Assembly (NCBI GenBank): GCA_902768985.1
Contig: CACXNA010000019.1
Location: 1 to 34,998, forward strand
Reading direction: 5' to 3'
DNA length: 34,998 nucleotides
Origin: an uncultured Bacteroidia bacterium
GTDB lineage: Bacteria; Bacteroidota; Bacteroidia; Bacteroidales; UBA932
This document shows, piece by piece, positions 1 to 34,998 of the stretch; the stretch's first letter is position 1; each line of letters opens with the position of its first letter. The translations under genes were made by a program, and so were the position numbers. Below the pieces are notes generated by a model that was given only the letters and a program-made list of their open reading frames with translations, searched no databases and was not told the DNA's origin.

Positions 1-566
<566 letters not shown>

Positions 567-654
567 TGGAGTCAACCTTGACACTCGCAGCTCGCGGTTC
601 GTGCCACAAGGCAAGTCGCTCAGACTTCCTTGTACTTATCTCCATTATTTATAC

Positions 655-728
655 AGGCTCGTAGCTCAGTTGGTTAGAGCGCCACACTGATAATGTGGAG
701 GTCCGCGGTTCAACTCCGCGCGGGCCTA
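655..728 (+). tRNA. tRNA-Ile(GAT)
   Basis: Full cloverleaf: acceptor AGGCTCG/CGGGCCT (one G-T pair), D-arm GCTC...GAGC, anticodon arm CCACA-CTGATAA-TGTGG with anticodon GAT, T-arm CGCGG-TTCAACT-CCGCG and discriminator A. The CCA end is not encoded. It lies in the 16S-23S spacer position where tRNA-Ile is expected. Confidence 0.97.
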
Positions 729-778
729 CAAAAGCGGAACAACTGTACATCGCAGCTGTTTCGCTTTTTCTTTTTAAC

Positions 779-851
779 GGGGGTATAGCTCAGCTGGTAG
801 AGCACCTGCTTTGCAAGCAGGGGGTCGCCGGTTCGAATCCGACTATCTCCA
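779..851 (+). tRNA. tRNA-Ala(TGC)
   Basis: Cloverleaf with acceptor GGGGGTA/TATCTCC (G-T pairs), D-arm GCTC...GAGC, anticodon arm CCTGC-TTTGCAA-GCAGG with anticodon TGC, and T-loop TTCGAAT. The T-stem GCCGG/CCGAC has one C-A mismatch at the second pair (C50/A64), which is unusual for a single essential tRNA; another copy may exist elsewhere. It is the expected second spacer tRNA after tRNA-Ile. CCA is not encoded. Confidence 0.95.
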
Positions 852-901
852 CAAAATTTGGTCATCGCTTCGCGGTGACCTTTTTTTGTGGAGATAGTCG
901 G
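839..901 (+). repeat. 18-bp perfect inverted repeat that includes the tRNA-Ala 3' end
   Basis: Positions 839-856 (T-stem 3' strand, acceptor 3' strand and four A of tRNA-Ala) recur as the exact reverse complement at 884-901, enclosing the terminator hairpin. A further copy of 13 bases (GTGGAGATAGTCG) is at 1000-1012, in direct orientation relative to 888-900. The copies may be tRNA-derived remnants or an assembly effect. Confidence 0.85.
860..887 (+). terminator. Rho-independent terminator after tRNA-Ala
   Basis: A 9-bp stem GGTCATCGC / GCGGTGACC (one T-G pair) with a 3-base loop is followed directly by seven T. It starts 9 bases after the tRNA, where an rRNA operon would normally continue into 23S. 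A similar stem (GGTCACCGC...GCGATGACC) is used as terminator at 12470. Confidence 0.85.
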
Positions 902-910
902 TGGCGCTTC

Positions 911-969
911 CGCTTCACGGGGGAAGATTCCCCCGACACCCCCTCTGTCGGCCTTCGGCCTCCGACTGC
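911..969 (-). repeat. Dispersed GC-rich palindromic repeat, copy A
   Basis: On the minus strand this reads GCAGTCGGAGGC...AGAGGGGGTGTCGGGGGA...TCCCCCGT. It aligns with the copies at 7416-7476 (inside mutY) and 27931-27990 (between tkt and yidD). The centre is a G5/C5 hairpin. This copy lies between the tRNA terminator and the first chromate transporter gene. Confidence 0.75.
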
Positions 970-1023
970 ACAATTCTGGCGTTTCGCCGGGCTTTTTGCG
1001 TGGAGATAGTCGATAAAAATGTG

Positions 1024-1031
1024 TAACTTTG
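1024..1031 (+). promoter_or_regulatory. -7 box (TAACTTTG) for the chromate transporter genes
   Basis: An exact match to the Bacteroidota -7 consensus TAnnTTTG, ending five bases before the ATG at 1037. No -33 TTTG at the usual spacing was found. Confidence 0.5.
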
Positions 1032-1036
1032 TGGAG

Positions 1037-1585
1037 ATGAAGCAAGTTTCACTTTGGGAGTTGTTCGGCGTGTTCGCGAAGGTGGGGACTTTCACCATCG
1101 GGGGCGGGTACGCCATGCTGCCGCTGGTGGAGCAGGAACTGGTGAAGCGCGGCTGGATCAGCGAGTCGGATTTCGACGAGCTGATCGTGCTGGCGCAGAG
1201 CGCGCCGGGCCTGCTGGCCGTGAACATGGCCATCTTCACCGGCCACAAGATCAAGGGCCTGTGGGGGAGTATCGTGTCGGCGCTCGGCGCCACGCTGCCT
1301 TCCCTGATCATCATCTTGCTGATCGCGATGTTCTTCACCGAGTTCAAGGAGAATGAATACGTGATCCGCTTCTTCCAGGGCGTCCGCCCGGCGGCCATCG
1401 CCCTCATCCTCGTACCGGCCATCCGCATGGCGAAGTCCGGCTGCAAATCCTGGTGGACCTGGCTCATCGCCATCGCCTCGCTGCTGTGCGTGGCATTCCT
1501 ACAGGTGTCGCCCATCTGGATTATCCTCGTGACCATTTCGGTGGCCGTGTCGGTGTCGTTGATCTTCCAAAAGAAAAAGTCATGA
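1037..1585 (+). CDS. Chromate transporter, half-size subunit 1
   Basis: A 182-residue integral membrane protein of the short-chain CHR (ChrA-like) family, which exports or exchanges chromate/sulfate-like anions. The N-terminus has the family hallmark GTFTIGGGYAMLPLVEQE, followed by SAPG, and the rest forms several hydrophobic segments. An in-frame ATG six codons upstream (1019) is possible, but the one at 1037 is preferred because it starts directly at the family core and lies just after a -7 box. Its stop overlaps the start of the second half (ATGA at 1582-1585), so both are probably made together as a heterodimer, as known for split CHR proteins. The true substrate in an anaerobe is uncertain. 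Confidence 0.93.
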   Translation: MKQVSLWELFGVFAKVGTFTIGGGYAMLPLVEQELVKRGWISESDFDELIVLAQSAPGLLAVNMAIFTGHKIKGLWGSIVSALGATLPSLIIILLIAMFFTEFKENEYVIRFFQGVRPAAIALILVPAIRMAKSGCKSWWTWLIAIASLLCVAFLQVSPIWIILVTISVAVSVSLIFQKKKS

Positions 1586-2178
1586 TCGGACTCCTCGGCC
1601 AACTGTTCTTCACCTTCTTCTTCATCGGCCTGTTCAACTTCGGCGGCGGTGGGGCGATGCTGTCCCTGATCCAGGGGCAGGTGGTGACGGCGCACAGCTG
1701 GATCACCCAGGAGATGTTCACGGACATTGTGGCTATCTCCCAGACCACGCCGGGCCCGATCGGCATCAACTGCGCCACCTACGTGGGCTACGAGGTGATG
1801 AACAGCGCTGGCTTCGGCCCCTGGGCCGGGGTGCTGGGCTCCGTGCTCGCCTCCTTCGCGGTGGTGCTGCCGTCGTTCCTGGTTTTCTACCTGATTATCC
1901 GCACTTTCTATAAGGTCCACGAGACCCTGACCTATAAAGATACGATGCTCGCCCTGCGCCCGGCCGTGGCCGGCCTGATCGGCGCGGCGTGTCTGCTGTT
2001 GATGTTCCGCACGGAGTGGGCCGGCCTGCGACCGCAGCTGAGCCTGATCCGGGAGAGCTTCCCGGACTGGACTTCCTGGGTCATCTTCGCCGCGGCGCTC
2101 GCGCTCGGGCTGAGCAAAAAAGCCGGCCCGATCGCCATCATTTTGGGCGCCGGCGTGGTTGGGTTGTTGATTTATTGA
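1582..2178 (+). CDS. Chromate transporter, half-size subunit 2
   Basis: A 198-residue CHR-family membrane protein, paralogous to the gene before it: the N-terminal motif GLFNFGGGGAMLSLIQGQVV corresponds to GTFTIGGGYAMLPLVEQELV of subunit 1, and SQTTPGPIGIN corresponds to AQSAPGLLAVN. Full-length ChrA has both halves in one chain; here they are separate and translationally coupled by the ATGA overlap. The start is fixed by that overlap. The following GH20 gene begins 14 bases later and could be co-transcribed. Confidence 0.93.
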   Translation: MIGLLGQLFFTFFFIGLFNFGGGGAMLSLIQGQVVTAHSWITQEMFTDIVAISQTTPGPIGINCATYVGYEVMNSAGFGPWAGVLGSVLASFAVVLPSFLVFYLIIRTFYKVHETLTYKDTMLALRPAVAGLIGAACLLLMFRTEWAGLRPQLSLIRESFPDWTSWVIFAAALALGLSKKAGPIAIILGAGVVGLLIY

Positions 2179-2192
2179 TTATCTTTATCCCG

Positions 2193-3842
2193 ATGAAACG
2201 TATCCTGACCATAGGCATACTGTGCCTGTGCGCGGCGTTTGCGCGCGCGGGCGTGTTGGAAGATATTGTACCCCGGCCCGCTGAAGCGGTGCTGCAGAAC
2301 GGCAACGTGCGGGTGTCCGGCCTGCCGTTCAAATGCGACGCTTCCCTGCCCAAGGAGGCGCAGACCGCCGTGGCGGCCTTCGCGTCGCACCTGGGCTATG
2401 TGAGCGGCAAGAGCTGTCCCTTTGCCGCGCCGCCGGGCCTGGAGGCCGCGGTGGCGGCGGGCAAGGTGAAGGGGGCCCTTTTCCTGCGGGACGCTTCGCT
2501 GGGCGCCGAGGCCTACACCATTGAGGTGGCCTCGGGCCGCGTGATCGTCCGCGCCAGCGGCCTGTCCGGCGTGCGCTACGCGCTGGAGACGATTCGCCAG
2601 ATGCTGCCGGCGGCCATTTACGGCGAGCAGATCGCGGAGAAGGAGCGCTGGACGCTGCCCTGCTGCGTGATCCGCGACGAGCCGCGCTTCGCCTGGCGCG
2701 GCATGCACCTCGACTGCTCGCGCCACTTCTGGCAGGTCGAGGAGATCAAGCGCTACCTGGACGTGATGGCGATGTACAAGCTGAACCGCTTCCACTGGCA
2801 CCTCACGGACGACCAGGGCTGGCGCATCGAGATCAAGGCCTACCCGCTCCTGAACCAGATCGCCTGCTGGCGCGAAGGCACGATGGTGGGGCACGATTTC
2901 TCGTCGAACGACGGCATCCGCTACGGCGGCTTCTATACGCAGGAGGAGATTCGCGAGGTGGTGGCGTACGCCGCCGCGCGCGGCATCACGGTGGTGCCGG
3001 AGATCGACCTGCCCGGCCACATGCTGGCGGCCCTGTCCGCCTATCCCGAGCTGGGCTGCACGGGCGGTCCCTATTTCGCGTGGACGCGCTGGGGCGTGTC
3101 CGACCAGGTGCTGTGCGTGGGGAAGGAGAGCTCCTTCACGTTCCTGGAGGGCGTGCTGTCCGAGGTGGCGGCGCTCTTCCCGGGGGAGTACATCCACATC
3201 GGCGGCGACGAATGTCCGAAGGACGAATGGAAGAAGTGTCCGGACTGCCAGGCGCTGATCCGCGCCCTGGGCCTGAAGGACGACGGACGCTTCAGCGCCG
3301 AGCAATACCTGCAGAACTACGTGACGAAGCGCATCCAGGCCTTCCTGGCCACGAAGGGCAAGAAAATCATCGGCTGGGACGAGATCCTCGAAGGGGAGCT
3401 CGCACCGGGCGCGACCGTGATGTCCTGGCGGGGCACGGCGGGCGCCGTGGAGGCTTCCGCCAAAGGCTTCGACGCCATTCTCAGCCCCGTCTCGCACTGC
3501 TACTTCGACTACCGCCAGGCGGAGGATCCCGCCGGGGAGCCCGATAGCTTCGACGGCGTCGTCACGCTGGAGAAAATCTACTCGCTGGACCCGCTGGCGG
3601 GCGTCGACCCCGCCCAGGCGCATCACATCCTCGGCGTGCAGGCGAACCTCTGGACGGAATATATCAGCACGCCGGAGCACCTGGAATACATGCTGCTGCC
3701 GCGCATGCTGGCGCTCGCGGAGGTGCAGTGGTGCCCGGCCGGGCAGCGCGACCTCGAGCGCTTCCTGCGCGTGCTGCGCGAGCACGAATTCCCGGTCCTC
3801 GACCGGGCTGGCTACAATTATCGCAAGATCATAAACCAATAA
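2193..3842 (+). CDS. Secreted beta-N-acetylhexosaminidase, GH20 family
   Basis: A 549-residue glycoside hydrolase that removes terminal beta-linked GlcNAc/GalNAc from glycans such as mucin, N-glycans or chitooligosaccharides. A signal peptide is clear at residues 1-19 (MKRILTIGILCLCAAFARA). An N-terminal GH20b-like alpha/beta domain (about 25-160) precedes the TIM-barrel. Barrel motifs are HLTDDQGWRIEIKAYP, PEIDLPGH, and the catalytic pair D339-E340 in HIGGDEC, where Glu is acid/base and Asp assists the substrate acetamido group. GWDEILEG and the C-terminal LWTEY and EVQWC motifs complete the pocket. The length is normal for the family. The ATG at 2193 is chosen because it starts the signal peptide. 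Confidence 0.95.
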   Translation: MKRILTIGILCLCAAFARAGVLEDIVPRPAEAVLQNGNVRVSGLPFKCDASLPKEAQTAVAAFASHLGYVSGKSCPFAAPPGLEAAVAAGKVKGALFLRDASLGAEAYTIEVASGRVIVRASGLSGVRYALETIRQMLPAAIYGEQIAEKERWTLPCCVIRDEPRFAWRGMHLDCSRHFWQVEEIKRYLDVMAMYKLNRFHWHLTDDQGWRIEIKAYPLLNQIACWREGTMVGHDFSSNDGIRYGGFYTQEEIREVVAYAAARGITVVPEIDLPGHMLAALSAYPELGCTGGPYFAWTRWGVSDQVLCVGKESSFTFLEGVLSEVAALFPGEYIHIGGDECPKDEWKKCPDCQALIRALGLKDDGRFSAEQYLQNYVTKRIQAFLATKGKKIIGWDEILEGELAPGATVMSWRGTAGAVEASAKGFDAILSPVSHCYFDYRQAEDPAGEPDSFDGVVTLEKIYSLDPLAGVDPAQAHHILGVQANLWTEYISTPEHLEYMLLPRMLALAEVQWCPAGQRDLERFLRVLREHEFPVLDRAGYNYRKIINQ

Positions 3843-3850
3843 TCGTTAAT

Positions 3851-6800
3851 ATGAAGAAGTTTTTCCTGGCCCTCGCCTCCCTGGTCGCCGCGCTGCCGCT
3901 CCTGGCTGCGCCGGTGCAGGAAGAGGCGCGTTTGCTCCGCTTCCCCGCCGTGGGCGGCGGGAAGATCGTTTTCTGCTATGCAGGCGACCTCTACAGCGTC
4001 GACATCAACGGCGGCGCTGCCGTCAAGCTGACTTCTGACGTCGGCTATGAGTGTTTCCCGAAGGTCTCGCCGGACGGCAAGACCGTTGCCTTCACGGCGC
4101 AGTACGACGGCAACACCGAAGTGTACACCATTCCGATCACCGGCGGTGAGCCCAAACGCCTGACCTACAGCGGCCTCGTGAGCCGCGACCAGGTCGGCGA
4201 GCGCATGGGCCCCAACAACATCGTCATGGGCTGGACGCCCGACGGCAAGAAGATCGTCTACCGCAGCAAGCAGTGGTGCTTCAGCGGCCTGCGCGCGCAG
4301 CTCTGCCTGGTGGATGCGGAGGGCGGCCTGCCCGAGTTCATTCCGACCACGGAGGGCGGCTTCTGCTCCTATTCGCCGGACGGCAAGAAGCTCGCGATGA
4401 ACCGCATGTTCCGCGAGTTTCGCACCTGGAAGTACTACCGGGGCGGCCAGGCGGACGACATCTGGATCAACACCGTGGGCACGACCAAGCTCGAGAAGAT
4501 TACGGACAACGACGCCCAGGACATCTTCCCGATGTGGATCGGCAACGAGATCTACTACCTCTCCGACCGCGACCGGACGATGAACCTCTTCGTCTACGAC
4601 ACCAAGTCGAAGCAGACCCGCAAGGTGACCGACTTCACGGAATACGACTGCAAATTCCCGGCCCACAGCGCCGACGGCTACGTGGTCTTCGAGAACGGCG
4701 GATATATTTATAAGTACGACGTTCGCAAGGGTGCGGCCGAGAAGGTGACGATCCAGCTCGCCTCCGACGACGTCTGGAGCCGCAGCGAGTACCGCAGCGG
4801 CAACCTGTCCATCAACGGCTACAGTCTCTCTCCGGACGGCAAGCGCGTGCTGATGGTCGCCCGCGGCGACATCTTTTCCCTGCCGGCCGAGAAGGGCCCG
4901 GTGGTGAACATTTCCCGCTCGCCGGGCTCGCATGAGCGCGAGGCGGAGTGGAGCCCGGACGGCTCCCGCATCGCCTGGTTCTCCGACGCCTCCGGCGAAT
5001 ACCAGATCTACACCGCTCCCGCGGACAACATGACCCAGGCCACCTGCCTGACTTCCTTCACGGAAGGCTATCCGACCAACCTCCAGTGGAGCCCGGACGG
5101 CAAGAAGCTCTATTTCTCCACCCTGCACTGGGATGTGTGCGAGCTGGATGTCGACACCAAGGCGGTCAGCCGCATCATCGTGGGCAAGGACGCGGCCATC
5201 CGCGCCTTCACCCTCTCGCCGGACGGCGCCTGGGCGGCCTACACCACCGCGATGCCCAACTACATGAGCGCGCTCTATCTCTTCGACCTGAAGGCCCGCA
5301 AGAGCTATCAGGTCACGGACCGTTGGTACCCGGCCGGTCAGCCGCTCTTCTCGCGGGACGGCAAGTACCTCTTCTTCACCTCCTCCCGTGAGCTGCGTTC
5401 GCAGTACTCCGATGTGGAGTGGAATGCGTCCTACAGCCTCTCCGACTACGTCTTCATCCTCCCGCTGGCGAAGGATACGCCCAACCCGCTGACGCTGGGG
5501 AACGACGAGTATGAGATTCCGGGTCAAGCCCGGAATGACGACAAAGGCAAGGCGAATGACGGAAAGGGCAAAGCGAATGACGGAAAGGGGAAACCCGGTT
5601 CTGCAAATAGTCATTCCGGACTTGATCCGGAATCTCATACGACCAAAGTCGACGTGGACGGCCTCGCGCAGCGCGCGACGGCGCTCCCGCTGCCGGCCGG
5701 CCGCTACCGCCTCCTCCTCGCCGACGGCGACAAGCTGTACTACAGCTCGTTCGGCGGCTTCGGCGGCCCCGGCCCCGGCGGCCCTGGTGGCCGTGGCGCC
5801 GGTGCGTCCGTCAAGACCTTCGACCTGAAGACCCTGCAGACGGGCGACGGCCCCGCCGACATGCCGCTGGTCCTGACGCCCGACGCCAAGAAGGCGCTCG
5901 TGCGCAGCGACGGCAAGTACAAGGTCGTCGCGTTCGGCGGCGGTCCCGCCCGTGGCGGCGCTGCCGTGCCGACCGACGAGATCGACATGATGATCGACCA
6001 CGAGGCCGAATGGGCCCAGATCTACGACGAGAGCTGGCGCATCACGCGCGACAACTTCTATGTGGAGAACATGCACGGCGTGGATTGGGATCACATGCGC
6101 ACCAAATATGGCCAGATGCTGCCTTATGTCAAGCATCGCGACGACTTGACCTACCTGATCGGCGAACTGATCGGCGAGCTGAACATCGGCCACGCCTACA
6201 TCACTTCCGGCGAAAAGAAGGACATCCCGCGCATCGCGACGGGCCTGCTCGGCGCGCAGTACAGCAAGGACAAGGGCACGGGCGCCTTCAAGATCGAGAA
6301 GATCTTCCGCGGCGCCGACTGGGACGCCTCCCTGCGCAGCCCGCTCCGCGCCCCCGGCATTGACGCCAAGGTGGGCGAGTATATCGTGGAAGTGAACGGT
6401 ACTCCGGCTAAGGATCTGGTCGATCCCGGCCAGGCCCTGATTGGCAAGGCCGACAAGACCGTCTCCCTGAAGATCGCGTCCAACGCCTCCGGCAAGAACG
6501 CCCGCACCGTGTACGTCAAGCCCGTGGCGGACGAGGCCAACCTCGCCTATTACGAGTGGGTGCAGACGAACATCGAGAAGGTGGACAAGCTCTCCAACGG
6601 AGAGATCGGCTACATCCACATTCCCGACATGAGCACCGAAGGCCTGGACATGTTCACCAAGCTCTTCTACACGCAGCTCGACAAGAAGGCCCTCATCGTG
6701 GATGACCGCATGAACGGCGGCGGCAACGTCTCGCCGATGATCCTGGAGCGTCTCCAGCGCGAGGTGTACCGGGTCAACATGTACCGCAACGGCGGCAACC

Positions 6801-7201
6801 AGCCGGTCCCGAACGAGGCCTTCTACGGCCCGAAGGTCTGTCTGATTGACAAGTATTCCTCCTCCGACGGCGACCTCTTCCCGTATGGCTTCCGCCAGCT
6901 GGGCCTGGGCAAGCTGATCGGCACCCGCTCCTGGGGCGGCATCGTGGGCATCACCAGTTCCCGCCAGTTCGTGGACGGGCAGGACATGCGCACGCCGTTC
7001 TTCACCTCCTATTCCACGGACGGTGAGTGGATCATCGAGGGCCACGGCGTCGATCCCGACATCGTGGTGGACATCAACCCCTTCGAGGACTGGCTCGGCA
7101 AGGACGCCCAGCTCGAGAAGGCGGTCGAGTACCTCAAGGGCGAGCTGAAGAACTACAAGCCGCTCCCCGGCACCCCCGCCGCTCCGGACAAGAGCAAGTA
7201 G
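3851..7201 (+). CDS. Secreted tricorn-like peptidase (S41), with palindromic repeat in frame
   Basis: A 1116-residue periplasmic or surface peptidase related to archaeal tricorn protease. The signal peptide spans residues 1-20. PD40/TolB-like beta-propeller repeats fill about 25-600 (many SPDGK motifs). A PDZ domain follows at about 795-880 and the S41 protease core at about 905-1085. By comparison with tricorn the catalytic set is H781 (in IGHAY), S1005-D1006 (in SSSDGD) and E1063 (in IIEGHGVDPD), with DDRMNGGGN as oxyanion region, so it is probably active. Odd: residues 554-597 are encoded by a 130-bp palindromic element that keeps the frame and gives a GKANDGKGKAND-type low-complexity linker. 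A Gly/Pro-rich loop follows at about 636-652. The start lies 8 bases after the GH20 stop, suggesting co-transcription. Confidence 0.93.
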   Translation: MKKFFLALASLVAALPLLAAPVQEEARLLRFPAVGGGKIVFCYAGDLYSVDINGGAAVKLTSDVGYECFPKVSPDGKTVAFTAQYDGNTEVYTIPITGGEPKRLTYSGLVSRDQVGERMGPNNIVMGWTPDGKKIVYRSKQWCFSGLRAQLCLVDAEGGLPEFIPTTEGGFCSYSPDGKKLAMNRMFREFRTWKYYRGGQADDIWINTVGTTKLEKITDNDAQDIFPMWIGNEIYYLSDRDRTMNLFVYDTKSKQTRKVTDFTEYDCKFPAHSADGYVVFENGGYIYKYDVRKGAAEKVTIQLASDDVWSRSEYRSGNLSINGYSLSPDGKRVLMVARGDIFSLPAEKGPVVNISRSPGSHEREAEWSPDGSRIAWFSDASGEYQIYTAPADNMTQATCLTSFTEGYPTNLQWSPDGKKLYFSTLHWDVCELDVDTKAVSRIIVGKDAAIRAFTLSPDGAWAAYTTAMPNYMSALYLFDLKARKSYQVTDRWYPAGQPLFSRDGKYLFFTSSRELRSQYSDVEWNASYSLSDYVFILPLAKDTPNPLTLGNDEYEIPGQARNDDKGKANDGKGKANDGKGKPGSANSHSGLDPESHTTKVDVDGLAQRATALPLPAGRYRLLLADGDKLYYSSFGGFGGPGPGGPGGRGAGASVKTFDLKTLQTGDGPADMPLVLTPDAKKALVRSDGKYKVVAFGGGPARGGAAVPTDEIDMMIDHEAEWAQIYDESWRITRDNFYVENMHGVDWDHMRTKYGQMLPYVKHRDDLTYLIGELIGELNIGHAYITSGEKKDIPRIATGLLGAQYSKDKGTGAFKIEKIFRGADWDASLRSPLRAPGIDAKVGEYIVEVNGTPAKDLVDPGQALIGKADKTVSLKIASNASGKNARTVYVKPVADEANLAYYEWVQTNIEKVDKLSNGEIGYIHIPDMSTEGLDMFTKLFYTQLDKKALIVDDRMNGGGNVSPMILERLQREVYRVNMYRNGGNQPVPNEAFYGPKVCLIDKYSSSDGDLFPYGFRQLGLGKLIGTRSWGGIVGITSSRQFVDGQDMRTPFFTSYSTDGEWIIEGHGVDPDIVVDINPFEDWLGKDAQLEKAVEYLKGELKNYKPLPGTPAAPDKSK
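5510..5639 (+). repeat. 130-bp palindromic element inserted in the tricorn-like gene
   Basis: Two 30-base ends (5510-5539 and 5610-5639) are near-perfect inverted copies of each other. Each contains its own small palindrome ATTCCGGG-N5-CCCGGAAT (or a variant). Between them lie short tandem repeats (GACGGAAAGGGCAAAGCGAAT type). The outermost bases are TA on both sides, which fits a TA target as used by IS630/Tc1-type elements, though this is only suggestive. The core inside the TA pairs is 126 bp, which is 42 codons. Single half-elements occur at 9884 and 28262. Confidence 0.85.
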
Positions 7202-7207
7202 GGAGGT

Positions 7208-8269
7208 TTAAGGGAGAGCTTCCAACAGAAGTTCGAAGAGGCGGGGCTTGGCGTAGCGGTCAAGCTCCGCTTCGTCGATCCAGATGTACCCCTCCGGCAG
7301 CGCCGGCTCCTCCGTCGGCTCCCACAGATAGAAATCCACGAGCAAAGTCCGGTGGGTCAGCTGATGTTTGACGTTGGATTTCAATAAGGTAGCGCCCTTG
7401 AGCCGTTGGTCGAAGGCAGTCGGAGCGCAGCGACCGAGGGGGTTTCGGGGGATTCCTCCCCCGTCATGAGCATCGCTCTTGAGCCGTTGGTCGTTGACCA
7501 ACGGCTCATATAATCCTTGCCAGATGTCACCGGGACCGCGACGGCGGATGGCGGTGCGGCCGCGGAAGCGCACGTAGACGTAGTCGAAGCGGCGCGTCTG
7601 CACGGCCGCGCCCTTCTCCCGGACGGGGAGGCTGTCAACGCGGCCCGTCGCGAGCGCGGCGCAGGACGCGGCCAGCGGGCAAATGGCGCAGGGCGGCGCG
7701 ACGGGCGTGCACTGCAGCGCGCCGAAGTCCATCATTCCCTGGTTGAAATCGCCCGGCCGGTCGGCCGGCAGGAGCGACTGCGCGAGCGCGGTGAATTCCT
7801 TTTTCGCGGCGGTGGAGCCGATGGGCGTTTCGATGCCGTAGTGGCGCGCCAGCACGCGGTAGACGTTGCCGTCCACGACGGCGGCCGGCAGCCCGAAGGC
7901 GATGGAGCCGATGGCCGCGGCCGTGTAGTCCCCGACCCCCTTCAGCGCGCGGATGCCCGCCAGGGTGTCCGGGAAGCCGCCCGCGGCCACGATCTGCTGC
8001 GTCGCGGCGTGCAGGTTGCGCGCCCGGCTGTAGTAGCCGAGGCCCTGCCACAGGCGCAGCACCTCGTCCTCGCTCGCCGCGGCGAGCGCCTCCACGTTCG
8101 GCCAGGCGGCCATGAAACGCTCCCAGTAGGCCTGCCCCTGGGCGATGCGCGTCTGCTGGAGGATGATCTCGCTCAGCCAGATGGCATACGGGTCCCGGGT
8201 GCGGCGCCAGGGCAGGTCACGTCCGTAGGTGTCGTACCAGGAGAGGATGGTCTCGGAAAAGGACTGCAT
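7208..8269 (-). CDS. mutY: A/G-specific adenine DNA glycosylase MutY, with repeat-derived insertion
   Basis: A 353-residue base-excision enzyme that removes adenine opposite 8-oxoguanine. Seen in sequence: catalytic E34 in SEIILQQTR, helix-hairpin-helix LKGVGDYTAAAIG (109-121), catalytic D133 in VVDGNV, and a [4Fe-4S] loop C187-x6-C194-x2-C197-x5-C203. The C-terminal MutT-like domain starts with WQGLYEP and resumes with LKSNVKHQLTHR. Between these, residues 265-291 come from a repeat insertion of exactly 81 bp flanked by 16-base direct repeats, so the frame survives. The start at 8269 is chosen because the upstream extension lacks family similarity and this ATG is five bases after a -7 box. 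It converges on the tricorn-like gene, 6 bases apart. Confidence 0.94.
   Translation of the reverse strand: MQSFSETILSWYDTYGRDLPWRRTRDPYAIWLSEIILQQTRIAQGQAYWERFMAAWPNVEALAAASEDEVLRLWQGLGYYSRARNLHAATQQIVAAGGFPDTLAGIRALKGVGDYTAAAIGSIAFGLPAAVVDGNVYRVLARHYGIETPIGSTAAKKEFTALAQSLLPADRPGDFNQGMMDFGALQCTPVAPPCAICPLAASCAALATGRVDSLPVREKGAAVQTRRFDYVYVRFRGRTAIRRRGPGDIWQGLYEPLVNDQRLKSDAHDGGGIPRNPLGRCAPTAFDQRLKGATLLKSNVKHQLTHRTLLVDFYLWEPTEEPALPEGYIWIDEAELDRYAKPRLFELLLEALP
7397..7507 (-). repeat. Repeat insertion inside mutY (copy B of dispersed repeat plus flanks)
   Basis: A 16-base direct repeat CTTGAGCCGTTGGTCG is present at 7397-7412 and 7478-7493, exactly 81 bp apart. Between them lies copy B (7416-7476) of the dispersed GC-rich repeat, including GAGGGGGTTTCGGGGGATTC. 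The second direct repeat also forms a perfect 12-bp hairpin GAGCCGTTGGTC-GTT-GACCAACGGCTC with the flank (7481-7507). The direct repeats look like a target duplication or a recombination scar. Confidence 0.85.
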
Positions 8270-8274
8270 GAATG

Positions 8275-8282
8275 CAAAAATA
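8275..8282 (-). promoter_or_regulatory. mutY: -7 box (TATTTTTG) for mutY
   Basis: Exact TAnnTTTG match on the minus strand, five bases before the mutY ATG. It faces a second box for the opposite gene at 8294, so the 55-base gap holds divergent promoters. Confidence 0.6.
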
Positions 8283-8293
8283 CTTTTTTTTCG

Positions 8294-8301
8294 TATTTTT
8301 G
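8294..8301 (+). promoter_or_regulatory. -7 box (TATTTTTG) for the outer-membrane barrel gene
   Basis: Exact TAnnTTTG match, 23 bases before the GTG start at 8325. Confidence 0.6.
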
Positions 8302-8324
8302 TGAACGGATAAAAACCCCGATAC

Positions 8325-8942
8325 GTGAAAAAGATCAGAATCATCCTGCTTGTCGCCGCCCTCCTGAGCGGCACGGCAGCGTTTGCACAGCAGAACTGGA
8401 GCGCCGGTGTCGGCTACTCCATGACCTCGTTCAACGGGACCGACTGCTCCCAATTCCTGGCCAAGCACCCCCTGCGGGGCTTCTACGCCGGGGTCAGCCA
8501 TGAGTTTTATTTCTCGGCGCTGGCCGGCCTGACCTTCGAGCCGGGGGTCTTTTTCCACTACCAGTCCGGGCGCAATGACGCGAACGTGAAGCCCAAATAC
8601 ATCAAGATGCACTACCTGTCCTTCCCGATGGACCTGAAGTACAGTTTCAACTTCGCCACGGGACTGATGGGCTCCGTCTTCACGGGTCCGGCGTTCAACG
8701 TCGGCCTGATCGGCAACCTCTATGACAAGGGCGCCTTCAGCGAACAGGGCGGCCTGACCAAGGACGCCACGGACATGCGTCCGCTCACGCGCGTCAACCT
8801 GCAGTGGCGCCTGGGCGCCGCGCTGACGGTCGCCGAGGCCGTGCAGATTCGTTTCAGCTACGCCTTCGGCATCAGCCGCCTCATCCCGGAGCAGGAGATC
8901 CACAACAACGCCCTGACCGTGGGTCTGGGCCTGTTGTTCTAA
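8325..8942 (+). CDS. Outer-membrane beta-barrel protein (PorT/OmpX-like)
   Basis: A 205-residue protein with a signal peptide (about 1-21, ending TAAFAQ) followed by alternating aromatic/polar strands typical of an eight-strand barrel: WSAGVGYSM, GFYAGVSHEFYF, GLTFEPGVFFHY, YLSFPMDLKYSF, LQWRLGAALTVA, QIRFSYAFGI, ending ALTVGLGLLF with a terminal Phe as expected for BAM-assembled proteins. It fits the Bacteroidota outer-membrane beta-barrel family (PF13568-like). The start is a GTG at 8325; no ATG gives a signal peptide. The specific function cannot be told. The DUF456 gene starts 7 bases after its stop. Confidence 0.85.
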   Translation: MKKIRIILLVAALLSGTAAFAQQNWSAGVGYSMTSFNGTDCSQFLAKHPLRGFYAGVSHEFYFSALAGLTFEPGVFFHYQSGRNDANVKPKYIKMHYLSFPMDLKYSFNFATGLMGSVFTGPAFNVGLIGNLYDKGAFSEQGGLTKDATDMRPLTRVNLQWRLGAALTVAEAVQIRFSYAFGISRLIPEQEIHNNALTVGLGLLF

Positions 8943-8949
8943 TTTTCCC

Positions 8950-9441
8950 ATGAATACCGTCTTCGTCGTGCTGGCCGTGATCCTCGGCGTTGTCGGGATC
9001 ATCGGCAGCATCGTGCCCGGCCTGCCCGGGCCGCCGCTCAGCTGGGTCGGCATCCTGCTGATGTACTTCTTCGGCGGCACCAACGGCGCCGGCGAGCCGA
9101 TGTCGCTGACGCTCCTCTTCGTGCTGCTGGGCGTGACGATACTCGTGACGGTGCTGGACTACATCGTCCCCGCCTGGTTCACCAAGCTCACGGGCGGCAG
9201 CAAATACGCCTCCTGGGGCGCCATCCTCGGCCTGTTCGCCGGCCTGGTCTTCCCCCTGCCTTTCGGCATGGTCATGACCTCCCTGCTGGCCGCCTTCCTG
9301 GCGGAGTTGCTTTTCGCGGGCAAGGACGCCGGGAGCTCGCTGAAAGCCTCGTTCGGAGCCTTCCTGGGCTTTCTCTCAGGCACAGGCATCAAGCTCATCG
9401 CCTCGGCGGTGATGCTCTACTATATCATCGTATTTATCTAG
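8950..9441 (+). CDS. DUF456 family membrane protein
   Basis: A 163-residue hydrophobic protein of the DUF456 family. The N-terminus shows the signature GIIGSIVPGLPGPPLSWVGI, followed by further membrane helices with GGSKYASWGAILGL and glycine-rich segments, five or so helices in total. The biochemical role of the family is not established. Its stop codon TAG shares the four bases CTAG (9438-9441) with the stop of the convergent gene on the other strand. Confidence 0.9.
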   Translation: MNTVFVVLAVILGVVGIIGSIVPGLPGPPLSWVGILLMYFFGGTNGAGEPMSLTLLFVLLGVTILVTVLDYIVPAWFTKLTGGSKYASWGAILGLFAGLVFPLPFGMVMTSLLAAFLAELLFAGKDAGSSLKASFGAFLGFLSGTGIKLIASAVMLYYIIVFI

Positions 9442-9875
9442 AAAAGGCCGACGACCGCGTTCCAGATCAGGAAGCGGGCGAACTTGCCGACCAGCAGCAG
9501 GACGGCCGTCCATTCCGGGGCGGTCCGGTAGAAGCCGAGCGCCAGCACAAGGATGTCCCCGATGATGGGAATGCCGCTCAGCAGGGCGAGCCAGGCGCCG
9601 TATTTGCGCACGGAAGCGTGGTGCTGCTCGAGCTTCTCATGGCTCACCTTGAACCATTTCTCGATCCATTCCCATTTACCCAGCCAGCCCAGGCCGTAAG
9701 TCAGCAGGCTGCCCACCCAGCTGCCGGCCGTCCCGGCCACGAGGCAGCCCACAGGGTTCTTCGTCGCCGCGAGGATGGCGATGTACAGGGCGTCAGAACT
9801 GAAAGGGAAAATGGACGCGGACAGCGCGCTCCCTAGGAACAGGCCCAGCAGGCCGAGACTTTGCAACCACTCCAT
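9438..9875 (-). CDS. YqaA/DedA-like (VTT-domain) small membrane protein
   Basis: A 145-residue inner-membrane protein resembling YqaA of the SNARE-associated/DedA superfamily, whose larger members act in lipid carrier recycling and envelope homeostasis. Evidence: short N-terminal hydrophobic start LGLFLGSALSASIFPFSSDALYI, glycine-rich VAGTAGSWVGSLLTYGLGWLG, then the amphipathic EKWFKVSHEKLEQHHASVRKYG and GIPIIGDILVLALGF, a DedA-like reentrant pattern. It starts six bases after the lolD-like stop and so is likely co-transcribed with it. Function is inferred only at family level. Confidence 0.85.
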   Translation of the reverse strand: MEWLQSLGLLGLFLGSALSASIFPFSSDALYIAILAATKNPVGCLVAGTAGSWVGSLLTYGLGWLGKWEWIEKWFKVSHEKLEQHHASVRKYGAWLALLSGIPIIGDILVLALGFYRTAPEWTAVLLLVGKFARFLIWNAVVGLF

Positions 9876-9881
9876 TTATAG

Positions 9882-10556
9882 TCATTCCGGGCTTGACCCG
9901 GAATCTACGAACTGCCCGTCCCGCATCGTGAGGGTGCGGTCGCAGAGGGCGGCCAGCTCGGGATCGTGCGTCACGATCACGATGGTCTGCCCGAGGCGGT
10001 CGCGCAGGGAGAAGAGCAGGCGGTGGATTTCCTGCTTGGTGGCGGAATCGAGATTGCCCGTGGGCTCGTCGGCGAAGAGCACCGCCGGGTCGTTGACCAA
10101 CGCGCGGGCGATGGCGACGCGCTGCTGTTCGCCGCCCGACAGCTCGCCGGGCTTGTGGTCCAGGCGGGCCTGCAGGCCCACTTCGCCCAGCAGGCGGACG
10201 GCCTTCGCGCGCGCCTCTTTCATCGGCACCCCGGCGATCAGCGCCGGGATGAGCACGTTCTCCTCGGCCGTGAACTCCGGCAGCAGGTGGTGCGCCTGGA
10301 AGACGAAGCCGATGCGGCGGCCGCGGAAGGCGGCCAGCGCGTCGCCCCGCAGGGCCAGGACGTCCTGGCCGTCGATCGTCAGGCTGCCGCCGTCCGGCGT
10401 GGACAGCGTGCCGAGGATCTGCAGGAGCGTGGATTTGCCGGCGCCGGAGGCGCCCATGATGGACACGACTTCGTGCGCCTCGGCGCTGAAGTCGATCCCC
10501 TTCAGGACCTCCAGGGTCCCGAAATGCTTGCGAATGCCACGTGCTTCGATGATCAT
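9882..10556 (-). CDS. ABC transporter ATP-binding protein, LolD/MacB-type
   Basis: A 224-residue ATPase: Walker [10 protein letters not shown] (35-43), Q-loop [11 protein letters not shown], signature [15 protein letters not shown] (139-153), Walker B VLFADEP (159-165), H-loop VTHD. EEN and the TGNLDS extension are typical of the LolD/MacB/FtsE class, which drives lipoprotein release or peptide/drug export with a separate permease. No permease lies next to it, so the partner is elsewhere. The last residues VDSGSSPE and the TGA stop are supplied by a palindromic repeat (9884-9904), so the native C-terminus has been replaced. The start ATG at 10556 lies four bases after a -7 box. Named LolD by similarity only. 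Confidence 0.9.
9884..9904 (-). repeat. Palindromic half-element at the 3' end of the lolD-like gene
   Basis: A perfect 8-5-8 palindrome ATTCCGGG-CTTGA-CCCGGAAT, the same unit as in the tricorn-like insertion and at 28262. It encodes the final residues and overlaps the stop of the ATPase gene. Confidence 0.85.
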
Positions 10557-10560
10557 AGCC

Positions 10561-10568
10561 CAAAGGTA
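10561..10568 (-). promoter_or_regulatory. -7 box (TACCTTTG) for the lolD-like gene
   Basis: Exact TAnnTTTG match on the minus strand, ending only four bases before the ATG at 10556. Confidence 0.55.
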
Positions 10569-10580
10569 GCAATTATTTAT

Positions 10581-10588
10581 TAACTTTG
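10581..10588 (+). promoter_or_regulatory. -7 box (TAACTTTG) for tRNA-Pro
   Basis: Exact TAnnTTTG match, nine bases before the tRNA 5' end. It is divergent from the lolD-like promoter. Confidence 0.6.
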
Positions 10589-10597
10589 CAGCCTCAT

Positions 10598-10671
10598 CGG
10601 GGTGTGGCGCAGTTGGCTAGCGCATCTGGTTTGGGACCAGAGGGTCGTGTGTTCGAGTCACATCACCCCGA
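10598..10671 (+). tRNA. tRNA-Pro(TGG)
   Basis: Acceptor CGGGGTG/CACCCCG pairs perfectly, D-arm GCGC...GCGC, anticodon arm TCTGG-TTTGGGA-CCAGA with anticodon TGG, T-arm GTGTG-TTCGAGT-CACAT, discriminator A. CCA is not encoded. Confidence 0.96.
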
Positions 10672-10682
10672 CGGAAAGAAAA

Positions 10683-10707
10683 AGCCTGCGGAAAACCGCA
10701 GGCTTTT
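10683..10707 (+). terminator. Bidirectional terminator between tRNA-Pro and mdh
   Basis: Perfect 9-bp stem AGCCTGCGG-AAAA-CCGCAGGCT followed by T on the plus strand, and preceded by an A-run that serves as the U-tract for the convergent mdh transcript. Confidence 0.85.
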
Positions 10708-10725
10708 ATCGTGTCCGGACGAATC

Positions 10726-11712
10726 CTAGAGGTTCGGGTTGCACTTCTTCCACTCGGAGGTCGGCGGGATGATGCCGAGGTCGATGATCTCGTCACGCAT
10801 CTTGCAGAGGTGCTCGTAGGAAGCCTGCAGGTCGGCCATCTCGGTGGCGGTGCCGGCAGGGGCGGTGAAGTGGACACCCGTCGCGTCGATCACGGACGGC
10901 ATGGCCATCATCACGTTCTTGTAGGTCTCGTTGTTGACATAGCAGCCGGCAGGCCAGGTGAACTTGTCGCCCCCCATCGCGGCCTCGATCATCTTGACGG
11001 CGTTGTAAGCCGGGCTCTGGAAGGAGCTGCGGCCACGGAGCTTGATGATGTTGGAGCCACCCTGCACGGTATTGTGCTTGATCTCTTCCCACTTCTCGGC
11101 GGAGAGCTTCTTGTCGGCGAGCGGCGTACCGTCGATCATCGCCTTGGAAGCGAACACGGCCATAGCCTCGCCGTGGCCACCGTAGGTGTAAGCGTTCGTC
11201 ACCTTGCACTGCTGCACGCCGAACTCGAGGGCCAGGGCCTCCTGGAGGCGGGTGGAGTCGAGGGCGGCGAGGGTGGTCACGCACTCAGGCTTGACGCCGG
11301 AGTGGAGCAGGACCACGAGACCGGTCAGGTCGGCCGGATTGAAGATGACGACGATGTGCTTGACATCCGGGCAGTACTTCTTCACGTCCTTACCGAAGTC
11401 CTCGGCGATCTGGCAGTTGCCCTTGAGGAGGTCCTCACGGGTCATACCCTCCTTGCGGGGAGCGCCACCGGAAGAGATGATGTACTTGGCATCCTTGTAA
11501 GCGACGGCCGGATCGGTCGTCCAGGTAATGTTGGCGCCTTCGAAAGCGCAGTGATTCATCTCGGCAACCACGCCACGCAGACCCGGCTCATACACGTCGT
11601 ACAGACAGATGTTCGGGGTGAGCTTGAGCATAAGCGCGGTCTGGGCCATGTTGGAGCCAATCATACCGGCGGCACCGACGATGACCAATTTTTCGTTAGT
11701 AAGATAGTTCAT
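10726..11712 (-). CDS. mdh: Malate dehydrogenase
   Basis: A 328-residue NAD-dependent enzyme interconverting malate and oxaloacetate; in Bacteroidales it serves the reductive branch from oxaloacetate to fumarate and succinate. The Rossmann motif is VGAAGMIGS (12-20), the dinucleotide-binding acidic residue lies in YDVYE, the substrate loop carries GGAPRKEGMTREDLLKGN (Arg residues for substrate), and the catalytic His is in YGGHGEAM. It belongs to the LDH/MDH superfamily with the longer Bacteroidota-type sequence (RGRSSFQSPAYNAV). The leader of about 38 bases after its -7 box is AT-rich, usual for a strongly expressed gene in this phylum. It is monocistronic and ends at a bidirectional terminator. 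Confidence 0.95.
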   Translation of the reverse strand: MNYLTNEKLVIVGAAGMIGSNMAQTALMLKLTPNICLYDVYEPGLRGVVAEMNHCAFEGANITWTTDPAVAYKDAKYIISSGGAPRKEGMTREDLLKGNCQIAEDFGKDVKKYCPDVKHIVVIFNPADLTGLVVLLHSGVKPECVTTLAALDSTRLQEALALEFGVQQCKVTNAYTYGGHGEAMAVFASKAMIDGTPLADKKLSAEKWEEIKHNTVQGGSNIIKLRGRSSFQSPAYNAVKMIEAAMGGDKFTWPAGCYVNNETYKNVMMAMPSVIDATGVHFTAPAGTATEMADLQASYEHLCKMRDEIIDLGIIPPTSEWKKCNPNL

Positions 11713-11750
11713 ATAGGATTGTTTTAATTGACGTCTTTCGAAAAATCATG

Positions 11751-11758
11751 CAAATATA
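11751..11758 (-). promoter_or_regulatory. mdh: -7 box (TATATTTG) for mdh
   Basis: Exact TAnnTTTG match on the minus strand, 38 bases before the mdh ATG. Confidence 0.65.
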
Positions 11759-11769
11759 CAAAAAATCAT

Positions 11770-11777
11770 TATCTTTG
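11770..11777 (+). promoter_or_regulatory. -7 box (TATCTTTG) for the phosphopantetheinyl transferase gene
   Basis: Exact TAnnTTTG match, 18 bases before the ATG at 11796. The short leader holds AACGT/ACGTT inverted repeats around TATAA. Confidence 0.6.
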
Positions 11778-11795
11778 CGACGTTATAAACGTTTT

Positions 11796-12446
11796 ATGGC
11801 CCTATATCTTATCAAAGATCTGGACGACGACTACCACTCGCGGGTAGGTGTCTGGCAGATCACAGAATCTGAAGAAGAGCTCAAAGCACTTGCTTCCGTC
11901 CCCTCTGACGAGCTGGAGGAAATCTCCTACATCAAGAACGAATCCCTGCGCAAGCAGAAACTGGCCGTCCGCTGCCTGCTGGACGCGCTTTTCGAAGAGA
12001 AAGTCTATCTGAGCCACCACGATAACGGCAAGCCGTATATCGAGAACTCAGCGATGAATATCAGCATCACCCACACCAACCGCTACGTCGCCGTCATCCT
12101 CAATCCGACCGACGAAGTGGGCATCGACTGCGAGTCGCTCGACCGCGACTTCTCGGCCGTCAAGAAGAAAGCCCTTTCCGAAGACGAGATCGAAGAGGTC
12201 GAGGAAATCGACGAAGAGCAGCGCAACGAGCAGCTCGCCATCTACTGGTGCGCCAAGGAAGCCGTTTACAAGATGATCTCGCAGTACGGCGTCGACTTCG
12301 CCGAGCAGATCGAGATCGACGACTTCCGCCTGCGCGGCGAAGGCGAGCTGGTCGCCACCTTCACGGACAAGGACGGCTTCGAAGAGGAGTACGAACTCGA
12401 GTACATCACCTTCGACCGCCACGTCCTCGTCTGGGTGATCGGGTAA
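11796..12446 (+). CDS. 4'-phosphopantetheinyl transferase superfamily protein (Sfp-like)
   Basis: A 216-residue enzyme predicted to move the phosphopantetheine arm of coenzyme A to a Ser of an acyl or peptidyl carrier protein. Core motifs are ISITHTNRYVAVIL (89-102), magnesium-binding VGIDCE (108-113) and WCAKEAVYK (151-159), in the order and spacing of the Sfp/HetI group. The Asp/Glu-rich stretch EDEIEEVEEIDEEQ lies between them. The start at 11796 is preferred over an upstream in-frame ATG (11748), because that one would lie upstream of the -7 box. No carrier protein or synthase gene is nearby, so it may serve the general fatty-acid carrier protein. Confidence 0.9.
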   Translation: MALYLIKDLDDDYHSRVGVWQITESEEELKALASVPSDELEEISYIKNESLRKQKLAVRCLLDALFEEKVYLSHHDNGKPYIENSAMNISITHTNRYVAVILNPTDEVGIDCESLDRDFSAVKKKALSEDEIEEVEEIDEEQRNEQLAIYWCAKEAVYKMISQYGVDFAEQIEIDDFRLRGEGELVATFTDKDGFEEEYELEYITFDRHVLVWVIG

Positions 12447-12469
12447 CGATCCTTATTCAAGAACACGGA

Positions 12470-12498
12470 ATGGTCACCGCGATGCGATGACCATTTTT
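12470..12498 (+). terminator. Terminator after the phosphopantetheinyl transferase gene
   Basis: Stem ATGGTCACCGC / GCGATGACCAT (one C-A mismatch) with a 3-base loop and five T. It resembles the terminator at 860-887 in sequence. Confidence 0.8.
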
Positions 12499-12542
12499 GT
12501 ATAGTATGCTGCGCTGCACTGCGTGTTTTTCGCAGAAAATGC

Positions 12543-12550
12543 TATATTTG
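12543..12550 (+). promoter_or_regulatory. -7 box (TATATTTG) upstream of the small ORF and lipoprotein gene
   Basis: Exact TAnnTTTG match. It implies a start near 12556 and a leader of about 140 bases before the lipoprotein ATG, long enough to hold the small ORF at 12572. Confidence 0.55.
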
Positions 12551-12571
12551 TACCTGACCCCATAATTAAGT

Positions 12572-12679
12572 ATGCTAACAACTCATTCTTCCCGCAATAT
12601 AATACGCCGGGTTTGCGTCGGCTTTTTGGTGGGCCGCATCGCTGCCGCCAGTGTTACGCAGGATGCCAAACAAGATTAA
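12572..12679 (+). CDS. Possible 35-residue small ORF upstream of the lipoprotein gene
   Basis: ATG to TAA, 36 codons. The peptide has a basic N-terminal part (SSRNIIRR), a hydrophobic stretch (VCVGFLVG) and ends in SVTQDAKQD, like a short signal sequence or leader. It starts about 16 bases after the expected transcription start and ends 19 bases before the lipoprotein ATG. Coding status is uncertain: there is no recognisable family, and the alternative is a plain structured 5' untranslated region. Confidence 0.3.
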   Translation: MLTTHSSRNIIRRVCVGFLVGRIAAASVTQDAKQD

Positions 12680-12698
12680 TAATCACATTGTATAACAT

Positions 12699-14240
12699 AT
12701 GAAAAAAGCTTTTGCAGCCATCGCGGTGGCGATGATGAGCATCTTCCTGGTGGGATGCTACAAGGAAATTGCGCCGGATACCAGTCTGGCCGAAAAACTC
12801 ATGGGCAAATGGGTTTTGGACGCCAAGGACGACGCTCCCATTTTGACCAACTCCAAGATCGCGTATAACTTCGTCTCCGCATCCAAGGCCTATCTGAGCG
12901 CCTCGCTCGACGCCAATCCGGATCTGGGGACCCTTTGGGGAGACCTCCTGGAGGCCGAAGTCGCAGTTCGCGGCAATAAGGTCACGGTTACCTATCATCC
13001 CGCCCCGAACACCACGTCGGTCCATGATTTCTCTGTCTCCTCCATCAACGACAGCGAGTTCTCCGCCTACGCCGCAGTGACCATAACCACCAATGGAGAA
13101 GTGGTCGTCTCGGAACGGGGCCCCGTCCGCTTCAAGCGAGTCCATGCCGACTACAGCACAGCCATCCTGGGCCTTTGGGAGGGCCGCATGGTGAGTTCGG
13201 AGTCTGCGTACGACGACGGACAGGAGCACCGCTGGTTGTTCAAGGAAGACGGCTCCTTCACGTTCTACCTCAAGAATGAGGATGGTATCTGGGTGGAAAA
13301 GAATGATGAATTCGCCAACTATTTCGTGGCGGGCGACCTGCTCTGCACCCGCTGGAAGAATGTCGGTTTGGGTACGCAGGAGAGCCGCGAATGGTGGGAT
13401 ATCACCGCCCTGAGCGATAATGCCATGGTATGGACCGCCCTGCGCGAGAAGAAGGATGGCACCCGGTACACCGCCGCTTACAGCATGAAGAAAGTCAGCG
13501 TTCCGACGAAAGCCGAAATCGAAAAGGCCATCATCGGCAAGTGGATGACGGAGAAGTTTAACGGCGAGGAGGCCCTCACCGACCAGAAAGCCGTGTTCAC
13601 CTTCATCTCCAGAACCCAGGCGACCATCACCGCTTCCGTTGACGATAAGGCCGCCGGTGTGTCGGGCTGGATCTGCCAGCGCGAATATGACTATGAAGTG
13701 GAAGGGAACAAGATCACCCTCACCTGCAAGCTTGACGAGCATACCACCTATGTTGAGGAAATGGTGGTGGATTACATTGATAGTGAAAGCCTCCGCTGCC
13801 TGCACAGGCACACGGAAACCGTGGACGGAAAGGCCCTTCCTGCTGCGACGATAATCGTCGAACTCGGAAAGCAGGAAAAGACGCCCGTCAAGTACTCGAC
13901 TTATATCCTGGGCACCTGGGAAGGCCGCGCCATCAGTGACCGTTCCGGGAATGACGACGGACAGACGCACCGCTGGCAGTATACTGGCGCGAACTACGTC
14001 TATTTCGTGAAGGATGGAGACAACTGGGTTCCCAGCTCCAACAGCACGAACGAGTACTTCGTGGACGGCCGGCTCCTGCTCACGCGCTGGGTGGACAATG
14101 GCGTCGAGTACCGCGAATGGTGGGAGATCATGGGCCTCGATGATCATACGATGATCTGGAGCGCCCTGCGCCGGGACGAATACGGCGATCTCTATACGGC
14201 TTCCTTCAGCATGACCCGGGTGGCGTACCTGGACGAGTAA
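12699..14240 (+). CDS. Lipoprotein with tandemly duplicated A-B-A'-B' domains
   Basis: A 513-residue lipoprotein: signal ending in lipobox LVGC with C20 as the lipidated residue. The mature part is built of two related halves. Module A (about 32-150, GKWVLDAKDD...NFVSASKAYLSASLD) matches A' (about 276-395, GKWMTEKFNG...TFISRTQATITASVD). Module B (154-268, ILGLWEGR...DDGQEHRW...REWWDI) matches B' (401-510, ILGTWEGR...DDGQTHRW...REWWEI). GKW and GxWEGR openings with alternating strands resemble the lipocalin-like domains common in Bacteroidota lipoproteins. No catalytic motif is seen. Probably in the outer membrane. GC content looks a little lower than its neighbours. Function unknown. Confidence 0.88.
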   Translation: MKKAFAAIAVAMMSIFLVGCYKEIAPDTSLAEKLMGKWVLDAKDDAPILTNSKIAYNFVSASKAYLSASLDANPDLGTLWGDLLEAEVAVRGNKVTVTYHPAPNTTSVHDFSVSSINDSEFSAYAAVTITTNGEVVVSERGPVRFKRVHADYSTAILGLWEGRMVSSESAYDDGQEHRWLFKEDGSFTFYLKNEDGIWVEKNDEFANYFVAGDLLCTRWKNVGLGTQESREWWDITALSDNAMVWTALREKKDGTRYTAAYSMKKVSVPTKAEIEKAIIGKWMTEKFNGEEALTDQKAVFTFISRTQATITASVDDKAAGVSGWICQREYDYEVEGNKITLTCKLDEHTTYVEEMVVDYIDSESLRCLHRHTETVDGKALPAATIIVELGKQEKTPVKYSTYILGTWEGRAISDRSGNDDGQTHRWQYTGANYVYFVKDGDNWVPSSNSTNEYFVDGRLLLTRWVDNGVEYREWWEIMGLDDHTMIWSALRRDEYGDLYTASFSMTRVAYLDE

Positions 14241-14249
14241 GCCGGAAGA

Positions 14250-15473
14250 CTATTTTTTACGTAACCAGAGCTCGGGATTCTCGGGCTCTTTTTCTTTCCA
14301 GACCTCGAAATGGAGCTCGGTCTGGCCGTCGATCGTGTCGATGCGGCCGAGCGTCTGGCCGGTCTTGACCTTGTCGCCGTTCTTCACGTCCACGTGGCCC
14401 AGCTTGCAGTAGAAGGTGAAATAGTCGCCGTGCTGGACCAGGATGCAGCGGCCGTAGCCGGGCATAACGATGATGCGTTTCACTTCGCCGTCATAGACGG
14501 CCTTGACCTCGGCGTCGGGCGACAGGCCGATGTTGACGCCGTTATTCGCCGGCATGACGAGGGTCGTGTAGACGGGGTGGTTGTGCTTGCCGAAGGTCTC
14601 CACGACCGGGCCGTCCGCCGGCCAGGGGAGCTTGCCCTTGTTGGCGGCGAATTCGCCGGAGAGCTTGATGTCCTGCTGGGTGCTCTTCGTCGTGGTCTGG
14701 CGGTTGCCCTGCTGCTTGGAGGCGGCTTCCTTCTTCCGGGCCTCTTCGACCGCCTGCGCGATGATGCGCTCAATCTCGCGGTTGAGGGCCTCCACCTGCT
14801 TGCGCTTGGTGTTGAGTTCCTTCTGGTAGCGGTTCTTGTCTTTCTGCAGGTCGGCGACCAGGCGGTCGGAGCGCAGCTCCTCCTGGCGCAGGGACTGCAG
14901 ATCCTGCTCGCGCGCCTTGCGGACGGCCTCGGCTTCCTCCTTCAGCATGGTCAGCCGGGCCAGGTCGTCCTCGAGGGCGCGACGCATCGCCTGGAGCCGG
15001 CGCGCCTGGGAGTTCATCGTGCCGGAGAGGTCGCGCAGGTAGACATAGCGGCGCGTGGCCTGCCCGAAATTCTTGCTGGAAAGCAGCAGGGAGTACCACA
15101 CGCGCGCATCGCGGTTCTTGTAGGCATTCCGGATCAATTTCCGGTAGTAGCTCTCCATGGTGGCGAGCCGCTCGCGCAGCCGCTCGGCGGCTGCCTGCCG
15201 GGCGGCGATGGTGTCCGACAGCGCGCGGATCTCGCGCTCGCTCTCGGCCACCAGCTCGCGGCGCGTGGCCACCTGCTTGCGGACGAGCTTGAGCTCGGTC
15301 ATGGCGTTATTGCTCTTGGAAGCGTTCTCCTTGAGCTGCTGCTCCAGCTGGGCGATTTCCTTGCGCAGCGCGTCGCGGCGCGACTCCTGCTTGGCGGTGT
15401 CCTGCGCCTGCAGGACGGTGCCTGAAAGCAGCAGGACGGCGAGCGCCGCCAGTATGCGCAGGGTTCGCGTCAT
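14250..15473 (-). CDS. EnvC-like murein hydrolase activator (coiled coil plus degenerate M23/LytM domain)
   Basis: A 407-residue periplasmic protein with a signal peptide (about 1-23, ending VLQAQ), a long coiled coil (about 28-250, rich in Arg, Glu, Leu, Lys) and a C-terminal LytM domain (about 280-405, GYGRCILVQHGDYFTFYCKLGHVDVKNGDKV written here in parts: GYGRCILVQHGD, YFTFYCKLGHV). The catalytic metal ligands are mostly lost: the usual His/Asp pair region reads NNGVNIGL, and the usual HxHFE reads ELHFEVW. That pattern is known for EnvC/NlpD-type activators, which switch on amidases rather than cutting peptidoglycan. Its start overlaps the stop of the TPR gene (ATGA), so the two are translationally coupled. 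Confidence 0.88.
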   Translation of the reverse strand: MTRTLRILAALAVLLLSGTVLQAQDTAKQESRRDALRKEIAQLEQQLKENASKSNNAMTELKLVRKQVATRRELVAESEREIRALSDTIAARQAAAERLRERLATMESYYRKLIRNAYKNRDARVWYSLLLSSKNFGQATRRYVYLRDLSGTMNSQARRLQAMRRALEDDLARLTMLKEEAEAVRKAREQDLQSLRQEELRSDRLVADLQKDKNRYQKELNTKRKQVEALNREIERIIAQAVEEARKKEAASKQQGNRQTTTKSTQQDIKLSGEFAANKGKLPWPADGPVVETFGKHNHPVYTTLVMPANNGVNIGLSPDAEVKAVYDGEVKRIIVMPGYGRCILVQHGDYFTFYCKLGHVDVKNGDKVKTGQTLGRIDTIDGQTELHFEVWKEKEPENPELWLRKK

Positions 15474-16714
15474 TTATTCTTCTGTTCCGAGAGATTCTTG
15501 TAGTAGGTGGCGAGATCCTGCTCGCCCAGGGCTTCGAGCACCTTGGAGTAGTGCTCCAGCACCACGGCGCTGTCCTTGCCGCCGTAGAGCATCGCGTGCT
15601 TGAAATACGGCTTGGCCTCCTTGGGCTTGCGCAGCAGGTACAGCAGCCAGCCGTAGGTGTCCAGGTAGGTGGCGTTGTCAGGCTCCAGCTCGATGGTGCG
15701 GCGGCTCATCTTGAGCGCCTTGCGAAGCTGGCGGCCCTCCTGCGAGAGGTAGTATGCATAATTGTTGAGCACGGAAGTGCGGTCGGGGTCGACCTTCAGA
15801 GCCTGCTCATAGATTTCGTAAGCCTTCTTGCTGTCCTCCAGCTGTTGGTAATAGACGTCGCCGGCGATCGAGAGGGCCTCGGCCAGGTGGTCGTTGTTGC
15901 CCTGGGCGCGCGCCAGGTCCGCCATCACGTCGCACTGCGCCAGGACGGCGTCCCAGTCCTGCTTGATGTAGCACATGCGCAGCTTGAGCAGCTGGATGTC
16001 GTAGTCTTCCGGATGCAGCTCGCGGTCCAGGTCCACCAGTCGGTTGATCGTATCGCCCCATACCCAGTAGAAGGAGGCGTCGATGTTGTCCATCAGCACG
16101 GTCAGGTAGTTGCTCTTCATCTCCGGACGCAGGTCCTCGTTGTGGATCAGCTCCTCCAGCGCGGCGAAGAAAGCCGGGAAATTGCCCGTCCTGCGCAGCA
16201 CCTCCGTCCGCCCGAACTGAGCCGGGGCGAACTCCGGATCCATCAGCAGGGCCTGGTTGTAATAGGCCAGGGCCGTGGAATCCTGCCGGGCGGCGACCTT
16301 GGCGTCTGCCACCATCGAGAGGGTATTGGGGTTGTTGTACAGCGACGGCGCCATCTTGATCAGCTTTTCGATATAGTCCGCGGCGCGGATCTGGTCGCGC
16401 CGGGCGTCGTAGAGCGTCGCCATCGCAAAGATGTACCAGGTATTGGTCGAATCCGCCTGCACGGCTTGCAGGAGATGCGTTTCGGCCGCGTCGAGGTCAC
16501 GCGTGTTCAGCTCGCACAGGCCGAGGTAGTAGTTGACGGCGTCGTCGTCCGGGTCCTGCGCGTGAAGCTGCGCGAACAGCTCCTTCGCCTGGCCGTACTG
16601 ACCTTCGGCGTAGGCCGCCGTGGCCGTCAGGAAAAGATCATCCCACGTCTGCCCCTGCGCCGGGAGGGAGCAAGAGAGCAGAAAGAGGGCTGCGTATAGG
16701 AAAAACTTGCGCAT
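15470..16714 (-). CDS. Secreted tetratricopeptide-repeat protein
   Basis: A 414-residue TPR protein. Signal sequence is residues 1-22 (MRKFFLYAALFLLSCSLPAQ); LLSC could also act as a lipobox, so lipoprotein or soluble periplasmic form is open. TPR units repeat from about 25 onward, e.g. AYAEGQYGQAKELFAQLHAQDPDD, YYLGLCELNTRDLDAAETHL, AYEIYEQALKVDPDR, and TYGWLLYLLRKPKEAKPYF near the end. It probably scaffolds protein complexes. The ATG at 16714 is preferred over the GTG at 16723, because the latter lies at the end of the -7 box. Coupling to the EnvC-like gene suggests a role in envelope or division. Confidence 0.88.
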   Translation of the reverse strand: MRKFFLYAALFLLSCSLPAQGQTWDDLFLTATAAYAEGQYGQAKELFAQLHAQDPDDDAVNYYLGLCELNTRDLDAAETHLLQAVQADSTNTWYIFAMATLYDARRDQIRAADYIEKLIKMAPSLYNNPNTLSMVADAKVAARQDSTALAYYNQALLMDPEFAPAQFGRTEVLRRTGNFPAFFAALEELIHNEDLRPEMKSNYLTVLMDNIDASFYWVWGDTINRLVDLDRELHPEDYDIQLLKLRMCYIKQDWDAVLAQCDVMADLARAQGNNDHLAEALSIAGDVYYQQLEDSKKAYEIYEQALKVDPDRTSVLNNYAYYLSQEGRQLRKALKMSRRTIELEPDNATYLDTYGWLLYLLRKPKEAKPYFKHAMLYGGKDSAVVLEHYSKVLEALGEQDLATYYKNLSEQKNK

Positions 16715-16722
16715 ACAAGACA

Positions 16723-16730
16723 CAAAAATA
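16723..16730 (-). promoter_or_regulatory. -7 box (TATTTTTG) for the TPR/EnvC-like operon
   Basis: Exact TAnnTTTG match on the minus strand, eight bases before the ATG at 16714. Confidence 0.6.
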
Positions 16731-16755
16731 TGTATTTTTTGTGAGAAAAATTGGC

Positions 16756-16763
16756 TATTTTCG
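16756..16763 (+). promoter_or_regulatory. Near-match -7 box (TATTTTCG) for the ECF sigma gene
   Basis: One mismatch to TAnnTTTG, 25 bases before the ATG at 16789. It faces the TPR operon promoter, giving a divergent pair. Confidence 0.35.
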
Positions 16764-16788
16764 TGGGAATTAAAAATTCGGGCAGTTG

Positions 16789-17349
16789 ATGCAACTTTTC
16801 AAAGACAAGAAGCATCTTAACTCTCGGGAAACAGAATGGATCGAAGGGGCGAAACGCGGCGACCGCCGCAGCCAGAAAGCCATCTACGACCTCCTGTCTG
16901 CCAAAATGTTCGCAGTTTGCCTGCGCTACATGGGCGACCGGGACGCCGCCGAGGATATCCTCCAGGATGGTTTCGTGACTCTTTTTTCCAAACTGGACAG
17001 CTATTCGGGAGAGGGTTCTTTCGAAGGCTGGGCCCGCAAGATCTTTGTGAACACTGCGTTGATGAGTCTCAGGAAAAAAGACGTACTCAAGAACACCGAG
17101 GATGTGGACGCCGCGTGGAATATCACCAGCGACGACCCTACGGCCATCCAGCGGATCGGATACAAAGACCTGCTCAAGATGATCGCCGTCCTGCCTCCGG
17201 GCTTCCGGACGGTCTTCAACATGTATGTAATTGAAGGATATTCACACAAGGAGATCGCCGAGGCGCTGGAGATTTCCGAGACCACTTCCCGCTCGCAGTT
17301 GCAGCGGGCGCGCGTATTGTTGCAAACGAAGATTAAAGAGAAGTATTAA
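16789..17349 (+). CDS. ECF-type RNA polymerase sigma factor
   Basis: A 186-residue sigma-70 family protein with only regions 2 and 4. Region 2 has LRYMGDRDAAEDILQDGFV and FEGWARKIFVNTALMSLRK (about 45-103), and region 4 has LPPGFRTVFNMYVIEGYSHKEIAEALEISETT in two motifs, LPPGFRTVFNMYVIEG and SHKEIAEALEIS (about 133-165). It directs polymerase to an unknown regulon. ATG at 16789 is chosen; a TTG one codon earlier is possible. The next gene begins one base after its stop, and that partner has an N-terminal cytosolic segment and a membrane helix, so it may be the anti-sigma factor. Confidence 0.93.
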   Translation: MQLFKDKKHLNSRETEWIEGAKRGDRRSQKAIYDLLSAKMFAVCLRYMGDRDAAEDILQDGFVTLFSKLDSYSGEGSFEGWARKIFVNTALMSLRKKDVLKNTEDVDAAWNITSDDPTAIQRIGYKDLLKMIAVLPPGFRTVFNMYVIEGYSHKEIAEALEISETTSRSQLQRARVLLQTKIKEKY

Positions 17350-17350
17350 G

Positions 17351-18568
17351 ATGCCGGACACTGGATTCGAGAAGTTCGATCTGGAAATGAGGTCGATGCT
17401 TGCAGATGCGGAGGTGAAGCCCTCACACCGCGTCTGGAAGGGTGTGTCCGCGCGTCTGGACGCCGACGCCGCACCCGTCGCCAACCCTTGGGGTTGGCTG
17501 AAATGGGCCGGCATGAGCCTGGCTGCCGCCGCAGCCGTGGCCGCGGGCGTCTTCTTCTTCTCCGGCACACGAACCTCAATTCCAACCAAAATTCTCAACC
17601 AATCGCAAGCAGATATGCTTGCACAGACCGGTGAAGCTGCCGGTGCTCCGACGGACGTCGCGGCCCCGGCAGCTATCCCGGCTTCTGAGGTAGGGAGCGC
17701 GGCGCCGCAAGCCGCTTCCCGTCCCGCTGTCCGCTCCGCCCGCCCGCAGGCGCTGGATTCCCGTCCGGCCCCGGCGCAGGAAGTGATCGGGGAGCAGCCC
17801 GTCCCGGAGACCGTCGCCGCCCAGCCGGCTGAACAGCCGCAGCAGGCGACGGCCTCCGAGCCCGGGCGCCAAAGCACCCGCCAGGCCCGGACCGTTACGG
17901 TCGAGCCTGTGGCCGATCCCTTCGCCGCGCTTGAGCCGGAGCGCAAGGGCTTCAAGCCCCGCCTGGCCCTCTACGCGCAGGGCTCCGTCGGCAGCAATGA
18001 CGCCAGTGGCCGTCCGGCCGCTCCCGGGGCCCGCATGGCCCCCGGCGCGCAGGATGAGTTCTCCGAGATCCTCGGCAGCAGCTCGACCTATGGCGTGCCG
18101 TTCACGCTCGGCCTGGGCGTCCGCGTCTATGTGGCCCCCAGCCTGTCCCTCGGCACGGGCGTCGATTATTCCCTGCTCACCCGCACCTTCACGGGCGGCT
18201 ATCAGGGCACTCCAGGAACCGTTTCCCACACAATACAATACATCGGCATCCCGGTCCATCTTTACTATGACATCCTGACTTCGGACCGGATCAAGTTCTA
18301 CGCTTACGGCGGCGGTGAGGTCGAGTTTTGCATCGGCAACAAGTACCGCCTCTTCGGATCCCCGGACATTGTCCGTGACTACAAGGTGAACAACCCGCTC
18401 TTCTCCGTCGGCGCCGGTCTCGGCGTGGAGTTCCGTCTCGGGCGCACCCTCGGCCTGTACGTGGACCCGGGCGTGAACTACTACTTCCCCGGCAACCAGC
18501 CTCGCAGCATCCGCACGGACAAGCCACTGATGCTGAATTTCGACGCCGGATTGCGGTTTAATTTCTGA
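17351..18568 (+). CDS. Putative anti-sigma-like protein fused to a C-terminal beta-barrel domain
   Basis: A 405-residue protein with an unusual layout: a short cytosolic N-terminus (about 1-48, FEKFDLEMRSMLADAEVKPS, VWKGVSARLD), one membrane helix (about 50-71), a long Ala/Pro/Gln-rich linker (about 75-200), then an outer-membrane beta-barrel-like domain (about 205-405, FTLGLGVRVYVAPSLSLGTG, GIPVHLYYDIL, ending NFDAGLRFNF with terminal Phe). It directly follows the ECF sigma gene (one-base gap), so it could span both membranes and pass a surface signal to the sigma factor. No classical anti-sigma zinc motif is seen. The function is inference from context and layout. Confidence 0.82.
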   Translation: MPDTGFEKFDLEMRSMLADAEVKPSHRVWKGVSARLDADAAPVANPWGWLKWAGMSLAAAAAVAAGVFFFSGTRTSIPTKILNQSQADMLAQTGEAAGAPTDVAAPAAIPASEVGSAAPQAASRPAVRSARPQALDSRPAPAQEVIGEQPVPETVAAQPAEQPQQATASEPGRQSTRQARTVTVEPVADPFAALEPERKGFKPRLALYAQGSVGSNDASGRPAAPGARMAPGAQDEFSEILGSSSTYGVPFTLGLGVRVYVAPSLSLGTGVDYSLLTRTFTGGYQGTPGTVSHTIQYIGIPVHLYYDILTSDRIKFYAYGGGEVEFCIGNKYRLFGSPDIVRDYKVNNPLFSVGAGLGVEFRLGRTLGLYVDPGVNYYFPGNQPRSIRTDKPLMLNFDAGLRFNF

Positions 18569-18588
18569 TTGACAAAAATTAAACGATT

Positions 18589-18636
18589 AACACCCTGCAA
18601 AAAGATACGAATCTTACTGCAGGGTGTTGTTTTTTT
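18589..18636 (+). terminator. Terminator after the sigma/barrel operon
   Basis: Perfect 11-bp stem AACACCCTGCA (18589-18599) / TGCAGGGTGTT (18618-18628), with a small AAGAT/ATCTT hairpin in the loop, followed by a T-run interrupted by one G. Confidence 0.85.
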
Positions 18637-18660
18637 GTGCTTCTTTGCAAAACAGTCGCG

Positions 18661-19089
18661 CTAGGCTTCCTCCCAGCTCAGCGTGCGGGTGCCGTCCGGA
18701 TCGACGGTAATGGAGACGGGGAGCGTCTCCTCCGGCAGCAGATCCTCGATGTTCTCCGGCCATTCCATGAGGCAGAGGGCGCCGCTGTCCAGATAGTCGT
18801 ACAGACCGATATCGAGCGCTTCCGCCGGCTTCGTGATCCGGTAGAAGTCGAAATGGTAGACCGGCTCTCCCGCCGCCGTGCGGTACTCGTTGACGATGGC
18901 GAAGGTCGGGGAGCTGACAGCGTCGGAACGCACCCCCAGGCGGCGGCAGAGCGCCGTGATGAAGGTGGTCTTCCCGGCTCCCATGGAGGCATGGAAGGCG
19001 ATGAGACGGTGCTCGCCGATGCGGCGCAGGAACTCGTCCGCAGCGGCGTCGATCTCCGACAGGGAGGGTATGACGATCCGATTTGACAT
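18661..19089 (-). CDS. tsaE: tRNA threonylcarbamoyladenosine biosynthesis ATPase TsaE
   Basis: A 142-residue P-loop protein that works with TsaB, TsaC and TsaD to form the t6A base next to the anticodon of ANN-decoding tRNAs. The Walker A is ASMGAGKTTF (34-43), followed by the family-specific VSSPTFAIVNEY and YHFDFYRI, then LMEWPENIEDLLP (the last conserved block with Trp). Length is normal. The start ATG at 19089 lies seven bases after a -7 box. The gene is divergent from comM, 30 bases apart. Confidence 0.95.
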   Translation of the reverse strand: MSNRIVIPSLSEIDAAADEFLRRIGEHRLIAFHASMGAGKTTFITALCRRLGVRSDAVSSPTFAIVNEYRTAAGEPVYHFDFYRITKPAEALDIGLYDYLDSGALCLMEWPENIEDLLPEETLPVSITVDPDGTRTLSWEEA

Positions 19090-19096
19090 GACGATG

Positions 19097-19104
19097 CAAA
19101 GATA
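19097..19104 (-). promoter_or_regulatory. tsaE: -7 box (TATCTTTG) for tsaE
   Basis: Exact TAnnTTTG match on the minus strand, seven bases before the ATG at 19089. Confidence 0.6.
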
Positions 19105-19119
19105 CTAAATATATAAACT

Positions 19120-20691
19120 ATGTTAACACACATTCACGGTGCAAAATGCATCGGGATCGACGCCGTCGAGGTCACGGTGGAGATCGACATCGACCGCGGT
19201 ATTGGCATTCATTTGGTCGGCCTGGCCGACGTGGCCGTCAAGGAGAGCCTGCTTCGTACCACCACCGCCCTGGAAGCGCTGGGCTTCCATATTCCGGGAA
19301 AACGTATTGTCATCAACCTGGCGCCGGCCGATCTGCGCAAGAACGGCAGCGGCTACGATCTCCCGATCGCCATCGGGATCATCGCCGCTTCCGAGCAGCG
19401 GGACCTGCCGCGCGCGGGGCAGTTCATCCTCATGGGCGAGCTGGGCCTGGACGGGAGCGTGCGCCCCATCCCAGGCGCGCTGCCCTTCGCCGAGATGGCC
19501 CGCAAGGCGGGCTACGAAGGTATCATCCTGCCGGTCGAGTCCGCCATGGAAGCGGCGGAGTTCCGGGAGATGCAGGTCTATGGCGTCGGGGGGTTGGGCG
19601 ATGTCGTCCAGATCCTGGAGGGGAAGGAGGACTGCCAGGACCAGCTGGTCTGGAACACGCGCCTCTACCAGAAGGCGCATCGCGCCCGCATGGCCGCGCC
19701 CCGGGCGGAGAGCGGCATCGACTTCGCCGATATCATCGGGCAGGAGGGCGCCAAGCGCGGCCTGGAAATCGCCGCGGCCGGTGGCCACAATATCGTGATG
19801 GTCGGTGCACCGGGCGCCGGGAAGAGCTCCCTGGCCAAGGCCCTGGCGGACATCCTGCCGCCCATGACGAAGGAGGAGGCGCTCGTCACGAGCAAGATTT
19901 ACTCCGTGGCCGGGAAGGGAAGCCCGCAGGACGGGCTCGTCCGGCGCCGGCCCTTCCGGGCGCCGCATTACTCCGCCTCGCTCCCCGCCATCGTGGGCGG
20001 GGGCGGCGGGGACAGCATCCTCCCCGGGGAGGTCTCCCTCGCCCACGGCGGGGTGCTGTTTCTCGACGAAGTCGGGCAGATGCCCAAGTCGGTCATCGAG
20101 GCCCTCCGGGGGCCGATCGAGGACCGGCGCGTCTGCATTTCCCGCCTCAAGGCGAAGGTGGAATTCCCCTCCTCCTTCATGCTCGTGGCGGCCTCCAACC
20201 CCTGCCCCTGCGGGTACTACGGCGAGGGGGACCGCTGCACCTGCACGCCCACCCAGCGGCAGAACTACCTCTCGAAACTCTCGGGACCGATTATGGATCG
20301 AATAGATTTACACGTGTGGATGCACCCGGTGCCGGCCGACCGCATCATCAATGCGCAGAAGGCGGAGTCGAGCGAGGCCGTGGCGGCGCGGGTGCTCCAG
20401 GCGCGCATCGTGCAGAAGCACCGCTTCGCGCCGGGCCCCACCGCGACCAACGCGGAGATGGACCTCAAGCAGATCGAGCGCTTCTGCCCGCTGAGCGAGG
20501 CCTGCCGGACCACGCTGGAGGGGCTGATGACCAAGCTGGGCCTCTCCATGCGCGCCTACTTCCGCATCATCAAGGTCGCCCGCACGATCGCGGACCTCGA
20601 GGGCGCGCAGGACATCCGTCCCACACACCTCCTCGAGGCCGCCTCCTACCGCTTCCTCGATCGCCGGAATCTCTATGACTTAATCAAATAA
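19120..20691 (+). CDS. comM: YifB/ComM family Mg-chelatase-like AAA+ ATPase
   Basis: A 523-residue helicase-like AAA+ ATPase. In other bacteria ComM drives branch migration during natural transformation, extending integration of incoming DNA; the gene is also kept in non-competent species. The N-terminal Lon-like S16-type fold (about 1-170) carries VGLADVAVKESLLR and GYDLPIAIGIIAAS. The AAA+ domain has Walker A GAPGAGKSS (229-237), Walker B VLFLDE with D316-E317, and RPFRAPHYSAS. A Cys-rich stretch NPCPCGYYGEGDRCTC could bind zinc. The C-terminal Mg-chelatase subdomain ends with the sensor-2-like SMRAYFRIIKVARTIADLEG. Length and domain order match the family. No clear -7 box precedes it. Confidence 0.94.
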   Translation: MLTHIHGAKCIGIDAVEVTVEIDIDRGIGIHLVGLADVAVKESLLRTTTALEALGFHIPGKRIVINLAPADLRKNGSGYDLPIAIGIIAASEQRDLPRAGQFILMGELGLDGSVRPIPGALPFAEMARKAGYEGIILPVESAMEAAEFREMQVYGVGGLGDVVQILEGKEDCQDQLVWNTRLYQKAHRARMAAPRAESGIDFADIIGQEGAKRGLEIAAAGGHNIVMVGAPGAGKSSLAKALADILPPMTKEEALVTSKIYSVAGKGSPQDGLVRRRPFRAPHYSASLPAIVGGGGGDSILPGEVSLAHGGVLFLDEVGQMPKSVIEALRGPIEDRRVCISRLKAKVEFPSSFMLVAASNPCPCGYYGEGDRCTCTPTQRQNYLSKLSGPIMDRIDLHVWMHPVPADRIINAQKAESSEAVAARVLQARIVQKHRFAPGPTATNAEMDLKQIERFCPLSEACRTTLEGLMTKLGLSMRAYFRIIKVARTIADLEGAQDIRPTHLLEAASYRFLDRRNLYDLIK

Positions 20692-20696
20692 CCCCT

Positions 20697-22334
20697 CTAG
20701 ATCCGCAGGATCTCGTCGGCGCGGGCGGAGATGGCTTCGCGATGCGAGATGAAGAGCAGGGTGCGGGAGCCGTGGTAGCGGGTGTAGAGGCGGTCGAGCA
20801 GGGTGTTCTCGGTCTCGGCGTCGAGCGCCGAGGTGGATTCGTCCAGCACCAGGATGCCGCCCTCGTGCAGCAGCGCGCGGGCGATGGCGATGCGCTGGGC
20901 CTGCCCCTCGCTGAGGCCGCTTCCGGTCTCGCCGCAGGGCGTGTCAAGCCCTTCGGGCAAATCGAACACGAAGTCCGCGACCGCGGCGTGCAGCGCGTCG
21001 CGCAACTCCTCCTCGGAGGCGTCGGCGCGCGCGAGCAGCAGGTTCTCGCGGATGGTGCCGCTGAAGAGCGAATTCCCCTGCGGGACATAGCGGAAATTGC
21101 CGCGCAGCGCGGGCCCGGCAGGGTGCTCCCCGGCCGCGTCATAGAGCGTGACGCTGCCCGCCGTGGGCTTGAGCAGGCCCAGGATGAGCCGGCTGAGCGT
21201 GCTCTTGCCGGCGCCGGTGGGCCCCATGATCACAGTCATCGTGCCCGGCGCAAAGTCGTGGCTGAAGCCGGACAGGATCTTCTCCTCCGGCCGGTCGGCG
21301 TAGGCGAAATCCATATTCGTACAGCGGATGCCCGGCGCGCTCTCGAGGGCCACGGGCGCCTCGCCGAAGGCCTCCTGTTCCAGCGCCTGCAGGTCCATCA
21401 GACGCTCCACGGACGTGGAGGCGTGGATGAAGGCGGGGATCTGGCGGGCCAGTTCGGCAATCGGGCGCTGCACCTGGCCGACGAGCTGCAGGAACGCGGT
21501 CATCATACCATAGGTGACGGCGCCGCTGCGGATGCCCAGCACGCCCCAGAGGAACGCGGCGGCATAGCCGCCCAGGAAACCGAAGATCATGAACCCGCGC
21601 GCCACGGCGTTGTAGCGGATGCGGGTGACGGTCTGGTCCTGCAGCTCCTTCTGCATGCCGCCCAGGCGGGCCAGCACGCGCTCGGCGCCAATGAGCGTCA
21701 GCACCACGAGGCGCTTCTGCAGGTTCTCCTGCATGTGCTGCTGGATCTCGGCGTCCTGCTTGCGGATGCGCTCCGTGAGCGCGCGCAGTTTCTTGAAGAA
21801 CATGCGCGAACCTACGACGGCGGTGACCATCAGGACGATGAGCACCCAGAGCAGGTTCGGGGCCATGAGCAGAAGGTATACGGATGCGGCGATGAGCTGC
21901 ACCACGGTGATGACGACTTCCGGAATACGTGTACAGAGCAGCTCGGTGACCACGCGCACGTCCTCTTCGAGGCGGTTCACGGCGTCACCGCTGCGGTAGG
22001 CCTCGCGGCCGGTCCAGCTGCTGCGCAGCACACGCGCGAAGGTGTCGCGCCGCAGCTCGTTGCCGCTGCGGACGCTATTGTAGCTCTCCCAGGCCGAGGC
22101 GGACACCGCGCAGATCAGCTGGAGCAGCATGATGCCCAGCAGGATGCCGATGTGCAGGGGGAGCGGGGCGTCCAGCTCGCCGGTGGCGATATCGACCAGG
22201 CGCTTGCAGATCCACACGAAGCCCAGCGATGCGGCGATGCGGACGGCGCCGATGAATACGCTGAGCGCAATCCGGCCCCGGACGGGGCGGATCATGGGGC
22301 GCAGGCCCCGGATAGCTTGGCGTAGCGGAATCAT
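20697..22334 (-). CDS. ABC exporter, fused permease and ATPase, in the HprK/S26/PqqD set
   Basis: A 545-residue type-IV half transporter. The transmembrane domain (about 20-300) has five to six helices, followed by a complete nucleotide-binding domain with Walker A GPTGAGKS (371-378), signature LSEGQ (474-478) and Walker B ILVLDE (494-499). It should work as a homodimer. No C39 peptidase domain is present. Its start overlaps the stop of the PqqD-like gene (ATGA at 22331-22334). The context (kinase, peptidase and PqqD-like carrier) suggests export of a small peptide or modified product, as in lasso-peptide and related clusters. The substrate is not known; lipid export is an alternative. Confidence 0.9.
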   Translation of the reverse strand: MIPLRQAIRGLRPMIRPVRGRIALSVFIGAVRIAASLGFVWICKRLVDIATGELDAPLPLHIGILLGIMLLQLICAVSASAWESYNSVRSGNELRRDTFARVLRSSWTGREAYRSGDAVNRLEEDVRVVTELLCTRIPEVVITVVQLIAASVYLLLMAPNLLWVLIVLMVTAVVGSRMFFKKLRALTERIRKQDAEIQQHMQENLQKRLVVLTLIGAERVLARLGGMQKELQDQTVTRIRYNAVARGFMIFGFLGGYAAAFLWGVLGIRSGAVTYGMMTAFLQLVGQVQRPIAELARQIPAFIHASTSVERLMDLQALEQEAFGEAPVALESAPGIRCTNMDFAYADRPEEKILSGFSHDFAPGTMTVIMGPTGAGKSTLSRLILGLLKPTAGSVTLYDAAGEHPAGPALRGNFRYVPQGNSLFSGTIRENLLLARADASEEELRDALHAAVADFVFDLPEGLDTPCGETGSGLSEGQAQRIAIARALLHEGGILVLDESTSALDAETENTLLDRLYTRYHGSRTLLFISHREAISARADEILRI

Positions 22335-22606
22335 TTCTCCAAAGCAATTAGGCCGGCGTCCCGCCAGGATGCCAGCAATTTATCTATATCGGCGCGCGCC
22401 TGCCGCGCGTCCACGTCGTAGCGCGCCGTCAGCAGGGCCACCAGGTCCTCAGGCGTAAAGTCCCTGTCCTGCACCTGCTCCCACAGATACGCGGCGGTGG
22501 CGTTCAGCGAGATAACCTTGCTGAAGTCGACCCGGTCGAGTCCCTCCGCCGTAACGATATGGTCATTTCCGATCGATCGGAGCACAAAACCTTCGAGCAG
22601 TCTCAT
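22331..22606 (-). CDS. PqqD-like protein (RiPP recognition element fold)
   Basis: A 91-residue protein with the PqqD pattern: GFVLRSIGNDHIVTAEG, then VISLNATAAYLWEQVQDRDFT with the conserved LN-x-(T/S)A-x2-LW motif, then EDLVALLTARYDVDARQARADIDKLL. In PqqD and lasso/thiopeptide systems this winged-helix unit binds a precursor leader peptide and presents it to modifying enzymes. No radical SAM enzyme is present here. Its start overlaps the peptidase gene stop and its stop overlaps the ABC gene start, giving tight translational coupling. Confidence 0.88.
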   Translation of the reverse strand: MRLLEGFVLRSIGNDHIVTAEGLDRVDFSKVISLNATAAYLWEQVQDRDFTPEDLVALLTARYDVDARQARADIDKLLASWRDAGLIALEK

Positions 22607-23040
22607 ATAGTATTCCTTATAAACAAGCGTTTGTAGATGGCGAGCAGGTAGCGGCGGACGGGCTTCAGCGCACGCCAGAGGCGGGCGCGGCCCGGCGCGC
22701 GGCGCCGCCCGGACGGGCGGATGATCTCCGTCACGGTGCCGAGCACGTCGGCGACGGTGCAGCGCTCCGTGCCGGCGAGGTTGCCGTCGCCCATCAGGGT
22801 GAGGGCGTCGCCCTCGCGCGCGACGACGCGGTGCAGCAGATAGCGCTCCCCGGCCTGGACCAGCACGATGTCGCCGACGGCCACGTCCGCCTGTCGGCGA
22901 ATCGCGACCCGGTCCACGCCGCCCCGGATGAAGGGCAGCATGCTATTCCCCGAAGGGATGATGACGGCCTCGCGCCCGTCGCGCAGCACGGCCGCCACCT
23001 CGCCGAGGAGGACTTCGTTGGGCAGGGTACGCTTATCCAT
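22603..23040 (-). CDS. S24/S26-family peptidase (signal peptidase-like)
   Basis: A 145-residue protein with the signal-peptidase-like active-site region: nucleophile S33 in IIPSGNSMLP and H70 in YLLHRVV, where bacterial SPase I has Lys but the Sec11/SipW type has His. VGDIVLV and LTLMGDGN complete the fold. There is no clear N-terminal membrane anchor; a basic and hydrophobic tail (RRYLLAIYKRLFIRN) ends the protein. It may trim a leader peptide for the ABC exporter. ATG at 23040 is chosen because it lies 8 bases within the upstream stop region and starts the conserved part; the longer form would extend into the kinase gene. Confidence 0.85.
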   Translation of the reverse strand: MDKRTLPNEVLLGEVAAVLRDGREAVIIPSGNSMLPFIRGGVDRVAIRRQADVAVGDIVLVQAGERYLLHRVVAREGDALTLMGDGNLAGTERCTVADVLGTVTEIIRPSGRRRAPGRARLWRALKPVRRYLLAIYKRLFIRNTI

Positions 23041-24028
23041 CGATCGTCTCTTGACAAAGCCGGGCGGCATCTGCGTCCGGCAGGCATTCCAAATGATAAC
23101 AGGGCACCTGCTGCGCGATCAGCGACAGCGTCTCGTGCTGCGCGTCCGCGAGCGTGCGGATCGGGCGGAAGCCCGAACAGGAGGGCATCACCGAGGCATA
23201 AGCCTGCACGGTGGAGAGCCGCTCGATGCGGTTGTGCTGCGCCTGCACGAGGCGCACGATGGCCCCGACGGGCGCGTCCTGCGCCTTGTAGCAGGGCGTC
23301 TTGCCGCTCCAGGGCGAGCCGTACACCCGGGCGGCGCCGTCCACGACGCGCAGCACGGGGTTGTCGTCGTTGAGGAGCTCCGTTCCGGAAATATGCTCCA
23401 GCCACAGGTGGCTGTGGGTGCTCTTGCCGGTGCCGCTCTTCCCGAGGAAGAGGAACCCGCGCCCGCCGCGCGTCACCACGGACGCGTGCAGCTCCAGCGC
23501 GGCGTACGGCGCCGACGCGAAGGCGTACAGCAGCATCAGCGCGTTGTTCACGGCAAAGGCACGGTCGGCCGGGCTGCCTTCGGTATAAAGCTGTCCCACC
23601 CGGAAACCGCCGCTCATCTCCAGCACCCCGCACACGCGCGCTCCGGGCGTCGGCGCAAACGCCGCCTGATACCCCTCGCCGCTCCGGAAGAACCCCACCA
23701 CCGGCTCTCCGGTCTGCTCCTTGCTGCGCAGCAGCGGCTCTCCCGGCTCTCCCGGTTTCCGGTCAGTAATTGTCAATTTGAATAACGGGGCGGAAGCGGA
23801 GCCGGCAGCCATCTCGCCAGACCGTAACCACCCTCGGTTCGATAGAGGGAGGGGCCCGCCGCTTTGCGGTGGGAAGGGTCCGGCGCAGCCGGACGTCTGG
23901 CGGGATGGGCTGCCGGTCCGTGACGCCACCTCGAAGGGATCGTAGTTGTGCAGCAGGTCGGCTGCCGGGAAGTCGTCCGGCAGGTCCAGCGAGAACGAAA
24001 GTCCCGCGACCTGGAGCCAGCGGACCAT
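23033..24028 (-). CDS. HPr kinase-like (HprK-related) protein, with repeat insertion
   Basis: A 331-residue P-loop kinase-like protein. The Walker A is GKSGTGKST (196-204) followed by HSHLWLEHISGTELLNDD and VYGSPWSGK, the arrangement of HprK-related kinases found near PqqD-like genes (and of lasso-peptide kinases), rather than the true HPr kinase/phosphorylase, as no PTS gene is near. Odd: residues about 39-75 (Gly/Pro/Ser-rich) are encoded by a 113-bp palindromic element (23803-23915). They lie in the variable N-terminal part, far from the P-loop. The gene starts six bases after lepA and overlaps the peptidase gene at its end. Confidence 0.87.
   Translation of the reverse strand: MVRWLQVAGLSFSLDLPDDFPAADLLHNYDPFEVASRTGSPSRQTSGCAGPFPPQSGGPLPLSNRGWLRSGEMAAGSASAPLFKLTITDRKPGEPGEPLLRSKEQTGEPVVGFFRSGEGYQAAFAPTPGARVCGVLEMSGGFRVGQLYTEGSPADRAFAVNNALMLLYAFASAPYAALELHASVVTRGGRGFLFLGKSGTGKSTHSHLWLEHISGTELLNDDNPVLRVVDGAARVYGSPWSGKTPCYKAQDAPVGAIVRLVQAQHNRIERLSTVQAYASVMPSCSGFRPIRTLADAQHETLSLIAQQVPCYHLECLPDADAARLCQETIDG
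23803..23915 (-). repeat. 113-bp palindromic element inside the HprK-like gene
   Basis: Terminal inverted repeats of about 20 bases (23803-23822, CGGCAGCCATCTCGCCAGAC, and 23895-23915 with one insertion and one mismatch). The interior contains more hairpins: CCCTC/GAGGG, CCGC/GCGG and GTCCGGC-GCA-GCCGGAC. It is unrelated in sequence to the repeats in mutY and the tricorn-like gene. Confidence 0.82.
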
Positions 24029-24034
24029 GGGAAA

Positions 24035-25825
24035 TTAAGAATCCAGTTTGAGAACGGCCATGAAAGCGCTCTGCGGCACCTGCACGGTGCCGATCTGGCG
24101 CATACGCTTCTTGCCCTCCTTCTGCTTCTCCAGCAACTTGCGCTTACGCGTCACGTCGCCGCCGTAGCACTTCGCGGTCACATCCTTGCGCACCTGCTTG
24201 ACGGTCTCGCGCGCAATGATCTTCGCGCCGATGGCCGCCTGGATGGGAATGTCGAACTGCTGACGCGGGATCAGATCCTTGAGCTTCTCACACATCTTGC
24301 GCCCGAAAGTATAGGCGTTGTCCTCGTGGATCAGCGTAGAGAGTGCGTCGGCAGGCTCGCCGTTCAGCAGAATGTCCAGCCGGACGAGCCGTGCCGGACG
24401 GAAATCCATGACATGGTAGTCGAAAGAAGCATAACCCTTGGAGATGGTCTTCAGCTTGTCGTAGAAATCGAAGACAATCTCGGACAGGGGCATGTCGTAG
24501 GTCAGTTCCACGCGGTCGGCCGTGATGTAATGCTGGCCGATGAGCGTGCCGCGGCGGTCCAGGCAAAGCTTCATGATGGCGCCGAAGAACTCGGCCTTGG
24601 AGATGATCTGCGCGCGGATATAAGGCTCCTCGATATGATCGATGAGCGTCTGGGCGGGCAGCCCGGACGGGTTGTGCACGTCCATGACGTCGCCCTGTGT
24701 CGTATAGACTTTGTAAGAAACGTTCGGCACGGTCGTGATCACATCCATGTCGAACTCGCGGAAGAGCCGCTCCTGCACGATCTCGAGGTGCAGCAGGCCC
24801 AGGAAGCCGCAACGGAAGCCGGAGCCCAGCGCCAGCGAGCTCTCCGGCTCATACACGAAGGAAGCGTCGTTGAGCTGGAACTTCTCCAGCACGGCGCGCA
24901 ACTCCTCGAACTTGTCGGCCTGCACGGGATACATACCCGCGAAGACCATCGGCTTCACTTCCTCGAAGCCGGCGATGGCCTCGGCGCACGGCCGGGCCAC
25001 GTGGGTGATGGTGTCGCCCACCTTGACCTCGACGGCGCTCTTGATGCCGGTGATGACGTAGCCCACGTCCCCGCAGCCGATCTCGGCGGCGGGGATGAGC
25101 TTCATCTTCAGGATGCCCACTTCCTCGACCTCGTAGTCCATCCCGGTGGCGAAGAATTTCACCTTGTCGCCCTTGCGGATGGAACCGTTCTTGACCTTGA
25201 AGTAGGCGATGACCCCGCGGAAGGAATTGAAGACGGAGTCGAAGATCAGCGCCTGCAGCGGCCCGTCCGGGTCGCCCTCCGGCGCCGGGATCTTCTCCAC
25301 GATGGCGTCCAGGATGGGCGCCACGCCTTCTCCCGTGCGGGCGGAGACCTTGAAGACCTCATCGGGCTTGCACCCGATGAGGTCGCAGATCTCGTCGGTC
25401 ACGACCTCGACCTGGGCGGACTCCATGTCGATCTTGTTGAGGACAGGGATGATCTCCAGGCCGTGGTCGATGGCCATGTATAAGTTGGAAATGGTCTGGG
25501 CCTGGACGCCCTGGGAGGCGTCCACGACCAGGAGCGCTCCTTCGCAGGAGGCGATGCTTCTCGAAACTTCATAGGAGAAGTCCACATGGCCCGGCGTATC
25601 GATGAGGTTCAGCTTGTAGGCCTCCCCGTGATAGTGGTGGACCATCTGGATGGCGTGGCTCTTGATGGTGATGCCCTTCTCCTTCTCCAGGTCCATGTCG
25701 TCCAGGACCTGGTTCTCCATATCGCGCGCACCGAGCGTCTGGGTGAGCTCCAGCAGGCGGTCCGCCAGGGTGCTCTTCCCGTGGTCGATGTGCGCGATGA
25801 TGCAGAAGTTCCGAATATGCTTCAT
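24035..25825 (-). CDS. lepA: Elongation factor 4 (LepA)
   Basis: A 596-residue translational GTPase, ribosome back-translocase type. G1 AHIDHGKST (11-19), G2 region [10 protein letters not shown]3 DTPGH, G4 NKID, followed by EF-G-like domains II, III and V and the LepA-specific C-terminal domain ending with ...[23 protein letters not shown], near its very end. Length is standard. The start ATG at 25825 is eight bases from the tkt stop, so it is probably transcribed with tkt and continues into the HprK-like set. Confidence 0.97.
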
Positions 25826-25832
25826 TTCCGGA

Positions 25833-27845
25833 CTAGAAAAGCTTGTTCACCTGCTCGAACACGTTCTCGGCGGTGTAGCCGAGCTTCTCGTCGAGCACCT
25901 TGTACGGAGCGGAGAAACCGAAGGACTCGAGGCCCCAGACGGTGCCTTCCGCCTCAGGGACGAGGCCCTGCAGCGTGACAGGCAGGCCGGCGGTCATACC
26001 GAACTTCTTCACGCCCGTCGGGAGGACCGTCTGCTGGTACTCCTTGGACTGCTGGCGGAAGAGACCCTCGGACGGGACGCTGACCACGCGCACCTTCTTG
26101 CCGGCCTCGCGGAGCAGCTTGGCACCGGCCTCCAGGGTGGAGACTTCGGAGCCGGAAGCCACGAGGATGACATCCGGGTTGGCGTCGGAGCCGGCCACGA
26201 TGTAGCCGCCCTTGGCCACCTGGCTGTAGTCGTTGCCCTCGGGGAGGTTGGCGATGTTCTGGCGGGACAGGATGAGGGCCGTCGGGGTGTTCATATTGTC
26301 CATCGCGGCAGCCCAGGCCTCGGTGGTCTCCTTGGCGTCGGCCGGACGCATCACGAGGACGGAGTCCTTGCCGTGGTGGTTCTTGAGTTTCTCCATGAGG
26401 CGGATCTGGGCCTCCTGCTCGACAGGCTCGTGGGTCGGGCCGTCCTCGCCGACGCGGAAGGCGTCATGGGTCCAGATGAACTTGACCGGGAGCTCCATGA
26501 GGGCGGCCATACGGACGGCCGGCTTCATGTAGTCGGAGAACACGAAGAAGGTACCGCAGGCGGGGATGATGCCGCCGTGCAGGGCCATGCCGATGCAGCA
26601 GCAGGCCATCGTCAGCTCGGCCACGCCGGCCTGGAAGAAGGCGCCGCTGAAGTCGCCGGCCTGGAAGGCGGTGGTCTTCTTCAGGAAGCCGTCGGTCTTG
26701 TCGGAGTTGGACAGGTCGGCGGAAGCACAGACCATGTTGGGCACCTGCTCGGCGAGCACGCTGAGGCAGGCGGCGGAAGCGTTGCGCGTGGCGTCGTTGT
26801 CCTTCTGGACGCACTTGCTCCAGTCGATCTTCGGGGCCTTGCCGCTGAACCACTCAGCCTGCTGGGCAGCCTTCTCAGGGTTGGCGTTTGCCCAGGCCTT
26901 CTCCTCGGCGTAGCGCTCGGAGACGATCTTCTTGAGCTCCTCGTCGCGACGGGCGTAGAGCACCTTCACGTCGTCGAAGATCTGGAAAGGATTCTCCGGG
27001 TCGCCGCCCAGGTTCTTGATGGTATTCTTGTAGGCGTCGCCGCCGAGCGGGGCGCCGTGGGTCTTGCAGTTGCGCTCGTAGCTGGAACCGTCCTCCTTGA
27101 GGGCGCCCTTGCCCATGATGCACTTGCCGATGATGAGGGCGGGCTTGCCCTTCGCCTTCTCGATGGCGGTGCGGATCTCGGCGGCGTCGTTGCCGTTGAT
27201 GACCTGCACGTCCCAACCGAGGGCGCGGTACTTGGCGGCCGTGTCCTCATTCATGACGACCTTGGTCTCCGTGGAGAGCTGGATGTCGTTGGAGTCGTAG
27301 AACATCACGAGGTTGTCCAGACCCAGCGTACCGGCGATACGGGCAGCGCCCTGGGAGATTTCCTCCTGCACGCCACCGTCGGAGATGTAGGCGTAGATGG
27401 TTTCCTTCGCGAAGCTCGGGTTGCCGGTGTGGGCAGCCAGGAACTTGGCGGCGATGGCGGCGCCCACGGCGTAGGCGTGGCCCTGGCCGAGGGGACCGGA
27501 GGTATTCTCGACGCCGCGCGTCGGGTCAAATTCGGGGTGACCGGTGGTCGGGGAGCCCCACTGGCGCAGGTTGGCCAGCTCTTCGAGGCTGTATTTGCCG
27601 ATCAGGCACAGCTGGGCGTAGAGCATCGGGGCCATGTGGCCGGGATCCAGGAAGAAACGGTCGCGGGCGGCCCAGGTCGGGTTGCCGGGATCGTAGGTCA
27701 GATACTCGCTGTAGAGCACGTTGATGAAATCGGCGCCACCCATGGCACCGCCCGGGTGTCCGGATTTGGCTTTTTCGACTGCACTGGCCGCCAGGATGCG
27801 GATGTTGTCGGCTGCGTGATTGAGAACGCTGATAGAGTTTGCCAT
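25833..27845 (-). CDS. tkt: Transketolase
   Basis: A 670-residue thiamine-diphosphate enzyme of the non-oxidative pentose phosphate pathway, moving two-carbon units between sugar phosphates. Seen: [14 protein letters not shown] (substrate/TPP His), [12 protein letters not shown], the TPP-binding region [19 protein letters not shown] with [10 protein letters not shown], catalytic region GVAELTM, and [19 protein letters not shown]. The SDGG form of the usual GDG and the GVAEL form look lineage-specific rather than damaging. It has its own AT-rich leader and -7 box and is likely the head of the tkt-lepA-HprK-like-peptidase-PqqD-ABC transcript. The start is fixed by the leader and the family N-terminus. 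Confidence 0.97.
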
Positions 27846-27884
27846 CTTAATCTATGTTTTTGGTTCGATTATTTCCAGATCGTA

Positions 27885-27892
27885 CAAAGTTA
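27885..27892 (-). promoter_or_regulatory. tkt: -7 box (TAACTTTG) for tkt
   Basis: Exact TAnnTTTG match on the minus strand, 39 bases before the tkt ATG, with an AT-rich leader. Confidence 0.65.
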
Positions 27893-27930
27893 GCAATTCT
27901 TTTCGTCATTCCCAATTGCGTGTGCCTGGA

Positions 27931-27990
27931 ACGGAGCAAAGCGACGCAGGGGGTTTCGGGGGGAACGCCCCCCGTCATAGCGTTAGCGAT
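27931..27990 (+). repeat. Dispersed GC-rich palindromic repeat, copy C
   Basis: Reads CGGAGCAAAGCGACGC, AGGGGGTTTCGGGGGG and CCCCCCGTCATAGC in order, closely matching copy B in mutY (7416-7476) and the reverse complement of copy A at 911-969. It lies in the 160-base gap between tkt and yidD, upstream of the tkt promoter. Confidence 0.78.
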
Positions 27991-27992
27991 AC

Positions 27993-28020
27993 GACCCGGT
28001 GCCGGCTACGGCACCGGGTC
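27993..28020 (+). repeat. Perfect 12-bp hairpin over the yidD stop codon
   Basis: GACCCGGTGCCG-GCTA-CGGCACCGGGTC. The loop contains the TAG stop of yidD on the minus strand. There is no T-run, so it is not a standard terminator; it adjoins copy C of the dispersed repeat. Confidence 0.75.
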
Positions 28021-28245
28021 ATACCCGCTACCTCCCCAGGGGTGGCAGCGGAGGATGCGCTTGAGGCTGAGCCAGAAGCCCTTGAAGGGGCCGTATTTGC
28101 GGAAGGCCTCGAGGGCGTACTGGGAGCAAGTGGGGGTGAAGCGGCAGGTCGGCGGCTTGAGCGGCGAGATGCAGAGCTGATAGAATTTGATCAGCAGGAT
28201 GAAAGGCGCTGACAGCACCTTCTTGCAGACGGAACCGAAACTCAT
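28006..28245 (-). CDS. yidD: Membrane protein insertion efficiency factor YidD
   Basis: A 79-residue YidD-family protein, a small inner-membrane-associated factor that helps YidC insert proteins. The typical motif [20 protein letters not shown] is followed by [38 protein letters not shown] (in two motifs: [10 protein letters not shown] and RILRCHPW). The pair of Cys in the CRFTPTCS motif is conserved. The start overlaps the stop of rnpA (ATGA), as in many bacteria where rnpA and yidD are adjacent. The C-terminal residues are encoded by the hairpin at 27993-28020. Confidence 0.95.
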
Positions 28246-28655
28246 TGCGCGGAGGATTGAGATTCCGGGTCAAGCCCGGAATGACTATTCTCTATTTTCG
28301 CCTGGATACGTCCAAGGATGTCCGTGACCTCGGCGTAGAGGGTGGCGAAGTCAGCGACCTCGGCGTGGGAGTAGGCGAGCAGGAGGTCGATGCCGGGGGC
28401 CGGGAGGAGCTCCTTCTGGAGGCGGTAGGCCTCGCGCATGCGGCGCTTCAGGAGGTTGCGCTTGACGGCGCGCTTGAAGAACTTCTTCGGCACGGAGACC
28501 ATGATCCGGTTGACGCCGGTCTCATGCCCCGCGGACCAGCAGAAGCGCAGGTGCGGCGTAGTGCCCCATTTCCCGGAGGAAATGAGTGCGGAGACGGTCG
28601 TCTTCCCGCACAGCCTTTCCTCTTTGGTGAGAGTATGGCTCTGCGGAGAAGTCAT
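28242..28655 (-). CDS. rnpA: Ribonuclease P protein component, with repeat-derived C-terminal tail
   Basis: A 137-residue basic protein that assists the RNase P RNA in cutting tRNA 5' leaders. The RNR signature is [19 protein letters not shown] (about 70-88), and the central SVPKKFFK and the N-terminal [15 protein letters not shown] are typical. The native fold seems to end near [10 protein letters not shown]; the last 15 residues ([10 protein letters not shown] and a short tail) come from the palindromic half-element at 28262-28282, and the same [10 protein letters not shown] peptide occurs in the tricorn-like insertion. The stop overlaps yidD. The start abuts hemD with no gap. Confidence 0.94.
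28262..28282 (+). repeat. Palindromic half-element at the 3' end of rnpA
   Basis: Perfect 8-5-8 palindrome ATTCCGGG-TCAAG-CCCGGAAT, flanked by GAG and GACTA as in the tricorn-like element. It lies in the coding sequence of rnpA (minus strand). Confidence 0.85.
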
Positions 28656-29390
28656 CTAGCGGGCGGATTGGAGGTAGAGTTCGACAGCCTTGCTGATGGA
28701 AGTGGCCTCCGGCGTGGGGGCCTTGAGGGCGATCTCGTAGCCGGCTTCTTCCATGGCCTTGACCACGGCTTTGCCGAAGGAGATGAATTTGAGCGATCCC
28801 TGCTTGAATTCGGGATAGTTCTCGTGCAGCGACGCCACGTCGGCGGGGTTGCAGAGCACGGCGATGTCGAAACCGGCGATGTCCGTCTCATGCAGGTCCT
28901 GCGGCACCGGCTTGACGAACACACCCACGGTGTGGTCGAGCTTGGCGGCGGCGAACAGGGTCGTGATCGGCGTGATGTCGGATCCTTCCGTCGTGGCGAT
29001 CAGGAACTTCTCGCCCTTGTGCTTGGCCGTGACCAGCGCGACGATGGAGTCCGGCGTGCCGGAACCGTAGAAAATCTTGCGCTTGCGGTAAACGATGTGC
29101 TTCTGCAGGTACATGGCGACAGCCTCCGTCGAGCAGAAATATTTCATGGTCTCGGGCACCTTGAAACGCATTTCATCGCAGAGCTTGAAATAAGCGTCAA
29201 TGGCGTGGCGGGAGGAGAAGACGATGGCGGTATAATCGGGCAGGTTGATGTGCTCGGCCCGGAATTCGCGGGCGGAAAGCGGTTCGATGAGGAAGAACGG
29301 CTGGAAGGTCAGTTCAGCCCCAAACTGGCTTTGCAGGGTCTCGTAAGCGGCGAGATTGGACGGGACTTGCTGGGATATCAGGATCTTCAT
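28656..29390 (-). CDS. hemD: Uroporphyrinogen-III synthase
   Basis: A 244-residue HemD-family protein that closes and inverts ring D of hydroxymethylbilane to make uroporphyrinogen III, for heme or corrinoid synthesis. Sequence similarity in this family is low, but the pattern fits: N-terminal MKILISQQVP, the IVFSSRHAIDAYF block, KYFCSTEAVAMYL, and the second-lobe IAVLCNPADVASL, ending with ISFGKAVVKAMEEAGYE and ATSISKAVELYL. The order DUF4271-hemD-rnpA-yidD is widely conserved in Bacteroidota, which supports the call. Many Bacteroidales lack the full heme pathway, so the enzyme may be a remnant or serve other tetrapyrroles. Confidence 0.88.
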   Translation of the reverse strand: MKILISQQVPSNLAAYETLQSQFGAELTFQPFFLIEPLSAREFRAEHINLPDYTAIVFSSRHAIDAYFKLCDEMRFKVPETMKYFCSTEAVAMYLQKHIVYRKRKIFYGSGTPDSIVALVTAKHKGEKFLIATTEGSDITPITTLFAAAKLDHTVGVFVKPVPQDLHETDIAGFDIAVLCNPADVASLHENYPEFKQGSLKFISFGKAVVKAMEEAGYEIALKAPTPEATSISKAVELYLQSAR

Positions 29391-29406
29391 CTGGCTGCAA
29401 AAATGA

Positions 29407-30114
29407 TCAAAAATTCACTACAACTGCTACCAACACGGAGGCGGGTAAAATTTCAAGCGCGCAAAGGTACAAAAAAGTTGAGAAACCAGAGCAATGCGCG
29501 TGTAAAATTTGTCCTGTCCGCCCGATGGCGAAGACCCAGACGGCGCTGAGGGTCCAGCGCATGACGGAGCAGGCGGTCTCATCCGGCACGTGGACCAACA
29601 CCATCACAGCGGCCTGCAGGAGCAGGATGGGAAGGACGAGCATCAGGTAGTTGTAGAGGTTGTGCCGCGCGAGGGTGGCGGTCTTCTTGTCCAGGCGGTT
29701 GAGCCGGAAGAAGAGGTAACACAGGCGACGCAGGATGAGGTACGCCAGGATCAGGCCGATGGTGGCGGGGGCGCTCCATTCGGCGGGAATCATATCCATG
29801 AAGGCGGGCCGCAGCACATGGAAGCGGTCCAGGATCAGGCAGAAAGGCAGGGTGAGGCTGAGCGCGATGCTGTTGCGGACGCGCGCGGTGCCCAGGCTCT
29901 GCTCCAGCGCCTCGGCGCCGCGCGAGCGGCTGTAGCTGTAGAGCAGCGGCGGGGTGAGGCGGAATAAATCCAAAAGACGGTGCAGGATCAGCACCAGCGA
30001 CAGGACGAGCAGGATGCGGTTGGTCAGCACATCCGTCCAGAGGGACGGCTCCACCACTGCCTCCAGGGGGATGGAGGACATTTCCAGGGTTCCGCTCCGG
30101 AAGATTTCGTCCAT
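29407..30114 (-). CDS. DUF4271 family membrane protein
   Basis: A 235-residue integral membrane protein with about six helices (e.g. NRILLVLSLVLILHRLLDLF, IGLILAYLILRRLCYLFF, YLMLVLPILLLQAAVMVLV), ending LYLCALEILPASVLVAVVVNF. The C-terminal LCALEILP motif and the position directly before hemD identify it as the Bacteroidota DUF4271 family. Its function is not established. It starts six bases after the SUI1-like stop and ends 16 bases before hemD. Confidence 0.9.
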   Translation of the reverse strand: MDEIFRSGTLEMSSIPLEAVVEPSLWTDVLTNRILLVLSLVLILHRLLDLFRLTPPLLYSYSRSRGAEALEQSLGTARVRNSIALSLTLPFCLILDRFHVLRPAFMDMIPAEWSAPATIGLILAYLILRRLCYLFFRLNRLDKKTATLARHNLYNYLMLVLPILLLQAAVMVLVHVPDETACSVMRWTLSAVWVFAIGRTGQILHAHCSGFSTFLYLCALEILPASVLVAVVVNF

Positions 30115-30120
30115 GGTCTG

Positions 30121-30468
30121 CTAGTTGCCGCGTTTGACTTGATATCCCATGCCGGTGAGCAGCGTGACCAGCTTGTCACGCAGGTCGCCCTGGATCAGGA
30201 TCTGCCCCTCCTCGACGGTCCCGCCCACGCCGCACTTGGTCTTGAGCGTCTTCGCGAGGGCCGCGAGGTCGGCCGCCCGGCCGACAAATCCGTCCACGAG
30301 CGTGACCTGCTTGCCGGCGCGCCGGCGCCGGTCGATGCGGACGACGAGGCGCTGCTTCTCCGGCGCCAGCGTGTCCGCCTCCGGCGCATCCTGCGCCGTC
30401 TGGTATTGGAAGTCGGGATTGGTGGAATAGACGACACCCAGGCGATCTTTCCAGTCTTGTTGTGCCAT
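30121..30468 (-). CDS. SUI1/eIF1-like translation factor (YciH family)
   Basis: A 115-residue protein with the SUI1 fold at the C-terminal half: RRRRAGKQVTLVDGF, ALAKTLKTKCGVGGTV, EEGQILIQGDLRDKL and GMGYQVKRGN. Bacterial YciH is thought to influence start-codon selection. The start at 30468 is chosen because it gives the short N-terminus typical of the family (MAQQDWKDRLGVVYSTN); the longer in-frame extension would run across the divergent promoters. It heads the DUF4271-hemD-rnpA-yidD run. Confidence 0.92.
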   Translation of the reverse strand: MAQQDWKDRLGVVYSTNPDFQYQTAQDAPEADTLAPEKQRLVVRIDRRRRAGKQVTLVDGFVGRAADLAALAKTLKTKCGVGGTVEEGQILIQGDLRDKLVTLLTGMGYQVKRGN

Positions 30469-30484
30469 GCTGGGATAATTTTTG

Positions 30485-30492
30485 CAAAGATA
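30485..30492 (-). promoter_or_regulatory. -7 box (TATCTTTG) for the SUI1-like gene and following run
   Basis: Exact TAnnTTTG match on the minus strand, 16 bases before the ATG at 30468. Confidence 0.6.
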
Positions 30493-30506
30493 CAGATTTT
30501 TAGTTG

Positions 30507-30514
30507 TACATTTG
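30507..30514 (+). promoter_or_regulatory. -7 box (TACATTTG) for the DUF2723 gene
   Basis: Exact TAnnTTTG match, six bases before the ATG at 30521. Confidence 0.55.
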
Positions 30515-30520
30515 CAAGTT

Positions 30521-33500
30521 ATGACAGAGAAGAAATTCACCTTGTGGAACCGGATCTGCGCGGCTGTCGCCTTCGTCGTTTCCGCCGTCACGTATCTCCT
30601 GACCATAGAGCCGTCCGCCTCCTACTGGGACTGCGGCGAGTTTATCGCTTCATCATACAAACTCGAGGTGGGACACCCGCCGGGAAACCCGGTGTTCCAG
30701 CTTTTCGCCCGCATCTTCACCCTGTTCGGGGACAACATGCACGCGGCGATCCTCGTCAATGCGATGAGCGCCCTGTGCTCCGCGGCGACGATCCTCTTCC
30801 TGTACCTGACCGTCGTCTGGCTCGCGAAGCGCCTGGTGCGCCCGGCCGCCGACGGCTACAGCACGGCGCAGGCCGTGGCGATTTTCGGTTCCGGCCTCGT
30901 AGGGGGCCTGGTGTACACCTTCTCCGACACGTTCTGGTTCTCGGCCGTCGAGGGCGAAGTCTATGCGATGTCCTCGCTCTTCACCGCCGTGGTGTTCTGG
31001 CTGATGACGGTGTGGTACGACCGCGCCGACGAGCCGCATTCCCTGCGCTGGATCGTGCTGATCGCCTTCCTGATGGGCCTGAGCATCGGCGTGCACCTGC
31101 TGAACCTGCTGGCCATCCCGGCCCTCGTGTTCATGTACTACTACCGGCAGCGCGAGGACAAGCCCTTCACCTTCTGGGAGCTGGTCAAGATCTTCGCCGT
31201 GGGCGTGGTGATCCTGGGCGTGATCGTCTTCATCGTGGTCCCGTACCTGCCCAAGCTGGCGGCCTACTTCGACCTCTTCTTCGTCAACACTCTCGGCCTG
31301 CCGTACAACAGCGGCGCCGCCTTCTTCCTCGTTGCGCTGCTCGCCGCGCTGTTCTGGGGCCTCTTCCGCACCCTGAAGACAGAAAAGGTCTTCCTCAATA
31401 CGGTGCTGCTCTGCGCCACGACGATCGTCATCGGCTTCTCCGTCTTCAGCATCGACATTATCCGTTCGTCGGCGAAAACGCCGACCAACGAGTACCAGCC
31501 CGACAACGCCTTCACCCTGGTCCGCTACCTCTCCCGCGAGCAGTACGGCTCCACCCCGCTCCTCTACGGGCAGTACTACGGTGCGCCCTACGAGCTCAAG
31601 ACCACGACCTACTGGGCGCCGATGGACGGCAAATACAAGAAGGTTGAGGGCCCGATCGACGCCAAGTACAAGGCCTCCGGCAAGATGCTCTTCCCGCGTA
31701 TGTGGAGCACCAGCGCGGACGGCAGCTACGAGGCTTTCTACGAGACCTACACCAACGGCAAGGGCCAGCGCGTGCCCGGGGCCACGGCCCGCAAGCCGAG
31801 CTTCGGCACCAACCTCTATTATTTCTTCGACTACCAGCTGAACTGGATGTACTGGCGCTATTTCATGTGGAATTTCGCCGGCCGCCAGAATCAGATCCAC
31901 GCCCCCAACCCGGGCGATATCTTCCACGGCAACTGGGAGAGCGGTGTGAAATTCATCGACGACATCCGCCTGGGCGACCAGATCGACGCGCCCGATCCGC
32001 TCGCGAACGACAAGGGCAAGAACCATTATTATTTCCTGCCCCTGCTGCTCGGCCTGCTGGGCCTCTTCTTCCAGTTCGACCGCGACAAGCGCGGCTGCTG
32101 GCTGACCTTCCTGATGTTCTTCATGACGGGTATCGCCATCGTGCTGTACCTCAACCAGCCGCCCTATCAGGTGCGCGAGCGCGATTACGCGTACGCGGGA
32201 TCATTCTATTTCTTCAGCGCCTGGGCGGGACTCGCCGTGGCGGCGCTCTTCAGCTGGATCGACGGCGCCCGCAAGGGCCGCGGCAGCCTGGCGACGGCCG
32301 CCGCGCTGACGGGCCTCTGCCTGCTCGTGCCCGTGCAGATGGCCGCCCAGAACTGGGACGACCACGACCGCTCCAACCGCCGCACGGCGGTGGAAATGGC
32401 CTGCAACTACCTCAATTCCGTAGGTGAAAACGGCATCCTCGTGACCCACGGGGACAACGATACTTTCCCGCTCTGGTACGCCCAGGAGGTGGAAGACGTC
32501 CGCACGGACGTGCGCATCTGCAACACCTCGCTGCTCGGTACCGACTGGCACATCGACCAGATGAAGTGGGCGTGCAACAAGTCCGCCCCGTTGCCCCTGA
32601 CGGTGGGTCCGGAGCAGTATCTCTACGGTACCAACGAGTATGTCCCGATCCTCGACACGCAGGAGATCGAGATGAACATCGCGGACGTGATGGCCGTCTT
32701 CAAGCATCCCCAGATCAAAGCCCCGATGACGAGCGGCCGCAAGGTGGACTACATCCCCTCGCGCAAGATCGTCCTGCCGGTCAACAAGGAGAATGTCATC
32801 AAGTACGGCATCCTGGATGAGAAATATGCGGCGCAGATCCCCGACTCGATCGTGCTTACGATCGCCAAGGACAAGGACTACCTGTCCAAGCCGGAGCTCT
32901 TCCTGCTGGACCTGCTCTCGGGCTATCAGTGGGACCGTCCGCTGCACTTCCTGAACATGGGCGGCGACCTGAACGTCGGCATCAAGGAGTACCTCGAGTA
33001 CAACGGCTACTCCTACAAGTTCATCCCCATCAAGAACAAGACCACCAGCTCGGAGGCGGGCTTCGTCGACACGGACGAGCTCTACCGCATGATGACGCAG
33101 GTCTACAGCTGGGACGAGCTTGCTCGCGATGATTATTTCATGGACTATCAGAATATGTACACGCACCTCGGCGTGATGTCTGTCCGCGGCATGTTCGTAA
33201 CCTGCGCCGAAGCCTTCATGAAGGCGGGCGAGGACGACCGCGCCCTGGAGATGATCGACAAGGCGGCGGAGGTGATGCAGCATTATCCGATCGAGACTGT
33301 CTCCCTGGGCTTCTCGGGCAACGACTACATGATCGTCCTGATGATCGAGGACTACTACAGGCTCGGACAGCCGGACAAGGCCCGTCAGCTGGCCATGGAG
33401 CTCGGTACCGGCCTGCTGCAGAGCGCCAGGTTCTACATCGAGTTCTACGACTGGGCCCGCGATGAGTTCGAGGTCGTGGGGCAGTACGTATACTTCCTGG

Positions 33501-33607
33501 CCGACGTGATGAAGCAGGGCGGCGACACCGACCTGGCCAAGCAGCTCACCGACGGGCTCGTGGCCCTGGTGGATGCCGCATCCGATGCACTCGAAGACGA
33601 ATCCTAA
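30521..33607 (+). CDS. DUF2723 (TMEM260-like) membrane protein, probable protein O-glycosyltransferase
   Basis: A 1028-residue multi-spanning protein. The N-terminal half has about ten or more membrane helices with the DUF2723 signature YWDCGEFIASSYKLEVGHPP, whose acidic pair in the first periplasmic loop parallels the catalytic loop of GT-C glycosyltransferases. RERDYAYAGSFYFF marks the end of the membrane part (about 565-580). The soluble C-terminal half (about 630-1028) includes THGDNDTFPLWY and helical TPR-like repeats (FMKAGEDDRALEMIDKAAEV). The human relative TMEM260 is an O-mannosyltransferase; the bacterial substrate is not known. The ATG at 30521 follows a -7 box by six bases. The methyltransferase gene starts four bases after its stop. 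Confidence 0.9.
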   Translation: MTEKKFTLWNRICAAVAFVVSAVTYLLTIEPSASYWDCGEFIASSYKLEVGHPPGNPVFQLFARIFTLFGDNMHAAILVNAMSALCSAATILFLYLTVVWLAKRLVRPAADGYSTAQAVAIFGSGLVGGLVYTFSDTFWFSAVEGEVYAMSSLFTAVVFWLMTVWYDRADEPHSLRWIVLIAFLMGLSIGVHLLNLLAIPALVFMYYYRQREDKPFTFWELVKIFAVGVVILGVIVFIVVPYLPKLAAYFDLFFVNTLGLPYNSGAAFFLVALLAALFWGLFRTLKTEKVFLNTVLLCATTIVIGFSVFSIDIIRSSAKTPTNEYQPDNAFTLVRYLSREQYGSTPLLYGQYYGAPYELKTTTYWAPMDGKYKKVEGPIDAKYKASGKMLFPRMWSTSADGSYEAFYETYTNGKGQRVPGATARKPSFGTNLYYFFDYQLNWMYWRYFMWNFAGRQNQIHAPNPGDIFHGNWESGVKFIDDIRLGDQIDAPDPLANDKGKNHYYFLPLLLGLLGLFFQFDRDKRGCWLTFLMFFMTGIAIVLYLNQPPYQVRERDYAYAGSFYFFSAWAGLAVAALFSWIDGARKGRGSLATAAALTGLCLLVPVQMAAQNWDDHDRSNRRTAVEMACNYLNSVGENGILVTHGDNDTFPLWYAQEVEDVRTDVRICNTSLLGTDWHIDQMKWACNKSAPLPLTVGPEQYLYGTNEYVPILDTQEIEMNIADVMAVFKHPQIKAPMTSGRKVDYIPSRKIVLPVNKENVIKYGILDEKYAAQIPDSIVLTIAKDKDYLSKPELFLLDLLSGYQWDRPLHFLNMGGDLNVGIKEYLEYNGYSYKFIPIKNKTTSSEAGFVDTDELYRMMTQVYSWDELARDDYFMDYQNMYTHLGVMSVRGMFVTCAEAFMKAGEDDRALEMIDKAAEVMQHYPIETVSLGFSGNDYMIVLMIEDYYRLGQPDKARQLAMELGTGLLQSARFYIEFYDWARDEFEVVGQYVYFLADVMKQGGDTDLAKQLTDGLVALVDAASDALEDES

Positions 33608-33611
33608 AGAT

Positions 33612-34514
33612 ATGGCAGAATTCCCTTCTTCCTCCTGGACTGACTACGAACTGCTGGACAGCGGCGCGGGCGAAAAGCTGGAGCGCTTCGGCGCCTACGT
33701 GCTCGCGCGCCCGGAGCCCAAGGCGCTCTGGAACAAATCCATGTCGGACGCCGAATGGCGCCGACTCGCCCATACGACGTTCACGCCGGGCGCCGGTTTC
33801 GGCAAGGCCGGCAAGGAGGACAGCGGCACCTGGAACCGTCTCAAGAAGATGGACGACCAGTGGCACATCAAATATGCCAACGCAGACGGCCTGAAGATGG
33901 ATCTGCGCCTCGGCCTGACCTCGTTCAAGCACGTCGGCGTGTTCCCGGAGCAAGCTCCCAACTGGGATTATATTTACCGCCAGACCCGCGCGCTTGCGCA
34001 GCGGCTGGGCCGCACGCCCCGCGTGCTGAACCTGTTCGCCTACACGGGTGGCGCTTCGCTGGCCGCCAAGGCCGCGGGGGCCGACGTGACGCACCTGGAC
34101 TCCGTCCGGCAGGTGGTCACCTGGGCCCGCGGCAACATGGAGAACAGCGGCCTGGACGGCATCCGCTGGGTGGTGGAGGACGCGATGAAATTCGCCCAGC
34201 GCGAAGCGCGGCGCGGCAACCGCTACGACGGCATCATCCTCGACCCGCCCGCCTACGGCCACGGGCCGGACGGCGAGAAGTGGAAGCTGGACGAGTGCCT
34301 GTTCGGCATGCTCCGCAGCGTCGGGGAGATCCTCGCGCCGCAGGACGCCTTCCTCGTGCTCAACCTCTACAGCAACGGCTATTCCGCCCTGCTGGGCGAG
34401 ACGGTGCTCCGCCAGGCGATGCGCGTCGGGGAGATGGAAAGCGGCGAACTGGCCCTGAACGACAAGTTCGGCAAGGCGCTTCCGCTGTCCATCGTGGTGC
34501 GGATGACGCGGTAG
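33612..34514 (+). CDS. Class I SAM-dependent methyltransferase (RlmI/RlmK-like)
   Basis: A 300-residue protein with a SAM-binding Rossmann fold: motif [20 protein letters not shown] (about 143-161), acidic motif LDSVRQVV, and the catalytic-like [18 protein letters not shown], with later [11 protein letters not shown]. The [10 protein letters not shown] plus DPP(A/S)xxRG-like arrangement is close to the COG1092 23S rRNA cytosine methyltransferases, though here the N-terminal PUA domain is absent and [11 protein letters not shown] is the form seen in a shorter subgroup. Substrate is therefore uncertain. It starts four bases after the DUF2723 gene. Confidence 0.88.
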
Positions 34515-34533
34515 CACTTACGGAAATAATTGT

Positions 34534-34541
34534 TATATTTG
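34534..34541 (+). promoter_or_regulatory. pgk: -7 box (TATATTTG) for pgk
   Basis: Exact TAnnTTTG match with a 31-base AT-rich leader before the ATG at 34573. Confidence 0.65.
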
Positions 34542-34572
34542 CGGTTCGGAATATTCAAAACTCTTTATAGCT

Positions 34573-34998
34573 ATGCAGCAAAACATCGATTCCTACGATT
34601 TCGCCGGCAAGAAGGCGATCGTGCGCGTGGACTTCAACGTTCCCCTCAACGAGCAGTTTGAAATTACGGATGATACCCGCATTCGCCGGGCCATGCCGAC
34701 CCTCAAGAAGGTTCTCGCCGGTGGCGGTTCCCTCATCATCATGTCCCACCTCGGCCGTCCGAAGGGCGTGACCGACAAGTTCTCCCTCAAGCACATCGTG
34801 AATCATGTGGCCGAGTGCCTCGGCGCTCCGGTGAAGTTCGCCGCCGACTGCCAGAAGGCCCAGGCCGAAGTGGCTTCCCTGAAGCCGGGTGAGGCCCTGC
34901 TGCTCGAGAACCTCCGCTTCTACGCCGAGGAGGAAGGCAAGCCCCGCGGACTCGCCGAGGATGCCTCCGACGAGGAGAAGAAGGCCGCCAAGGCTGCC
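34573..34998 (+). CDS. pgk: Phosphoglycerate kinase, N-terminal part (runs off window)
   Basis: The first 142 codons of phosphoglycerate kinase, which forms ATP from 1,3-bisphosphoglycerate in glycolysis. Substrate-binding motifs are VRVDFNVPL (with Asp and Asn), [20 protein letters not shown] and [15 protein letters not shown]. The acidic/basic insertion [13 protein letters not shown] near the end is a lineage-typical loop in Bacteroidota. The gene has its own promoter and continues beyond 34998. Confidence 0.96.

Follow-up and report, generated by a model that had tools for sequence, protein, structure and literature searches.

A Pair of CGTC-Type REP Hairpins in the Reading Frame of a Tricorn-like Protease Gene from Bacteroidales and the Probable Overwriting of Older Hairpins by Newer Ones

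Introduction

How does a protease gene come to contain a long inverted repeat that leaves its reading frame open? This question is raised by a gene for a tricorn-like S41 peptidase whose N terminus is signal-like (3851–7201, plus strand; beta-propeller, C1, PDZ, and S41; Pfam PD40, Tricorn_C1, PDZ_Tricorn, and Peptidase_S41). It lies in a 34,998-nucleotide stretch of DNA from an uncultured Bacteroidia bacterium (the window), whose 2.35 Mb genome we call the own genome; G- and L-numbers denote genomes and loci. A sequence-only reading of the window had described the repeat as one 130-bp element with 30-base terminal inverted repeats, had likened it to the in-frame palindromic elements of Rickettsia, and had considered such a case poorly described in Bacteroidales.

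Small hairpin repeats of a comparable kind have been surveyed under the name CGTC-REPs (Di Nocera, De Gregorio and Rocco 2013, PMC3733652). As far as the accessible text of that survey goes, they consist of an unpaired tag CGTC (or TGTC/CCTC), a stem of 8–9 bp beginning with a paired AT, a loop of 4–5 nt, and in most cases the tail CCA. They are mostly intergenic, count Bacteroidetes among their hosts, and lie within genes in several species; dimers with the tags outside predominate, and the other kind is rare. The same text reports different REPs at about the same recB site in two Xanthomonas species and associates no transposase with CGTC-REPs. It also assigns the Rickettsia elements RPE-4 and RPE-6 to this group. 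The sequence-only reading was right to liken the repeat to the Rickettsia elements.

Results and Discussion

Anatomy of the Inverted Repeat

The frame from 3728 to 7201 comprises 1157 codons and is free of stops across the repeat, just as had been claimed from the sequence; GTG 3728 is a possible start, ATG 3851 the more likely one. The two arms of the repeat (5509–5539 and 5610–5640) are 31 nt long, 94% complementary, and 70 nt apart. Folding of this stretch compared with shuffled sequences gives z scores of −6.2 for DNA and −7.5 for RNA, and 0 of 200 shuffles was equally stable. Each arm by itself is a complete 25-nt REP hairpin, GTC-ATTCCGG(G/A)-CTTGA-(C/T)CCGGAAT-C, which on the tag strand runs from GTC through an 8-nt arm, ATTCCGG(G/A), the loop CTTGA, and the complementary arm to a final C. 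This hairpin occurs four times in the window, where 0 occurrences are expected.

In the pair, the tags point inside and the tails outside. The left hairpin (5515–5539, minus strand; GTC tag at 5537–5539, loop CTTGA) has the stem ATTCCGGG and is translated as IPGQARND; the right hairpin (5610–5634, plus strand; GTC tag at 5610–5612, loop CTTGA) has a different stem, ATTCCGGA, and is translated as HSGLDPES. Between them, a remnant of an older REP type, the tag-side half GGCGAATGAC (5551–5560, minus strand), lies 21 nt from the left tag, and a second half-remnant, GCGAATGAC (5573–5581, minus strand), follows a further 21 nt on. Together the two half-remnants are the 21-nt direct repeats of the window, read as NDGKGKA. 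A pattern scan located the two other copies at 9881–9905 (tag on the plus strand) and 28261–28285 (tag on the minus strand). Inspected by eye, the former may provide the last codons and the stop of a frame that enters it.

Pairing of the arms extends 4 bases past both REPs (5509–5512 and 5637–5640; GTAT/ATAC) into host codons. These codons (DEY) are also present in relatives without any repeat. They predate the insertion, and the extra pairing could be chance or the trace of an inverted copy. The TA at both ends is therefore not a target-site signature. Among 81 copies of the family in the own genome, TA is common after the tag (66 copies have T at +1 and 63 have A at +2), and GA usually precedes the tail.

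The Tricorn Site in Related Genomes

We scanned named genomes and obtained 80 loci, the closest mostly from uncultured ruminant-gut Bacteroidales; we examined the first 24 and L073. The nearest homologues, L246 and L247 (96% and 94% identity), contain the left hairpin with stem ATTCCGGG and lack the right arm, which indicates that the arms were acquired separately. The right REP is present in L248, where the pair has the other stem, ATTCCGGA. An intact hairpin of the type ATTCGCCGG occupies the site in L250, and a pair headed by ATTCGCCGG occupies it in L252 and L255; since this hairpin is 3 nt longer, the reading frame is kept. Decayed REPs were found in L251 and L254, a possible decayed copy in L265, and none in the other 15 sequences examined. 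All nine occupied sequences (the own gene and eight relatives) begin their insert right after the same codon, TAY, with an identical left junction. The alignments show different REP types at the same codon in different species.

The sequence-only reading had suggested that close homologues should reveal an empty site, and one is indeed seen: G008, whose sequence is identical to L256, has an orthologue at 83% identity without the insert. The insertion is likewise absent from 28 of 28 homologues in relatives' genomes whose alignment spans the site, a set that includes G008, and none of those genes contains a GTCAT hairpin.

These observations bear on the idea of a single miniature transposon of 130 bp that arrived in one jump, like a Rickettsia palindromic element. 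Its inverted arms were recovered and slightly extended, as they pair over 31 nt and are read through in frame, but the rest of the description did not hold. The arms have different stems, L246 and L247 have one arm without the other, single hairpins prevail among the 81 copies of the own genome, and the space between the arms is taken up by REP remnants. Over about 300 kb of the own genome, a second copy of the 70-nt core was not found, and the longest match to the whole 130-bp element was at most 34 nt. The features of a MITE are not seen either: no target-site duplication is visible at L055, the one clean empty site examined, and the two ends do not move as one unit, as the single arm in L246 and L247 illustrates. 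We regard a single transposon as extremely improbable. Judged by these comparisons, the feature in the window consists of two REPs that were acquired separately and that enclose what is left of an older REP.

A Dispersed Family of REPs

A genome search for the repeat ends, which the sequence-only reading had proposed, revealed a family that is not confined to the window. With up to 3 mismatches the pattern matches 82 times on 21 of the 28 contigs of the own genome, and 65 of these matches are without mismatch to a pattern that has two free positions; the reversed-pattern control gave 0. This is the distribution of a high-copy, dispersed element. Single hairpins form the majority of the 81 matches listed in detail, and the flanks of these copies show little target consensus except GA and TAT beside the hairpin.

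Own-genome loci chosen around REP copies contain 87 exact GTCAT hairpins, 61 of which have the stem ATTCCGGG with the loop CTTGA. The GTC, like the AT after it, is constant across the 87 because the scan demanded GTCAT; the base before the GTC is A in 67, C in 19, and G in 1, and C in several relatives. The stem comprises 8 bp beginning with a paired AT, although the 9-bp type ATTCGCCGG also exists, and the loop is CTTGA in 66 and 6 nt long in 10 of the 87. The tail reads CTC in 51, CCC in 15, CTA in 12, CTT in 6, and otherwise in 3 of these hairpins, and thus differs from the published CCA.

Beyond the own genome, the pattern matches in 22 of 61 genomes (own included), and a covariance model finds matches in 28 of the 61, that is, in 25 of 37 genomes of the genus and in 3 of 24 elsewhere in the order. 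In a set of 121 genomes of the genus, REP matches are present in 77; in this set, counts near 64 copies are to be read as at least 64. Among the matches listed, G003, G019, and G020 mostly have the stem ATTCCCGG, and G058 has ATTGCGGG. Across 12 stem variants from different species, compensatory change is seen in 5 of 8 pairs and one-sided change in 0, a count that is biased because the variants were picked as hairpins. With this proviso, the comparison shows that the stem of this dispersed family varies from species to species through matching changes in its two arms. Other dispersed palindromes with the foot GAT...ATGAC are present at L004, L011, L036, and L071, for example GTCATTCTGAGCGAAGCGAAGAATC and GATCCTTCG..CTCAGGATGAC.

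REPs within Reading Frames

Seventeen genes of the own genome contain at least 20 in-frame copies between them. The products are the tricorn-like peptidase (two copies), a GSCFA protein, an outer-membrane efflux protein, a porin, EamA, DsbD, RmlB, a glycosyltransferase, PrmC, a VKOR-domain protein, an OstA protein (two), TrpC, a MacB-type permease, IspG, MetH (two), AlkD, and MutL. From 64 candidate frames, 20 proteins were taken to Pfam. Because codon usage often scored both strands as coding, we accepted a gene on Pfam domains together with an orthologue alignment; the exception is L061 (AlkD), which has no match in G008 and was counted on a Pfam domain that spans the insert. Outside the 17 genes, the copies at L026 (DUF1573, C-terminal), L036 (after peptidase U32), and L071 (Wzy ligase) are candidates only.

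Accepted genes hold 20 of the 81 copies, in addition to the 3 candidates. Against an assumed coding fraction of 88%, 20 of 82 matches in genes is a strong depletion, where the 20 refers to accepted genes only, and would follow from the removal of most insertions into genes. The hairpin can be read without a stop in four of its six frames, and the in-gene copies use each of these four. In 12 pairwise comparisons covering eight REP-bearing genes, dN/dS lies between 0.04 and 0.25, which places these eight genes under purifying selection; the values are pairwise and do not describe the own branch alone. At 17 orthologous in-gene sites, G008 is palindrome-free in 15 and has a REP with another stem in two (MacB and MetH). 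On the evidence of these genes, the comparisons show that REPs, which are small, apparently non-autonomous elements, have inserted in frame in many genes, and that the genes tested are under purifying selection.

The protease gene itself has a dN/dS of 0.048 against its closest homologue. In an AlphaFold2 model built from 46 sequences (mean pLDDT 79), residues 551–594 fall below a pLDDT of 50 and are predicted to be disordered; they correspond to the insert at residues 554–597. The model places the insert in an inter-strand loop of a beta-strand-rich part, with strands resuming at 617–694. The sequence-only reading was right to expect a tolerant place, but its placement at the border of the protease core is not borne out. 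A disordered insert in a loop fits passive tolerance.

Alternatively, the hairpin or its peptide could be useful to the host through mRNA stability, regulation, or as a functional linker. The hairpin is strong as RNA, and the left REP has been kept in the own gene, L246, and L247. Type, number, and presence shift fast between species, however; the peptide is predicted to be disordered, and the same hairpin is read in four frames in unrelated genes. A use to the host therefore seems very unlikely to us.

Some of these insertions appear to be recent. G104 has the same sequence as L246 at the tricorn locus and about 92% DNA identity to the own genome over 85 kb. When 32 own copies were compared with G104, 22 could be anchored on both sides and 10 lacked a two-sided anchor. 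The 22 anchored sites comprise 11 with an identical hairpin, four with a changed hairpin at the same site (tolC L007, L055, L065, and L070), and seven occupied in the own genome only (the right arm of the window, prmC, rmlB, ispG, a porin gene, L032, and L055). The sites in prmC, rmlB, and ispG are also palindrome-free in G008, so these three are most simply gains in the own lineage. Separately, the segment 7208–20696 of the window is apparently inverted relative to G104, and a REP copy is found at neither breakpoint.

Remnants and Probable Overwriting

The remnants beside intact REPs suggest how one type may have succeeded another. In L247 the new hairpin is followed by 9 nt, then by CCGGCGAATGAC, and then by nearly the same flank. 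This CCGGCGAATGAC represents the tag and the adjoining arm of the hairpin ATTCGCCGG, which L250 retains intact. The older-type remnant is shorter or decayed in the own gene, L246, and L248; the own remnant GGCGAATGAC agrees with the tag and its arm in the ATTCGCCGG-type REP that is intact in L250.

The arrangement recurs elsewhere. In the loci analyzed from the own genome and G104, a further tag half lies upstream of 16 of 88 and 8 of 47 full REPs, at a distance of 19–22 nt in 15 of the 16 and in 8 of 8 cases, respectively. Random anchors predict 0.36 such half-sites among the 88 (P about 8e-22), and the same scan found tail-side repeats at 5 of 88 and 2 of 47. At least one own half-site, L004 (at 27 nt), has the look of a whole repeat from a different family, and two of the eight G104 half-sites (L359 and L367) are orthologous to half-sites of the own genome. 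Six other relatives, taken together as a mixed set, speak against the pattern: tag-side halves (10 of 39 REPs) are no more frequent there than same-orientation tail-side repeats (11), and the spacing is looser, at 12–23 nt; tag halves number 2 of 30 in G003 and 0 of 15 in G058. At L014 and L038, a second inverted repeat around ACAGGTGTCCA / TGGACACCT adjoins the REP on its upstream side.

Most half-sites share the stem type of the adjoining full REP and could be slippage duplications, whereas those of another type (in the window, L012, L038, and L059) cannot be explained by simple tandem duplication. This distinction matters for the view that ordinary hairpin slippage and compensated point mutation suffice and that no REP is laid over another. 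Same-type halves agree with it, as does L048, where the own genome and G104 differ by 21 nt resembling a tandem duplication, and single-pair changes such as that at L055 are easily made. The cross-type halves do not agree with it, and neither does the switch from an 8-bp stem with a 5-nt loop to a 9-bp stem with a 6-nt loop at one codon; moreover, the spacers share, by eye, few bases with the flank that would have been duplicated. We consider slippage alone unlikely. The longest pre-tag flanks shared between copies (7–10 nt) are slightly above a column-shuffled control, and our search for a donor of the spacers found none beyond this small excess.

A different account is that a preferred target was hit several times, independently, by different REP types. 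On a gene tree of 25 homologues with the linker left out, scored as present in the own gene and its eight occupied relatives and as absent in L265, presence and absence require six changes, and well-supported branches force at least five. With so many changes, and a left junction identical in nine occupied sequences, repeated independent insertion is possible, yet we think it rather unlikely: the 81 copies have little flank consensus beyond GA and TAT, and remnants of an old type beside a new REP indicate that the site had an earlier occupant in that lineage.

The reading we favor, with a probability of roughly 0.6, is that the window contains a pair of dispersed, CGTC-type REPs in a disordered loop of a working protease and that new REPs overwrite resident ones from the tail side. 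A new copy would be laid over the resident REP such that the junction to host DNA is kept and the tag half of the resident is left about 21 nt from the new tag. Repetition of this event would exchange old REP types at old sites for the type active in that genome. Survival within genes may be aided by the four open frames of six, by a step of 21 nt that equals seven codons, and by sites in flexible loops, while the encoded peptide is, in all probability, neutral. The likely substrate of the process is a hairpin in single-stranded or extruded form (lagging strand or cruciform), and the agent is probably a candidate HUH-type nuclease or template switching provoked by the hairpin.

More tentatively, and at somewhat less than even odds, resident REPs could serve as landing pads for new ones, in a fixed register of about 21 nt (two helical turns) and with the host junction on the tail side retained, so that sites including those in essential genes would be re-typed repeatedly by the active stem. 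The idea that REPs replace one another reportedly goes back to Higgins et al. in 1988 ('Evolution by gene conversion?'). The orthologous sites, the old-type remnants, and the 19–22-nt register described here go beyond that idea in that they give it a concrete anatomy.

A Candidate Mobilizer

A family of HUH (Y1 transposase-like) proteins in the genus, for example L031 1396–2316, could be a dedicated mobilizer of the REPs, a proposition we find distinctly doubtful. Within the genus, 105 of the 121 genomes encode members: 45 of 45 with at least five REPs and 60 of the 76 others. The family correlates with REP number (Spearman 0.41; integrase control 0.05), and the residues H-x-H, Y, and N are invariant among 12 aligned members. 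Co-occurrence was assessed over 61 and 121 genomes and compared with an IspG tree that covered the own genome and 26 of 30 selected genomes. Genomes without the HUH family cluster on this tree, such that about three changes carry the correlation; since ancestry can explain it, we rejected the correlation as evidence for a mobilizer. Outside the genus, G058, G044, and G053 have 38, 14, and 5 REPs and no HUH member. REPs are not enriched near HUH genes either (3 in 160 kb around 56 genes, compared with 7 in 99 kb at 23 control loci, whose number is biased upward by the in-gene REP sites among them). A GTCAT hairpin flanks the HUH gene at 0 of 20 loci (L102–L121) and at 3 of 56 in a wider set (L143, L156, and L167).

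Three side observations concern proteins of this type. HUH/Y1-like paralogues are numerous and diverse in the genus, with up to 17 matches per genome; the member at L031:1396-2316 scores below the cut-off of Pfam PF01797; and at L014 an HUH-type gene begins about 260 bp beyond the REP.

Relation to Known Systems and Implications

Within the accessible text of the 2013 survey (PMC3733652), the REPs of the window resemble CGTC-REPs in their unpaired tag ending in GTC, a stem of 8–9 bp starting with AT, a 5-nt loop, dispersal, and occasional presence in genes. Unlike the elements described there, own copies mostly have the tag AGTC (67 of 87; CGTC in 19 of 87) and the tail CTC instead of CCA, are mostly single, form a tags-inside pair in the window, and are accompanied by fossil halves at 19–22 nt. 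With Rickettsia RPE-4 and RPE-6 they share hairpins in frame within genes, but the host phylum and the stem are different, and the part of the survey on which this comparison rests does not describe a succession of types at one codon. GTAG REPs and REPINs with their RAYT/TnpA-REP proteins, as represented in the accessible parts of PMC3116915, PMC6006769, and PMC8266576, are also small hairpins with a tag at the foot; here, however, the tag is GTC, and single hairpins rather than doublets are common. The RAYT arrangement, in which the tag is GTAG-like and a Y1 transposase gene is flanked by REPs, is not what we found, with 0 of 20 HUH loci flanked.

The view that such cases are poorly described in Bacteroidales needs to be divided. 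REPs in genes and the presence of CGTC-REPs in Bacteroidetes were already published, as the accessible text of PMC3733652 states, while their scale and turnover in Bacteroidales are apparently new. Among open-licence literature we found no study of in-gene CGTC-REPs in Bacteroidales, and the accessible parts of PMC6006769, PMC3116915, PMC8049555, PMC12306157, PMC2635572, and PMC8266576 contain neither a succession of types at one codon nor fossil halves. The element is thus of a known kind, and its scale in Bacteroidales, the succession at one site, and the fossil halves appear to be new.

On the old question of how CGTC-REPs spread, the accessible text of the 2013 survey (PMC3733652) names no dedicated transposase; the succession of types at orthologous sites and the fossil halves provide a readable record of this process. 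If resident REPs do act as landing pads, REP turnover would be a homing-like, hairpin-borne process, and species-specific stems would be explained without new insertions. The genus offers many MAGs with dozens of copies and with recent in-frame insertions in core genes (ispG, prmC, and rmlB), so that both the mechanism of insertion and the tolerance of proteins toward short inserts become testable.
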